A program made the translations under genes and the position numbers. The notes beneath the pieces were generated by a model. That model saw only the letters and a program-made list of their open reading frames with translations, made no database searches and had not been told where the DNA came from. 52,818 nucleotides of DNA from Acidimicrobiales bacterium (GTDB lineage Bacteria; Actinomycetota; Acidimicrobiia; Acidimicrobiales; SZUA-35): positions 1 to 52,818 of the forward strand of contig JABDIY010000075.1 in the NCBI GenBank assembly GCA_013003535.1. Direction: 5' to 3'. Shown in pieces: positions 1-52,818 of the stretch; position 1 is the first letter of the stretch; every line of letters starts with the position of its first letter.

Positions 1-1
1 T

Positions 2-280
2 GCTTGGTGTGATGTCCCTTTCGACCACTGCCAAATCCACCACATCACCTTCTGGGAACACGGCGGTGCTACCGATCTTCACGAACTTATCCCGCTGTGT
101 TCCCGGCACCACCACCAAATCCATGAAGGAAACTGGACCATCCGGCTCGATCAACACCGCAACCTGCACATCATCAAACCCAACGGCCACACGTGGGCCA
201 TCAAACCACCCCCTTCGGCTGCATACGTCACCAAACGAACCGGCCACCAACAAACACTCCGAAAACAACCCGACAACTGA
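2..280 (+). CDS. HNH endonuclease, DUF222/13E12 family, C-terminal part (cut by window edge)
   Basis: The reading frame beginning at base 2 is open from the window edge to TGA at 278-280, and its true start lies outside. It encodes an HNH-like module: CDVPFDHCQIHHI, then GGATDLHELIPLC and SRHHHQIHEGNW. This His/Cys spacing and ending (LCxxHHxxxHEGxW) match the C-terminal nuclease domain of the actinobacterial DUF222/13E12 proteins, which are often multicopy and of uncertain role. The usual Asn of the central 'DLxNLxxLC' segment is Glu here (DLHELIPLC), so catalytic activity is uncertain. After the HNH core come about 45 residues of basic, polar tail. No ATG-started frame covers it, so a start-based gene caller would miss it. 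Confidence 0.75.
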   Translation, partial: AWCDVPFDHCQIHHITFWEHGGATDLHELIPLCSRHHHQIHEGNWTIRLDQHRNLHIIKPNGHTWAIKPPPSAAYVTKRTGHQQTLRKQPDN

Positions 281-446
281 ACACGCCTGAGCCCTCGGCT
301 CAACCCCGACGAGAAACCACGCCTCGAGCACCCTCAACACTGATCACCACTCCAGCCCACCCCACCCCGGGGTCTGCGAAGTGACCACCAGTCCCAACAG
401 ACTGAGCGCAACTTGACAACCAAACAACCCCCCACCCCGTCCACCA

Positions 447-473
447 CCCGCCGATGGCAACACCATCGGCGGG
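447..473 (+). terminator. 11-bp perfect hairpin, terminator-like
   Basis: CCCGCCGATGG (447-457) pairs with CCATCGGCGGG (463-473) across a 5-nt loop. No clear T-run follows on the plus strand. It lies between the HNH gene and the mutase operon and probably insulates them. The rest of 281-549 is C-rich DNA with no other recognisable signal except the candidate -10 hexamer at 537. Confidence 0.55.
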
Positions 474-536
474 CGGACAGGCTGTGCCGCTTTGGATGGG
501 TCAAGCCCACGTTTATCCGTGCCCTAGCTTGCTGAG

Positions 537-542
537 TATCCT
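537..542 (+). promoter_or_regulatory. candidate -10 hexamer for a leaderless mutase mRNA
   Basis: TATCCT lies 7 nt before the ATG at 550. There is no Shine-Dalgarno-like sequence before that ATG. The same TANNNT plus 6-8 nt spacing recurs before at least eight other genes in the window. No convincing -35 box is visible. Confidence 0.45.
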
Positions 543-549
543 CTATGCC

Positions 550-2193
550 ATGGACTCAACAACACCGGACAATGAGGCGTACGGACGGTGGAAGGACGCT
601 TACGAAGCGTCACCAACCCGTGACGACTCCTTCGAAACGATGAGCGGCGTCCCGGTGGAGCCGGTCTACGGCGATGCCCCTTACCCCGGTCAATACCCCT
701 ATACCCGCGGCATCCACCCCGGCATGTACCGAGGCCGGCTCTGGACCATGCGCATGTTCGCCGGTTTCGGCACCGCCGAAGACACCAATGCCCGGTTCAA
801 GGAAATCCTGCGGAACGGTGGAGGTGGATTGTCAACCGCGTTCGATATGCCCACGCTGATGGGCTACGACTCCGACAGCGAATGGGCCGAGGGCGAAGTG
901 GGCCGAGCCGGAGTTGCAGTGGACACGCTGGCCGACATGGAAGACCTCTTCGCCGACATCGATCTGGCCAAGGTCTCCACCTCCATGACCATCAACGGCC
1001 CTGCCAACATCGCACTTGCCAAGTACATCGCAGTGGCGGAGAAGAAGGGCATCGATCGGGCTCAACTCAGCGGCACAATTCAGAACGACATTCTGAAGGA
1101 ATATCAGGCCCAGAAGGAATACATCTACCCCCCTCGACCCAGCATGCGGATCGTGACCGACATGATGCGTTACACCACGGCCGAGATGCCCAAGTGGCAC
1201 CCTGTGTCGATCAGCGGGTACCACATTCGCGAGGCGGGCAGCACAGCAGCACAGGAGCTTGCCTTCACCCTCGCCAACGGCTTCGCCTACGTAGAAGCTG
1301 CTGTGGCCGCGGGACTCGAGATCGATGCGTTCGCCAAGCGATTGAGTTTCTTCTTCAACAGTCACAGCGACTTCTTCGAAGAGCTGGGGAAGTTCCGAGC
1401 CGCTCGCCGGATCTGGGCCCGGTGGATGAAGGAACACTACGGTGCACAGGACGAAAGCTCATGGAAGTGCCGCTTCCACACGCAAACGGCTGGGGTCAGC
1501 CTCACCGCCCAGCAACCGGAAATCAACATCGCCCGGGTGGCCATCCAGGCCTTCGCGGCGGCCGTTGGGGGAACCCAAAGTCTTCACACCGATTCCTATG
1601 ACGAGGCACTGGCGCTCCCAACCGAAGACGCCGCTCGAATCGCCCTGCGGACCCAACAAATCGTGGCCTACGAAACCGGCGCAGCGGTGGTCGCCGATCC
1701 ATTCGGCGGTGCCCCCTACGTCGAGTGGATGACCGACGAAATGGAACGGCAGGCCGAAGCGATATTCGCTCACCTTCTGGATCTGGGCAACGGCTCCATC
1801 CTCGAGGGGGTGTACGAAGGAATCGAAAACGGCTACTTCGTCGGAGGTATTGCCGATTCGGCGTACCGGTTCGAGCGAGAGGTGAATGCCGGCAGGCGCA
1901 TCATCGTTGGCGTGAACGCGTTCACCGAAGGTGATGACGACGAGCGCCAGCTCCTCCGTATCGATCCCTCCGTTGAAGAGATCCAACTCAAGCGACTCGG
2001 CGAGGTGAAGCAAAACCGCAATTCCGACGCGGTAAGTCAAGCATTGGCCAAGCTGAAGGCAGACGCCGCCGTGCCTGACCTCAATTTGATGCCCACCACC
2101 ATCGAGGCTGTCCAGGCATATGCCACCGAAGGCGAGATCACTCAAGCCTTGGCCGACGTCTTCGGCCGCTACACCGAACAGGCCATCGTGTGA
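550..2193 (+). CDS. icmA: coenzyme B12-dependent acyl-CoA mutase, large subunit (isobutyryl-CoA mutase type)
   Basis: 547 aa: the substrate-binding TIM-barrel subunit of a split B12-dependent mutase (compare IcmA of about 566 aa). Family signatures are TRGIHPGMYRG, AGFGTAEDTN, SGYHIREAGST and SLHTDSYDEA. At the positions that separate substrates it has Phe70 (in MRMFAGFG), Ala97 (STAFDMP) and Gln188 (AQKEY). Isobutyryl-CoA mutase has Phe and Gln there, whereas methylmalonyl-CoA mutase has Tyr and Arg, and 2-hydroxyisobutyryl-CoA mutase has Ile and Asp. Isobutyryl-CoA to n-butyryl-CoA rearrangement is therefore likelier than methylmalonyl-CoA; this is inferred from remembered alignments. The frame opens at 454 inside the hairpin, but ATG 550 fits the family N-terminus and a leaderless promoter. 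The stop overlaps the B12-subunit GTG by 3 nt. Confidence 0.85.
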   Translation: MDSTTPDNEAYGRWKDAYEASPTRDDSFETMSGVPVEPVYGDAPYPGQYPYTRGIHPGMYRGRLWTMRMFAGFGTAEDTNARFKEILRNGGGGLSTAFDMPTLMGYDSDSEWAEGEVGRAGVAVDTLADMEDLFADIDLAKVSTSMTINGPANIALAKYIAVAEKKGIDRAQLSGTIQNDILKEYQAQKEYIYPPRPSMRIVTDMMRYTTAEMPKWHPVSISGYHIREAGSTAAQELAFTLANGFAYVEAAVAAGLEIDAFAKRLSFFFNSHSDFFEELGKFRAARRIWARWMKEHYGAQDESSWKCRFHTQTAGVSLTAQQPEINIARVAIQAFAAAVGGTQSLHTDSYDEALALPTEDAARIALRTQQIVAYETGAAVVADPFGGAPYVEWMTDEMERQAEAIFAHLLDLGNGSILEGVYEGIENGYFVGGIADSAYRFEREVNAGRRIIVGVNAFTEGDDDERQLLRIDPSVEEIQLKRLGEVKQNRNSDAVSQALAKLKADAAVPDLNLMPTTIEAVQAYATEGEITQALADVFGRYTEQAIV

Positions 2194-2624
2194 GCGCAGA
2201 CTCCAATTCCGCCACCGATGAAGCACCCGAACGGCTCCGGATCGTTCTCGCCAAACTCGGACTCGACGGCCACGATCGCGGCCTGAAGGTCGTCGCCAGA
2301 ATCCTTCGAGATGCGGGAATGGAAGTGATCTTCCTGGGCCTCCGCCAAACCACGTCGTCGATCGTGGCCGCGGTGGAGCAGGAGGACGCTGATGCCGTCG
2401 GTCTGTCCATGCACAACGCCGGCCACCTCACGCTTGGTCCAAAAATGGTACAAGCCCTGGCCGATGCCGGACTTGACGTGCCGGTAGTGATCGGCGGCAT
2501 CGTGCCCGCCGAAGACGAACCGCTTCTGTACCAGGCGGGAGTCGCCGCCGTCCTCGGCCCGGGTGCACCGGCCACCGAAGTGGTGGAAGCGGTTCGGGCA
2601 GCTGTGGCGCAGCGAACTGCGTGA
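2190..2624 (+). CDS. icmB: coenzyme B12-binding subunit of acyl-CoA mutase
   Basis: 144 aa, a free-standing cobalamin-binding Rossmann domain that supplies B12 to the large subunit just upstream. The signature DGHDRG (residues 26-31) includes His28, the expected lower axial ligand to cobalt. The usual second motif (S-x-L-x-G, as in SVLSGAH) is altered to S73-M-H-N-A-G-H79, so Leu and the first Gly are replaced; the Ser is kept. The C-terminal VVIGGIVPAEDEPLLYQAG segment is typical. It starts with GTG in a 4-nt GTGA overlap with the large subunit and ends in another GTGA overlap with the GTPase, so translational coupling is likely. Confidence 0.85.
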   Translation: MSADSNSATDEAPERLRIVLAKLGLDGHDRGLKVVARILRDAGMEVIFLGLRQTTSSIVAAVEQEDADAVGLSMHNAGHLTLGPKMVQALADAGLDVPVVIGGIVPAEDEPLLYQAGVAAVLGPGAPATEVVEAVRAAVAQRTA

Positions 2625-3604
2625 ACATACGAACCGCATCGCTCACCGAGCTGGTCGAGGCCGCTCGGTCCGGCGACAACCGCGCCGTGGGTCGTCTGCT
2701 CACTCTGGTGGAGCGGGGCTCAGCTGCCGCTGAAGAAGTTGCGGCCCTCACCCACCCGTTGCGGGGTAATGCCCATGTTGTGGGGATCACCGGCGCCCCC
2801 GGCTCGGGCAAGTCCACACTCGTCGGTCGCCTATTGGCCGGATGGTGTCAACGAGGCCTGCGCCCGGCGGTGCTGGCGATCGACCCTTCGTCACCGATTT
2901 CTGGCGGTGCCATCCTGGGAGACCGCATTCGCATGGACGACGTGATCCCCGAAGGAACCTTCGTGCGGTCCATGGCCACTCGGGGGCACCAGGGCGGGCT
3001 GGCCTTGGCCGTACCGGGGGCCGTCCGAGTATTGGATGCTGCAGGATTCTCGCCGATCGTCATCGAGACCGTAGGCGTCGGTCAGGTGGAGGTAGACGTG
3101 GTGGCGGCGGCCGACACCGCCGTAGTGGTGGCCACACCCGGGATGGGCGACGCCGTCCAAGCCAACAAGGCGGGCCTGCTCGAAGTGGCCGACCTCTTCG
3201 TAGTGAACAAGGCCGACCGTCCCGGCGCCGCGGACGTCCGGCGGGACCTCGAATTGATGTTGGATCTCGCCCACGTCACAGGTGCCGACACTGACGACAG
3301 CGGCGTGTACTTTCGACCGCAGATCCTGATGGTCACCGCAACCACAGGCACCGGCGTGGCCGAGGTGATCGACGGGATTGCCGACCATCTGAAACACCTC
3401 ACAGCTTCGGGTCGGCTGGCCGATCGACGGGCCCATCGGGTGAAGGCCGAGGTCCGCAGCAGGGCCCACGCTGCGTTGGAACAGCAGCTTCGCCACTCCA
3501 TGCAAAGCGATGCGGCAACCGCTGCCCTGGAGAAGGCGATCAACAGCAACTTCTCACCCGTCGACGCGGCCAGGAAGATCGTGCAAAAGATCACCGGGGA
3601 CTAG
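2621..3604 (+). CDS. meaB: MeaB/ArgK-type G-protein chaperone of B12-dependent mutase
   Basis: 327 aa GTPase of the MeaB/MMAA family, which gates cobalamin loading and protects mutase from inactivation using GTP hydrolysis. Walker A is GAPGSGKST (58-66). The switch region DPSSPISGGAILGDRIRM, the segment ETVGVGQVEVDV and the base-specificity motif NKAD (196-199) are intact. Length is normal for the family. It begins with GTG overlapping the B12-subunit stop and is followed after 9 bp by the NUDIX gene. Separate mutase, B12 and GTPase genes in a row are the unfused version of the IcmF arrangement, which supports the assignment of the two upstream genes. Confidence 0.93.
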   Translation: MNIRTASLTELVEAARSGDNRAVGRLLTLVERGSAAAEEVAALTHPLRGNAHVVGITGAPGSGKSTLVGRLLAGWCQRGLRPAVLAIDPSSPISGGAILGDRIRMDDVIPEGTFVRSMATRGHQGGLALAVPGAVRVLDAAGFSPIVIETVGVGQVEVDVVAAADTAVVVATPGMGDAVQANKAGLLEVADLFVVNKADRPGAADVRRDLELMLDLAHVTGADTDDSGVYFRPQILMVTATTGTGVAEVIDGIADHLKHLTASGRLADRRAHRVKAEVRSRAHAALEQQLRHSMQSDAATAALEKAINSNFSPVDAARKIVQKITGD

Positions 3605-3613
3605 GCTCTCCCC

Positions 3614-4300
3614 GTGGCCAGCGAAGAATTGATTCCAGCCGCCACGGTTATTTTGGGTCGCAACGGCTCTTCCGGCTTAGAGATCCTCATGCTCAAGCGG
3701 AACTCCAAAATCGCGTTCGGCGGAGCATGGGTCTTTCCGGGCGGGCGAGTCGATCCCGGCGATAGCGGTAGCGGTGAACTGGAAAAAGCTCGTTCGGCGG
3801 CAGTCCGTGAATCCGGCGAGGAAACGGGGCTCGTGGTCAAGCACGCCAGTATGCACGTCTGGTCATACTGGGCGCCGCCCCAGGCCCAGGAGATGGTGAC
3901 CAGCGGGACGAAACGGCGCTTTTCAACTTGGTTCTTCTTTGCCCCCGCCCCCGCCAACGACTTGGTCACTGTTGATATGGGCGAGATCCAGGAGCACCGC
4001 TGGCTCCCCCCTGCAGAGGCGATCGACCTGCACCGGCGGGCCGAAATCGAGCTGATTCCGCCAACCTGGGTGACACTGCACCAGTTGGCTTCCCACTCAA
4101 CCACCGAGTCGGTCACCCGCGCTGCATCCGGTTCGTTCGACCCGCCACAGTTCGTGACCCGCCCCATCCCCGGCGACCCGGTGATTCTCACTTGGGAGGG
4201 CGACGTAGCTTATGATGATCGGTCGCTTCGAGACTCTCCGGGAGCCCGAAATCGGCTCACGATGAGCGCCGGAAACTGGTTCTACGAACGCCGCCAATGA
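3614..4300 (+). CDS. NUDIX hydrolase, possibly CoA/acyl-CoA diphosphatase (NUDT19-like)
   Basis: 228 aa. The NUDIX box is recognisable: FPGGRVDPGD (41-50), then after a longer than usual insert RESGEETGL (65-73), with the metal-binding Glu residues of REx2EExG present. The stretched GX5E part and the N-terminal 'LMLKRNSKIAFGGAWVFPGG' resemble NUDT19/RP2-type enzymes, which hydrolyse CoA and acyl-CoA esters. Co-transcription with an acyl-CoA mutase would suit that substrate, but the specificity is inferred only. GTG start 9 bp after meaB; the end overlaps the next ATG by 4 nt (ATGA). Confidence 0.75.
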   Translation: MASEELIPAATVILGRNGSSGLEILMLKRNSKIAFGGAWVFPGGRVDPGDSGSGELEKARSAAVRESGEETGLVVKHASMHVWSYWAPPQAQEMVTSGTKRRFSTWFFFAPAPANDLVTVDMGEIQEHRWLPPAEAIDLHRRAEIELIPPTWVTLHQLASHSTTESVTRAASGSFDPPQFVTRPIPGDPVILTWEGDVAYDDRSLRDSPGARNRLTMSAGNWFYERRQ

Positions 4301-4989
4301 ACCAGCGCTCGGCCGTTGCCGTCTTGGCATTTCTCCTGATGGCGGTGGCCTTCTTGACCTGGCGAGTCCTGGCACTTCGTTCAACAGCGGTCGCCCCACC
4401 ATCACCGTCACCAACAACCGAATCATCGGTCACCGCCGCCGAGGCCTTCGTTTCCGCATGGACCAAAGACCAGCAGGCGACGTATGTGGCAACGGCGACC
4501 GTGGGCCTTCGGGGAGACGGAGTGAAATCCGAAACCGAGGAGGTCCGCGCCCGTCGCCACGGCCAGCTAATGATAAACCGGGACTCCACTATCTACTACC
4601 AGCACGACGGCGTCACCGAAACCTGCCGACAGACTCCGTCGGAGATCTTCTGCACTCCCCCAGCTTCCACCCCAACCTTCTCAGAACAGCTGAACGAGCT
4701 CAACGATCTACTGATCGAGACGGGCCGCCGTTACCGCACCACCCTCTCAGAGGATCCGGGGTGTTTTGATTTCGAGCTCGACCGGTCACAGGGCCCTGCC
4801 ACCACCCTGTTCGGCCAAGCCGCCACCTACTGCTTCGATCCCGACGGCGTGCTGGTGAGCACCCTGATTCAACGCCAGAATCGAGAAGACTTCGTAGAGG
4901 TCAGCGACGTCGCCACCACCGGGTTGGAAAGTGCGTTGACCGGCCTGTTTCCGGAGCCGATTATCGAACAGTTCCTGAGCGCCCCGTGA
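4297..4989 (+). CDS. membrane-anchored secreted protein of unknown function
   Basis: 230 aa, not recognised. Residues about 6-26 form one hydrophobic segment (AVAVLAFLLMAVAFLTWRVL), followed by a Pro/Ser/Thr-rich linker and a soluble domain, so it is probably an N-terminally anchored extracytoplasmic protein. No lipobox Cys follows the hydrophobic stretch. The soluble part has four Cys residues (TETCRQTPSEIFC, DPGCFDF, ATYCFD) that could form two disulfides. It sits between the NUDIX gene and the transporter with 4-nt overlaps on both sides, so it belongs to the mutase operon; whether it serves the transporter or is a passenger cannot be told. Confidence 0.65.
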   Translation: MNQRSAVAVLAFLLMAVAFLTWRVLALRSTAVAPPSPSPTTESSVTAAEAFVSAWTKDQQATYVATATVGLRGDGVKSETEEVRARRHGQLMINRDSTIYYQHDGVTETCRQTPSEIFCTPPASTPTFSEQLNELNDLLIETGRRYRTTLSEDPGCFDFELDRSQGPATTLFGQAATYCFDPDGVLVSTLIQRQNREDFVEVSDVATTGLESALTGLFPEPIIEQFLSAP

Positions 4990-6296
4990 CCGCTCAAGGG
5001 ACAATCCACCCTTCGCCCGACCTCCGGCCGAGAGCGCCATTCTCGGGCTGGCGGATGCTGGCGATTGCGATCGTTGCCGGATCCTTCACTGGCCCCGGGC
5101 AGACCATCGGCGTTTCCGTCTTCATCAACTCCTTCATCGCCGACCTCAGTCTCTCCCGAGACAGCGTCGCCCTGGCGTATCTGGTGGGGACCCTGCTCGG
5201 CGCTACAGCAATGCCAAAGGTTGGCCAATTGATCGACGAGTTCGGGATCAAGCGTAGCCAGATGATCATCGCCGGTCTGTTCGGTGTCGCTCTCCTCAAC
5301 ATGTCGCTTGTCCAGAACTGGATGTGGTTGGCCATCGGCTTCATGTTCATTCGTATGCTGGGCCAGGGCAGTCTCACCATGGTCAGCACCGTAACGGTGG
5401 CCCTCTGGTTCGACCAGCTGCGCGGCCGGGCGATGGGTCTGCTGGGGATTGGAGTCTCGGCCGGAATCGCCCTCACCCCTGTCGTGATGAATGCATCGAT
5501 CACGCAACTGGGCTGGCGGCAGGCGTGGGTGGCGGCAGCTGTCACAGTGCCGCTGGTGTTGCTGCCCATCACCTTTTTCGGCCTCGTCGACCGCCCCGCC
5601 GTGATCGGGCAACTCCCCGATGGCCAGCTCAGCCGCCGGCACCTCGAGAGGCACCCGGAGCCAGCCGCCGGGAACACTTGGGGATACACCCGTGGCGAAG
5701 CGATTCGCCACCCGGCATTCTGGCTCCTCCTCACCATGGTGACCATGACCTCCATGCTGATCACCGGGCTGAACTTCCATCAGATCGATCTCCTCGTCCA
5801 ATCCGGTCTCACCGAGGGTGAGGCTGCGCTGATGTTCCTCCCGCAGATTCTGGGGTCAACGCTGTCAGGCTTCGCCGTAGGCTGGCTGGTAGATCGGGTA
5901 GCGGGACGCTTTCTCCCGGCCCTGGGACTTGTTCTTCTGGGACTGAGCCACCTGTTGGCTTCGACCCTGGGGGCCCCATGGGTAGTAGTGGTCTACGCGC
6001 TGAGTCTCGGTGTCACCGGCGGTGCGACCCGAGTAATTTCCTCGTCATTGCTTCCGAAGTGGTTCGGCACTGCTCACATAGGTTCACTCCAGGGCGTGAT
6101 CCAGTTCACCGGGGTAGCGGGTTCATCACTGGGGCCACTCCTGTTATCGGTTTCTCATGGGCAACTGGGCAGCTACGGATCGGCTGCCCTGCTGTTGGCA
6201 GTGCTCCCGTTTCTCACAGCCGGCTACGCACTCGTCGTAAGGCCTCCAGGTAAGCAGAACGGGAGCCACCGGCTCCTCAGCCAATCAATTGACTGA
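4986..6296 (+). CDS. major facilitator superfamily transporter
   Basis: 436 aa polytopic protein with about 12 predicted hydrophobic segments in two halves, separated by a hydrophilic loop near residue 220. It shows MFS-like features: a 'GQLIDEFGIKRSQ' A-motif-like loop after the second helix and a 'GWLVDRVAGR' repeat in the second half. The overall look is of the monocarboxylate/oxalate-formate antiporter-like group, but the substrate is unknown. GTG start overlapping the previous stop by 4 nt makes it the last gene of the mutase operon, so an organic acid tied to branched-chain or butyrate metabolism is a reasonable guess. No strong terminator follows. Confidence 0.8.
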   Translation: MTAQGTIHPSPDLRPRAPFSGWRMLAIAIVAGSFTGPGQTIGVSVFINSFIADLSLSRDSVALAYLVGTLLGATAMPKVGQLIDEFGIKRSQMIIAGLFGVALLNMSLVQNWMWLAIGFMFIRMLGQGSLTMVSTVTVALWFDQLRGRAMGLLGIGVSAGIALTPVVMNASITQLGWRQAWVAAAVTVPLVLLPITFFGLVDRPAVIGQLPDGQLSRRHLERHPEPAAGNTWGYTRGEAIRHPAFWLLLTMVTMTSMLITGLNFHQIDLLVQSGLTEGEAALMFLPQILGSTLSGFAVGWLVDRVAGRFLPALGLVLLGLSHLLASTLGAPWVVVVYALSLGVTGGATRVISSSLLPKWFGTAHIGSLQGVIQFTGVAGSSLGPLLLSVSHGQLGSYGSAALLLAVLPFLTAGYALVVRPPGKQNGSHRLLSQSID

Positions 6297-6417
6297 GGTG
6301 GCGATGCGTGTGGAGGGAGTTGGTGACCCCCGCCCTACTAATACATCCGGTGTGGGCGATGACCACCGGTTGCACGATAAGTAACGGAGGATGCGGACCG
6401 AGACTTGAGCGAAATCT

Positions 6418-6633
6418 TCAGCCGAGCAACGACGCTCCCGCCCAAATAGCGGCCAATAACCCGATGACAATCTGAATCACGCTGCGGCCCACCGGGGGTC
6501 GCTCCAAGGAGCCTTCCGCACGCTGGCGGGGTGGACGAATCAGGGCAGCCAACGTGCCGAGTGCCAAGGCCGATCCCAGGGCCAAAACGATCTGCGGGAG
6601 GATGTCATCACCAAAGAGGTTCTGCGCCAACAT
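6418..6633 (-). CDS. small two-helix membrane protein, unknown
   Basis: 71 aa, not recognised. Two hydrophobic segments, about residues 13-31 (LPQIVLALGSALALGTLAA) and 50-70 (SVIQIVIGLLAAIWAGASLL), flank a short basic loop (RPPRQRAEGSLERPP), suggesting a hairpin membrane protein. A GGAGG lies directly against the ATG, closer than normal for a ribosome-binding site. The gene is convergent with the transporter operon and divergent from the next plus-strand gene. The 120 bp between it and the transporter shows nothing clear beyond a weak 6-bp CCGGTG/CACCGG inverted repeat. Confidence 0.5.
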   Translation of the reverse strand: MLAQNLFGDDILPQIVLALGSALALGTLAALIRPPRQRAEGSLERPPVGRSVIQIVIGLLAAIWAGASLLG

Positions 6634-6730
6634 CCTCCGACGATAACCCGCCCGGGTTGGTGATTTTCACCCCTAAAGGGACGCCGGCCGGGTGTCGATA
6701 GATAGATACAGCCAGAAGGAGCTCACTGCA

Positions 6731-7039
6731 ATGGTCGAGCGAGAGATTTCCCCAACCGAGACACTGCTACGGGCAGGTAGGCGAGAGCGAACCCAGGTTG
6801 CGTTCCGCCGCACCGAACGGCTCCCGTCGCGCCGTCCCAGCTATGTCATCGCGTCCTCGGCCCATGGCATCCCCGAACGGAGCCGCACCACGGCACTCGT
6901 ATTTCAAGCGATTCTGGGCGCCGCCGCATGTCTGGCATTGGTTGGCGTAGTCGCCTCCACCCAGAACGCAGCCACGAATACGCTGAATCCAACAAACCCC
7001 GATGCACCGCCCCCTGCGGTTTTTGTGCATCTGGACTAG
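6731..7039 (+). CDS. small single-pass membrane protein, unknown
   Basis: 102 aa, not recognised. The N-terminal half is basic and polar (RRERTQVAFRRTERLPSRRPS) and likely cytoplasmic; one hydrophobic segment (ALVFQAILGAAACLALVGVVAS) at about residues 56-77 is followed by a short Asn/Pro-rich tail. The frame is open from 6692, but ATG 6731 is preceded at 9 nt by AGAAGGAG (6714-6721), so this start is preferred. It ends tail to tail with dnaB, the two stop codons overlapping by 4 nt. Confidence 0.55.
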   Translation: MVEREISPTETLLRAGRRERTQVAFRRTERLPSRRPSYVIASSAHGIPERSRTTALVFQAILGAAACLALVGVVASTQNAATNTLNPTNPDAPPPAVFVHLD

Positions 7040-8400
7040 AAGTCCTCGGGACCAGGTCCGTCTGGTTCGGGTCGGTAGGCCATGTTCTCGAACCGAGTGA
7101 AGCGACCCTGAAACGCCAGCTTCACCACGCCTGTTGGCCCACTGCGATGCTTGGCCACCACCACCTCCGCGAGCCCAGCATCTTGTGACTCGGGATTGTA
7201 AACCTCATCCCGATACAGGAAAAACACGGCATCGGCGTCCTGTTCCAGGCTGCCGGACTCTCGTAGATCAGACAACATTGGGCGTTTGTCGGCCCGTTCT
7301 TCGAGCTTTCGGTTGAGCTGGGCCAAAGCGATCACGGGGCATTCCAGTTCACGGGCGAGGATTTTCAAGTTTCTACTGATCTCGGAGACTTCCTGCTGCC
7401 GATTTTCCACCGACGCTCGACCACTCATGAGCTGGATGTAGTCAACCGCGACCAAACCGAGCGGGCCCACTTGGCTCTTGAGCCGGCGGGCTTTCGCGCG
7501 GATTTCCATGATCGAGGTCTGAGGGTGATCGTCGATGAAGATCGGGGTTTCCGAAAGCACGCCTACCGCGTGGCTGATCCTGTTCCAATCCGCCTCACCA
7601 AGGTTGCCGGTTTTGATGTGGGTGGAATCCACCCGAGCTTCGGAGCAAAGGATCCGCTGCGACAGCTCCAGGCTCGACATCTCCAGCGAGAAGAGCAGGA
7701 CGGGGTTTCCGCTCTTGGCGATGTTGGTGGCGAGGCCCAGGAGAAATGCCGTCTTGCCCATACCCGGTCGGGCGCCGACCACATACATGGCGTTGTTCTG
7801 CAGTCCCGCCATCAAACGGTCGAGGTCCACAAATCCGGTAGCCATACCGGTGACATCGCCGCCTAGCTCGAAGAGCATCTCCAAGCGATCCAGGTTCTCG
7901 CTCAAGAGATCGCGTATCTCCACCATGGATCCGCTCAGCCGCCGCTGCCCTACCTCATACATGAGCGCTTCGGCGTCGTCGATCATGCGGGACACATCCT
8001 CAGGCACGCCATAGGCCATTTCGGCGATTTCGTTCGACACCGCGATCGCTCGCCGCAAAAGCGCTTTTTCCTCAACGATCTTTGCGTACGATCCGGCATT
8101 GCTCACCGCCGGCACTTCGTTCTGTAAGTCGAACAGCGTCTTGTGGCCGCCGATGGCGTCGATCAGGCTGGCCTTGGCCAGTTCATCACCGACCGTGATG
8201 GGGTCGACGGCCTCACCGGCGGCATACAACGCGGTGATCGCCGAAAAGATGTGTCCGTTGGCAGGCCGATAGAAATGCTCAGCATCGAGGATCTCAACCA
8301 CGTCGGCAATTGCCAGCTTGTCCAGCAGCATCGCCCCCAAGACCGTCGACTCAGCCACGAGGTCATGCGGTGGTTGTCGTCGCGGGTTCTCTCCGGCCAT
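7036..8400 (-). CDS. dnaB: replicative DNA helicase DnaB
   Basis: 454 aa. The N-terminal DnaB domain (DLVAESTVLGAMLLDKLAIADVVE...) is followed by a linker and the RecA-like ATPase core with Walker A GARPGMGKTAFLL, the Walker B-like segment LVAVDYIQLM and DLRESGSLEQDAD. Full length with no intein, unlike several mycobacterial homologs. It unwinds DNA at the fork as a hexamer; its probable loader DciA and initiator DnaA are also in this window. It follows rplI by 142 bp containing three DnaA-box-like 9-mers. No clear Shine-Dalgarno precedes the ATG. Confidence 0.97.
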   Translation of the reverse strand: MAGENPRRQPPHDLVAESTVLGAMLLDKLAIADVVEILDAEHFYRPANGHIFSAITALYAAGEAVDPITVGDELAKASLIDAIGGHKTLFDLQNEVPAVSNAGSYAKIVEEKALLRRAIAVSNEIAEMAYGVPEDVSRMIDDAEALMYEVGQRRLSGSMVEIRDLLSENLDRLEMLFELGGDVTGMATGFVDLDRLMAGLQNNAMYVVGARPGMGKTAFLLGLATNIAKSGNPVLLFSLEMSSLELSQRILCSEARVDSTHIKTGNLGEADWNRISHAVGVLSETPIFIDDHPQTSIMEIRAKARRLKSQVGPLGLVAVDYIQLMSGRASVENRQQEVSEISRNLKILARELECPVIALAQLNRKLEERADKRPMLSDLRESGSLEQDADAVFFLYRDEVYNPESQDAGLAEVVVAKHRSGPTGVVKLAFQGRFTRFENMAYRPEPDGPGPEDF

Positions 8401-8425
8401 CTAATACATCCAAGCAATTGGGCCC

Positions 8426-8434
8426 GGTGGATAA
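8426..8434 (-). promoter_or_regulatory. DnaA-box-like 9-mer TTATCCACC upstream of dnaB
   Basis: The minus strand reads TTATCCACC, 8 of 9 to the consensus TTATNCACA, 26 bp before the dnaB ATG. The identical 9-mer recurs at 8492, 8516 (inverted) and 29935. Confidence 0.5.
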
Positions 8435-8486
8435 CCAGACCACCGCCAATGGATCTCCATAGGATTTCCCTGTTGTAAGCGGTTGT

Positions 8487-8529
8487 GACGTTTATCCACC
8501 GATGCTTCGCCAAGCGGTGGATAAACGTC
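8487..8529. repeat. 15-bp perfect inverted repeat containing two DnaA-box-like sequences
   Basis: GACGTTTATCCACCG (8487-8501) is repeated inverted as CGGTGGATAAACGTC (8515-8529) around a 13-nt loop. Each arm contains TTATCCACC (8492-8500 on plus, 8516-8524 on minus). It lies just after rplI and before dnaB on the minus strand. It could be a terminator or attenuator stem for the rpsF-rplI operon, a paired DnaA-binding site, or both; there is no T-run after it in the direction of transcription. Confidence 0.7.
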
Positions 8530-8542
8530 CTCACGCTCACAT

Positions 8543-8986
8543 CTAGCTGGCCACAACCTCGACCGTGATGGGAAACTGCACCTCAGCATGGGGGTGCGCC
8601 ATCACCGTGTGGGTTCCGACCGTCTTCAGGTGTTCATCGTCCACCATCTTCCGATCCAACTCCACACCGGTCTGATCCAGCAGGGCAGCAACGATGTCAT
8701 TGGCCGAGACGGAGCCGAACAATTTTCCGTCGGCAGATGCCCTGGCGGCAATGGTGATCGGCTTGGAAACCACTGACGTTGCGATCTCTTCAGCAGCCTC
8801 ACGATCCTTGGCATTTTTCTGACCCCACGCCCGGCGCATGGCCTGGGCCTGGGCCTCGGCACCGTGCGCTGCTTGTGTGGCCCGGCCCGAAGGGATCAGG
8901 AAATTGCGCGCAAACCCGTCAGCAACATCAACCACGTCACCGCGCCGACCCACATTCTTGACCTCGTCATGAAGTACTACCTTCAT
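8543..8986 (-). CDS. rplI: 50S ribosomal protein L9
   Basis: 147 aa, normal length. N-terminal domain MKVVLHDEVKNVGRRGDVVDVADGFARNFLIP carries the L9 signature; a long connecting helix (about 45-75, Ala/Glu/Arg rich) leads to the C-terminal domain with GKLFGSVSANDIVAAL. It binds 23S rRNA domain V near the L1 stalk. Start ATG overlaps the rpsR stop by 4 nt (8983-8986), making it the last gene of rpsF-ssb-rpsR-rplI. Confidence 0.97.
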   Translation of the reverse strand: MKVVLHDEVKNVGRRGDVVDVADGFARNFLIPSGRATQAAHGAEAQAQAMRRAWGQKNAKDREAAEEIATSVVSKPITIAARASADGKLFGSVSANDIVAALLDQTGVELDRKMVDDEHLKTVGTHTVMAHPHAEVQFPITVEVVAS

Positions 8987-9414
8987 GATTCGGTTCCTTC
9001 GGTTTGCTCAGCTGCCTCAGTTTGCTCAGGCTCCACGACATCGATCCCCAACTCGGCGAAGTCATCGTCGTCGGTGAATTCGGTGTCTTCGGAAACATCT
9101 TCGTCACGAGGTCGACGAGGGCCGTCACCACGATCGGTACGACCACGACGCTGGGTGGTCACCCGGCTGGTGTAGGGCAGCAGCCCCATCTCGCGGGAGT
9201 TCTTGATCGCCTTGGCGATGACTCGCTGCTGCTGGACGTCGTTGCCATTGACGCGGCGACCGCGGATTTTGGCTCGGTCAGACATGAACCGCTTCAGTAG
9301 ATCAACATCTTTGTAATCCACATAGTCGATCTTCTCGGTGGAGAGGATGCTGACCTTCTTGCGGCGGCCTTTGTCTTTGGGGTTCCCGCGCTTGCGGGAT
9401 GATGCTCGTGCCAT
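8983..9414 (-). CDS. rpsR: 30S ribosomal protein S18 with long acidic C-terminal extension
   Basis: 143 aa, against about 75-90 for typical S18. Residues 1-85 are ordinary S18: KKVSILSTEKIDYVDYKDVDLLKRFMSDRAKIRGRRVNGNDVQQQRVIAKAIKNSREMGLLPYT. After that come a basic patch (TTQRRGRTDRGDGPRRPRDED) and about 40 very acidic residues (SEDTEFTDDDDFAELGIDVVEPEQ...). It has no zinc-binding CxxC, so it is the C-minus form. It sits between ssb (1-nt TAATG overlap) and rplI (4-nt overlap), the conserved order. The tail is read in one uninterrupted frame and is not a frameshift product. Confidence 0.95.
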   Translation of the reverse strand: MARASSRKRGNPKDKGRRKKVSILSTEKIDYVDYKDVDLLKRFMSDRAKIRGRRVNGNDVQQQRVIAKAIKNSREMGLLPYTSRVTTQRRGRTDRGDGPRRPRDEDVSEDTEFTDDDDFAELGIDVVEPEQTEAAEQTEGTES

Positions 9415-9932
9415 TAGAACGGCTCCTCATCTGGGTTGTACGCCGGGGGTGATCCTTGGCTTCCGCCACCGAAGTCACGGCCGCCGGACTGGTTTCCGTA
9501 ATTGCTCTGACCGCCTTGATTCCGGCTGTAGCCGCCACCCTGCTGCCCGCCGCTTTGACCACCGTCGTTCCGCTCGTTGCGAATCACCTGCGCGGTTGCC
9601 CATTTCAGGCTGACCGCTACATCTTCTGCAACGATCTCCACCTTGGAGCGACGGTCGCCTTCTTTGGTTTCCCAACTGCGTTGTTCGAGCCGGCCGGTCA
9701 CGGTGACCCGCGTTCCTCTCCCAACGGTCTCAGCCACATTGGCCGAAAGCTGATTCCAGCAGCTCACATCGAAGTAGGAAACGGCTTCTTCCCATTCGTT
9801 GGTTTGACGGTTCTGCCAGCGCCGATTCACTGCGATGCTGAACGATGCAACTTGAGAACCGCCAGTAGTAAACCGGACTTCGGGCTCTTTGGTGGCGTTG
9901 CCGGAAACCGTCACCGAGTTATCTGTAGCCAT
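9414..9932 (-). CDS. ssb: single-stranded DNA-binding protein
   Basis: 172 aa. OB fold in the N-terminal 110 residues (MATDNSVTVSGNATKEPEVRFTTGGSQVASFSIAVNRRWQNRQTNEWEE...), then a Gly/Gln-rich flexible linker and the acidic tip NPDEEPF, the usual site for recruiting partner proteins. It coats single-stranded DNA in replication and repair. A good ribosome-binding site (GAGGAG) precedes the ATG. Position between rpsF and rpsR is the standard actinobacterial arrangement. Confidence 0.97.
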   Translation of the reverse strand: MATDNSVTVSGNATKEPEVRFTTGGSQVASFSIAVNRRWQNRQTNEWEEAVSYFDVSCWNQLSANVAETVGRGTRVTVTGRLEQRSWETKEGDRRSKVEIVAEDVAVSLKWATAQVIRNERNDGGQSGGQQGGGYSRNQGGQSNYGNQSGGRDFGGGSQGSPPAYNPDEEPF

Positions 9933-9944
9933 AGGAACTCTCCT

Positions 9945-10268
9945 CTAGGCAGTGACTGCTGCGAGGCCACGCTTGTGGGCCTCGGGAACGGGCAGTCGAA
10001 TGAACTTGTGGCGGACCACGTCGTCCGCAAGCCGCAACGTCCGGTCGACTTCGTCGAGGGCGTTGGGGGAAGCGATTTCCAGTACTACGTAGAAACCCTC
10101 CCATTTATGGTTGATCTCATAAGCGAAGCGACGAACGCCCCACTTGTCAACCTTCTCCACCTTGCCGCCAGCTTCTTCGGCCTGACCGGAAATCCGGTTG
10201 ATGGAGGCTTGAACCGTCGACTCGTCGAGATCGGCAGAAAAAATTATCATTAACTCATAAGCACGCAT
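9945..10268 (-). CDS. rpsF: 30S ribosomal protein S6
   Basis: 107 aa, normal length: MRAYELMIIFSADLDE at the start, DKWGVRRFAYEINHKWEGFYVVLEI in the centre and RHKFIRLP near the end are S6 hallmarks. S6 pairs with S18 on the small-subunit platform, and both genes are in this operon. Strong ribosome-binding site AGGGAGG 5 nt before the ATG. First gene of rpsF-ssb-rpsR-rplI; a GC-rich GCCCC/GGGGC hairpin near 10300-10316 separates it from the PBP gene. Confidence 0.97.
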   Translation of the reverse strand: MRAYELMIIFSADLDESTVQASINRISGQAEEAGGKVEKVDKWGVRRFAYEINHKWEGFYVVLEIASPNALDEVDRTLRLADDVVRHKFIRLPVPEAHKRGLAAVTA

Positions 10269-10409
10269 AAGCGCCTCCCTACGGACCCGGTGACCCGGGG
10301 CCCCTCAGTGGGGCAGGGTGAATACAACCTGTCCGAGGCTACCGCCCCACCATCAACTTGCGACGCGATCGGCCAGCGACACGCAAACAGCCAGGAAGTG
10401 GCAGACCTA

Positions 10410-12644
10410 TCAAGGGCTGGTGGTGGCGGGCTGTTCCGGAATCTGGTCCACTGGAATCTCGTCGGCAGGCGGGCCTTCGGGTGTGCAATCGACGGGCGGT
10501 ACCGCCCCAGCGGGTGGCGGTTCACCCTCTGCCGGAGGCGGGGCGGGGGTGCAGGTTGGCACCATTGTGGTGGTGGTGGACAATTGTGGATTGCGCACTC
10601 GTCCAGTGAAGTTGTCACTCGTCGGGAGTTCAGTGCAGGAAGGGGCCAACGCCAGATCTTCGCCTGACTCCGCCGCAACAACTCCACGGTATTCTGCGGC
10701 GCGGCTCATGAACTCCGCCCACATCTCGGCCGGATAGTCCCCGCCATGCACCTCGATGCCCCGGAAGTCGCTCATCGTTCGCAACGGCTCACCGGGAGCC
10801 CCGGGGTACCCCATCCAAACCGCCGCCGTGAGATCGCAGGTGAACCCGACAAACCACGCATCTCGAGCGTCCTGAGTAGTTCCGGTCTTCCCCGCAGCCG
10901 GCTGCCCGAATTGGGCGGCCCGCCCAGTGCCTGACTCTACTACCTGGGTGAGCCCGTAGTTCACTTGCCGGGCGATTTGGGGATCGAGTACCGGGGTACC
11001 GGGTCGTTCTGGCCCCGATGCACATTCGCCGTTCACCGGGTACCAACAAAGCACTTGGCCCTCGGCGTTCTCAATCCTTTCGATCAACACTGGTGCCTCA
11101 TACACACCCTCCCGTTCGAAAGTGCTGTACGCCGAAGCCATGTCCAGCACCGAAACTTCACCGGCACCGAGAACCAAGGCCGGCACGGCGGGAAGTTCGG
11201 CGGTAACACCCAGTTTTTGGGCCATCTGCACAACCTGGCCCGGATGGGTATCGATCATCAGCTGGGCAAAGACCACGTTGGACGACACCCGCAGAGCGTC
11301 AACCAGATCGCGGTAACCATTGCTCGAACCGCCGCCCTTCACCCGCCACACACCACCGCTGTTTGCACCCGGAATTTCGATTACTGACGGGGCGGAGTAC
11401 AAGGATCGAGCACTAAACCCTTGTTCGAGTGACTCCGCGAATGCGAACGTCTTGAAGGCCGAGCCCGGCTGGCGACCGGAACCACCTCCATCTCGACCCA
11501 GCGCCAAGTTCACCTCGCTCACACCGAAGTCCGTGCCTGCCATCATGGCCACAACCCGGCCGCGTTCGTCCACCGCAACGATGGATGCGGTGGGGTTGTC
11601 GGGGTCCTCAGGCGGTAGCTCATTCACCACCGTCTGGTAGGCGTGTCGTTGGAGCTCGTGGTCCAGCGTTGTGTACACCCGAAGCCCATCGGTGTACAGG
11701 CCGCCATCGGGATAGAGCTGGGCCAATTCCTGACGCACCGCCTCCACGAAATACTCCGACCCGAACTCTGCCCCCTTCACCCGGCCCAGGCCCACGCGGC
11801 TGATCGGGGCAATAATAGTATTCAAGGTCCGCTTGTCGGCGCGGTCCGCTTCGAGTTCGGTGATGTAGCCGTCCTCGAGCATTCTCCGTAGCACCGTGGC
11901 CCTGCGCCGTTCCGCCTCTTCAGGGTTGTCACGGGCGTCGGCGGATTCGGGGGCTCGAATGAGCCCGGCCAGATAGGCGGAGTCAGCCAGGCTGAGCTGT
12001 TCGACGTTCTTACCAAAGTAGGCCTGCGACGCCGCCTGGATCCCGTACGCCCCCCTGCCGAAATAGATGAGGTTCAGATAGTCCTGGAGGATCTGCTGTT
12101 TGCCTGCGGCCTTGTCCACCGCCTCGCGTTCCAGCTTGATCGCCAAGGTGGCTTCCCGGATCTTGCGGGTGAGGGTGCGTTCGTTCGTGAGGAAGCTGTT
12201 CTTCACGTACTGCTGGGTAATGGTGGAGCCACCCTGGTTTCCGCCAAAACGAATGTCCTGGTAGAGCGCCCGGGCGATGCCGTAGGGGTCTACGCCCTCG
12301 TGTTCGAAAAAGTCTTTGTCCTCCGCAGCGACCACCGCCTGCCAGAGAACCGGCGGGATCTGGTCGAACGTGACAAGTTCACGATCTTCAACCGCGGAAA
12401 GAGTAGCCGTTGCAACATCGCGGGAACACGTTCCCACTACCTCGGACGTACAGATGAACGTGGTCTCGTTCAGATCGGGGGCAACGAGTTCTGGCAACTG
12501 GATTTGGGATGAGAGAACCATCACCGCCGACGCCAGCATGCCCACCCCGGCGAGCACCATCAACAACAGTGCCCTGCGAAGTCGCCAAAGAGGATTTCGA
12601 CTCCGCCTCCGGGGCGCACGGGGAGAGAGCAGTAGATCTAACAC
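10410..12644 (-). CDS. ponA1: bifunctional class A penicillin-binding protein (PonA1-like)
   Basis: About 744 aa. A short basic cytoplasmic tail and one transmembrane helix (ALLLMVLAGVGMLASAVMVL) precede the GT51 glycosyltransferase domain (VAAEDKDFFEHEGVDPYGIAR, GGSTITQQYVKN) and the transpeptidase domain with SxxK (GSAFKTF), SxN (SSNVVF) and KTG (GKTGTTQDARDAWFVGF). The C-terminus is an extracellular Pro/Glu/Thr-rich tail. It polymerises and crosslinks peptidoglycan. The frame remains open to a GTG at 12746, but that overlaps the DUF5318 gene by 79 nt; GTG 12644 is proposed and the start is uncertain. Location between the DUF5318 gene and rpsF matches ponA1 in mycobacteria. Confidence 0.9.
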   Translation of the reverse strand: MLDLLLSPRAPRRRSRNPLWRLRRALLLMVLAGVGMLASAVMVLSSQIQLPELVAPDLNETTFICTSEVVGTCSRDVATATLSAVEDRELVTFDQIPPVLWQAVVAAEDKDFFEHEGVDPYGIARALYQDIRFGGNQGGSTITQQYVKNSFLTNERTLTRKIREATLAIKLEREAVDKAAGKQQILQDYLNLIYFGRGAYGIQAASQAYFGKNVEQLSLADSAYLAGLIRAPESADARDNPEEAERRRATVLRRMLEDGYITELEADRADKRTLNTIIAPISRVGLGRVKGAEFGSEYFVEAVRQELAQLYPDGGLYTDGLRVYTTLDHELQRHAYQTVVNELPPEDPDNPTASIVAVDERGRVVAMMAGTDFGVSEVNLALGRDGGGSGRQPGSAFKTFAFAESLEQGFSARSLYSAPSVIEIPGANSGGVWRVKGGGSSNGYRDLVDALRVSSNVVFAQLMIDTHPGQVVQMAQKLGVTAELPAVPALVLGAGEVSVLDMASAYSTFEREGVYEAPVLIERIENAEGQVLCWYPVNGECASGPERPGTPVLDPQIARQVNYGLTQVVESGTGRAAQFGQPAAGKTGTTQDARDAWFVGFTCDLTAAVWMGYPGAPGEPLRTMSDFRGIEVHGGDYPAEMWAEFMSRAAEYRGVVAAESGEDLALAPSCTELPTSDNFTGRVRNPQLSTTTTMVPTCTPAPPPAEGEPPPAGAVPPVDCTPEGPPADEIPVDQIPEQPATTSP

Positions 12645-12667
12645 AGCGACCCCATGTTGTAGCAGGC

Positions 12668-13051
12668 TTAACCGAGCAGACGGCTTCGGCTGCCCTCGGC
12701 GATGGGGAACGACTCTCTCAGGTGATTCCACCAGCACGAGCGACACACTTCAACCCGGAAACCGATGGTGGATCGGTGGCGGGCCCGCAACCGCTGCATT
12801 TCGGCCACGTCAGTTATGCAACGCCCGCTGCGTGGTAGTCCAGGGCCAAAGGCGAACGACACGGCCACCAGTTGGTCACCCTCGCAGATCGGACATGGCT
12901 CATTCATGGCGGTGGCGTGGTTGTTGGCGACCCTCCGAAGTTCGGGCTGGGCGTCGCACACTTCCAACCGGTCGCGATACCCCGCTCGAACCCCATCGAT
13001 CACGCGCTGGCGCTCCAGCCGATAACTCACGATTCCGGAACGTTCGTTCAT
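12668..13051 (-). CDS. DUF5318 family protein with putative zinc ribbon
   Basis: 127 aa. This actinobacterial family is typically encoded next to the class A PBP gene (Rv0049 beside ponA1 in M. tuberculosis); its function is unknown to me. Residues around 53-56 (CPIC) and 103-106 (CRSC) form two CxxC knuckles that could bind one zinc ion, and the N-terminus (IDGVRAGYRDRLEVCDAQPELRRVANNH) is the best-conserved stretch. The start overlaps the CCA-enzyme stop by 4 nt (13048-13051), so it is read from the cca transcript. Confidence 0.85.
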   Translation of the reverse strand: MNERSGIVSYRLERQRVIDGVRAGYRDRLEVCDAQPELRRVANNHATAMNEPCPICEGDQLVAVSFAFGPGLPRSGRCITDVAEMQRLRARHRSTIGFRVEVCRSCWWNHLRESFPIAEGSRSRLLG

Positions 13052-14301
13052 CCCTCCGCCCCGCCCGGGTCGCGACGAGCAATCAGCAACGCCTCGGCTT
13101 CACTCCTGGACAGCGGCCCGTTCTTCACCGCCTCGTCCCGGAGGTAGTTGAGCGCCGCTCCCACGGCCGGACCGGGCCGAATTCCGAGCACTTCCTGCAC
13201 ATCATCTCCGCTCATGGGCGGTTCCAGGTCCTCCCGGCTCACGGCCGCGGTCAGCTGCTCGAATGCGGATACAAATCGATCCAGACGATCGTGTTCCACC
13301 CTCGCCAGTATTCGGTTGAGAGCAACGGCTCGAATCACGAGGTTTTTGCCATGGTCGGCCAGCATCGCTCGCAGTGGGGCTGCTGCTGTAGAATCCGGGA
13401 TCTGAAGAGTTAGGAGGGCCTGGAGGTCCCGGCGGTGCTCTGAAGACATCTTCAAATGCGCCGCCGCCGCCTCCACGGTATGGCCGGTGAAATCCACCAG
13501 TGCCGCCCAACGAATACCCGTGTCCGGCGGGGACTGTTGTGCCATGGCCGATACCCGTACACGATCAAAGGCCGGCAGCGTGGCGACGCCCAGAGCTGAT
13601 CCCATGACCCCGGTATCCCAAAGAAACCGGAGCCCGTCACCGGGGTTCGGAAGCGACAACAACCGGTCCAGCTCGGCGAATATCCGCTCTCCCGAGACAA
13701 TGCTCATTCGTTCGGCGAGATCGTTGGCCGCGACCCTGACAAGCGGGTCGAAAGACATCCCCAGTCTCGCTCCGAACCGGGCCGCTCGTAGCATCCGAAG
13801 CGGGTCATCCTGGAATGAGATCTCAGGTGACAGGGGTGTGCGGAGCCGGCGGGCCACCAAATCGTGGTGACCACCGAACGGGTCCACCATCTCACCGGTG
13901 AGCACATCACGGGCCATGGCGTTGATCGTGAAATCACGACGGCTGAGATCGGTCTCCAGATCATCACCAAAGCCAACATCGGGTTTGCGACTTTCCGAGG
14001 AGTAAATCTCTCTTCGGTAGGTCGTCACCTCCACTGCACGACCCTCCACGGTGGCACCGATGGTGCCGAATTTTTCACCCTGGCGCCAGATCGCCGTAGC
14101 AACGGGTTCCAGCAACTCAAGCACTTCACCGGGTCGAGCGTTGGTTGTGAGGTCGATATCCTCACCTTCCTCGCTCAGGCCGAGAACTTGATCCCGTACC
14201 GCTCCCCCAACGAGGTAGAGCTCATATCCCGCTGCGGCAAAGAGCGTCCCCAACCGAAGGGCGGCAGCGGGCAAGGGCGGGAGAGCCGGGGACGGGCTCA
14301 C
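13048..14301 (-). CDS. cca: CCA-adding tRNA nucleotidyltransferase (class II)
   Basis: 417 aa. Poly(A)polymerase/CCA-enzyme head domain: GGAVRDQVLG, catalytic DxD in EDIDLTT, RRDFTINAMA, then the nucleotide-recognition helix DPLRMLRAARFGARLGM. An HD-like helical domain follows but lacks an obvious intact HD pair. It adds or repairs the 3' CCA of tRNAs; the tRNA-Ile gene in this window does not encode CCA, so the enzyme is needed. GTG/ATG start region overlaps the deacetylase stop by 4 nt. The position near parB/dnaA matches pcnA (Rv3907c) of mycobacteria. Confidence 0.93.
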   Translation of the reverse strand: MSPSPALPPLPAAALRLGTLFAAAGYELYLVGGAVRDQVLGLSEEGEDIDLTTNARPGEVLELLEPVATAIWRQGEKFGTIGATVEGRAVEVTTYRREIYSSESRKPDVGFGDDLETDLSRRDFTINAMARDVLTGEMVDPFGGHHDLVARRLRTPLSPEISFQDDPLRMLRAARFGARLGMSFDPLVRVAANDLAERMSIVSGERIFAELDRLLSLPNPGDGLRFLWDTGVMGSALGVATLPAFDRVRVSAMAQQSPPDTGIRWAALVDFTGHTVEAAAAHLKMSSEHRRDLQALLTLQIPDSTAAAPLRAMLADHGKNLVIRAVALNRILARVEHDRLDRFVSAFEQLTAAVSREDLEPPMSGDDVQEVLGIRPGPAVGAALNYLRDEAVKNGPLSRSEAEALLIARRDPGGAEG

Positions 14302-15305
14302 CGATCCCGAAGATGGAAGCGCTTGGCCGCCGCAACCTCGCCTCCACCAACGTTTCCCCCGGTGGCCTCCTCGGGTCGGTAGGCATGATCAACCGCTATA
14401 GAGGCCACGGCCCCAGCACAAGAGGCGAGCGCATCGGTGTCGTATCCTCCTTCGAGAAAAAGCAGCCGCTTCCCGGCAGGCACAATATTCATGAGTGTCC
14501 GTGAGGCGTCGGCGTAGTCGCCCGAACTGAGCCCAAGATCGGTGATGGGATCAGCCCGGTGACCGTCGAAGCCAGCTGAGATCAAGAGCCAGTCCGGGGC
14601 GAACTTCTCTACAACCGGGACAACGATTTCTTCAATCGCCGACCGATAGACCGACCCGCTGGTGCCCGCCGGCAACGGGATGTTCACGTTCGTTCCCGCA
14701 CCGGCACCGTGGCCGGTCTCCTCCAGTGCCCCGGTGTAGGGGTACCACGGGTACTGATGAAGGGAAACGAACAGGACATCGGGGTCGCTGTAAAAGATGT
14801 CCTGAGTTCCATTCCCGTGATGAGCGTCGATGTCGACGATGGCAACACGGTCGCCCCGATCCGCCAAAAACCGGGCGGCGACCGCCACATTGTTAATCAG
14901 GCAGAACCCCATCTGCCGGTTGGGGAGGGCGTGGTGACCTGGCGGTCGGACCACCGACCAACCCGCCGCTCCTTCTCCGGCATCCATCCGTCTGATGAGG
15001 TCTAGCCCTGCGCCGGCCGCCACCCAGGCGGCGTCGGACGACGAGCTGTTGACCGCCGTGTCGGGGTCGATATTGCCGCCCCCTTCAAGACAGAACATCT
15101 GCAATCGGTCGAGCACTGGCCCGGGATGAACCGCTTCCACAGCCGCGCGTTCCGCTACGGGAGCGTCTACCCATTGAACTGCTTCAGATAGATCGGCTTG
15201 GGCGATCCCGTGCCGAAACGCGTCCAGCCGGGCCGGGCGCTCCGGATGGTGCGGACCAGCGTCGTGCAACCAGCAAAGGTCGTTGGTGGCAAGGAGAAGC
15301 GTCAC
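14298..15305 (-). CDS. histone deacetylase-like amidohydrolase (AcuC/HDAC superfamily)
   Basis: 335 aa zinc-dependent deacetylase. Motifs: HPERPARLDAF near the N-terminus, RPPGHHALPNRQMGFCLINN with the catalytic His pair, the zinc-binding D-x-D/H set in DIDAHHGNGTQ, the second Asp in SAGFDGHRADP, and LFLEGGYD at the end with the catalytic Tyr. Bacterial members deacetylate proteins (such as acetyl-CoA synthetase) or small molecules; the substrate here is unknown. The next divergent gene is a GNAT acetyltransferase, which invites pairing but proves nothing. Start is GTG 15305, 8 nt after TACATT, with no Shine-Dalgarno. Confidence 0.9.
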   Translation of the reverse strand: MTLLLATNDLCWLHDAGPHHPERPARLDAFRHGIAQADLSEAVQWVDAPVAERAAVEAVHPGPVLDRLQMFCLEGGGNIDPDTAVNSSSSDAAWVAAGAGLDLIRRMDAGEGAAGWSVVRPPGHHALPNRQMGFCLINNVAVAARFLADRGDRVAIVDIDAHHGNGTQDIFYSDPDVLFVSLHQYPWYPYTGALEETGHGAGAGTNVNIPLPAGTSGSVYRSAIEEIVVPVVEKFAPDWLLISAGFDGHRADPITDLGLSSGDYADASRTLMNIVPAGKRLLFLEGGYDTDALASCAGAVASIAVDHAYRPEEATGGNVGGGEVAAAKRFHLRDR

Positions 15306-15313
15306 TGCTGTTC

Positions 15314-15319
15314 AATGTA
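15314..15319 (-). promoter_or_regulatory. candidate -10 hexamer for leaderless deacetylase mRNA
   Basis: On the minus strand TACATT is followed by 8 nt and the GTG start at 15305. It is back to back with the GNAT promoter at 15357, giving a compact divergent promoter pair. Confidence 0.45.
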
Positions 15320-15356
15320 GCGAGTCTCGTGCACGCAGGCGAAGGCGGCGCTCGCC

Positions 15357-15362
15357 TACCCT
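15357..15362 (+). promoter_or_regulatory. candidate -10 hexamer for leaderless GNAT mRNA
   Basis: TACCCT is followed by 8 nt and a GTG at 15371. This favours 15371 over an in-frame upstream GTG at 15329. Confidence 0.4.
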
Positions 15363-15370
15363 TGTACGCA

Positions 15371-16135
15371 GTGAGTTCGGCTGCAGTACCAAACCCAGCA
15401 ACGCCGGTCAGTCGAGGGATCTCGGTAACGGGCCTCGGCAACTCGCGCGTGCGCGTGAGCAACTGGCAGGGAGACCAAGGCGTCGCGCTCGTCGGGCCGG
15501 GCCGAGCATCGTTGCTGCCTTCGATCCACGACCTCCACAAGGTGCTGGATCGACTCAGCAAACGGGGCGTTGCTCGCGCCGTCACCCCGGCGCTGTCGCA
15601 ACGCGACGCCAAGCCGTTCCTTCAAGCTGGGTTCACCACCCACGAACACCTCCACCTGCTCGCGTTCGATCTTCGCAACGGCCCACACGGCCCGGCGCTC
15701 GCGCCGCCGCTGCCTGATGGCTTCCAGCTTCGCAACGGCCATCGCTGGCATGAACACGACGTAATCGCCGTGGACGGAGCGGCGTTCGAATCATTCTGGC
15801 GATTCGATCCAGCCGCATTGCGCGAAGCTCGAAGGGCCACTCCCCGGCATCACTATCGGGTCATCACCAACCATGGCGGCGTGGCCGCCTATGCGGTCAC
15901 AGGACTTGCTGGACAGCGGGGTTATCTCCAACGCTTGGCGGTGCATCCCCGATTCGAAGGCAACGGACTCGGTCGTGCCCTCATCCAGGATTCGTTTACC
16001 TGGCTGCGCAAACGGGAAGCCACCAGAATCATGGTGAACACTCAAGAACGAAACCAACGCGCTCTAGCGGTCTATCGCAGCGTCGGTTTTGAACCCGAGC
16101 CCAGCGGTCTCGTGGTTCTGGAATGGCTTCGGTGA
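15371..16135 (+). CDS. GNAT family N-acetyltransferase
   Basis: 254 aa. The C-terminal half has the GNAT fold: GYLQRLAVHPRFEGNGLGRALIQDSF contains motif A with the acetyl-CoA pyrophosphate loop (RFEGNGLG), and ERNQRALAVYRSVGFEPE is motif B. The N-terminal 120 residues are weakly conserved and may form a second, degenerate GNAT half. The substrate is unknown. It heads a plus-strand run toward trxB; its 3' end overlaps the next gene by 13 nt. In mycobacteria the equivalent place holds a MutT-type gene (Rv3908), so the content of this slot varies. Confidence 0.85.
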   Translation: MSSAAVPNPATPVSRGISVTGLGNSRVRVSNWQGDQGVALVGPGRASLLPSIHDLHKVLDRLSKRGVARAVTPALSQRDAKPFLQAGFTTHEHLHLLAFDLRNGPHGPALAPPLPDGFQLRNGHRWHEHDVIAVDGAAFESFWRFDPAALREARRATPRHHYRVITNHGGVAAYAVTGLAGQRGYLQRLAVHPRFEGNGLGRALIQDSFTWLRKREATRIMVNTQERNQRALAVYRSVGFEPEPSGLVVLEWLR

Positions 16136-18078
16136 AGACCACCGGGGCTGAGCGCCGCCTCAAAATCGCTGTTTTCATCTCCGTCGCGTTCCTGATGAGC
16201 ACGGCCTTCGTGAGCGTGGCCTTCCCACCTCCATCGGCAGCCCAGGAGGACGACCTTGGCCTGGGCGCAACGCTTGGTCTGGTACGACAGAGTGCGTCGG
16301 TGGAATCCGACGGCTTCATCGAGATCACCCTCGACTGGACAGGACCGATCACCGACAATCTGTTCCTGAGCGTGTTGTTTCATCAGCGGATCAACGATGC
16401 CGAAGATCTCGATGCGGCCGCAACGTCGATCCTCAACCGTCGAGACCCCGTTCCCCTCACCGCCTTTGGAACTGATGCCGATGGCAACCTCGTTGCCACT
16501 ATTCCGGTTCGGAGTGTGTCGCCTGCCGCCGATGACCGCGTCTATCTGCCGGGCCCAGGGGTCTACCCGTTCACCGTGGAGATTCGATCAGCGGACGGCC
16601 CGGTGGCCTCGCTCACCTCCACAATCGTGCGGCTGCCCCAGGACCGGTCCACCATGGCCACGGTCGACATGGCTGTGGTGCTGGCCCTCTCCCCGGCCGA
16701 TGGTTTGGACCTGTCGGACGGCCTTTGGTTTCTCACCACTTATCCCGATGTACCTTTTACGATCCAAATGGGCGAAGCGCTGGTGAGCCAATTGGAACAA
16801 GACGAACCACTGGCCCAACAGTTCGCTACAGCCGCCGGCGGCAGGGTGATTCTCAGCGACGCCGGCCTGGACCTCGACCCGTCCGCACTGGAAGAGATCA
16901 ACCAGGGTCAGTTTTTCACAGCAGCGGTGGCCACAACCAACCAACGACTTACTCGCCTCGGCCTCCAGCCATCGTCCGATGTAGTGATGTTGTCTCCCGA
17001 CCTGACCGCGGGCGGCGCCGCTCTACTGGCAGAATCCGGTGTCATCGCTGTCCTTTCCACTCGAACCACCGAGATCGAGACCGGCATCATCACCACACCG
17101 CGCGGATCGGTGGGGCTGGTGCAAGCCGACCATGAAATGACCGCGGCGCTTTCGGCAACGGGATCGAAGCCCTTCGCCACAAGCGATGTGTATGCCCTTT
17201 ATTCACGGTTATCCCTTTTGGCCGAATCCGATCAGACGCCAGTGATTCTGGGCGGGGAGGGCACCGAGCCGCTGGATTCTCAGTCGCTTGACACCTTTCT
17301 GGCCGCGCTGGTGGAAAACGGACCCATCCGACCCGTGTCGCTTTCTGAAGCGGTCGAGGGGCAGCGTCGCAACCCGCTGTTGGCGGCGGAGCGGCCCGAG
17401 CAGGACCTCGTCACAACGGGTGACGCCATCGCAGAACTCCAGCAGCTGGCCGAGACCAGCCGCTCGTTCCGCGGCGTCGACAACCCCGAACTCGAACGTC
17501 TCCTGGCCAACTCACTGAGCCGATCACGAAACCCAGATGACCGGACTCGGGCCATCGACCGTGCGAAAGCGGAATTGTTGGCTGACCTCGCGTCGATCTC
17601 GTTGCCTACCGAGGCCTCGATAACCCTCACGGCGGTCGAGGGACCCCTGCCGCTCACCATTCGAAACACCGCCGATGGCCCTCGGCGGGTCTTGCTGGAG
17701 TTCCGGGGCGACCGGGTGGCCATCGCACAGAACAATGAAGTGGTGGTGGTGCCACCCGGGGAAACCACAATCGAGCTGGACGCCGAAGCGCGCGCCCTGG
17801 GGGTTTCCACGCTCGACGTCACGGCTCGCACCCCTGATGGCACGCGCGTTTTGTCCACCTCTCGCTATCAAATCCGATCCACCGCTGTGCCCGGGTTGGG
17901 CTGGGCGATCTCCGGCACGGCTCTGGCCTTCCTGTTGTTGTGGTGGTACCAAAACAGTCGCAACGCCAAACCGCGTGGCCCACACCTCGTTGGGCTCAGG
18001 CGGTCCTCCCTGCCAGCACCGGCCGACACCGACCCCGGTGTGGCCGCCGACGCCCTTCTTGCCTCGGAGTCGATATGA
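16123..18078 (+). CDS. DUF6049-like large secreted membrane-anchored protein
   Basis: 651 aa. N-terminal signal/anchor (LKIAVFISVAFLMSTAFVSVAF), a large extracytoplasmic region of beta-rich and mixed character, and a C-terminal transmembrane helix (GWAISGTALAFLLLWWYQ) with a short basic cytoplasmic tail. The architecture and location correspond to Rv3909 of mycobacteria, which lies between the NUDIX gene and the MurJ-kinase fusion. Molecular function is unknown; the context suggests cell-wall assembly. The start could also be GTG 16132. The last four bases overlap the kinase ATG (ATGA). Confidence 0.75.
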   Translation: MASVKTTGAERRLKIAVFISVAFLMSTAFVSVAFPPPSAAQEDDLGLGATLGLVRQSASVESDGFIEITLDWTGPITDNLFLSVLFHQRINDAEDLDAAATSILNRRDPVPLTAFGTDADGNLVATIPVRSVSPAADDRVYLPGPGVYPFTVEIRSADGPVASLTSTIVRLPQDRSTMATVDMAVVLALSPADGLDLSDGLWFLTTYPDVPFTIQMGEALVSQLEQDEPLAQQFATAAGGRVILSDAGLDLDPSALEEINQGQFFTAAVATTNQRLTRLGLQPSSDVVMLSPDLTAGGAALLAESGVIAVLSTRTTEIETGIITTPRGSVGLVQADHEMTAALSATGSKPFATSDVYALYSRLSLLAESDQTPVILGGEGTEPLDSQSLDTFLAALVENGPIRPVSLSEAVEGQRRNPLLAAERPEQDLVTTGDAIAELQQLAETSRSFRGVDNPELERLLANSLSRSRNPDDRTRAIDRAKAELLADLASISLPTEASITLTAVEGPLPLTIRNTADGPRRVLLEFRGDRVAIAQNNEVVVVPPGETTIELDAEARALGVSTLDVTARTPDGTRVLSTSRYQIRSTAVPGLGWAISGTALAFLLLWWYQNSRNAKPRGPHLVGLRRSSLPAPADTDPGVAADALLASESI

Positions 18079-19829
18079 CCGCCCCCTACCGGACAGCCGT
18101 TCGCGGTGAACGGCTCGCCGATCGCTACGAACTCGGCACCCATATCGACTCCGGTGGGATGGCCGAGGTCTGGGAGGCCACCGATCACACACTCGGGCGG
18201 ACCGTGGCGGTCAAGATCTTGCATGCTCACCTCGCCCGCGATGCCGCCTTTCTCCGACGGTTCCGCCGTGAAGCGATCAATGCCGCCCGGCTACAGCATC
18301 CCACCATCGTGGCGATCTACGATGCGGTCAGTTACGACGGCCTCGAAGCCATCGTGATGGAGCGAATCGAGGGACGCACACTGCGTTCGGTCCTAGACGA
18401 ACACTCCCGCCTTCCCGCTCGCGATGTGATCGATCTCGGCCGCCAGATCGCCCAAGCGCTCTCAGTGGCCCACGCCGCAGGGGTTATTCACCGAGATATC
18501 AAACCATCCAACATCATGCTTTGCGAGGACCGCCGAATTCGCGTCACCGACTTTGGCATCGCCAAGGCCGGAGAAGACACCGACCTCACCCGAACCGGTT
18601 CCTTGTTGGGAACTGCAAAATACCTCTCTCCGGAACAGGTGTTGGGCGATGAAGTAGACGATCGGTCGGACCTCTACGGACTCGGGGTGGTGCTGTTCGA
18701 AGCCCTCGCCGGCACCGCACCCTTCGACGAAGGAAATGACTACGCAACGGCCCAGGCCCGCGTGGTCAACCCCGCTCCCCGACTATCGCAGTTCCGACCG
18801 GACCTTCCGGCGTCGCTAGATGCACTGGTGGCGAGGCTGCTCGAGCAAGATCCAGCTGACCGACCGGACTCCGCACTCGAATTGTCCGGACTGCTCTCCA
18901 GCATCACGATCGTGTCCGAGGAGTTCGGCGGGGGCGCTCCCGGCGGCGACCGCACCACGATCGACCTGCGTCACAACAGCAGCGGAGTCGATGGCGATTC
19001 AACGGGCGAGATCACCCCAGAACCGAAAAGGCGGGACCGGGGGCGCAAGGCCCTTCCGACCACTCCCCCAGACTCCACGGTGTTGGCCCCCTCGGGCGCT
19101 CCACCCGTAGGCAATGCCGATCTGGACTCGGCAAACCCAAACGACCAAGAGGGCGACGAACCCCCTGTGGACAGGGGTTTCTCGCTGCCCATAGGCAAAC
19201 TCGTGCTTCTCGCCATCGTCCTGGGCACCCTGGGTTTGGTAGCAGCGCTGTTGGATGGGTACCGATCAGATCCCGGTGCTGCCGGCGTCACGAACCCGAG
19301 TGGAGCCACGGACGGTCCCGATGGGGAGAGCGTTTCGCTCACCCCTGTGCAGAACTTCGGGCCGCCGATCATCGTCAGCGGGCAGGCGGTCGACCCGCTC
19401 GGCGACAACACTGAAAACGACGACATGGCCGGCAACGCAATCGACGGCGACCCGGCCACGGCCTGGGTTACGGAGACATATTCCAAACCGGGTTTCTCCA
19501 GCGTCAAGGCAGGGGTCGGCTACCTCCTCACCCTCACCGAACCGTCCGCTCCCTCCGAATTACGGATCACTACACCCACCGAGGGCTGGCGCGCCGAGGT
19601 CTATGTTGGAGACGAATCGGCCGAGTCCCCGGAAGGTTTCACGTTCGGGCCCTATGCGCTCGAACCCCTGGAGGGTGGCGGGGTAGCCGACCTCCGCAAC
19701 GCGTCGGGATCCCATGTACTGCTGTGGATTACCTTTGAGGGGCAGTCGTCGCCCCCAAATCCAGATGGCGAGGAACCGCCTCCCGAACTCGAAAATAGAT
19801 TCGAACTGGCCGAAGTCGTCATCGAGTGA
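18075..19829 (+). CDS. transmembrane serine/threonine protein kinase with extracellular discoidin-like domain
   Basis: 584 aa. An intact Hanks-type kinase occupies residues about 18-275: Gly-rich loop (GTHIDSGGMAEVW), catalytic Lys47 (VAVK), HRDIKPSN (139-146), DFG (159-161) and activation segment TRTGSLLGTAKYLSPEQ. A Pro-rich juxtamembrane linker, one transmembrane helix (about 374-393) and an extracellular F5/8C-like domain (NAIDGDPATAWVTETYS...) follow. Mycobacterial Rv3910 at this locus is MurJ plus pseudokinase plus a similar C-terminal domain; here there is no MurJ and the kinase looks active. The ATG at 18075 overlaps the previous stop by 4 nt; an earlier in-frame start would run deep into the upstream gene. 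Confidence 0.88.
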   Translation: MTAPYRTAVRGERLADRYELGTHIDSGGMAEVWEATDHTLGRTVAVKILHAHLARDAAFLRRFRREAINAARLQHPTIVAIYDAVSYDGLEAIVMERIEGRTLRSVLDEHSRLPARDVIDLGRQIAQALSVAHAAGVIHRDIKPSNIMLCEDRRIRVTDFGIAKAGEDTDLTRTGSLLGTAKYLSPEQVLGDEVDDRSDLYGLGVVLFEALAGTAPFDEGNDYATAQARVVNPAPRLSQFRPDLPASLDALVARLLEQDPADRPDSALELSGLLSSITIVSEEFGGGAPGGDRTTIDLRHNSSGVDGDSTGEITPEPKRRDRGRKALPTTPPDSTVLAPSGAPPVGNADLDSANPNDQEGDEPPVDRGFSLPIGKLVLLAIVLGTLGLVAALLDGYRSDPGAAGVTNPSGATDGPDGESVSLTPVQNFGPPIIVSGQAVDPLGDNTENDDMAGNAIDGDPATAWVTETYSKPGFSSVKAGVGYLLTLTEPSAPSELRITTPTEGWRAEVYVGDESAESPEGFTFGPYALEPLEGGGVADLRNASGSHVLLWITFEGQSSPPNPDGEEPPPELENRFELAEVVIE

Positions 19830-20395
19830 GACACGCCGCCGACCCATCCGCCCTCGTGGCGGCCGCCCAAGGCGGTGATCGCAAGGCCCTCAACCGCCTC
19901 CTTGAGGGCGAGTACGACCGAATCTACGCGGTGTGCCGGCGGGTGATGGGAAACGATGCTGACGCCGCCGACGGTTGCCAGGAGGCGCTGCTCTCAATCG
20001 TCCGGGGACTCCCCCGGTTCGATTCTCGAGCCAAATTCTCAACCTGGTGTTACCGAGTGGCCACCAACGCATGCCTCGATGAGCTGCGACGACGGAAACG
20101 TCGCCCGATCCCGGCCGAGCAGACCGAAGATCTCCCGAGCAGTGGCCAAGAACACGATTCGCAAACTGCGGACCGACTCACCATCGGCGCAGCGCTCGAC
20201 GACCTCGCCGACGACTTCCGGATCCCGGTGGTTCTGCGCGACGTGGTGGGATATGACTACGCGGAGATCGCGGAGCTGCTCAACATTCCTCACGGGACTG
20301 TCCGAAGCCGGATCGCCAGAGGCCGTAAGTATCTTTCTGCCCAAGTCGGGAACCCGGCGGGCTCCGGCGACGTCATAAAACCGAAACGTAAGTAG
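19826..20395 (+). CDS. ECF RNA polymerase sigma factor (SigM-like position)
   Basis: 189 aa. Region 2 (EYDRIYAVCRRVMGNDADAADGCQEALLSIVRGLPRFDSRAKFSTWCYRVATNACLDELRRRKRR) and region 4 (DYAEIAELLNIPHGTVRSRIARGRKYL) are both complete. The locus between the kinase and trxB is that of sigM in mycobacteria, which controls cell-wall and secretion genes; a shared regulon is only inferred. GTG start overlaps the kinase stop by 4 nt. The next gene, 15 bp downstream, is the probable anti-sigma factor. Confidence 0.9.
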   Translation: MRHAADPSALVAAAQGGDRKALNRLLEGEYDRIYAVCRRVMGNDADAADGCQEALLSIVRGLPRFDSRAKFSTWCYRVATNACLDELRRRKRRPIPAEQTEDLPSSGQEHDSQTADRLTIGAALDDLADDFRIPVVLRDVVGYDYAEIAELLNIPHGTVRSRIARGRKYLSAQVGNPAGSGDVIKPKRK

Positions 20396-20410
20396 ACCAA
20401 CCCGAAACGC

Positions 20411-21385
20411 ATGAACGATCTCCCTCCCACTCCCCCACTCCCCCGCTATGGGGACGGCGCTACCCCTGACCCGGTGAGCCGCATCGAGGAGCTGCTTTCG
20501 GCGATGGCGGACGGCGAACTGACACCGGCCGAGCTCCTCGAACTGGAAGAGGCGGCGGTCGCCACCAACTCCACGGTTCAAGAAATGGCCGTACCGTTTC
20601 ATGAAGGGCAGGCGCTGGCGGCGGCCTCTGTGCTGGATCTTCGCTCCCCACCGGCCCTCCGTCATCAACAGCTACGATCTGCCGTTGACCAGCTTGACCA
20701 GCCCGAGGTTGCCAGCCTCGCCGGAGCGCGCGCAACGCTGGCCAGCAAGCAGCATCATCAGCGCCGGCGAATGCAGCGCCTGAGCTCGGTTGCCGCTGCG
20801 CTCGTGGTGGTGGCTGGAATCGGCATCATCGGATCCCAACTCGGCGGTTCTGGCAGCGACACCGCGGCAACAGAAGAAGCAGGTGCCGCCACCACATCGA
20901 GCCGAGAGCTCAACGATGAGTTTTCCGAAGGAGGGACGGCGTCCGATGATGCGGCATCGGACGACGGTGAGCTGAACGAGATGGCTGAGGCACCGCTTGC
21001 CAGCCAGAGCGGTCTCGACGCCAGCGACGGCGTGTTCTTCTACCAGTTACAGGAAAGCCCTGCGGGAATCCAGCCCAGCGAACTCGGCGACCAAGTCATT
21101 GACGGTGCAATCGAGGTTGAGCCGTTCAACAGCGAGGCGGCGCGTGGCGGCGCGGACGCCACCGCTGCCAGCGAGGACATCGGCGATGGAGAAAGCGACC
21201 TTACCAGGGCGGCGTCAACCCCCCGGTGTACCGACGCCGCATTTGCACTTCAAAGCAACGATGACATTCCCGAAATCACCGGCCTTGCGCTGGTGATTCT
21301 GGACGGTCAAACCTACGAGCTTTACCAGATCGCAGATGACAACTTCGCAGTCTTCGAACAAGGCACCTGCAACCGAGTCGACTGA
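20411..21385 (+). CDS. putative membrane anti-sigma factor
   Basis: 324 aa. Residues 22-60 (SRIEELLSAMADGELTPAELLELEEAAV) resemble the N-terminal helices of anti-sigma domains but lack the zinc motif HxxxCxxC. One transmembrane helix spans about 126-144 (SVAAALVVVAGIGIIGSQL), and the outer part is acidic, Ala/Asp/Glu rich and poorly conserved, ending in a small domain with two Cys (PRCTDAAFAL, EQGTCNRVD). The placement right after an ECF sigma gene is the main support (Rv3912 analog). Alternative: a membrane protein unrelated to sigma control. Confidence 0.65.
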   Translation: MNDLPPTPPLPRYGDGATPDPVSRIEELLSAMADGELTPAELLELEEAAVATNSTVQEMAVPFHEGQALAAASVLDLRSPPALRHQQLRSAVDQLDQPEVASLAGARATLASKQHHQRRRMQRLSSVAAALVVVAGIGIIGSQLGGSGSDTAATEEAGAATTSSRELNDEFSEGGTASDDAASDDGELNEMAEAPLASQSGLDASDGVFFYQLQESPAGIQPSELGDQVIDGAIEVEPFNSEAARGGADATAASEDIGDGESDLTRAASTPRCTDAAFALQSNDDIPEITGLALVILDGQTYELYQIADDNFAVFEQGTCNRVD

Positions 21386-21401
21386 TCGGCTCAACGTTGG
21401 C

Positions 21402-21407
21402 TAGCCT
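21402..21407 (+). promoter_or_regulatory. candidate -10 hexamer for leaderless small membrane gene
   Basis: TAGCCT is followed by 6 nt and the GTG at 21414; no Shine-Dalgarno is present. Confidence 0.4.
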
Positions 21408-21413
21408 CTCGGC

Positions 21414-21752
21414 GTGGACAGCTTCACCCCCGAGCCCGTTTCAAGCGAACCCGAAGACTGGGCCGGTCGCGCCACCGCGACGGTCGTAGGTTACGTTGAC
21501 ACCGTTCGTTCGGCCACCACCGGCCGGGCACTGGTGGCTTCGCGGATCGCGGTGTATGCGTTGGCGATGGGCCTGATCGGGATCGTGATAGCCATCCTGC
21601 TGCTCATTCTGTTGGTGAGACTCGTTGGATCGCTCACCGCCTGGATCCTTCCATTCATCGAAGACGGAGAGATCTGGGGAAGTTACCTCATACTCGGAAT
21701 CCTCTTCATGATCGGTGGACTCATCCTCTGGAGGAAGAAGGAAGCCATCTAA
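21414..21752 (+). CDS. small two-helix membrane protein, unknown
   Basis: 112 aa. Residues 1-45 are soluble; two long hydrophobic segments follow (IAVYALAMGLIGIVIAILLLILLVRLVGSL and GSYLILGILFMIGGLILW) ending in a basic RKKEA tail. The look is of a phage-holin-superfamily-6-like or YqjE-type small membrane protein, but no family is certain. It lies between the anti-sigma gene and trxB and may have its own leaderless promoter. Confidence 0.7.
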   Translation: MDSFTPEPVSSEPEDWAGRATATVVGYVDTVRSATTGRALVASRIAVYALAMGLIGIVIAILLLILLVRLVGSLTAWILPFIEDGEIWGSYLILGILFMIGGLILWRKKEAI

Positions 21753-21830
21753 GTGGTTCCGTATCGGGCGGCTTTACGCTGAGACCATTCGCAGCGTGCT
21801 CACCTCGCTCTCCCCGATGTAAAGGAAACG

Positions 21831-22802
21831 ATGACTTCATCAGACATAGACGTGCGCAACGTCACGATCATCGGTAGTGGACCCGCCGGTCTCACCGCCG
21901 CCATCTACACGGCTCGAGCATCGCTCGAACCCCTGGTGATTGAAGGAGAGCCGTCGAGCACCGGCGATCAGCCCGGTGGCCAGCTGATGCTTACTACGGA
22001 GGTCGAGAACTTCCCGGGATTCCCCGAAGGAATCATGGGCCCAGAACTGATGCTGAACTGCCGAGCCCAAGCAGCTCGGTTTGGGGCAGAATTGAAAACC
22101 GAGAAAGTGAGCAGGGTCGATCTTTCTTCTCGCCCCTTCGGTATTTGGGTTGGAGATCCCGAGGTGGCCGATCCGACCTATCGATCCCATGCGATCATCA
22201 TCTCCACAGGAGCCAAGGCCCTGATGTTGGATCAGGAAAATGAGCAGCGGCTGATCGGCCGTGGTGTGTCAACGTGTGCAACGTGTGACGGCTTCTTTTT
22301 TCGAGACGCCGACATCGCTGTGATCGGCGGTGGCGACTCTGCCATGGAGGAGGCCAACTTCTTGACCAAGTTCGCTCGATCCGTCACGGTCATTCACCGG
22401 CGCGACAGCCTCCGAGCCAGTCAGATCATGGAGGACCGAGCTCGCGCCAACCCCAAGGTCTCGTTCCTTTGGGACACCACCGTGACCGACGTACTGGGCG
22501 ACCAGACCGTTACGGGCGTGGCGTTGGAGAACGTCAAGACCGGCGAAACCGGCACCCTGGATGTCACCGGCGTCTTTGTGGCAATCGGTCACCGACCCAA
22601 CACCGACCTCTTCAAGGGCCAGCTGGAGATGAAAGACAACGGATACCTCGTTACGGATGGGAAATCCACCAGAACAAACGTCGAAGGTGTGTTCGCCTGC
22701 GGTGATGTGCAGGACGACGTGTACCGACAGGCCGTCACCGCAGCAGGTTCGGGGTGTGCGGCAGCCATCGATGCGGAGCGCTGGTTGGAGGATCAGCACT
22801 AA
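21831..22802 (+). CDS. trxB: thioredoxin-disulfide reductase
   Basis: 323 aa, normal length. FAD-binding GSGPAG (15-20), redox-active CATC (149-152), NADPH-binding GGGDSAMEEANFL, and GVFACGDVQDDVYRQAVTAAGSGC at the end. It reduces thioredoxin with NADPH. Ribosome-binding site AAAGGA 4-5 nt before the ATG. Its partner trxA is next door but convergent, whereas mycobacteria have both in one direction. An intrinsic terminator follows at 22811. Confidence 0.96.
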   Translation: MTSSDIDVRNVTIIGSGPAGLTAAIYTARASLEPLVIEGEPSSTGDQPGGQLMLTTEVENFPGFPEGIMGPELMLNCRAQAARFGAELKTEKVSRVDLSSRPFGIWVGDPEVADPTYRSHAIIISTGAKALMLDQENEQRLIGRGVSTCATCDGFFFRDADIAVIGGGDSAMEEANFLTKFARSVTVIHRRDSLRASQIMEDRARANPKVSFLWDTTVTDVLGDQTVTGVALENVKTGETGTLDVTGVFVAIGHRPNTDLFKGQLEMKDNGYLVTDGKSTRTNVEGVFACGDVQDDVYRQAVTAAGSGCAAAIDAERWLEDQH

Positions 22803-22810
22803 CGCAAAGA

Positions 22811-22841
22811 GGCCGGGCCGCCAGGCCCGGCCCCCTTATTT
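22811..22841 (+). terminator. intrinsic terminator after trxB
   Basis: GGCCGGGCC (22811-22819) pairs with GGCCCGGCC (22824-22832) with a 4-nt loop, followed by CCCTTATTT. It lies between the convergent trxB and trxA genes. Confidence 0.8.
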
Positions 22842-22874
22842 CAACGGTCCGCAGTTACAAGGCGAGTGTCAAAG

Positions 22875-23195
22875 TTACAGCGCAAGCTCCTCGAGGAGTT
22901 GCGCTTTGGCCTTGGCGCCCTGCACTCGCTTCTCCACTTCGCCCGCACTGAACTTGATCATGGTTGGGATGCTCATGACGCCGTAGCGCATGGCGATTTC
23001 GGAGTGGTCGTCCACGTTGAGCTTGGCAATCTTCACGTTGCCAGCCTGCTCGTCGGCGATCTCATCGAGAATCGGGGCCACCATCTTGCAGGGCCCGCAC
23101 CACTCGGCCCAGAAGTCCACCACTACAGGGGTGTCGGACTCGGCCAAGAAGGAGTCGAAGTTTTCGGCGGTGAGTTCAATGGTGTTCTCGGACAT
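22875..23195 (-). CDS. trxA: thioredoxin
   Basis: 106 aa. Classic fold with active site WCGPC (32-36) in VVVDFWAEWCGPCKMVAPILDE and the cis-Pro loop SIPTM. It is reduced by TrxB, encoded tail to tail on the other strand. Ending 72 bp from the trxB stop, it is transcribed with the same polarity as parB but separated from it by 78 bp. In mycobacteria a cwlM-type amidase gene lies between thioredoxin and parB; none is seen here. Confidence 0.96.
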   Translation of the reverse strand: MSENTIELTAENFDSFLAESDTPVVVDFWAEWCGPCKMVAPILDEIADEQAGNVKIAKLNVDDHSEIAMRYGVMSIPTMIKFSAGEVEKRVQGAKAKAQLLEELAL

Positions 23196-23273
23196 GTTTT
23201 TCCTTTGCTGCGGTCAAGCGATCTTAACCACACCGAACCTAACCTCAGCGACTCCGCCGCTATTCCAGGTTGC

Positions 23274-24191
23274 CTAGGGCCGGACGATGAGTGCCACGAT
23301 CCGGCTCAGATCATCGGCATCGGCGAAATCTATGACGAGCTGCTGACGGCCGGCTTTTTCCACAACTTCCACCGACGTGTTGAAAACTTCGCTCAGCTGG
23401 GTCTCCACCTCGAGTGCGGCGGTTGAGGAGAGGCCCGACTTGGTTGGACCCTTGCTTCGCCGCTTGGGACCACTGTTGGGTTTGGCCCCGTTGCGTTTCA
23501 AAGAACTCTTGTCGTGGCCTCTGACCATCGACTCGATCTGACGCACCGACCACTCCCCCGCGATGCACTCGCCGGCGATCCGAAGCTGTTCTTCGGGATC
23601 GTCGATCATGAGTAACGCCCGGCCGTGCCCAGCCGAGAGCTGACCTTCGGAGATCAGTTGTCGCAGCGAGCCGGGTAGACGAAGTAGCCGAATGGCATTG
23701 GCCACCGTGGCCCGCTTCTTCCCAACCCGGCGGGCTACCTCGGCTTGAGAAAGCTGAAAGTCCTCCATCAACTGCTGATACGCGAATGCCTCGTCGATCG
23801 CATTGAGATCCTGTCGTTGGACATTCTCGACCAAAGCCTCCTCGAGGGACCGTTCATCCGCAACCTCACGGACCAATGCCGGGATCGTTTGCAGTCCTGC
23901 CAGCTGAGCTGCCCGCCACCGCCGCTCCCCGGCGATCAGCTCAAACGTGTCACCATCTCGCCGGACCAAGATTGGCTGAAGCACGCCCAACGACCGGATC
24001 GATGCTGCCAGGTCCTTGAGAGCCGCGTCGTCGAATGTTGTTCGAGGCTGAAACGCGTTGGCCCGAATTGACTGGATTGGAATCTGCTGATGAGACCCCT
24101 CGATGTGTAGAGAGACCGCGATCTGATCCTCATCCTCGGTGAATCGCTCATCACCCGGTCCCGGAATGAGCGAATGGATCCCGCTCGCCAT
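23274..24191 (-). CDS. parB: chromosome-partitioning protein ParB
   Basis: 305 aa. N-terminal CTP-binding domain with IRANAFQPR and the GERRWRA motif (88-94), central HTH (QAEVARRVGKKRATVANAIRLLRLP) that reads parS, basic linker, and C-terminal dimerisation domain (LSEVFNTSVEVVEKAGRQQLVIDFADADDLSRIV). It loads at parS near the origin and spreads as a clamp. The ATG at 24191 lies 4 nt after the parA stop; an open frame further upstream lies within parA and is not used. Confidence 0.95.
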   Translation of the reverse strand: MASGIHSLIPGPGDERFTEDEDQIAVSLHIEGSHQQIPIQSIRANAFQPRTTFDDAALKDLAASIRSLGVLQPILVRRDGDTFELIAGERRWRAAQLAGLQTIPALVREVADERSLEEALVENVQRQDLNAIDEAFAYQQLMEDFQLSQAEVARRVGKKRATVANAIRLLRLPGSLRQLISEGQLSAGHGRALLMIDDPEEQLRIAGECIAGEWSVRQIESMVRGHDKSSLKRNGAKPNSGPKRRSKGPTKSGLSSTAALEVETQLSEVFNTSVEVVEKAGRQQLVIDFADADDLSRIVALIVRP

Positions 24192-24195
24192 CGAA

Positions 24196-25017
24196 CTACA
24201 CCGGGGTCCGAGCGCCCGCAACTTCGAGCGCCAGGTCTCGGTACGCAATTGCCCCTCGGGACGTGGGCGCATACACCGTGATCGGCTGCCCGAAACTGGG
24301 AGCCTCAGAGAGTCGCACCGTGCGAGGGATCACCGTACGGCAAACTTTTTCGTGGAAGTGGGCTCGAACCTCTTTGGCCACTTGAGCTGCCAACTTGGTT
24401 CGAGCATCGAACATCACCAGCACAATTGTGGAAACCTCGAGTGTCGGATTGAGATTGCGCTGCACCAGAGTCACATTGCGCAACAGTTGGCCAAGACCTT
24501 CCAACGCGTAGTATTCGCACTGGATCGGAACCATCACCTCTGACGCGGCCGCAAAAGCGTTGATGGTGAGCAGCCCCAGAGACGGTGGGCAGTCGATCAG
24601 AACGATGTCGAAATCATTGGCCACGGCCGCAATGGCGTTCTTCAACCGACTCTCCCGAGACATCGCCGGGACGAGTTCGATCTCGGCGCCGGCCAGGTCG
24701 AGGTTGGATGGTGCGATGAACAGGTTCTTCACAATCGAGGCCTCGATGGCGTCATCCAGTGGAATCTGGTTGATGATGACGTCATACATCGTGGAGGTGA
24801 GGCTCCGCGGATTGATGCCGAGGCCGGTTGACGCGTTCCCTTGGGGATCGAGATCGATGATGAGTACCCGGTGGCCCAGCTCTGCTGCCGCAGCTCCCAC
24901 GCTCACGGTGGTGGTGGTCTTGCCGACACCGCCCTTTTGGTTGGCAACGGCGATAATTCGTGGTGACCGAGTGCCGGGAGCCGGCCCGGACGGCGAAGTT
25001 GCGGTATTCAGATCCAT
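24196..25017 (-). CDS. parA: chromosome-partitioning ATPase ParA
   Basis: 273 aa. Deviant Walker A KGGVGKTTTT (28-37), Walker A' region DLDPQGNASTGLG, Walker B-like IDCPPSLGLLT. It binds DNA non-specifically as an ATP dimer and positions ParB-parS complexes. GGAGA lies about 12 nt before the ATG, a long spacing. Upstream, 25040-25055 holds a perfect parS half-site, and the preceding gene encodes an HTH/coiled-coil protein, so parA-parB may be read with it. Confidence 0.95.
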   Translation of the reverse strand: MDLNTATSPSGPAPGTRSPRIIAVANQKGGVGKTTTTVSVGAAAAELGHRVLIIDLDPQGNASTGLGINPRSLTSTMYDVIINQIPLDDAIEASIVKNLFIAPSNLDLAGAEIELVPAMSRESRLKNAIAAVANDFDIVLIDCPPSLGLLTINAFAAASEVMVPIQCEYYALEGLGQLLRNVTLVQRNLNPTLEVSTIVLVMFDARTKLAAQVAKEVRAHFHEKVCRTVIPRTVRLSEAPSFGQPITVYAPTSRGAIAYRDLALEVAGARTPV

Positions 25018-25039
25018 TTAGAGAGAGTTCTCCAATACA

Positions 25040-25055
25040 TGTTTCACGTTGGTCC
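25040..25055 (+). other. parS half-site upstream of parA
   Basis: TGTTTCACGT matches the left ten bases of the parS consensus TGTTTCACGTGAAACA exactly; the right half is degenerate (11/16 overall). Located 23 bp before the parA start codon. Confidence 0.35.
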
Positions 25056-25074
25056 AACGAGACTGGGGTAGAGC

Positions 25075-26070
25075 CTAGTCTGCCGCAGGCGGCGGCTGTG
25101 TCCTTCCGCCAGTTCGCGCTTGAAGACGAGCCAACTTCCGCCGAGACCACCACCCCATGGCCACCACAGCCTGGTCCAATTCGGCGCTGAGAGCGGCCTC
25201 CTGGCGGACCAGGGCCCGCTCTCGGTCCAGGGCGTCGGCCAGCGATGCCCGTAGCTCGGCGCTCACGGATTTGACCTCCGAGGCCTGGGTCTCCGCGATC
25301 GCTTTCGACCGTTCGGCGCTCACCCGCCCGGTTCGCTCCCGATCGAGCTCTTTGTCCAACCGGTCATGCTGGCTGCGCCAGTATTCAACATCAGCTTCGG
25401 CCCGCTTGAGTTGGGCTTGAAGACGCCCCTGTTCGGATCGGATCGCGTCGGTCCGGGCCTCAGCGGCCACAGCACGAACCTCAGCGCTGGTGATGGCGTC
25501 CCGAACGCGCGTGAGCTCCGCTTCGACGTTCTCTGTCAGAGCGGTGTGCAGCTCACCGGCGACAGCTACCTGAATCTGGCGCACGAGATCCTGCTGCTCG
25601 GAGCGGACTTCGGGAGCAGCCGTGCGGACGGATCCCGGCGGGGACCCAGCCACGTGTACTGGAGGCGCTCCATGTGCACCGACCGCCTCCCGCAAGCCGG
25701 CCCGGCGAAGGTCAATCACTTCACTCGGGTCGTCGCTGGTACCCACATCGGCTTCCGTTCCTCCCGGGGCGGTCGCTTCGTCGGAGGGCTCGGAGCGAAT
25801 AACCGGGGGATCCGAACGGACGACTGGTGGGGGAGTGCTCTCAGTTTCTGATGCTTCCCGTGAAACATCTGCCATCTCCCACTCTTCGCGCGCCGCGATC
25901 TCGGCCAAGGCATTGCGGGGCAACACCCAGGTTGCACCGAAAGGGCCTTGGACCAGCAGGGCTTCATCCAACTGGTTGTCCCGGATTCGGCGCCGCAGGG
26001 TGTCGATCGAGACGCCAAAGACCTCCGCTGCATCGCGCAGCCCAATCTGATCCGCAGATATTTTGGTCAT
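25075..26070 (-). CDS. HTH plus coiled-coil DNA-binding protein, unknown, next to parAB
   Basis: 331 aa, no named family recognised. Residues about 9-52 look like an excisionase/MerR-type winged HTH (IGLRDAAEVFGVSIDTLRRRIRDNQ... GATWVLPRNAL). Residues 70-150 form a Pro/Glu/Ser-rich linker, 155-300 a long charged heptad-type coiled coil (RLQAQLKRAEADVEYWRSQH, LDKELDRERTGRVSAERS), and 305-322 a short basic aromatic segment (MGWWSRRKLARLQART) that could bind membrane or DNA. KfrA-like or DivIVA-like scaffolds have a comparable build, so a role in origin organisation is plausible but inferred. ATG 26070 sits 7 nt after TAGTCT. A near-consensus parS lies inside the gene. Confidence 0.75.
   Translation of the reverse strand: MTKISADQIGLRDAAEVFGVSIDTLRRRIRDNQLDEALLVQGPFGATWVLPRNALAEIAAREEWEMADVSREASETESTPPPVVRSDPPVIRSEPSDEATAPGGTEADVGTSDDPSEVIDLRRAGLREAVGAHGAPPVHVAGSPPGSVRTAAPEVRSEQQDLVRQIQVAVAGELHTALTENVEAELTRVRDAITSAEVRAVAAEARTDAIRSEQGRLQAQLKRAEADVEYWRSQHDRLDKELDRERTGRVSAERSKAIAETQASEVKSVSAELRASLADALDRERALVRQEAALSAELDQAVVAMGWWSRRKLARLQARTGGRTQPPPAAD
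25852..25867 (+). other. parS-like site (14/16)
   Basis: TGCTTCCCGTGAAACA differs from TGTTTCACGTGAAACA at only positions 3 and 7. It lies within the HTH/coiled-coil gene, about 0.8 kb from parA and 6 kb from dnaN, a normal distance for parS. It is the best parS match I found in the window by eye. Confidence 0.65.
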
Positions 26071-26077
26071 ACCCATC

Positions 26078-26083
26078 AGACTA
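26078..26083 (-). promoter_or_regulatory. candidate -10 hexamer for leaderless HTH/coiled-coil mRNA
   Basis: Minus strand TAGTCT, then 7 nt, then the ATG at 26070. Confidence 0.4.
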
Positions 26084-26091
26084 GGCAACTG

Positions 26092-26194
26092 CCCATAGGC
26101 GCTGGGGGATAGGGGCCAGGGCATTCGGCTTCCGATCTGTTGCCCATATCTTTGAGGGGACCCGTGTGCACAGGCGGATTGGCTACCCATAGGC
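26092..26194. repeat. CCCATAGGC repeats upstream of the HTH/coiled-coil gene
   Basis: GCCCATAGGC (26091-26100), GCCCATATC (26142-26150) and ACCCATAGGC (26185-26194) recur in the 217-bp gap between rsmG and the HTH gene. The core resembles the CCCATGGG centre of the 26-bp palindrome at 26774. Possible operator copies. Confidence 0.35.
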
Positions 26195-26257
26195 ATCGAA
26201 ATGTCTGCATAGGGGTCTCGTATCTGAGGTCCACCACTATCTGAATTAGCGTAACCA

Positions 26258-26299
26258 CTCTAGAAACTTCTCTCTAGAGAGTTATCTCTAGATAGCGGT
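26258..26299. repeat. three 14-bp iterons with core CTCTAGA
   Basis: CTCTAGA begins at 26258, 26272 and 26286, an exact 14-bp period. The middle copy sits in the palindrome CTCTCTAGAGAG (26270-26281). The last copy covers the rsmG stop codon. The array lies upstream of the HTH/coiled-coil gene. Confidence 0.7.
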
Positions 26300-26920
26300 C
26301 ACCCGCACTGCCGGCCGCTGCACGAGGACCTTCCAGCGGCGCAGGGGAGGCGGGCTTTGCCGTGACGCAAACACCGCGATTGGGGCACCCGCTTCTGAGA
26401 CCTGCTCCAGTCCCAAGCCGGCGACACCATTCGGCTCCCACGCCCGGCCGCCCGGCGGTTCACTGATCAAAATCCGACCCTGCAACCTGCAGAAATGCGC
26501 TGCCAGCTCAAGAGTGACCGAGGGAGGGCCGAAACTGCGAGCCACGACGAGGTCAAAGAACCTCAGCAAGTCTCCTTCTCCTTGTAGCAACGCTTCCTCG
26601 GCTCGGGCGGTGACCACACGAACCCGATCGGTGAGTCCCAGTTGCAGAACTGCGTGGTCTAGGAACCTGGTCCGCTTGGCCATCGCGTCCAACAAGACAC
26701 CGGTGAGATCGGTTCGCCACATCAGCAGAGGCAATCCCGGGATACCACCGCCACTACCGAGATCAAGCAGCGACTGTTGCTGCCCATGGGCAGCAACAGG
26801 AATGTTCTGTTCGTACCCATGGGCATGCACAAGGTGATCTTCGATCGGTCCTGGCCCCAGAAATCCGAGTCTAGCCGACTCCGCCAGCACGGATGCGAGA
26901 GGTTCGCTCACCTCAGGCAT
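26288..26920 (-). CDS. rsmG: 16S rRNA (guanine-N7)-methyltransferase RsmG
   Basis: 210 aa. S-adenosylmethionine-binding Rossmann fold with LLDLGSGGGIPGLPLL (51-66) and the next strand VLLDAMAKRTRFLDHAVLQLGL; ARSFGPPSVTLELAAHF corresponds to the conserved catalytic-region motif. It methylates G527-equivalent in 16S rRNA. The N-terminal recognition helix (DHLVHAHGYEQNIPVAAHG) is unlike the usual LWERHILNS pattern, and a 26-bp perfect DNA palindrome encodes part of it. Order parA / rsmG / jag is standard, apart from the inserted HTH gene. Confidence 0.88.
   Translation of the reverse strand: MPEVSEPLASVLAESARLGFLGPGPIEDHLVHAHGYEQNIPVAAHGQQQSLLDLGSGGGIPGLPLLMWRTDLTGVLLDAMAKRTRFLDHAVLQLGLTDRVRVVTARAEEALLQGEGDLLRFFDLVVARSFGPPSVTLELAAHFCRLQGRILISEPPGGRAWEPNGVAGLGLEQVSEAGAPIAVFASRQSPPPLRRWKVLVQRPAVRVTAI
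26774..26799. repeat. 26-bp perfect palindrome inside rsmG
   Basis: Bases 26774-26799 equal their own reverse complement, with half-site CTGTTGCTGCCCA and centre between 26786 and 26787. Another CCCATGGG lies 33 bp further (26816-26823). A perfect 26-bp palindrome in coding DNA is unlikely by chance and suggests a binding site for a dimeric protein, or an RNA hairpin. Confidence 0.7.
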
Positions 26921-26932
26921 GCCGGAAAGTTC

Positions 26933-27823
26933 TTAGTCGCTGATTGGAGCGATGACAACCTGGCGACGGGGATCGGTTCCCACCGAGCGGGTTTCGATGC
27001 CCTCGATCTCCGACAGTGCATCGTGCACCACCTTACGGTCGGCGGAGGACATCGGATCGAGCACGACCTCCGTAGCGTCGTCGATGGCTTTTTGGGCCGC
27101 TTTGCTCGCGAAAGCTGCCAACGCAGCCGCCCGCTTCTTCCGATAATCGCCGACGTCTACCTTTACCCGCGCCGGGGATGTCCCGCCCTTGAAGGACGCG
27201 ATCTTGGCGATTTCCTGAATAGCGTCGAGGGTGCGCGCCTTCGGTCCGATCAGTACACCATGCTGACCGGGGATGTTGGCGGTGATGTTCTCTTCTTCCA
27301 CCTCGAGCTCCACTGCGGCTTCGATACCAAATGCGGTAACCAGTCCGTTAAGAAATGTTGTGAGGTTTTCCTGGACCTGCTCCATTGGGATCTCTACTTT
27401 CTGGACTCGGGGTCGGTCCTTGGTGGTACGGGGCTTTTTCGGGGTTTGAGAACGTTCCGGGCGATCGCCAGTGCCGCCCTTGGCTGGTCGATCAGACCTC
27501 GCTCTGCCTGAGGCTACCGGAGCAGCCGACTCCCCACCGGCACCATTGCCCGATGTGGAAGCGTCCTTGGCACCGCCTCGCGATTTGCGCTTCTTGGTGT
27601 CGTTGCGGTCGTTTCGACCTCGTTTTCGGTCTCGACGTGGTTCAGTCCGGCGCGGCACCACCCGGGCTCGGACACGGGCGTCAGTCTTGCGAAGACCGAA
27701 AAACTTGGATTCGCCCTCGTCCTCTACAACAAACTCGGCCTCGGCATCCGGTACACCAAGCTTGTGAAGAAGTCGCTCCTTTGCTTCAGCGACGGTGGCG
27801 GCGGTGAGAGTGATCCACTCCAT
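26933..27823 (-). CDS. jag: Jag/KhpB RNA-binding protein
   Basis: 296 aa. Jag-N domain (MEWITLTAATVAEAKERLLHKLGV... ESKFFGLRK), a long basic low-complexity linker (about 55-140), KH domain (about 150-215) and R3H domain (235-296, with Arg263-xxx-His267 in SADRKVVHDAL). The KH loop reads GPKA (193-196) where GxxG is expected, so RNA binding by that loop may be altered. It follows yidC, as in most Gram-positives, and is 12 bp upstream of rsmG. Role: post-transcriptional control of cell-wall and division functions, inferred from the family. Confidence 0.9.
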   Translation of the reverse strand: MEWITLTAATVAEAKERLLHKLGVPDAEAEFVVEDEGESKFFGLRKTDARVRARVVPRRTEPRRDRKRGRNDRNDTKKRKSRGGAKDASTSGNGAGGESAAPVASGRARSDRPAKGGTGDRPERSQTPKKPRTTKDRPRVQKVEIPMEQVQENLTTFLNGLVTAFGIEAAVELEVEEENITANIPGQHGVLIGPKARTLDAIQEIAKIASFKGGTSPARVKVDVGDYRKKRAAALAAFASKAAQKAIDDATEVVLDPMSSADRKVVHDALSEIEGIETRSVGTDPRRQVVIAPISD

Positions 27824-27825
27824 GG

Positions 27826-28953
27826 TTAGCGTTTCTTCTTTCGCTGCTGGGGCTGCGTGCCCTTGGGGGTAATGCGGCTCGACGGAACCCCGCCGTCGGC
27901 GGTCTTTCGCTTCGCAGCCGCCTTGGCCTTGATGGCCTTCTTGCGTTCCAGTTCACGGGCCCGCCGTTGTTCTACCTTGCTGGCCTTTTGGTCATCGCCG
28001 CCACCGACTTCACCGGCAACGGAATCGCCGGATTTCTTCTTCGTGGTCTTTTCGTGCGTCGCTTTGGCCGCCTTGCGCTCCTCCAGTTGAGCTTGAAACG
28101 ACGCCTCCATGTCATCCTTCTTGGAGTACAGGGCTCGGGTGATGTAGGCCTGCTGACCAATTCGGAACGTGTTGGAGGTGGCCCAGTAAATACTGAGACC
28201 CGTAGGGAAGAAGAAGCTCCAGACGCCGGTGAGTAGAGGCAGATACTTCAGGATTGCTTGCTGCTGGGCGAGAACGTTGTTCTCCTCGCCACCTTCGGTC
28301 TGGGGTCGACGGGCGGTGACCTGCTTCTGTTGATACCACGAGGTCCCTACGAGGAAGACGATCAACAGTAGGTAAGGAATGGCCTTGGGAATGGACTGAC
28401 TCAAGATCTCATTTGGCTGAGCACCCAGATCGAAGACCCCCAGGAACTTCATTTCGGTAGACTTCACAAGATCCTGATACATCAGCGAATCAGGGCTGAG
28501 GTAGTGGGGATAGAAGCGCTGGGAAAAATCAGGAGGGGCCGATCTCCCGCTGACCTCGAACACTTTCGTGACCACGTCGGTGAACGGGGAATCTTCTACC
28601 CGACGGGTGAGCCCGCGAATCACCTGGAAGAGAATAAGAAAAACCGGCGCCTGGGCCAAAATAGGAAGGCAACCACCTACCGGATTGATGCCGTGCTCTC
28701 GATAGAGCTCCATCATTTCGGTGTTCAGGCGCTCTTTGTCATCCTTGAACTCTTTCTGCAGCCGTTTGAGTTCAGGCGCCACCATGGACATCTTGATGGT
28801 GCTTTTGGTGGCCTTGAGCGTGAGCGGCATCACGAGCACCATGAGCATCAGGGTGAGGACCATGATCGCAAGGCCGTAACTGCCCCCGATCACCGGCAAC
28901 TCATAGATGGCCGCCAGGAGGCGAGCGATGGACTGGATCAGATTATCAATCAC
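27826..28953 (-). CDS. yidC: membrane protein insertase YidC
   Basis: 375 aa, Gram-positive/actinobacterial form without the large periplasmic P1 domain. The core has five hydrophobic segments: [21 protein letters not shown], the charged coiled-coil hairpin [40 protein letters not shown], then [15 protein letters not shown] and further helices to [16 protein letters not shown]. The C-terminal 90 residues are Lys/Arg rich (KKKSGDS..., [20 protein letters not shown]) and can contact ribosomes. The start overlaps yidD by 4 nt. Confidence 0.95.
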
Positions 28954-29168
28954 TGGTGTACCTCGGGAACCGGGTCATAACCATGGGACCCCAGGGGATG
29001 ACAGCGACCGATGCGTTTGAGGGCCAACCATGTACCGCGGCCGGAGCCATGGATTTGGATTGCCTCAGCGGCATAGCTCGAACAAGTGGGGATATACCGA
29101 CAGCGTGGGCGGCGGGCCGGCCCGGTGGCCTGGTACATACGAATCGCTCCTAGTAGGAACTTCTTCAT
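28950..29168 (-). CDS. yidD: membrane protein insertion efficiency factor YidD
   Basis: 72 aa with the family signature [19 protein letters not shown] and a conserved tail ([17 protein letters not shown]). A small membrane-associated helper of YidC. It overlaps rnpA by 4 nt upstream and yidC by 4 nt downstream, so the rpmH-rnpA-yidD-yidC run is translationally coupled. Confidence 0.95.
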
Positions 29169-29548
29169 CGCGCACTCCTGCCGGACCGTCCTGGGGAGTT
29201 GGAACCTACCGGGGCCATCAGGTTCGCACAGTGAGCGACGAGGTCTGGGTAGGGCAGTTGAAGTGCGGCCCTGTCGGCCCCCATCAACACGTGGGTTACA
29301 CCAACTGACCCTCGGTCACAGGCCTCCGATGCTGAATGGCGCAGCCGCCGGCGCATCCGGTTGCGGTCGACCGCAGAACCAAAGGAACGCCCGATGGTGA
29401 ATCCCAGCCGAACGCTGCACGGGAGACCATGATCGGCGACTGGCGACGCGCCGAGGACTACTCGGGCCCGCAGCGGGCCGGAGCGACGATTCTCCCCGGA
29501 GAGCCGCAGAAGCTGGAACTGGCTCCGATGCGTCAGCCGGTCGATCAC
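29165..29548 (-). CDS. rnpA: ribonuclease P protein component
   Basis: 127 aa. RnpA fold with [10 protein letters not shown] at the start, [30 protein letters not shown] carrying the conserved RNR motif, and [18 protein letters not shown] near the end. It supports the catalytic RNase P RNA in tRNA 5' processing. The frame stays open further upstream, but GTG 29548 in a GTGA overlap with the rpmH stop is chosen; an upstream Val in the same frame is a GTC and cannot start. Confidence 0.93.
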
Positions 29549-29679
29549 GCGCTCAGGCGGTGGCGACCTTTTTGGCGGCGTGACCGCAGAACGGCGCGGC
29601 CGCCGCGAGTGCTGGCGCGAAGCCGGAAGCCGTGCTTCTTGGAACGCTTTCGTTGATTTGGCTGGAACGTCCTCTTCAC
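29545..29679 (-). CDS. rpmH: 50S ribosomal protein L34
   Basis: 44 aa, normal length: [19 protein letters not shown], then [28 protein letters not shown] start with AGAGGTG 5 nt upstream. The stop overlaps the rnpA GTG by 4 nt. It begins the leftward operon opposite dnaA, a hallmark of bacterial origins. Confidence 0.95.
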
Positions 29680-30078
29680 GGGGACACCTCTTGATTTGTC
29701 TTGACGGATTTTTTCGAACACCGACCAGCCGAGAAAGTGGGGCAACCGGTGTTTGCAACAGATCAAGGCTAGACCCGACATTGTCCGAATACGCCCTATC
29801 GCCACATCACCGCTCTGTCGATGCTGTCGCGGGGTTGCGGCGCCAAGTGCAAACGGGCCTCCCGGCTGAGAATCCCATCACTCGGAGTGCTCCAACTTCG
29901 CCAGTTCACACGATGTTTTCGCGATTCGTGTGGCGGTGGATAACTCCGGCCAGTAGGTTCAAATGCCCACGGGCACAACAAACAGAGGCGACCACGACCC
30001 ACACCGGGGGACTTGTCAAAACTGTGCATTCGCTCGACCCTTACGCCGCCTGCCAGCAGAGAGATTCCCGAGAGTTCT
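29680..30078. promoter_or_regulatory. rpmH-dnaA divergent intergenic region
   Basis: 399 bp without a gene. It should hold the rpmH promoter (a TAGCCT hexamer on the minus strand near 29770 is possible) and the dnaA promoter. One DnaA-box-like GGTGGATAA lies at 29935. Otherwise I see no repeats and no cluster of boxes, so it is unlikely to be the main unwinding site. Confidence 0.6.
29935..29959 (+). promoter_or_regulatory. dnaA: candidate dnaA promoter with overlapping DnaA box
   Basis: GGTGGATAA (29935-29943; TTATCCACC on the minus strand) lies where a -35 region would be for the -10-like TAGGTT at 29954-29959. A DnaA box in a dnaA promoter suggests autoregulation. Confidence 0.35.
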
Positions 30079-31524
30079 ATGAGGATCGCACCCGATGCCA
30101 ACGAAGACATGCTCCTTCCCTTGGTGGACCACCTGAAAGACGCGCTGCGCCAGGAACTTCGCGGTGGGGCGTACCTCTCCACAGTGCAAGCCCTCCAGCC
30201 GCTCAAACTCGACGAATTGGTGCTTGACCTCGCGGTGCCGAGCGAACTCCACCGGCGCCGAGTCGGCGACGAAATCATCACCCGAATGGAGGAATTGTCC
30301 TCGGACTACCTCGGCCGAACCATCCAAGTGCGTGTTTCTGTAGCCCAAATGCGCTTGGAGACCGAAGGTGTCTACGGAGGAACTGTTGGTGCTCTCAATG
30401 ACCGCCGGGCCGAGGAGGTCGACCACCAGACGATCGACCTCCGATCACAATCTGGCGCGAACACCGCCGCCGACGCTCCGGTGGCATCGCAGGGCGCTTC
30501 CACAGTCGAGTACACCTTTGACAACTTCGTCATCGGCGGATCGAACCGCTTCGCCCATGCAGCCTCGGTCGCCGCCTCAGAAGCGCCCGGCGAGAAATAC
30601 ACGCCGCTGTTTGTCTACGGCGGCTCTGGCTTGGGTAAGACGCATCTTCTCAAAGCATTCAGTCACAACATCAACCAGCTCTTCCCCAACAAGACCTGCC
30701 TGTTCATCACCACCGAGGAATATCTCACCCAGTTCGTCAAGGCAATCAGCACAAACACGGTTCCTGCCTTCGCCGCCAAGATGCGAAAGCTCGACGTGTT
30801 ACTCATCGACGACATTCAGTTCATCGCCGGCAAGAGCGGCCTCCAAGAAGAACTCTTCCATACGCTCAACACCCTTTATGACCTTGGCTCTCAAGTGATG
30901 ATCAGCTGCGATTCCAAACCGGATGGAATCAACAAATTGGAGGATCGACTCCGCACCCGGTTCAGCCAAGGCCTTGTCGTAGACATTCAGCCGCCGGACG
31001 TAGAAACACGCATGGCTATTCTGCAGGCCTTGGCAGAACGGATCGGCTTCTGGTTGCCCGGCGACGTGGCCGGCGTGATCGCCAACCAAATCTCAGACAA
31101 CGTCCGATCGCTCGAAGGGGCGCTGCTACAGGTGTACGCCCGCTCCAACCTCTTCAATGATCCCATCACAACCGACCTTGCCGAAAGCGTTCTGAGCGAA
31201 CTGCTCCCAACATCGGAAATTCGAATCTCGGTAGATCTCATCCTCGGGGTGACCGCTGAGGTGTCGGGCTATTCCACGGACCAACTCCTCAGCGGGTCAC
31301 GCAAACGAGCCTTGGTCCAATACCGCAAAATCGCCATGCACCTCGCTCGGGAGATGACCAATCATTCCTTAGCGGAGCTCGGTGGCTTCTTTGATCGGGA
31401 CCACACCACAGTTCTGCATGCAGTGAACAGCAGCCAGGATCTACTGGGTGAGCGGACCGAGTTCTATCAGCGATACATGAAGATCCAACGCACCATTCAG
31501 GAGCAGCTCCGCCTCGCGGAGTAG
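30079..31524 (+). CDS. dnaA: chromosomal replication initiator protein DnaA
   Basis: 481 aa from ATG 30079. Domain I (about 1-90) lacks the usual Trp and is divergent; a short linker follows; domain III is a clear AAA+ core with Walker A GGSGLGKT (181-188), Walker B LLIDDIQFI, and sensor region SCDSKPDGINKLEDRLRTRFSQGL; domain IV has the DNA-binding signature FFDRDHTTVLHAV. It binds DnaA boxes and opens oriC. The start is uncertain: TTG 30013 and ATG 30109 are alternatives; 30079 has only a weak GAGAG before it. dnaN follows after the 382-bp oriC gap. Confidence 0.95.
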   Translation: MRIAPDANEDMLLPLVDHLKDALRQELRGGAYLSTVQALQPLKLDELVLDLAVPSELHRRRVGDEIITRMEELSSDYLGRTIQVRVSVAQMRLETEGVYGGTVGALNDRRAEEVDHQTIDLRSQSGANTAADAPVASQGASTVEYTFDNFVIGGSNRFAHAASVAASEAPGEKYTPLFVYGGSGLGKTHLLKAFSHNINQLFPNKTCLFITTEEYLTQFVKAISTNTVPAFAAKMRKLDVLLIDDIQFIAGKSGLQEELFHTLNTLYDLGSQVMISCDSKPDGINKLEDRLRTRFSQGLVVDIQPPDVETRMAILQALAERIGFWLPGDVAGVIANQISDNVRSLEGALLQVYARSNLFNDPITTDLAESVLSELLPTSEIRISVDLILGVTAEVSGYSTDQLLSGSRKRALVQYRKIAMHLAREMTNHSLAELGGFFDRDHTTVLHAVNSSQDLLGERTEFYQRYMKIQRTIQEQLRLAE

Positions 31525-31906
31525 GCAGCCGTTGTGAACCATTGGACGACGGCATTACCTCATCGCCTGTGGAGCACCATGGGAAAAACACCCTTGCTCG
31601 CCCCCACGGCGTCGGGGAAAAGGTGGGGATGGATCTGCGCTGAGTCTTTCCCCGAGAATTTGCTGGGGAAATCCACTGGCAAGATGGGGAAAGTCTGGGC
31701 CGGCCGAGCAGGGGATACGCTCGCTATCCACTATCAACAGCCCCTACTACTACCGTTAGCTAATACAGAAGAAGAAGGGGAGATAATAGTGCAGTGTCCC
31801 CATCACTCTTCCATAGCGGTTTCGCCAAGGTTTCCAGACGATGAGCCCAGGGTTGCAGAAGGTCCCTCGGGCCGGTTAGACATTCAACAGACAGAAATGG
31901 GAGATA
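31525..31906. other. oriC: probable oriC (dnaA-dnaN intergenic region)
   Basis: 382 bp with no gene. The left part has GGGGAAA repeats: CGGGGAAAA 31613, inverted TTTCCCC 31647, TGGGGAAA 31664 and 31685 (the last two 21 bp apart). Then come overlapping DnaA-box-like CTATCCACT (31724-31732) and CTATCAACA (31731-31739), a 4-bp GCCC spacer, the trio CTACTACTA, and an AT-richer stretch about 31754-31790. The order box, GC spacer, trio, unwinding region is that of the Bacillus subtilis basal unwinding system. Box matches are 7/9, so this is inference from layout. Confidence 0.7.
31744..31753 (+). other. candidate DnaA-trio element
   Basis: CTACTACTAC reads 3'-GATGATGATG-5' on the lower strand, three perfect DnaA-trios, 4 bp after the box-like CTATCAACA and before TTAGCTAATAC. 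DnaA-trios guide DnaA filament growth onto single strands. Confidence 0.55.
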
Positions 31907-33001
31907 ATGAAGTTTCGGTGTGAACGAGATGCCCTTACCGAAGCGCTCAGCGTTGCGGGCCGAGCCGTAGGTTCATCGAGCGGAAGTTTGGGACTCTCAG
32001 GTATCCAGGCCACGCTCACGGGTGACCGGCTCGAGCTCACCGGGTCCGACCTCGACCTCACGATCTCTGCACAGATCCAGGTGAGTGGACAGAGCGACGG
32101 TCGCATCGTGATTCCGGCCAAGTTGGCCGAAAGTATCGTGAAGTCACTTCCGCCCGGTGCGGTCAGTTGTTCGGCGGAAGATGACGAGTTGTTGATTTCT
32201 TCCGGGCGCAGCGAGTTCAGTATCCGATTGATCTCCGCCAACGAGTTCCCGACTTTGGCCGAAGCAGACGATCAGTTCATCGAGCTCCCTGCGGATGCCC
32301 TTGTCGACGCCTTCCGGCAGGTGGTGACCGCCGCCAGCGGAGACGATTCACGTCCGGTGCTTACGGGCGTGTATGCCTCAAACGAAGACGGAGGGCTGCG
32401 TCTGGTGGCCACCGATTCCTATCGATTGGCCATGCGGGACATCCCTGGTGCAGCTGAGGTTCTGGGATCAGCCAGCAGTGCCCTCATTCCCAGCCGAGCA
32501 CTCAGTGAGCTCAATCGCCTTCTCAAGCGGGGCGACAGCGTGCGAATGCACATGGGCGAAAGCGAAGCCCGTTTCGAGGTACCCGGCGCCCGGCTGTCCA
32601 CTCGGCTCCTCGAGGGGACCTTCCCCAATTACCGTGGTCTCATCCCCGATCACCATCCCAACGTTCTCACCATCGAGCGTACGGCGCTCTTGGAAGCTCT
32701 GAAGCGGGTGAGCCTGCTGGCCAAGGACAATACGCCGGTTCGTCTGCAAATGTCGGCCGACGGTCTGCAACTTGCTGCGATTGCCCAGGACGTCGGGTCA
32801 GCCCAAGAAATTGTGGAGGGCACCTATGACGGGACCGACCTCACGATCGCCTTCAACCCGCAGTTCCTTCGCGAAGGACTCGAGGTTGCCCCTGGTGACC
32901 ACATCACCCTCAACACCATAGATGAGCTGAAGCCAGCGTTGTTGCGTTCTCCGGTCGCCGAGGACTTTCTTTACCTGTTGATGCCCGTCCGAGTGTCCTA
33001 G
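31907..33001 (+). CDS. dnaN: DNA polymerase III sliding clamp, beta subunit
   Basis: 364 aa, three beta-clamp domains. Typical stretches: MKFRCERDALTEALSVAGRAV at the start, FPTLAEADD, RPVLTGVYASNEDGGLRLVATDSYRLAMR, SRLLEGTFPNYRGLIP and the C-terminal YLLMPVRVS, with the partner-binding pocket between domains 2 and 3. GGGAG lies 3 nt before the ATG, closer than ideal. recF follows after 12 bp. It tethers polymerase to DNA. Confidence 0.97.
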   Translation: MKFRCERDALTEALSVAGRAVGSSSGSLGLSGIQATLTGDRLELTGSDLDLTISAQIQVSGQSDGRIVIPAKLAESIVKSLPPGAVSCSAEDDELLISSGRSEFSIRLISANEFPTLAEADDQFIELPADALVDAFRQVVTAASGDDSRPVLTGVYASNEDGGLRLVATDSYRLAMRDIPGAAEVLGSASSALIPSRALSELNRLLKRGDSVRMHMGESEARFEVPGARLSTRLLEGTFPNYRGLIPDHHPNVLTIERTALLEALKRVSLLAKDNTPVRLQMSADGLQLAAIAQDVGSAQEIVEGTYDGTDLTIAFNPQFLREGLEVAPGDHITLNTIDELKPALLRSPVAEDFLYLLMPVRVS

Positions 33002-33013
33002 GAGCGCCTGCTG

Positions 33014-34132
33014 GTGAAACTCCACCAGATTTGGCTCACCGACTTTCGGTCCCACGCGGACCTGTCGCTCACATTCTCCGAAGGCCTTACTGCGGTCATC
33101 GGTCCCAACGGCTCGGGTAAGACCAACCTGTTGGAGGCCATCGGGGTCTTGTCACGCCTGCGTTCGTTCCGAGGAGTATCCAACGATCGGCTACTACGGC
33201 GAGAGCAGCCTCGAGCAATCGTCCGGGCGCAGGGGGAGCGGGACGGCCGAGACGTACTCATCGAACTGGAACTCAGCTCAGGTCGATCGACCGTTTTCGT
33301 GAACAAGCAACGGCTGCCGAGGAACCGGGATCTGTTGGGGGCGCTTCGGGTCACGGTGTTCGCCCCTGATGATCTTTCGCTCCTAAAGGATGGCCCGTCG
33401 GTGAGGCGGGAGTACCTCGATGACCTCCTCATCGCCTTGGACACGCGCAATGATGCGGTGATCGCGGACTACGCGCGAGTGGTCAAACAACGCAATACGT
33501 TATTGAAACAGGCCAAGGGCCGGTTGGACGACGCCGCCGAACTCACATTGGATGTGTACGACACCCAGTTGTCAGCCCTCGGGGAGCGGCTGACCTATCT
33601 CCGAGAACACGTTCTTAGCGCCCTCATGCCCCGAGTGGCCAACGCCTACACGATGCTGGCCGGTACCGAGTGTTCGGTGGTGGCGAGTTACCGTCGATCC
33701 TGGGAAGGGGACGGGATGCTGGAGGCGGTTCAGGAGGCTCGCGCCCAGGACCTGGCCCGTTCTACCACATCGATGGGACCACACCGCGATGAGGTTTCCT
33801 TGCGGATCGACGAGTTCGATTCCCGAACCGAAGCCAGCCAGGGGGAGCAGCGGACCCTGGCACTGGCCCTTCGGTTCGCCGGCCACGAGCTGGTCACCGA
33901 GCACGTGAAGGAACCGCCGCTGCTGTTGCTCGACGACGTCCTGTCCGAACTCGATGAGGCTCGGGCCACGGCGCTGCTCACCAATCTTCCCGTCGGACAG
34001 ACATTGATCACAAGTGCCACCGAGCTTCCTGCCTCCGTGCGCCCCGATGCCATCGTCCGTTTCCCGATCATCAATCTCACCACCCTCGATACCGAACCGG
34101 ACCAGGTCGTCGAGGTCCTCACCGATGGATGA
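33014..34132 (+). CDS. recF: DNA replication and repair protein RecF
   Basis: 372 aa SMC-like ATPase. Walker A GPNGSGKTNLLEAI at about 30-43, the ABC-like signature SQGEQRTLALALRFAG, and Walker B LLLLDDVLSELDEAR. It helps load RecA at gaps with RecO and RecR. GTG start 12 bp after dnaN; the stop overlaps dciA by 8 nt. Confidence 0.95.
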   Translation: MKLHQIWLTDFRSHADLSLTFSEGLTAVIGPNGSGKTNLLEAIGVLSRLRSFRGVSNDRLLRREQPRAIVRAQGERDGRDVLIELELSSGRSTVFVNKQRLPRNRDLLGALRVTVFAPDDLSLLKDGPSVRREYLDDLLIALDTRNDAVIADYARVVKQRNTLLKQAKGRLDDAAELTLDVYDTQLSALGERLTYLREHVLSALMPRVANAYTMLAGTECSVVASYRRSWEGDGMLEAVQEARAQDLARSTTSMGPHRDEVSLRIDEFDSRTEASQGEQRTLALALRFAGHELVTEHVKEPPLLLLDDVLSELDEARATALLTNLPVGQTLITSATELPASVRPDAIVRFPIINLTTLDTEPDQVVEVLTDG

Positions 34133-34430
34133 CCCCACGGTCGGCATCCCGCTGCGGCAGGCGATGGAACGATATATGCGGCACATGAAGTCTGCCCCCG
34201 TGGACACACTCACCGGTCTCCATCAACGGTGGAGCGAGATCGTGGGTCCGCAACTGGGCGATGTCTCGCGGCCTGTGTCACTGCTGGATGGAGTGCTTGC
34301 TATTAGCTGTGACGACCCCACGTGGGCGGCCCAGTTGAAGTGGATGGAGCAACCCATTCGAACCTCGGTTGAGGACCTATTTCCTGGGGTCACAGTGAAG
34401 CGAATTCAGGTACGCCAGCGGCACCAGTAG
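34125..34430 (+). CDS. dciA: DciA-like helicase loader/operator (DUF721)
   Basis: 101 aa. The DUF721 core, VDTLTGLHQRWSEIVGPQLGDVSRPVSLLDGVLAISCDDPTWAAQLKWM, is clear (KH-like fold; W-x-x-I-V-G and W-A-x-x-L). DciA is the ancestral DnaB helicase operator in bacteria lacking DnaC. Its place between recF and gyrB is the standard actinobacterial one (Rv0004). ATG 34125 overlaps recF; an earlier in-frame Met lies deep inside recF and is rejected. Confidence 0.88.
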   Translation: MDDPTVGIPLRQAMERYMRHMKSAPVDTLTGLHQRWSEIVGPQLGDVSRPVSLLDGVLAISCDDPTWAAQLKWMEQPIRTSVEDLFPGVTVKRIQVRQRHQ

Positions 34431-34445
34431 AGCCCTCCGAAATGG

Positions 34446-34451
34446 TAGAAT
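34446..34451 (+). promoter_or_regulatory. gyrB: candidate -10 hexamer for leaderless gyrB mRNA
   Basis: TAGAAT, then 7 nt, then the TTG start at 34459. It is the closest to the TATAAT consensus of the set. No Shine-Dalgarno. Confidence 0.5.
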
Positions 34452-34458
34452 ATCAGCC

Positions 34459-36468
34459 TTGACAAATTCAGATCTTGACGCGGAAATCAGCACACCTCCG
34501 GTAAGCCAATCCAATGGTTCAGGTTCAGGTATAGGAGCGGCTTCGGCTGACTACGGTGCCAAGGACATCCAGGTTCTCGAAGGACTCGAAGCGGTCCGGA
34601 AACGGCCCGGAATGTATATCGGGTCCACCGGTGCCACCGGGTTGCATCACCTGGTGTGGGAAGTGGTCGACAATGCCGTAGACGAAGCCATGGCGGGTTT
34701 CTGCAGTGTGATCGATGTGAAGTTGTTGGAGAGCGGCGGAGTTGAGGTGATCGATGATGGCCGGGGCATTCCCGTCGATGCCCATCCGAAGTACCCGGGT
34801 TTGTCCGCCGCGGAGGTTGTGCTTACGGTGCTCCACGCCGGTGGAAAGTTTGGTGGCGAGGGTTACAAAGTTTCTGGTGGCCTTCACGGTGTTGGTGTTT
34901 CGGTTGTCAACGCACTTTCTCAGCGCGTTGAAGTAGAAATAGATCGAAAAGGCACACGCCACTACATGTCATTTAAGGATGGTGGTTTGCCCGATGAACC
35001 ACTTCGTGTCTTGGGTGATTCTCCGGTGGGTGATGATGGAACACCTCGCACGGGCACGATTGTCCGGTTCTGGCCTGACCCTTCGATCTTCAAAGAAGGG
35101 ATCACCTTTGCCCGAAAAACGCTCCTCGACCGGTTCCAGACCATGGCATTTCTCAACGCCGGGCTGGAGTTTCGGGTAACCGACGAGCGCGATCCCAGTC
35201 TCGAGGTAGCCACGTTCCGCTATGACGGCGGTATCAAGGACTTCGTTCGCTATCTGAATTCCCACAAAGAGGCGCTGTACGAAGAAATCGGGTATTTCAA
35301 AGAAGAAGGCGACGCCGAGGAAGTAGAGATCGCCTTCTCATGGAATACCGGGTATCAGAGCGATGGCATTTTCAGTTTCGCCAACGGGATCTCAACCACC
35401 GAAGGCGGGATGCACGAAGAGGGGTTTCGATCCGCTCTAACCAGAACGATCAATGCATACGCACGCTCTCACAACCTCTTGAAAGAGAAGGACGAGAATC
35501 TCCAGGGTGAGGACATCCGGGAGGGCATGACGGCGATCATTTCCGTGCGGCTGGCAGAACCACAATTCGAGGGCCAGACAAAATCCAAACTCGGCAACGT
35601 CTCGGTCCGATCGCTCGTCACCAAGGCTACCAACGAGCGCCTGACCGAGTGGCTCGAGGAGAATCCTCGGGAAGCCAAGGCCACGCTGGCAAAGGCCATG
35701 ATGGCCCAGAAGGGCCGAATCGCGGCCATGAACGCCCGCCAAACGATTCGAAGGAAGTCCGCCCTCGACGGAGCCGGCCTGCCCGGAAAGCTCGCCGATT
35801 GTCAGAGCAAGGACCCCAGCGAGTCTGAACTGTTCATCGTGGAGGGCAATTCCGCAGGCGGAACCGCGATCAAGGCCCGGGATCCGCGAACCATGGCGAT
35901 CTTGCCGATTCGAGGGAAGATCCTCAACGTAGAGCGAGCGCAGCCGGCTCGTATGTTCAAGAACACCGAGGTGATCTCGCTGATCCAGGCGGTCGGGGCC
36001 GGACTCGGCGAAGAGTTCGAAATCGAAAAGGCCCGCTACCACAAGATCATTATTTTGGCCGACGCCGATGTGGATGGATCGCACATTCGCACCTTGTTGC
36101 TCACCTTCTTGTTCCGGCAGATGCGGCCCATGGTGGAGGCCGGCTACATCTATGTTGCGCAGCCGCCACTGTTCAGCACAGAAGTAGGAAAGTCGAAGAT
36201 CTACCTGAAGGACGAAAAGGCTCGCGACGACTACAAACTGGAACATCCCAAAGCGGAGTTTCAGCGCCTCAAGGGTCTTGGCGAAATGGACTTTGCCGAA
36301 CTCCGCGACACCACGATGGACGCGGCAAAGCGAACGTTGTTGCAGATCAACGTGGAAACCGCCGTCAAAGCCGACGAGGTCTTTGCCGTGTTGATGGGCG
36401 AAGACGTGGAGAGCCGCAAGAAGTTCATCCAGAACAACGCCGACGACGTCCGTTTCCTCGATATTTAG
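34459..36468 (+). CDS. gyrB: DNA gyrase subunit B
   Basis: 669 aa. GHKL ATPase domain: LEAVRKRPGMYIGSTG, EVVDNAVDEAMAG, VIDDGRGIPVD, HAGGKFGGEGYKVSGGLHGVG. Transducer domain, then TOPRIM with EGNSAGG, and DADVDGSHIRTLLLTF for metal binding; QTKSKLGN and QRLKGLGEMDFAEL are typical. The start is TTG, as no ATG or GTG lies before conserved sequence, and it fits the 7-nt spacing from TAGAAT. Followed after 16 bp by gyrA. Confidence 0.96.
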   Translation: MTNSDLDAEISTPPVSQSNGSGSGIGAASADYGAKDIQVLEGLEAVRKRPGMYIGSTGATGLHHLVWEVVDNAVDEAMAGFCSVIDVKLLESGGVEVIDDGRGIPVDAHPKYPGLSAAEVVLTVLHAGGKFGGEGYKVSGGLHGVGVSVVNALSQRVEVEIDRKGTRHYMSFKDGGLPDEPLRVLGDSPVGDDGTPRTGTIVRFWPDPSIFKEGITFARKTLLDRFQTMAFLNAGLEFRVTDERDPSLEVATFRYDGGIKDFVRYLNSHKEALYEEIGYFKEEGDAEEVEIAFSWNTGYQSDGIFSFANGISTTEGGMHEEGFRSALTRTINAYARSHNLLKEKDENLQGEDIREGMTAIISVRLAEPQFEGQTKSKLGNVSVRSLVTKATNERLTEWLEENPREAKATLAKAMMAQKGRIAAMNARQTIRRKSALDGAGLPGKLADCQSKDPSESELFIVEGNSAGGTAIKARDPRTMAILPIRGKILNVERAQPARMFKNTEVISLIQAVGAGLGEEFEIEKARYHKIIILADADVDGSHIRTLLLTFLFRQMRPMVEAGYIYVAQPPLFSTEVGKSKIYLKDEKARDDYKLEHPKAEFQRLKGLGEMDFAELRDTTMDAAKRTLLQINVETAVKADEVFAVLMGEDVESRKKFIQNNADDVRFLDI

Positions 36469-36484
36469 CCGGAGCGATTCGAAA

Positions 36485-39088
36485 ATGACCGACCTTCCCC
36501 CCAACGATCCGCCCGTCGACCAGGACTTCGGCGAGCTACCCCCGGGTATCGAGCCCATCGAGATCCAAGATGAGATGGAGGCCTCGTTTCTCGAGTACGC
36601 CATGTCCGTCATCGTGGCTCGAGCATTGCCCGATGCTCGCGACGGACTCAAACCGGTGCATCGCCGCATTCTTTGGGCCATGTTCGACGGCGGCCACACC
36701 CCAGCACGGAGTCACGTGAAGTGCGCCACGGTAGTGGGATCGGTGATCGGCAATTATCACCCCCATGGCGACTCGGCGATCTATGAGGCAATGGTTCGAA
36801 TGGGGCAGGACTTTTCGCTGCGGCATACGTTGGTTGACCCCCACGGAAACTTCGGTTCGCCCGAGTTCCCGCCGGCCGCATACCGCTACACCGAATGCCG
36901 ACTCACGAAGCTGGCGATGCAGATGGTGGCAGGCATCGAAGAAGACACCGTCGATCTGGTGGACAACTTCGACGGCAAGAAGGACGAACCGATCGTGCTT
37001 CCGTCACGATTCCCCAACCTGCTGGTGAACGGCAGTCAGGGAATCGCAGTCGGCATGGCTACCAACATCCCCCCACACAACCTCGGCGAAACCATCGATG
37101 CCACGATCCATCTGATCGACAATCCCGATGCCACTCCGGTTGACCTCCACCAGTTCATTCTTGGCCCCGATTTCCCAACCGGTGCGCTGATCCTGGGACG
37201 CTCGGGTATCTACGACGCCTATACCACGGGCAAGGGAAGCGTCAAGATGCGCGCAGTTACCGAGGTCGTCGAAGCAAAGAGCGGTCCGGATCAGATCGTG
37301 GTCACCGAGATTCCGTATCAGACTTCGGTGGAGCAAATCGCCCGCAAGGCTGCCGAGATCGTGGAACGGGGAGATCTCGACGGAATCCGCGAGATCCGCA
37401 ACGAATCCTCAGGAGAGGTCACTCGGCTCGTGTTCGATCTCAAACGCGACGCCACCGCCAGTGTAGTTCTGAACAACCTCTTCAAGTTCACGCCGATGCA
37501 GAGCACGTTCTCGGCCAATATGGTGGCCCTGGTAGACGGTGTGCCCCGCACGCTGAATCTTCGGGAGCTGCTGGTGGCCTACGTAGACCATCAGCGCGAG
37601 GTCATCACTCGCCGCACGCAATTCCGCCTCGACAAGAAGAAGCATCGTTCACATGTTCTCGAAGGCCTCATCCGGGCCCGCGACGTGTTGGACGAGATCA
37701 TCGCCCTCATTCGTGCCTCAGATGATCGGCCAGACGCCCGCGCCGGGCTCGAAGCCGAACCGTTCTCGTTCAGTCCTATCCAGGCCGACGCCATTCTCGA
37801 TATGCAGCTGGGACGGCTCACTCGGCTTGCCCGAATCAACCTCGAAGAGGAACTTGCAGCATTGGCTGCCGAGATCGTGGAACTGGAAGCCATTCTGGCT
37901 GACCCGGTTCGTCGAGATTCAGTGATCAAGGAAGAGCTGCAAGAGATCAAAGAAGAGTTCGCCACGCCCCGGATCAGCGTTCTTCAAGATGACCCCGGCG
38001 AGATGGCGATCGAGGACCTGATCGACGACGAGGAAGTCATCATCTCCTTGACGGCATCGGGTTACGTAAAAGCGGTATCGGTTGACGAATTCCGAGCCCA
38101 GGCCCGGGGTGGTCGCGGGGTAACCGGTGCCAAACTCAAAGACGACGACGAGGACCTGATCACGCATCTGCTGCAGACCTCGGCCTATGCCTACCTGCTG
38201 TTCTTCTCCAATCTCGGCAAGGTGTATCGGATCAAGGCCTACCAGATACCACCGAGCAGCCGGACCTCGCGGGGAATGGCGTTGGTCAACCTCCTCCAGC
38301 TGGAGAAGGATGAGAAGATCCAGGCGATCATCGACACCCGGGACTACGAGACCAGCAAATACCTCTTCTTCGCTACTCGAATGGGTCGGGTGAAGAAGAC
38401 GGTCTTCAACGCCTACGATTCCAATCTGAAGGCCGGGCTCCGGGCGATCAAACTCAATGATGGCGACGAGCTCGTGGATGTTGTGGCGACCAATGGTGTT
38501 CACGACATCTTCATGGTCTCGGAGAAGGGTCAAGCGCTTCGCTTCAAGGAGGACCAGGTGCGAGCGATGGGCCGCACGGCGGCCGGCGTCCTGGGTATGA
38601 AGTTCCGTCCCGGTGACCGCCTGGTTTCCATGGACGTGTATCGACCCGAGGCCAAACTGTTGGTCATCACCAACGAAGGCTTCGGCAAGCGAGTGGATCC
38701 CGACCTCTTCACGCCCAAGAACCGCGCTGGTTTGGGCGTTCGGGCGGTCAAAGTGAATGACAAGAAGGGTCTTGTGGTCGGCGCAATGTTCGTGACCGAG
38801 ACCGATCAGGTCATGTTGATCTCCACCGGCGGCGTTGTAATTCGACTTCGCGTAGGTGGCGTCTCGGAGCAGGGGCGCGACGCCACGGGGGTCACCGTCA
38901 TGAGCCTAAGCTCGTCCGATCAGGTCTCGGCCGTGGCGAGGATTCTGGAGTCACCAGTAGACGAGGACAATGGTGAGAACGATGGCGTCAACCCCTCGGT
39001 CATAGACACCAGCGAAGTGGTCAGCGACCCCGAGGACCCGTCCGACGACGATCTCGACGACGAAGACGTTGACGACAATTTAGTGTAA
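36485..39088 (+). CDS. gyrA: DNA gyrase subunit A
   Basis: 867 aa. Breakage-reunion domain with catalytic Tyr in PAAYRYTECRLTKLA and the quinolone-determining loop HPHGDSAIYEAMVRM (Ser and Glu at the E. coli 83 and 87 positions, so no obvious resistance change). The C-terminal beta-pinwheel contains a GyrA-box-like ARGGRGVTGAKL (QRGGKG in E. coli). A strongly acidic tail (EVVSDPEDPSDDDLDDEDVDDNLV) ends the protein. Introduces negative supercoils with GyrB. Confidence 0.96.
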   Translation: MTDLPPNDPPVDQDFGELPPGIEPIEIQDEMEASFLEYAMSVIVARALPDARDGLKPVHRRILWAMFDGGHTPARSHVKCATVVGSVIGNYHPHGDSAIYEAMVRMGQDFSLRHTLVDPHGNFGSPEFPPAAYRYTECRLTKLAMQMVAGIEEDTVDLVDNFDGKKDEPIVLPSRFPNLLVNGSQGIAVGMATNIPPHNLGETIDATIHLIDNPDATPVDLHQFILGPDFPTGALILGRSGIYDAYTTGKGSVKMRAVTEVVEAKSGPDQIVVTEIPYQTSVEQIARKAAEIVERGDLDGIREIRNESSGEVTRLVFDLKRDATASVVLNNLFKFTPMQSTFSANMVALVDGVPRTLNLRELLVAYVDHQREVITRRTQFRLDKKKHRSHVLEGLIRARDVLDEIIALIRASDDRPDARAGLEAEPFSFSPIQADAILDMQLGRLTRLARINLEEELAALAAEIVELEAILADPVRRDSVIKEELQEIKEEFATPRISVLQDDPGEMAIEDLIDDEEVIISLTASGYVKAVSVDEFRAQARGGRGVTGAKLKDDDEDLITHLLQTSAYAYLLFFSNLGKVYRIKAYQIPPSSRTSRGMALVNLLQLEKDEKIQAIIDTRDYETSKYLFFATRMGRVKKTVFNAYDSNLKAGLRAIKLNDGDELVDVVATNGVHDIFMVSEKGQALRFKEDQVRAMGRTAAGVLGMKFRPGDRLVSMDVYRPEAKLLVITNEGFGKRVDPDLFTPKNRAGLGVRAVKVNDKKGLVVGAMFVTETDQVMLISTGGVVIRLRVGGVSEQGRDATGVTVMSLSSSDQVSAVARILESPVDEDNGENDGVNPSVIDTSEVVSDPEDPSDDDLDDEDVDDNLV

Positions 39089-39105
39089 ACAACCAAGTTT
39101 TACAG

Positions 39106-39111
39106 TAGCTT
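39106..39111 (+). promoter_or_regulatory. candidate -10 hexamer for leaderless TadE/G-like mRNA
   Basis: TAGCTT, 6 nt, GTG at 39118; located 18 bp after the gyrA stop. Confidence 0.4.
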
Positions 39112-39117
39112 GAGTTC

Positions 39118-39567
39118 GTGCGTGCGCTACGTAGTCCCGTGCCCAGCAAGGGGAGATCTGTTGCCGGTGCCGGAGGCGAGGCCTCCGTGGCCGGTGGAAC
39201 GGCCCCCGGAGGGACAGCAATCATGCTCCCAGCTCACATGGCGCCGCAGGCTCCCTCCCGCCGTCGGGAGCGCGGCGTGTTCTTGCCCGCATTCGCCCTG
39301 TGGATGGCGGTGGCAGTGCTGTGTGCGGTGCTTGTGGTCGGTGTGGCGGGTCGCGCCAGCGAGCGGGCCCAAGTGCAGTCATTTGCCGATGCGGTCGCTT
39401 TGGCGGGCGCAGCCGAGGGTGAGGCAGCGGCGTCGAGAATTGCCGACGCCAACGGTGCGGAGTTGGTGAGTTACCGCCAGAACGGGAATGCGGTGGAGGT
39501 CACGGTGGCGGCCTTCGGAGTGCGCGCCATGGCGGTGGCGGAGAGGCAGATTCGCCCAGCTGCGTAG
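39118..39567 (+). CDS. TadE/TadG-like single-pass membrane protein (Flp pilus/secretion type)
   Basis: 149 aa. A basic N-terminal part is followed by a transmembrane helix (FLPAFALWMAVAVLCAVLVVGVAG) and then RAQVQSFADAVALAGAAEGEAAA, the pattern of TadE/G-like pseudopilin-associated proteins (compare Rv3654c). Actinobacteria keep such genes in tad-like clusters; here it stands alone after gyrA, so its partners must lie elsewhere. The first 45 residues are Gly/Ala/Pro rich; the start may instead be ATG 39238 but 39118 fits a leaderless promoter. Confidence 0.65.
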   Translation: MRALRSPVPSKGRSVAGAGGEASVAGGTAPGGTAIMLPAHMAPQAPSRRRERGVFLPAFALWMAVAVLCAVLVVGVAGRASERAQVQSFADAVALAGAAEGEAAASRIADANGAELVSYRQNGNAVEVTVAAFGVRAMAVAERQIRPAA

Positions 39568-39612
39568 GGGTGCCGACCATTCGCCGCCGAAGCAACTATC
39601 GTATGGCGCTGT

Positions 39613-40377
39613 ATGGTCCCGCCGAACTCTGCTGCCGATGAGATGATTATCGACGACGATCTCGTTCAGGCGTTGGGTTTTGAACCCGCTACCGACGACT
39701 TCTTCACCGCCGATCTCGGGAGCTTGGGACCGGACACCGAACTCGAAACGGTGATCGATCTAGATTCTGGTCGTGGGGCATCCACTCCCGTCAAGGTGAC
39801 CGCCGAGGCCGCTCCGTCCACGCTTGCACCGGTGGTCACTACCGGTATACCCACCGCACCGCCCATCATCCAGGTGACTGGGGATCAGGTGGTGGTGCCT
39901 CGCCGTCTGGCACCCGACGACGCCGCCCTCATCGACTTTCGTATCGAGTCGACTTCGGGTCGCCCCAAGCTCAAGGCCCGCAAGGTTCGGCGGGTCGTCC
40001 GCCATATCGATCCGTGGTCGGTGCTGCGTTTCTCTGTCATCTTTCACATGGTCCTCTTCGGCGCTCTGCTCATCGCCAGCGTGTTGGTGTGGAATGCCGC
40101 TGAACTCGCCGGCGTGGTTGAAAATATCGAGAGTCTCATCGCCGAACTTGCTTCGTTGGAAGAGTTCACGATCGACCAGTCCGCTCTTTTCCGGGTGGCG
40201 TTGGTGAGTGCCGCAACCCTCACGCTGGCGTCGTCCGTTCTCGTTGTTCTCATAAGTGTGATTTTCAATCTGATCTCCGATCTCACCGGCGGCATTCGTT
40301 TCACCGTGATCGAAGAAGAGCGAGTTCGGACCGTTCGACGAGCCCAGGCCAAGGCCGAACGAACGCCAACTCAGTAG
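39613..40377 (+). CDS. DUF3566 membrane protein
   Basis: 254 aa. The N-terminal 125 residues are acidic and low-complexity; then the DUF3566 domain: KVRRVVRHIDPWSVLRFSVIFH, a first helix (MVLFGALLIASVLVWNAAEL), an extracytoplasmic loop with DIxSL-like spacing, a second helix (VALVSAATLTLASSVLVVLISVIFNLISDL) and GGIRFTVIEEE. The gyrA / DUF3566 / tRNA-Ile order is that of Rv0007 in mycobacteria. Function unknown, possibly linked to division-site proteins. A weak TATCGT lies 10 nt before the ATG. Confidence 0.85.
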   Translation: MVPPNSAADEMIIDDDLVQALGFEPATDDFFTADLGSLGPDTELETVIDLDSGRGASTPVKVTAEAAPSTLAPVVTTGIPTAPPIIQVTGDQVVVPRRLAPDDAALIDFRIESTSGRPKLKARKVRRVVRHIDPWSVLRFSVIFHMVLFGALLIASVLVWNAAELAGVVENIESLIAELASLEEFTIDQSALFRVALVSAATLTLASSVLVVLISVIFNLISDLTGGIRFTVIEEERVRTVRRAQAKAERTPTQ

Positions 40378-40421
40378 CGCAACTCGCAGAGGTCCCGCTA
40401 CGATTGCTGGACCGCAAGAGC

Positions 40422-40495
<74 letters not shown>

Positions 40496-40612
40496 CGTCT
40501 GCGATTGCGGTGGCGGCTTTGCGGTTTTTGTTCACGCGTTGGACGGGGGTTCGCCGCCGCAGGTCGCCGCGTCATCGGCTTCGCCGAGCCAGGAGCACGG
40601 GAGCGGACGCGG

Positions 40613-40642
40613 AACGTCCCCGGCCAAATGACCGGGGACGTT
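40613..40642. terminator. bidirectional hairpin terminator
   Basis: AACGTCCCCGG (40613-40623) and CCGGGGACGTT (40632-40642) form a perfect 11-bp stem with an 8-nt loop. It separates tRNA-Ile from the convergent sigma-factor gene and could serve both directions. Confidence 0.75.
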
Positions 40643-40658
40643 CGTCAGGGGGGATCGG

Positions 40659-41561
40659 TTATCGAAGGCTTCCGGCGCTCGTCATGAGTGCGTCTTCGGG
40701 AACGTCATAGCCAGCGTCCCAGCGGCCTAGGCGGTCTTTCCATTCACTCTGCTCACTGAGGGCATCGGCGTACGCCGCCTGACGTTTGGCGATGCGGCCG
40801 GACGGCAGCTCATCTTCGCTCTCTTCAAACTGCGCTTCGATGCCCAACTTGAGATTGCGGAGCGCTTCGCTGCGAAGTTGTGAGATTCTCGATTCGGTAA
40901 CTCCGAGGAAGCGGGCAAGATCTTGCGAGGTCTTTCCCTCGAGGAAGTAGCCGACGATCACGAACTGCTGACGGTCGGGCAGGAGCTGAACGGCGTCCCG
41001 GAGGTAGCTATGAAGCTCGCGGGTTTCCAGCTCGGCGCTGGGTTCGATGGAGGTGGTGTCTTCCAGAACGTCTACGAGGGTGAGGTCCTCGTCGGTGTCG
41101 CTGCTGGTCTCGTGGTCCAGTGCCAGCACAACGCTGCGGAAGAGGCGGTCACGAAGTTTGGCCAATTCATCCAGCCCGACGCCCAACTCCGTTGCCATCT
41201 CTTCGGTGGTGGGAACTCGGCCGAGTTCGGAGGCGAGATACTGTTCGGTGCTTTCCAGCCGGCGGGCGAGAAGGCGAACCGATCGAGGCGCCCAGTCTGC
41301 GGCTCGCACGGAATCCAAGATGGCACCCCGGATGCGCTGAGCGGCGAATCGCTCGAAGGGCACCCCCCGGCTTTCGTCGTAGCGGCGTGATGCCTCTACC
41401 AGTCCGAGTGCTCCGGCTCGGGCCAGTTCCTCGCGATCGACGTGGCGGGGAAAATGCACCGCAACTTGAAACACTACGTGCTTGACGAGCGGGAGATGCT
41501 GCTCGATTCGCTCGTTGATTTCCGTCAAATCCAATTCGCCCATATTGATGGTCCTTTGCAT
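40659..41561 (-). CDS. FliA/WhiG-family RNA polymerase sigma factor
   Basis: 300 aa. Regions 2 (HLPLVKHVVFQVAVHFPRHVDREELARAGALGLVEASRRYDESRGVPFERFAAQRIRGAILDSVRAADW), 3 (SVRLLARRLE... GRVPTTEEMATELGV) and 4 (LPDRQQFVIVGYFLEGKTSQDLARFLGVTESRISQLRSEAL) are all present. WhiG controls sporulation in Streptomyces, FliA flagella elsewhere; neither set of targets is visible here. A C-terminal extension of about 60 residues is unusual. ATG 41561 has GGAGG 5 nt upstream and is preferred to an earlier in-frame Met at 41606. Confidence 0.9.
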   Translation of the reverse strand: MQRTINMGELDLTEINERIEQHLPLVKHVVFQVAVHFPRHVDREELARAGALGLVEASRRYDESRGVPFERFAAQRIRGAILDSVRAADWAPRSVRLLARRLESTEQYLASELGRVPTTEEMATELGVGLDELAKLRDRLFRSVVLALDHETSSDTDEDLTLVDVLEDTTSIEPSAELETRELHSYLRDAVQLLPDRQQFVIVGYFLEGKTSQDLARFLGVTESRISQLRSEALRNLKLGIEAQFEESEDELPSGRIAKRQAAYADALSEQSEWKDRLGRWDAGYDVPEDALMTSAGSLR

Positions 41562-41701
41562 GTTGTCCTCCATAGCCGGATGAGTTATCGGCACGTTGAG
41601 GAACAAACCTTGAGCAAAAGTTTGAGATATTCCCGCTTTCGTTACTGTCGACCGCTGACGGTGACAACTTGAGCGGTTTCCATCTCTCCGAGCGGTTTTC
41701 T

Positions 41702-41731
41702 TGGGGATAAGTTGGGGGAGATTGGGGAAAA
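41702..41731 (-). repeat. three phased TGGGG elements including TTATCCCCA
   Basis: Plus-strand TGGGGATAA (41702), TGGGGGAG (41713) and TGGGGAAAA (41723) are 10-11 bp apart, about one helical turn. On the minus strand the first reads TTATCCCCA, one change from a DnaA box. The outer two are 21 bp apart, the same spacing as TGGGGAAA at 31664 and 31685 in oriC. They lie immediately after the dehydrogenase stop and upstream of the sigma gene. Confidence 0.5.
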
Positions 41732-41736
41732 CCTGT

Positions 41737-42720
41737 TCAGGAGATTCCGAGGAACCGGGCCGCGGTGAGCCCTCGATGGTGCAGTTCGGTCAGGAACTGC
41801 GCCGGTGCGCCCAGTTCAGCCACCCCCACAACACCAGCGGGGGAGTCGGAGTGATGGACCCAGTTGGCCGCAACGGCCGCAACCGTGCCTGACGCCACCG
41901 ACGGGAAGGCCATGATCCCAACCACCTCGGTGTGGTAGCCGTTGCTGGTGATGCCGCGCACCTCAAGGCGGAACCCTCCCGGCCCACCGTCGTCGTGGGG
42001 GGCGCGCAACATCGGCAGACGACTGGTGATTCGGTCACGCCGATTGGCGGAGGTGCGCGCCGAGATGCGTTCAGCCTTCGGGAACTGGCGGTGAAGGAGC
42101 ACGGGTTCGGCCAAGGCTCCCCGATAGCAGTCGCGAGCGCCGAGGGCGCCCGGGAACCAGGCGAGGTCCCGACCCGATCCGCCGCGTTTCTCCACCCATC
42201 GGTTGTCGATTCGGGCGAGGCCTGGTTGCTGCAAGGACCGGTGATGGCGCCGAGCGCATGCGGGACCCGCGGTACCGGTGGTCCACACCGAAAGTTCTTG
42301 CACCTCCAAGAAACGTCGGGCCGCATGCGCCGCCAGAAGGCAGGAGAACCCAGGGGAGAGGCCTGCTCCCACTACCACGGTGACCTCGTTGGACTTTGCG
42401 AGCTCATCGAGCGTTAGGAGGTCCTGAACGTCGGCGGGGTCATCACTTGTTGAAATCACCGAAACACCGCTGCGGATCAGCGGTGCTGCAAACTCGGCGT
42501 GGTTGCCGGCGGGCGTGGCAACAACCACAGTGGTCCCTGGCCCACCGTTCGGTTCGGCCACACCGTCCCCGGGTCGGAGGGCGGCGAGCACGGCAGTACG
42601 TCGGGCGCGATCGATGTCATAGACCCGTAAGGGGGCGGTGCCGGTTCGAAGTTGCCGGGCCGCGTGGGAGCCAACTCGACCAAGACCCACGACGCCGATC
42701 GGCTCAGGAGTTCTCGTCAT
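41737..42720 (-). CDS. NAD(P)-binding Rossmann dehydrogenase (saccharopine dehydrogenase-like)
   Basis: 327 aa. N-terminal dinucleotide-binding motif GVVGLGRVGSHAARQL (GxGxxGS) followed by VYDIDRAR with the acidic residue favouring NAD; TVVVATPAGNHAEFAAPLIRSGVSVISTSDD and VVVGAGLSPGFSCLLAAHAA resemble saccharopine/homoserine-type dehydrogenase folds. The substrate is unknown. ATG 42720 starts inside the end of a short upstream ORF (17-nt overlap), suggesting coupling; a longer frame upstream adds only low-complexity sequence. Confidence 0.75.
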   Translation of the reverse strand: MTRTPEPIGVVGLGRVGSHAARQLRTGTAPLRVYDIDRARRTAVLAALRPGDGVAEPNGGPGTTVVVATPAGNHAEFAAPLIRSGVSVISTSDDPADVQDLLTLDELAKSNEVTVVVGAGLSPGFSCLLAAHAARRFLEVQELSVWTTGTAGPACARRHHRSLQQPGLARIDNRWVEKRGGSGRDLAWFPGALGARDCYRGALAEPVLLHRQFPKAERISARTSANRRDRITSRLPMLRAPHDDGGPGGFRLEVRGITSNGYHTEVVGIMAFPSVASGTVAAVAANWVHHSDSPAGVVGVAELGAPAQFLTELHHRGLTAARFLGIS

Positions 42721-42853
42721 ACTCCGTGGACTCGATCTCGGTCCACCCTCCGCTTCGCGGCGGGACTCCGCCCTGACCGCGCAGCCGGAACACTGCGGCA
42801 AGGAAGCCCGCCATTCCCAAGGCGGTGCCAACCCGGCGAATCAAGGTCAGCAT
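42704..42853 (-). CDS. short ORF, 49-aa putative membrane-associated peptide
   Basis: Open frame ATG 42853 to TGA 42704, 49 residues. It begins MLTLIRRVGTALGMAGFLAAVF, a weakly hydrophobic helix with basic residues, then a polar tail ending in EIESTEYDENS. It runs into the dehydrogenase gene, overlapping its start by 17 nt, so it could be a small protein or leader peptide. It has no Shine-Dalgarno and is too short for confident homology. Confidence 0.4.
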   Translation of the reverse strand: MLTLIRRVGTALGMAGFLAAVFRLRGQGGVPPRSGGWTEIESTEYDENS

Positions 42854-42930
42854 CGGAGAGATCTAGAACTGGGACCGTGGGGCGCTGTGGTTTGCATCAA
42901 GAGTGAATCCTATGGCGCTGGTTCGGCCAT

Positions 42931-43674
42931 TTAGAACGCCGCGGCTTCCTGCCAGCGGTCAATGATGGTGGCGTCGCCAAAGACTTCGAGGCGGCTCGCC
43001 GGGATCCGACTCCAAAGCATCAAGAGAAGGTTCGACGCCGTGCCTCGCACTGCAACATCGCCTTTGGTATGGGAATGATCCCAATCGACCCGATCCGGGT
43101 GCAACGCTGCCGTCCATTCGCCGGCACCAGCGCCTTCTTCGGTCGAGTGCAGGTGAAGAACTTCCCCGGTCCCTCCCAATGTCTCGAAGCGCATACGCGT
43201 TGGGACGAACACGTCGAAGATTTCGTCGATCCCGTCGACCGAGATAGCCGGATCGATCGGGTCCGGTGTCCCGGAGGCTGCAGCGACGTCCCATCGATGC
43301 ATGCTCAATTCATGGGCCATTCGACGCACCCACCATTGAGCCTTCTGTGGTCCGGCGAACGACGGTCTCATCACCTCGGGGTCAGAATCGGCGAGGGCGA
43401 TGCCAAGATCCTGCAGCCCCTCACTGGCCCAAACCAGCACGTCAGAACCGGCGGGTGGAGTAGGGATGGCCGATCGAGCGGGGGGATTCTCGGGTGTGGC
43501 CGTTTGAAGAAGCGTGACATATCGGGCTACCCAGCCGGTGTGGCCCAATACATCGCCTACAGTCCAGGCTTCGATATGGGGAATCGAAAAGGACAATTGG
43601 CTGGCGTCGGTGGCGAGGAGACGGGTTGACTCGTCGGCGATCTGGGCGAGGAGCTGCTCACGGGACACAGGCAT
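42931..43674 (-). CDS. maleylpyruvate isomerase / mycothiol-dependent MDMPI family protein
   Basis: 247 aa. DinB-like four-helix N-terminal domain with the family pattern: IEAWTVGDVLGHTGWVARY (metal-ligand His), MAHELSMHRWDVAAASG (HExxxHRWD-like, second and third ligands), and a C-terminal SCP-2-like part with GDVAVRGTASNLLLMLWSRI. Such proteins use mycothiol, consistent with an actinobacterial host; the physiological substrate is unknown. ATG 43674 is taken; an extra 11 codons upstream are possible. Confidence 0.85.
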   Translation of the reverse strand: MPVSREQLLAQIADESTRLLATDASQLSFSIPHIEAWTVGDVLGHTGWVARYVTLLQTATPENPPARSAIPTPPAGSDVLVWASEGLQDLGIALADSDPEVMRPSFAGPQKAQWWVRRMAHELSMHRWDVAAASGTPDPIDPAISVDGIDEIFDVFVPTRMRFETLGGTGEVLHLHSTEEGAGAGEWTAALHPDRVDWDHSHTKGDVAVRGTASNLLLMLWSRIPASRLEVFGDATIIDRWQEAAAF

Positions 43675-43747
43675 CCCCCTACTCTTGCAGATTTCGCCGC
43701 TGATCACTCTTTCTTGCCCACCAACGAGGCGAAGAGCGAAGTGGGGA

Positions 43748-44758
43748 TTACGGCGTTGGGGCCTCAGGCGGGGGTACCAACGAATCTGAGGTCACCCAAC
43801 GGTCCAGACGCCGCCACTCGTCCTGGAGCCAGAGTTCCTGGGCGGCTTCGCCGGTTGGCACCGGTTCGGTCGGCCACCACCGAACTACAACCGGCGTTCG
43901 CAACGGGACATTGGCCCGCATGCCCGCCATGCTGGCGACGCCGTCGAGGCCGCGGTGAGCCAATATCATCGGCCTGGCGTCGGGTCGGGCCCGGAGCAAG
44001 GCATGAACCCCGGACGGCTTAGGAGGCAGCAGAGCCCTGAGTTCGTCGGTGAGTGCCAACGCCGTCTTTTCGTTCCGCCGTTCGAGGGAGGCACGGATTC
44101 TCTTGCGGGCTGCGGGGGTTGCGAACGTGCCCTCGGGGAAAATCACCAGAGCCCCTTCGGGCCGGACGTGTTCACCGAGGGCCCGAAGCTGCTGCAGTTC
44201 AGCTCCGGTGTTACCCCCTCTCGCTACGAAGTAATTACCCAGCGGTGGTCCGAAGAGATCCATGGACGAGATCCAGCGCAGCTCCCGTTTGAGGACGTAA
44301 TGAGCCGGCCGTTCGAGGATATGAGGGAACAACGCGCTGGGAATGATGGCGTCCACATTGGACGCATGGCGACTGAGCAGGAGAAGATACCCCTTCGGCA
44401 TTGTGGCAGGATCGCCCCAATCAAGCTTGGCGCCCAACGTATGTCCAGCCCACTTGATAAGCGACATGGACCACGTGCCCATGCCTTCCTGAAGCCGGTC
44501 CAGTCGTCTCTCCTTCGAGCCCAGCAATGCCCTGAGGTAGAGGGCCATGGCATACCACTCGTGGCAAGCGAAAGCCACCGCCATCAAGCCAATTCGTGCC
44601 AACGGCAGGCGTCGGGGAGCGCCAGAGACGATGTCGATCAGCGCCAGGAGCGGTATGACCAGGGGCGACAACACCAGCATGAGCGGCGCCAAGAGCAGCG
44701 AGAGCGGGATCGAAAAGGCCCGACGGAGATACCGTCGGGCCACTGTTTCAGACTGCAC
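43748..44758 (-). CDS. 1-acyl-sn-glycerol-3-phosphate acyltransferase (PlsC family)
   Basis: 336 aa. N-terminal hydrophobic region (IPLSLLLAPLMLVLSPLVIPLLALIDIV), then the acyltransferase motifs HxxxxD in LLSRHASNVDAI and FPEGT in ALVIFPEGTFATPAAR, with a long C-terminal domain that is poorly conserved. It probably acylates lysophosphatidate in membrane lipid synthesis. The start is uncertain: GTG 44758 puts the rpmBG terminator hairpin inside codons 6-14, whereas ATG 44680 would avoid it but shortens the first helix. Confidence 0.82.
   Translation of the reverse strand: MQSETVARRYLRRAFSIPLSLLLAPLMLVLSPLVIPLLALIDIVSGAPRRLPLARIGLMAVAFACHEWYAMALYLRALLGSKERRLDRLQEGMGTWSMSLIKWAGHTLGAKLDWGDPATMPKGYLLLLSRHASNVDAIIPSALFPHILERPAHYVLKRELRWISSMDLFGPPLGNYFVARGGNTGAELQQLRALGEHVRPEGALVIFPEGTFATPAARKRIRASLERRNEKTALALTDELRALLPPKPSGVHALLRARPDARPMILAHRGLDGVASMAGMRANVPLRTPVVVRWWPTEPVPTGEAAQELWLQDEWRRLDRWVTSDSLVPPPEAPTP
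44713..44741 (-). terminator. intrinsic terminator of rpmB-rpmG, overlapping the plsC 5' end
   Basis: On the minus strand GGCCCGACGG, loop TATCT, CCGTCGGGCC, then TTTTCG: a 10-bp perfect stem (44717-44726 with 44732-44741) with a short T-run in the direction of rpmG. It falls in the first codons of the downstream plsC frame. Confidence 0.7.
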
Positions 44759-44798
44759 AGGACTTGGACTGTTCTTGCGACGGTCCGGTTACTGAGAT

Positions 44799-44969
44799 CT
44801 AGCGTTCTTCCTTGAACATCACGTGGCGGCGCAAGACGGGATCGTACTTGCGGAGCTCCAGACGCTCGCGTGTGTTGGTCTTGTTCTTGCGGGTCACGTA
44901 CGTGAACCCGGTGCCCTCGGTGGACCGCATCTTGACCAGCGGTCGCTTCTCTCCACCCTTTTTCGCCAT
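44799..44969 (-). CDS. rpmG: 50S ribosomal protein L33
   Basis: 56 aa: [56 protein letters not shown]. The '[21 protein letters not shown]' block is diagnostic. It has no CxxC zinc pair, so it is the zinc-free form. The start overlaps the rpmB stop by one base (TAATG), so the two are coupled. Confidence 0.96.
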
Positions 44970-45205
44970 TAGACCTTCACTCCTTTGCGACGCATGTCGG
45001 CCAACACGGACTCGATGCCGTTCTTGTTGATCGTCTTGATGGCCTTGGTGCTGAGCGTGAGAGTGACCCAGCGCTTCTCGCTTGGCACCCAGAAACGCTG
45101 GCGCTGGATGTTGGGATTCCAACGCCGCTTGGTGACGCGGTGCGAGTGGGAGATGCTGTTACCGAATGTCGGCTTGCGGCCGGTTACTTGGCAGATCTTG
45201 GACAC
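44969..45205 (-). CDS. rpmB: 50S ribosomal protein L28
   Basis: 78 aa, normal length: [34 protein letters not shown] is diagnostic, followed by [27 protein letters not shown]. Ribosome-binding site GAGGT 6 nt before the ATG. Leads the rpmB-rpmG pair. Confidence 0.96.
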
Positions 45206-45337
45206 GATGATTACCTCACGAGATCGATTCCGCGCTCAGAAACGCAGACCAGACAATCTACACCCACGAAAAGACAATCACTCAGGGAACGGGTCGGCGT
45301 CACGGATTGTGGCTGCACGGCGACGGAAATATTTCAG

Positions 45338-45343
45338 TAGCGT
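45338..45343 (+). promoter_or_regulatory. candidate -10 hexamer for leaderless M23 peptidase mRNA
   Basis: TAGCGT, 6 nt, ATG at 45350; supports the upstream start of the peptidase gene over an internal ATG at 45401. Confidence 0.4.
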
Positions 45344-45349
45344 GACGAA

Positions 45350-46633
45350 ATGGGTTGTGGGATTCATGCTTGGGCAGGCGCGCGCCGAATCACGGTGGCC
45401 ATGTTTCGCCGCCGATCACGTTTTCTCATCCTTGCCAGTTTTCTGAGTTTGGTGGCCACGGCGTTCAGCCCGGTGGGGTTGGCTCCGGTAGAAGCGGCGA
45501 GCGCTCCGGCATTGGTGTTGCCGATAGCCACGGACTACATCGACGACGTCCACTGGACGGACACGTGGGGGGCGGCTCGAAGCGGCGGACGGTCCCATGT
45601 TGGGGTCGACATGATCGGCCCCCAAATGACACCGCTGGTCGCAGCCGCCGATGGGGTGATCACATGGTTGCGTCACGACACCAGTCGCGGCAACATCCTC
45701 TACCTCACCGATGACAACGGCTGGCAATACACCTACATTCACATCAACAACGACAGCCCCGGCACCGACGATGGCGCCAATCGTTACGAGGAGGCGTTCG
45801 GCCCCGGGATCGAGTTGGGGGCGCGGGTAAGCGCCGGCCAAGTGATCGCATACATGGGTGATTCCGGCAATGCGGAGTGGACGGTGAGTCATCTTCACTT
45901 CGAGGTCGTCGACCCTGATGGCAACAACGTGAATCCCGCCCCGCTGGTCGACGCAGCTCTCGAGCGGGCCCTTCACCCGATCGATGTCGACCCGGCCGAA
46001 GTTTCCCCCTTCGCCGACTTCGATACCTTCGCTGAACGTCTCTACCAGACCGTGCACGGGCGATCTGGAACCCTGACTGAACGCCGAGATTTGGCTGACA
46101 CCGTGAACACGGTGGGCATGAATGCGGCTCTGGAGGACGTCATCACCCCCAACAGCACTGGTGCGTCCCTTGACCGGTTGTATGAGGCCTACTTCCTTCG
46201 TGCGGCCGACACCGATGGCATCCACTACTGGATGGACCAGTATCGTGGCGGGGCGTCGCTCACCGACATCGCCAACTGGTTCGCAGAGTCCGATGAATTC
46301 AAAAATCGATATGGCGGAAAACCGTTCGGCGATTTCTTGGATCAGTTGTATGTAGACGTGCTGCACCGAGCCCCCGACGCATCCGGCAAGGCATACTGGC
46401 TCGGCCTCCTCGAAACTGGTCAGCTGACACGCGGGTCGATAGTGATCCAGTTCACCGAGGGAGCTGAGATGATCAACAGCACCCAGCGTCGAACCGAACT
46501 CACCGCCCTCTCCCTGATCTTCACTGACGCCACTCCGTCGTTGGCGCTGAGTCAGGAGTGGGAGGCGCTGCGCTCCTCAAGCGACCTGCAATCGTCGCTC
46601 CCGCAGTTCTACTCCCTAACCGCGGGCTCCTAG
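45350..46633 (+). CDS. secreted M23 (LytM) metallopeptidase with DUF4214 repeats
   Basis: 427 aa. Signal peptide (FRRRSRFLILASFLSLVATAFS... VEAAS), then an M23 zinc-peptidase domain with full ligand set: GRSHVGVD (His and Asp) and HLHFEV (HxH); such enzymes cut peptidoglycan crosslinks. After about residue 220 come two or three DUF4214 units, for example RLYEAYFLRAADTDGIHYWMDQYRGG and QLYVDVLHRAPDASGKAYWLG, a repeat found in surface and S-layer-like proteins. The combination suggests a wall-bound hydrolase. It is convergent with the membrane gene downstream. Confidence 0.87.
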   Translation: MGCGIHAWAGARRITVAMFRRRSRFLILASFLSLVATAFSPVGLAPVEAASAPALVLPIATDYIDDVHWTDTWGAARSGGRSHVGVDMIGPQMTPLVAAADGVITWLRHDTSRGNILYLTDDNGWQYTYIHINNDSPGTDDGANRYEEAFGPGIELGARVSAGQVIAYMGDSGNAEWTVSHLHFEVVDPDGNNVNPAPLVDAALERALHPIDVDPAEVSPFADFDTFAERLYQTVHGRSGTLTERRDLADTVNTVGMNAALEDVITPNSTGASLDRLYEAYFLRAADTDGIHYWMDQYRGGASLTDIANWFAESDEFKNRYGGKPFGDFLDQLYVDVLHRAPDASGKAYWLGLLETGQLTRGSIVIQFTEGAEMINSTQRRTELTALSLIFTDATPSLALSQEWEALRSSSDLQSSLPQFYSLTAGS

Positions 46634-46644
46634 GAACTGAAAAC

Positions 46645-47463
46645 CTATGCGGGCGGTGGGATCATGCGTCGGCCCGGGCTGAAGCGTCGCCGATCCGCGG
46701 GCAGAGCCCGCCGACGGATGGTGATCAGACTTCCAATGGAGAGCACAATCGCGGTGCTGAGCACGGTGGCGTACCAAATCCATGAAACTTGACCATCTCG
46801 GTTGGTCAGCCAGCGGAGCGTGACGGCCAGCACCAGACTCCCCGCCACGATCGCCCCCATATTCTGGAGGTGAGTGGTTCGCACGGTGGCGCTGATGTCC
46901 CCCGACCGTCGCCGGTAGTAGTTATAGGTGAACGCATTCTCGAACGCGATCACTACAACCGCCGGCACGATCCACCACAGGCTCTGCACATCCAGATTCA
47001 GGGTTGCCCCCAGGGCAATAGCGGTGAGAAAACCGGCGGCACCAAGCACGAGCGTGTAGATGATGGCGTCGCCGCTGCGAACCGCTAACCAACCAAACAG
47101 GGCAGCCAGGGCCGACAGGATGATGATGAGAATGATCTGACCTTCGGGATCGGACGTGGCGGTGGCGGCGACGATGGCAACAAACACAACGAATCCGCAC
47201 ATCACCATTTCCGGGGCGGCGGCGAGGCGTCGGAGCGCTTCCCGGTCCCGCCGTTTCTCGTCTTTGATCTGTGCTTCGGTTTTGGCGATAATCACCCCGG
47301 CTGCGGTGGCGTATCGTCCTGTGGGCGGCAGTCCGACCGGCCGGGCCAACGGTTCGGCTGACGAGCCCGCGGGCGGAGGCGGCATCGGCGCACCGAGGGG
47401 TGGGGGAGTAGCCCCGGGCGGCGGTGGGGGAGGCCCGTCGAAACCTGAGGGGTCGGTACTCAT
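46645..47463 (-). CDS. multi-pass membrane protein with Pro-rich N-terminus, unknown
   Basis: 272 aa. The first 50 residues are extremely Pro/Gly rich (DGPPPPPPGATPPPLGAPMPPPP), followed by a charged stretch (AKTEAQIKDEKRRDREALRRLAA) and about six hydrophobic segments (MCGFVVFVAIVAATA, IILIIILSALAALFGWLAV, IIYTLVLGAAGFLTAIALGA, and others). Family not recognised. ATG 47463 overlaps the DUF58 stop by 4 nt, so it is the last gene of the MoxR cluster. Confidence 0.7.
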   Translation of the reverse strand: MSTDPSGFDGPPPPPPGATPPPLGAPMPPPPAGSSAEPLARPVGLPPTGRYATAAGVIIAKTEAQIKDEKRRDREALRRLAAAPEMVMCGFVVFVAIVAATATSDPEGQIILIIILSALAALFGWLAVRSGDAIIYTLVLGAAGFLTAIALGATLNLDVQSLWWIVPAVVVIAFENAFTYNYYRRRSGDISATVRTTHLQNMGAIVAGSLVLAVTLRWLTNRDGQVSWIWYATVLSTAIVLSIGSLITIRRRALPADRRRFSPGRRMIPPPA

Positions 47464-48752
47464 CGGAAACCGCTCGCCGCCGGCTGCCGGATCGATCCCC
47501 GTCCGCCCATGGGCCGTTGACCGGCCAAAACCGCCTTCTGAAGAACCGGCTCTACCGGCCCCGAGGGGTCCCAGGGAAGGACCACAACCCCCAGCTCGGC
47601 GAGACGTCGTTTCTGCCATTCGTTGGTGATGCGAGTGACGCGGCGAGCGATTGCACTGGCACCGGTGTCCAATTGGCGCTGAACCAGAAGCACAACCACC
47701 GAGTGGCCGCGGCGGCGGAGCTGGGCCAGGTCACTGGTGAAGACCTCGCTGTAGAGGGGGCTCACCGCCAAAATGAGCGATCGACCATCCAGGCTTTCCA
47801 TGGGAATGGTGGGGAGGTCGCCTCGTCGATCCTGCATGACCCTGGCCGACAGCAGGGTGTCGACGATGATGTGGCCGGCCCGCCGACCCAGTGCCGGCGG
47901 GAGCCACCGAACTCCGGTGCTGCGGTCGAGAATCCCGACCCTATCCATGGAACGAAAGTGTCGTTCCTGCAAACCGGTTGCTGCCGCCACCGTGGATCGA
48001 AGCGTTGAATCCAACGTCTCGCCGACGTCTTGGACGGCGTCGATGAAAAGGATCACATCGGTGGCCTGATCTGTGTGGCGATCGGCCACCATCGGCTCGC
48101 CGCGCCGCAACGAGAGCATGGCATGGATAAGCCGAACCGGGTCTGACGGGTTGTAGTTGCGGACTTCGGCCAACTCCATCCCGGGGCCCCGTGCCGTTGA
48201 TCGGTGGTCGCCGATAGCAGAGCGGGTTTGGGCCGCCTTCACCATGGACTGAATCCGTTCGGTGGGTGGATGAACATGCACCCGGTTGGACAACGGAAAC
48301 TGCTGGATCGTTTCGGACAGACCGAATCGGTCCCTGGTGACAACGTTCAGAAACTCGGGCCCGATGACACCCCATTTCTCCACACGCACATCGAACCGCA
48401 CCCGTGAATCGCCATCGATCCGTTGGATCACCCGCGGCGGTGACACCGGGACCATCGAGGCGGGATACTGCATCTCTAGTTCAACGATGGCGATAGGTCG
48501 GGCGCAGCGGACCTCTACGAAGATGGAGAGTTCGTCCCCCTCGATCAAGCGGAGTCGGCTCAGCGTCACCCGTTCAACCTCCAACGACACCCACCATCGG
48601 CTCAGCACACTGAGCGTGACGACGACGACGAACGGGCTGAGCGCGATGAACCAGACTGTCGCTTCGCCGTCCCGGCTGGAACTGGCGATGATGAACAGTG
48701 CCGCCGAGATTCCGCTGTACAGCCAGAAACGCCAGGTGAGATGGCGGCTCAC
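47460..48752 (-). CDS. DUF58 / von Willebrand A-like domain protein
   Basis: 430 aa. Two N-terminal hydrophobic segments (FWLYSGISAALFIIASSS, ATVWFIALSPFVVVVTLSVL), a beta-rich middle and the DUF58 motif region ELAEVRNYNPSDPVRLIHAMLSLRRGEPMV followed by VILFIDAVQDVGE (a vWA-like metal site remnant). DUF58 proteins occur next to MoxR ATPases and are thought to act with them in assembling extracytoplasmic complexes. The start overlaps the MoxR stop by 4 nt. Confidence 0.85.
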   Translation of the reverse strand: MSRHLTWRFWLYSGISAALFIIASSSRDGEATVWFIALSPFVVVVTLSVLSRWWVSLEVERVTLSRLRLIEGDELSIFVEVRCARPIAIVELEMQYPASMVPVSPPRVIQRIDGDSRVRFDVRVEKWGVIGPEFLNVVTRDRFGLSETIQQFPLSNRVHVHPPTERIQSMVKAAQTRSAIGDHRSTARGPGMELAEVRNYNPSDPVRLIHAMLSLRRGEPMVADRHTDQATDVILFIDAVQDVGETLDSTLRSTVAAATGLQERHFRSMDRVGILDRSTGVRWLPPALGRRAGHIIVDTLLSARVMQDRRGDLPTIPMESLDGRSLILAVSPLYSEVFTSDLAQLRRRGHSVVVLLVQRQLDTGASAIARRVTRITNEWQKRRLAELGVVVLPWDPSGPVEPVLQKAVLAGQRPMGGRGSIRQPAASGFR

Positions 48753-49804
48753 GGGGGTGCGTCACCAAACGACAACGGTTGGGGAACGGTTGCCATATTT
48801 TCGCCAACGTCGGTGGCGGGGGGCGTGGGGACCATTTCCACAACTTCGCTGATGACTTCGAAGGGCTGGACGCCTCGAACCCACTGATCGGGCATGAGCA
48901 GGAGGCGATGGCTGAGGGTGGGGATGGCCATGGCCTTCACGTCGTCGGGGAGGACGTAATTCCGGCCACCCATCGCCGCCCAGGCTCTGGACATCTTGAG
49001 CAGTCCCAGCGAACCGCGAGGACTGGCGCCGGCCTCGGTGCGAGGGTTCTGCCGAGTGCCGTCGACGATGTCAACGATGTATTGGGCCACGGGGTGGCTC
49101 ACGTGCACGGTTTCGACCGCCCTCTGGACCTGACGGGTCTCGTCCGGGCTGAGGAGTGGCGCCAACACTGTGGTGTCCGTGCCGCGGGCGGCCCGCCGGA
49201 GAATCAGATCGACCTCGGCGGCGTGGTCGGGATAGCCGATGCCGGTACGAATCAAGAACCGGTCGAGCTGGGCTTCGGGCAACGGGTACGTACCTTCGGA
49301 CTCGATGGGGTTCTGGGTACCGATGACCACGAATGGCGACGGCAGCGGTCGGGTCTGGCCGTCCACGGTGACCTGTCGCTCCTCCATAGCCTCCAGGAGA
49401 GCAGACTGGGTTTTTGGCGGAGCCCGGTTGATCTCGTCGCCCAACACGAGGTTGGCGAAGACAGGGCCTGGTCTGAACTCGATGGCCGAGCGGGACGGAT
49501 CGAAGATGGTGGCGCCGGTGATGTCGGCCGGGATCAGGTCGGGTGTGAACTGAACCCGGGAGAACCCCAGCCCGCAGCACTGAGCGATCGCTCGGGCGGT
49601 CGCCGTTTTCGCCACCCCCGGAACGTCTTCGAGCAATACATGGCCATCGGCGAAGACCGCTGCAAGCACGAGCCGGAGCATGTCTCGTTTGCCTACGATC
49701 ACGGTTTCGAGTTGATCCAGCATCGTCTCGGTGAGGTCACCGATCGCCCGCGGGTCCGCAATGGCGGGACGCGGCGTGGGGCTGGCGGAGTTGTTGTTGG
49801 TCAC
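48749..49804 (-). CDS. MoxR-type AAA+ ATPase
   Basis: 351 aa. Walker A-like GVAKTATARAIA in LLEDVPGVAKT, Walker B LVLGDEINRAPPKTQSALLEAMEERQV, sensor 1 FVVIGTQNP and the C-terminal lid (ASPRGSLGLLKMSRAWAAMGGRNYVLPDDVKAM). MoxR ATPases are chaperone-like and normally pair with DUF58/vWA proteins. GTG 49804 lies in a GTGA overlap with the upstream gene; upstream in-frame sequence to 50359 belongs to that gene's region. Confidence 0.93.
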   Translation of the reverse strand: MTNNNSASPTPRPAIADPRAIGDLTETMLDQLETVIVGKRDMLRLVLAAVFADGHVLLEDVPGVAKTATARAIAQCCGLGFSRVQFTPDLIPADITGATIFDPSRSAIEFRPGPVFANLVLGDEINRAPPKTQSALLEAMEERQVTVDGQTRPLPSPFVVIGTQNPIESEGTYPLPEAQLDRFLIRTGIGYPDHAAEVDLILRRAARGTDTTVLAPLLSPDETRQVQRAVETVHVSHPVAQYIVDIVDGTRQNPRTEAGASPRGSLGLLKMSRAWAAMGGRNYVLPDDVKAMAIPTLSHRLLLMPDQWVRGVQPFEVISEVVEMVPTPPATDVGENMATVPQPLSFGDAPP

Positions 49805-50220
49805 TGGGAAGCCTGACTGGGGTGGGACGGTGGAGGGGCTGATGGGTCGAAGTGGACGCCGATTGGCAGCGGATGAAGATCGAGGTGCGCTTCCAGTTGG
49901 TCGAGTATCGACTCCACCTGGACGATGGTGGGAGCGGAGTGCGGGACGTCCACGGGGATAGCCAGCGCCGATGCGCGCCGGAGGAGCAGCGAGACCACCT
50001 CGCTGGGCGTGGTCTCCAACGATGCGTCTACTGAAACCGCGTCCCACGGCACGAGCTGCAGCCCGGGGACTACCGGTTCGGCTACCCGGAGGGTGCCAGC
50101 GCCGATGGAGCCCGACGACATCCGTGACCACGCGCGGAAGAGCGTGAGGAGAATGAGCACGATCGAGAAGAACACGACCACCGGGAAACCGCGGGCGAAA
50201 CCTCCCAGGAGCTCGGTCAT
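49801..50220 (-). CDS. membrane-anchored protein of the MoxR cluster, unknown
   Basis: 139 aa. One N-terminal hydrophobic helix (FPVVVFFSIVLILLTLFRAW) and a soluble domain with no recognised motif (LETTPSEVVSLLLRRASALAIPVDV, ESILDQLEAHLDLHP). It overlaps the DUF4129-like gene upstream and MoxR downstream by 4 nt each. In related clusters this place often holds a small membrane partner; nothing more can be said. Confidence 0.65.
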   Translation of the reverse strand: MTELLGGFARGFPVVVFFSIVLILLTLFRAWSRMSSGSIGAGTLRVAEPVVPGLQLVPWDAVSVDASLETTPSEVVSLLLRRASALAIPVDVPHSAPTIVQVESILDQLEAHLDLHPLPIGVHFDPSAPPPSHPSQASQ

Positions 50221-50978
50221 CGAAGTCCACTTGCCGCTGCGGCCGCGTTGGGTGCGTCTGGAGGTGTTTTTCCACAGGCTGAGCGCGCAAGAAGGCGGAG
50301 CGCAGTGACGGCATCGTCTCGTTCCATCGAACGGACGGTGGCGTCGCCGAAACGAACACTGTTGTATGACTGGGTGATCACCCGGAGGTCTGGCCCAAGA
50401 TCCGCATTGGTTGCGGCGATTCGACGGTGCCATTCGTTGGGTGTCTCATCGGCGATCCGCGGCTCGAGGCGTCCGAAGCCAGCTTCGGCGTAGCGCATGG
50501 CCACTCTGATCGCCCGCCCGGGGTCTGGGTCCTGCATCAGCTGATAACAGAAATGCTCAAACGCCGCCCAGCCGTGCTCACCCGAAAGGGCGTAGTGATC
50601 GTCGTTGGCGTTGGGCTCCAAGCGAGTTGTGCGGGTATCGACCTCGTCGCCGCCAGAACCGGGTCCGTAGCGGCGGATCACCATGATGAGTCCAACGATG
50701 AGCCCGATCGCCAGGATGATCAGGAAAAGGTTCCACAGCACGTCAAAGAACGTGATCTCGGGGGCGTTGATGTTTGGTCCGTTGATGTTTGGTCCGTTGA
50801 TGTCGGGTGGGTTGAAGCTGGGGGCATTGAACCGGAAGTCGCCGGCTTCCATACGGATGATGAAGTCTTCGCGGCTTTCGTTCCGGCTCACGAATGCTGA
50901 GAGCGTTACGAGCGCGAGAACGATTGCCGCAATGAGATATGCCGTGCGTTGCGCCATGGGTGGGCGATGGGTCGACAC
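50217..50978 (-). CDS. DUF4129-like membrane protein with pentapeptide repeats
   Basis: 253 aa. Helix one (TAYLIAAIVLALVTLSAFV), an extracytoplasmic loop of pentapeptides (FN-APS, FN-PPD, IN-GPN twice, IN-APE), helix two (FFDVLWNLFLIILAIGLIVGLIMVI), then a cytoplasmic or outer domain ending TPNEWHRRIAATNADLGPDLRVITQSYNSVRFGD, the DUF4129 pattern. GTG 50978, 7 nt after TACTGT on the minus strand, is chosen because no Shine-Dalgarno precedes either it or ATG 50957. First gene of the five-gene cluster through 46645. Confidence 0.72.
   Translation of the reverse strand: MSTHRPPMAQRTAYLIAAIVLALVTLSAFVSRNESREDFIIRMEAGDFRFNAPSFNPPDINGPNINGPNINAPEITFFDVLWNLFLIILAIGLIVGLIMVIRRYGPGSGGDEVDTRTTRLEPNANDDHYALSGEHGWAAFEHFCYQLMQDPDPGRAIRVAMRYAEAGFGRLEPRIADETPNEWHRRIAATNADLGPDLRVITQSYNSVRFGDATVRSMERDDAVTALRLLARSACGKTPPDAPNAAAAASGLR
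50751..50840 (-). repeat. 15-bp tandem repeat coding for pentapeptides
   Basis: About six 15-bp units; two consecutive units (50766-50780 and 50781-50795, GTTGATGTTTGGTCC on plus) are identical. They encode P-x-[IF]-N steps in the extracytoplasmic loop. Recent duplication is suggested by the identical pair. Confidence 0.75.
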
Positions 50979-50985
50979 CCCCACC

Positions 50986-50991
50986 ACAGTA
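50986..50991 (-). promoter_or_regulatory. candidate -10 hexamer for leaderless DUF4129-MoxR operon
   Basis: Minus-strand TACTGT followed by 7 nt and the GTG at 50978. Confidence 0.4.
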
Positions 50992-51009
50992 GGGGAAACT
51001 CGGTATCCG

Positions 51010-52200
51010 TTATGTTCCGGGCGCGAAGATCGCTTTGAGGTAACGACCCTCGGTAAAGGTGACCGGATGGTCGATCGGGTGACCGGTGACCGAGATGCTG
51101 ACAGGACGCCGGCCGGCCCGCCCCAGTTCCTGGGTGACGTCGTCCACGAACATGGCTTCGGTGATCCGGGCCGAACACGACGCCTGCACCAGAGTTCCTC
51201 CAGGCTTCAGCACGGCTAGTGCCGCCCTGGTAAGGCGACGGTAGGACGCGCGGGCTCGATCCACATCGGACATCTTTGGCGCGAACGATGGCGGATCCAC
51301 CACCACTACGTCAAACCTGCGACCGTGCTTCTCCAGGGTGTTCATGACCGAGAAGGCATCTCCCACGATGGTCTCGTGACCGTGGGTCGGCTCGAGACTG
51401 TTGGCCTTCATGTTCGTGATGGCGGCGGCGATAGCTCCGGCGGAGGTGTCCACTGATGTGACCGAGATGGCACCGCCGGCGGCGGCATACACCGAGAAGC
51501 CACCGGTGCTGGAGAACACATCGAGGACGCTTTTGCCCGCGCTGAGTTTGCGGACTGCCTGACGGTTGTCGCGCTGGTCAAGGAAGTGGCCGGTCTTGTT
51601 TCCCGCCACCACGTTCGCCGTGAATATCAAGCCGTTCTCGGTGAAGCTGACGAGCGGGTTCGGGAGCGATCCCCGCTCTACCTGACCGTCGGCGAAGCTG
51701 TCTCTCCACACGCCCTGCACCGCCCGGCTGGCCCGCAGAACGATCGCCGTAGGTGCGCATCGGGCTTCGATCTGGTCGAGCACGACATCAAGATGCGGTT
51801 TCCAGGCGGCGGTGTAGAGCTTCACCACGACCACGTGGTCATAACGGTCAGCTACCAGTCCGGGAAGACCGTCGTTCTCGCCATTGACGAGGCGATAGCC
51901 GGTGGTGGCGGTGTCCTCGATCAGCGAACGGCGAAGATCGATCGACCGGTCCACTCTGGCAGCGAAAAAGCCGGCGTCGATGGTGGCCGGGCTGCCGTGG
52001 TGCAGGACTCGGATGGCGATGGGACTGTGAGGGTCGGCCAAGCCGATCGCCAGGAAACGGTCACTGTCGTCGAAGACGACCGCAAGATCACCGGCCGCTG
52101 GTTCCTTCTTCTGGGTGCGGATCGAGTGGTCATACACCCAGGGGTGGCCGCTTCGGATGGAGCGCACCGCTCGCGGCGCCACCGTCGTCGCAATCCGCAT
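51010..52200 (-). CDS. 23S rRNA (cytosine-C5) methyltransferase, RlmI family
   Basis: 396 aa. N-terminal PUA-like RNA-binding domain (RSGHPWVYDHSI... DDSDRFLAIGLADPHSPIAIRVL), central EEHEE-like domain (GYRLVNGENDGLPGLVADRYDHVVVV), and a C-terminal methyltransferase: KTGHFLDQRDNR, SVLDVFSSTGGFSVYAAAGG (SAM), DVVVVDPPSFAP and QASCSARI with the likely catalytic Cys. Other members modify rRNA C1962; the exact target here is inferred. Confidence 0.88.
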   Translation of the reverse strand: MRIATTVAPRAVRSIRSGHPWVYDHSIRTQKKEPAAGDLAVVFDDSDRFLAIGLADPHSPIAIRVLHHGSPATIDAGFFAARVDRSIDLRRSLIEDTATTGYRLVNGENDGLPGLVADRYDHVVVVKLYTAAWKPHLDVVLDQIEARCAPTAIVLRASRAVQGVWRDSFADGQVERGSLPNPLVSFTENGLIFTANVVAGNKTGHFLDQRDNRQAVRKLSAGKSVLDVFSSTGGFSVYAAAGGAISVTSVDTSAGAIAAAITNMKANSLEPTHGHETIVGDAFSVMNTLEKHGRRFDVVVVDPPSFAPKMSDVDRARASYRRLTRAALAVLKPGGTLVQASCSARITEAMFVDDVTQELGRAGRRPVSISVTGHPIDHPVTFTEGRYLKAIFAPGT

Positions 52201-52216
52201 CAGTTCAACCTAGGTC

Positions 52217-52818
52217 CTACGCGGACATTTCGGCCTCGTCGCTGGGGAGTAAGCATTCGTTGGCGGGCGCGTGCAGTTCGAGCACTCGGGCCACGATCTG
52301 AGGCTGGACCGCCGCCAACGCCACACCGCCGGTGGTGGTTGGGATCGGCAGCGCGGTGGTGGCGAGCATCAGCAGCATTTCCGGGCCCATCTTGGCGCGC
52401 AGCGCGATGGCTTCGCCAACGGCCTTCAGTGCCGCAACGCTGGAGGATATTCCCGAACCGTGCGAACCGTTGGCACCGGCCACGTAGATTCCCCACTCTT
52501 GTCCGTTGGCATCGGAGGCGGTTGCGGTGAGCCGAAGCCCGCTGCCTCGCACCGAAACGTCCTCATTGTGGATCTCGAAGCCGTCGTTCTCCAAGGCCGC
52601 CAACGCCACCTTCGGCGCTGAAAGTGTTCGATCTGGATCCGCTGGCGGGTTGCTCAACGCTGTCAGCACTCGCTCTCGGGCCAACGAGACGTAGGCAGCA
52701 TCGGTGTCGTATCCGACGAAGCGCCGGCCGGCCAAAGCGGCCGCGACCAACGTGGTACCGGCCCCCATGAACGGGTCGAGCACGAGGTCATCCACATAGG
52801 TGTAGAGCTGTATCAGCC
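52217..52818 (-). CDS. site-specific DNA methyltransferase (N4/N6 class), C-terminal part
   Basis: About 200 aa visible; the frame is open to the window edge, so the start and the DPPY catalytic motif lie outside. [37 protein letters not shown] is the classic SAM-binding motif I of a permuted (beta-type) DNA adenine/cytosine-N4 methyltransferase. After it, about 130 extra residues with no recognised domain ([22 protein letters not shown]..., [20 protein letters not shown]) form an unusual C-terminal extension. No restriction gene is visible in the window; the neighbour is the RlmI-like gene 16 bp away. Confidence 0.85.

Follow-up and report, generated by a model that had tools for sequence, protein, structure and literature searches.

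The window, the 52,818-nucleotide stretch of Acidimicrobiales DNA analysed here, encodes what is apparently an active and unfused form of a module known as a pseudokinase, in a genome whose MurJ flippase lies elsewhere and is of another type. On balance, we lean towards reading the window's gene as an unfused and catalytically intact homologue of the pseudokinase portion of MviN in mycobacteria, with the history and the mechanism involving FhaA and the cell wall that are proposed below. Among the papers listed by a literature search, mostly confined to papers outside subscription, none was seen to report an active kinase as a homologue of the MurJ pseudokinase, and the search returned no paper on MurJ in Acidimicrobiia.

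The kinase and its gene row

The kinase gene (18075–19829; 584 amino acids; PF00069, 4.7e-46) belongs to a tight row of genes on the plus strand. The row is headed by a GNAT acetyltransferase-like gene (15329–16135; PF00583, 2.6e-15), which overlaps the gene of a DUF6049-like protein (16123–18078; PF19516, 9.7e-10) that by gene order holds the position of Rv3909. The kinase gene is followed by a SigM-like ECF sigma factor gene (19826–20395; PF04542, 5.8e-20; top NCBIfam match SigM, at 138 bits under the cut-off of 190), a probable anti-sigma factor gene (20411–21385; recognized by its position and a zf-HC2 match of 0.00085, under the cut-off), the gene of a 112-residue protein without a Pfam match (21414–21752) and trxB (21831–22802; PF07992, 9.2e-51). 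Downstream of trxB, open frames and Pfam matches place on the minus strand a thioredoxin gene, parB and, after it, a gene that we take to be ParA-like; upstream of the row, the minus strand also carries genes for a poly(A) polymerase/tRNA nucleotidyltransferase and a histone-deacetylase-like protein. The labels obgE, proB, rodA, pbpA, pknB and sigM used here are presumed from family matches and gene order. The DUF6049-like and kinase genes share four bases, ATGA, so there is no room for murJ between them, as the earlier note had stated; the kinase and SigM-like genes also share four bases.

The thioredoxin gene (22875–23195, minus strand) runs opposite to trxB in the window and in the same-genus loci L193 and L195, and in the same direction as trxB in L196, from another genus of the window's family, and in most of the loci parsed. 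Its orientation in the window's genus is a small local inversion.

The kinase domain, as placed by its Pfam match (18126–18869, plus strand), contains all five residues canonical for active Ser/Thr kinases. The earlier note had named the VAVK lysine Lys47 (18213–18215), the HRD aspartate Asp141 (18495–18497) and the DFG aspartate Asp159 (18549–18551); these are confirmed, and the helix-C glutamate Glu66 (18270–18272) and Asn146 (18510–18512) are kept as well. By its residues, the kinase thus looks catalytically intact. Unlike mycobacterial MviN and the ActPs3 pseudokinases, it keeps the catalytic residues and is free of the activation-loop deletion. The nearest PDB sequences are those of PknB (1e-60) and PknA (1.7e-58). 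It resembles PknB, the PASTA kinase encoded in a cluster with fhaA, rodA and pbpA, in combining a kinase domain of that kind with an outer sensor domain and a single membrane helix, predicted by a hydrophobicity scan at residues 373–392 (19191–19250, plus strand). It differs from PknB in that a Pfam search of its sequence matched no PASTA repeats, the outer domain being discoidin/CBM32-like, and in that the genome has a separate PASTA kinase.

The kinase tree that the earlier note had proposed was informative in part. With eight other kinases of the genome included, the window's kinase groups with the locus kinases of its order (96*), whereas the deep branches are unresolved and long branches meet there. 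For this reason no rooting is claimed, and it is the gene order and the outer domain common to both that would make active locus kinases the source of the pseudokinase.

Comparison with the mycobacterial protein is anchored by structures. According to PMC12599244 and PMC10166564, PDB entries 3OUN, 3UQC and 3OTV are the MviN pseudokinase of Mycobacterium tuberculosis. A protein from one of the fused loci described below matches these entries at 3e-128 to 2e-127, and its motif letters VALT and LSIDHPSR are identical to those in the table of PMC12599244; on these matches, the fused proteins are of the Rv3910 type. The window's kinase resembles MviN (Rv3910), which belongs with the ActPs3 pseudokinases of PMC12599244, in occupying the same locus with DUF6049, sigM and trxB and in its C-terminal domain. 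Unlike MviN, it is unfused and MurJ is encoded elsewhere.

The C-terminal part of the kinase (residues 401–584; 19275–19826, plus strand) was modelled from an alignment of the window's protein with 60 of the 73 named relatives listed, giving a mean pLDDT of 91.3 and a discoidin/CBM32-like core from residue 429. The best solved structures found with Foldseek are CBM32 and F5/8 type C modules (E from 5.4e-6), and structure comparison reaches a Z of 13.8 to CBM32 modules over model residues 29–184, the best match being 7d2a_A (Z 13.8, rmsd 2.5, 120 residues aligned). The outer domain is therefore predicted to have the fold of CBM32 and F5/8 type C (discoidin) modules, and its ligand is likely a sugar. 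It differs from these modules in its low sequence identity, 10–23% among the 50 matches shown, and in lying below every Pfam cut-off (best PF24607, at 0.015). Across the 61 members, searched in Pfam with E up to 1, PF00754 matches 20 (best 1.2e-6) and the AftD module PF24607 matches 24 (best 2.2e-5).

Profile comparison ties the domain to the mycobacterial one. A profile of 49 class members aligned in hhalign with four fused MurJ proteins at a probability of 99.7 (E 9.8e-27, 145 columns), and with five separate kinases from families f53, f62 and f65 at 99.9 (E 2e-34). At the level of sequence profiles, the C-terminal domain of the window's kinase is homologous to that of the mycobacterial MurJ-pseudokinase, which bears out the earlier note's view that it is of the Rv3910 kind. 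The extracellular placement given there also fits, both with the hydrophobic stretch at 373–392 and with the predicted fold.

Gee et al. (2012) is reportedly the original paper on the phosphorylation of MviN Thr947 by PknB and the binding of FhaA. In M. tuberculosis, according to PMC10166564, PknB phosphorylates Thr947, which is then bound by the FHA domain of FhaA; a PknB-MurJ-FhaA link is also given in PMC6180346. The MviN chain in the PDB ends its kinase domain with ADRTEVLGP, and from its place the threonine in these letters would be Thr947. As in MviN, a short tail links the kinase domain of the window's protein to one membrane helix and has a threonine at a comparable distance. Thr294-Thr295 (18954–18959, plus strand), shortly after the kinase domain, resembles the FhaA-docking Thr947 and is a candidate FHA-docking site. 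Thr295 fits the loosest pattern, T..[ILV] (TIDL), and no other; the tighter T.[ILVMF][ILVM] is absent there, and the window's match to [DE].T..[ILV] is a different threonine, at 310. The tail letters at this distance are TTIDL in the window's genus and DRTLVLG, DATLVVA or DATMLVA in other members of the family.

The motif counts leave out 10 of the 95 locus kinases, whose tails are too short, and are to be read with the patterns picked after inspection and related rows not independent. T.[ILVMF][ILVM] is strongly enriched in the window's family, with 12 of 19 tails (2.6 in shuffles), and counts 23 of 85 overall (7.3 in shuffles). The signal is weak with one row per family, the same pattern being found in 3 of 28 against 2.0 in shuffles, and [DE].T..[ILV] in 6 against 1.5. 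Among degenerate kinases, T..[ILV] stands at the shuffled level (8 versus 7.1) and T.[ILVMF][ILVM] at 5 versus 1.5. In one cluster, the genome encodes its FhaA (L376, 3520–4254, minus strand), with FhaA_N and an FHA domain, along with another FHA protein, a PP2C phosphatase, RodA/FtsW and PBP proteins and the PASTA kinase, which carries four PASTA domains (L376, 8983–10962). FhaA_N is present in 97 of 120 class genomes.

Gene order and catalytic state across the phylum

The gene-order survey suggested in the earlier note covered 138 loci: the window, 57 DUF6049 loci from the class, 20 from the window's family and 60 from elsewhere in the phylum. The class sample comprised 120 genomes, 58 of which match the window's DUF6049 protein and 117 MurJ; the family loci were taken from 38 genomes with a DUF6049 match, and those of the rest of the phylum came from a set in which 114 of 246 genomes match. 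Since 43 of the 138 loci are without a kinase hit, some of them on short contigs, the kinase counts rest on 95. A separate murJ precedes the kinase in 47 of these, the two are fused in 4, namely the only f58 loci with a kinase, and murJ is absent from 44. The order seen in the window, DUF6049 then kinase with no murJ, recurs in 18 of the 20 family loci from other genomes, and the remaining two (L199 and L207) have neither gene; it is not due to chance. Ahead of the kinase, a DegV gene (PF02645) is found in 20 of the 47 loci with a separate murJ and in 13 of the 44 without murJ. With the two genes adjacent in 47 of 95 loci and DegV kept in both arrangements, we take murJ and the kinase to be old neighbours, with murJ gone from the window's locus.

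Within the window's order, family f8 has both murJ and the kinase, f7 (one locus) has neither, and f5 (nine loci) and f6 (one locus) have murJ without a kinase hit. In f5 (L072, L087, L091, L099, L100, L101 and L102), DUF6049 and murJ are kept, and no locus kinase or SigM-like gene was found before trxB.

The C-terminal domain alone is too variable for scanning a collection of genomes. Named genomes were scanned with the kinase patterns GGMA[EQ]VW[ERQ] and EAIVME[LRY][IV], and the best 80 loci were kept. These come mostly from MAGs titled Acidimicrobiales, Acidimicrobiia, Microthrixaceae, Actinomycetes or Actinomycetota, and include Aquihabitans sp. G128 (L342, a complete genome), Candidatus Microthrix parvicella RN1 and a few titled as other groups; the set overlaps the coded one, L296, L297, L298 and L370 corresponding to G130, G131, G129 and G023. 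DUF6049 and a kinase with the outer domain are found in 69 of the 80, and murJ in 6 of those 69. The kinase is intact in all 80, a figure uninformative on the loss of catalysis because the scan selected on kinase motifs.

In the survey itself, catalytic state varies with murJ. Among the 51 loci with murJ adjacent or fused, 22 have a degenerate kinase (18 of the 47 with a separate murJ, the other 29 being intact, and all 4 fused), versus none of the 43 readable loci without murJ. The five residues are complete in all 43; in the one remaining locus without murJ, G377, the frame is split. 'Intact' here refers to these five residues only, so that G302 and G239 are scored intact though HRD reads HGD, and G184, G249, G170 and G194 are scored degenerate on the HRD aspartate alone. 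On a tree built from six further proteins of the locus (94 rows, G377 left out), the absence of murJ takes five changes and the catalytic state seven. Of five independent pairs compared for a loss of catalysis confined to loci with murJ adjacent, none runs in the opposite direction; five are too few to reach significance. The confinement of catalysis loss to loci with an adjacent murJ is striking, not proven. Catalytic activity may be the ancestral trait, since intact kinases are found whether or not murJ is present and degenerate ones in lineages scattered over the tree.

Degenerate locus kinases beside murJ are also found within the window's class, in f17 (G009 and G079) and f33 (G106), at loci L058, L090 and L070. 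Far from the mycobacterial type, these are possibly independent pseudokinases.

The window's protein could instead be an ordinary PknB-like kinase unconnected with MurJ and FhaA, placed where it is by history and targeting DUF6049, the anti-sigma factor or other proteins of the row. The persistence of the kinase in 43 loci after murJ loss agrees with such an enzyme, as does the nearness of PknB and PknA among PDB sequences, and the bases that its gene shares with the DUF6049 and sigM genes would point to involvement in the SigM response. However, an ordinary kinase leaves aside an outer domain common to the fused MurJ proteins, the retention of the kinase beside murJ in 47 loci and a tail threonine that resembles the FhaA-docking one. 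We consider this account unlikely, though of real weight. For the gene as the intact, unfused homologue of the MviN pseudokinase part, we count the 51 of 95 loci in which the kinase stands next to murJ or forms one protein with it; against it counts the second kinase of the genome, which has PASTA domains and could act on FhaA.

Place and origin of the flippase gene

That the flippase is encoded elsewhere, as the earlier note supposed, holds in a search of the genome (221 contigs, 95.8% complete). The only gene with a MurJ match above the Pfam cut-off sits on contig C192 and encodes 586 amino acids (PF03023, 2.8e-60; TIGR01695, 222 bits, under the cut-off of 235.6). It is flanked by genes for Obg, an amino-acid kinase with a PUA domain (ProB-like), PspA/IM30 and an AAA ATPase. 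No Ser/Thr kinase is found among these flanking genes, which rules out a MurJ beside another kinase in this genome. With the C-terminal domain homologous to that of Rv3910, neither of the two observations that the earlier note had named as refuting its view was made. The protein (L006, 8197–9957) matches the Pfam profile in two pieces, 3–381 and 371–448, with a long stretch between them.

This place and this type are common to the window's family, f1. A MurJ above the cut-off is present in 37 of 39 family genomes, and 36 of the 37 share this broken shape in their best match (profile about 1–8 to 374–384); the best match of G121 is weaker, longer and of another kind. Inspection of about 4 kb to either side puts murJ at obg-proB or pspA in three genomes of f4, two each of f9, f10, f2 and f1, and one of f7, and with narrower flanks at least one of the obg, proB and pspA neighbours is seen in 30 of 31 f1 sequences. 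MurJ is likewise present elsewhere in the searched genomes of f44, f73, f68, f15 and f18, whose locus is without murJ.

The MurJ proteins at the obg-proB-pspA place are of two kinds. In a tree of 119 of the 150 sequences, the copies of f2, f4, f9 and f10 fall among the class's copies from the sigM locus, and therefore the native murJ moved. The f1 and f7 copies, also from there, group with f44, f59 and f73 in a different deep clade (100*). In topology tests (83 rows, quick tree search), forcing the f1 and f7 proteins into their class costs 381 log units (p-AU 1e-86), whereas the class without them is compatible with a single clade (p-AU 0.71). By BLAST, the MurJ of the window's family is 40–43% identical to that of f59, 42–44% to f73 and 37–42% to f44, versus 24–27% in long matches within its own class. 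The simplest reading of these sequences is a transfer that displaced the relocated native gene; an old paralogue retained there alone is a possible alternative.

Two further arrangements were observed. Several class genomes have a second, divergent MurJ away from both the sigM and the obg places (L217, L219, L221, L231 and L232), and these group in the tree. In f59 (L260, L261 and L262), the MurJ type of the window's family sits at the sigM locus directly before the kinase, which is intact in two of the three.

The native murJ might merely be missing from the draft, the other-type MurJ being an addition and not a displacement. The fragmented and incomplete assembly would allow this, and related genomes of the class often have two MurJ types; yet the broken-shape best match shared by 36 of the 37 family genomes makes it very unlikely. 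Least probable of all is the earlier note's proposal that murJ was replaced here by the kinase or that the murJ-less order is ancestral: the window's family, f2, f4, f9 and f10 do have DUF6049 and the kinase with no murJ between, but murJ and the kinase coexist in 47 of 95 loci across families of the class and phylum. The kinase was therefore no substitute for murJ and is ruled out as its stand-in, and f8, of the same order and with murJ and an intact kinase, is sister to the murJ-less clade of that order (34 rows, 97*), which makes the murJ-less order most simply derived.

A proposed sensor kinase as an old neighbour of murJ

In the history that we favour for the intact, unfused homologue, an old actinobacterial locus would have begun with DUF6049 and murJ, continued with a kinase of the PknB kind, encoded separately and with an outer domain like discoidin/CBM32, and ended in sigM and trxB. 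In the window's order of Acidimicrobiia, murJ would have departed to the obgE-proB-pspA place while the kinase stayed, and the window's family would have come to carry one of the other type there, most simply by a transfer displacing the native gene. In mycobacteria, the same part would have lost catalysis; there it is phosphorylated by PknB and operates as a fusion with MurJ. Judged by its sequence, the window's kinase is probably an active, glycan-sensing member of the stock that gave rise to the mycobacterial pseudokinase.

A possible mechanism follows the parts of the protein. The outer domain would bind a wall or surface glycan, and the kinase would autophosphorylate, Thr294/295 just inside the membrane included. 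The phosphorylated kinase may then recruit FhaA and act on wall synthesis in trans to MurJ, working in concert with DUF6049 and SigM of the same overlapping row.

A longer chain of events can be proposed, which as a whole we hold tentatively and with some doubt. The mycobacterial pseudokinase would derive from an active, glycan-sensing neighbour of murJ; catalysis would have been lost repeatedly and only beside murJ; the FhaA-docking threonine would predate both loss and fusion; the kinase would have stayed alive where murJ left; and the flippase of the window's family would have been exchanged.

The gene of an essential flippase is shown to have moved once and then, in one family, to be of another type. 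The unfused, apparently active module in many actinobacterial families would offer living intermediates for the role of the kinase before the loss of catalysis, for the ligand of the outer domain and for the order in which docking arose. Together they may form a natural series for how a working sensor kinase became a pseudokinase.
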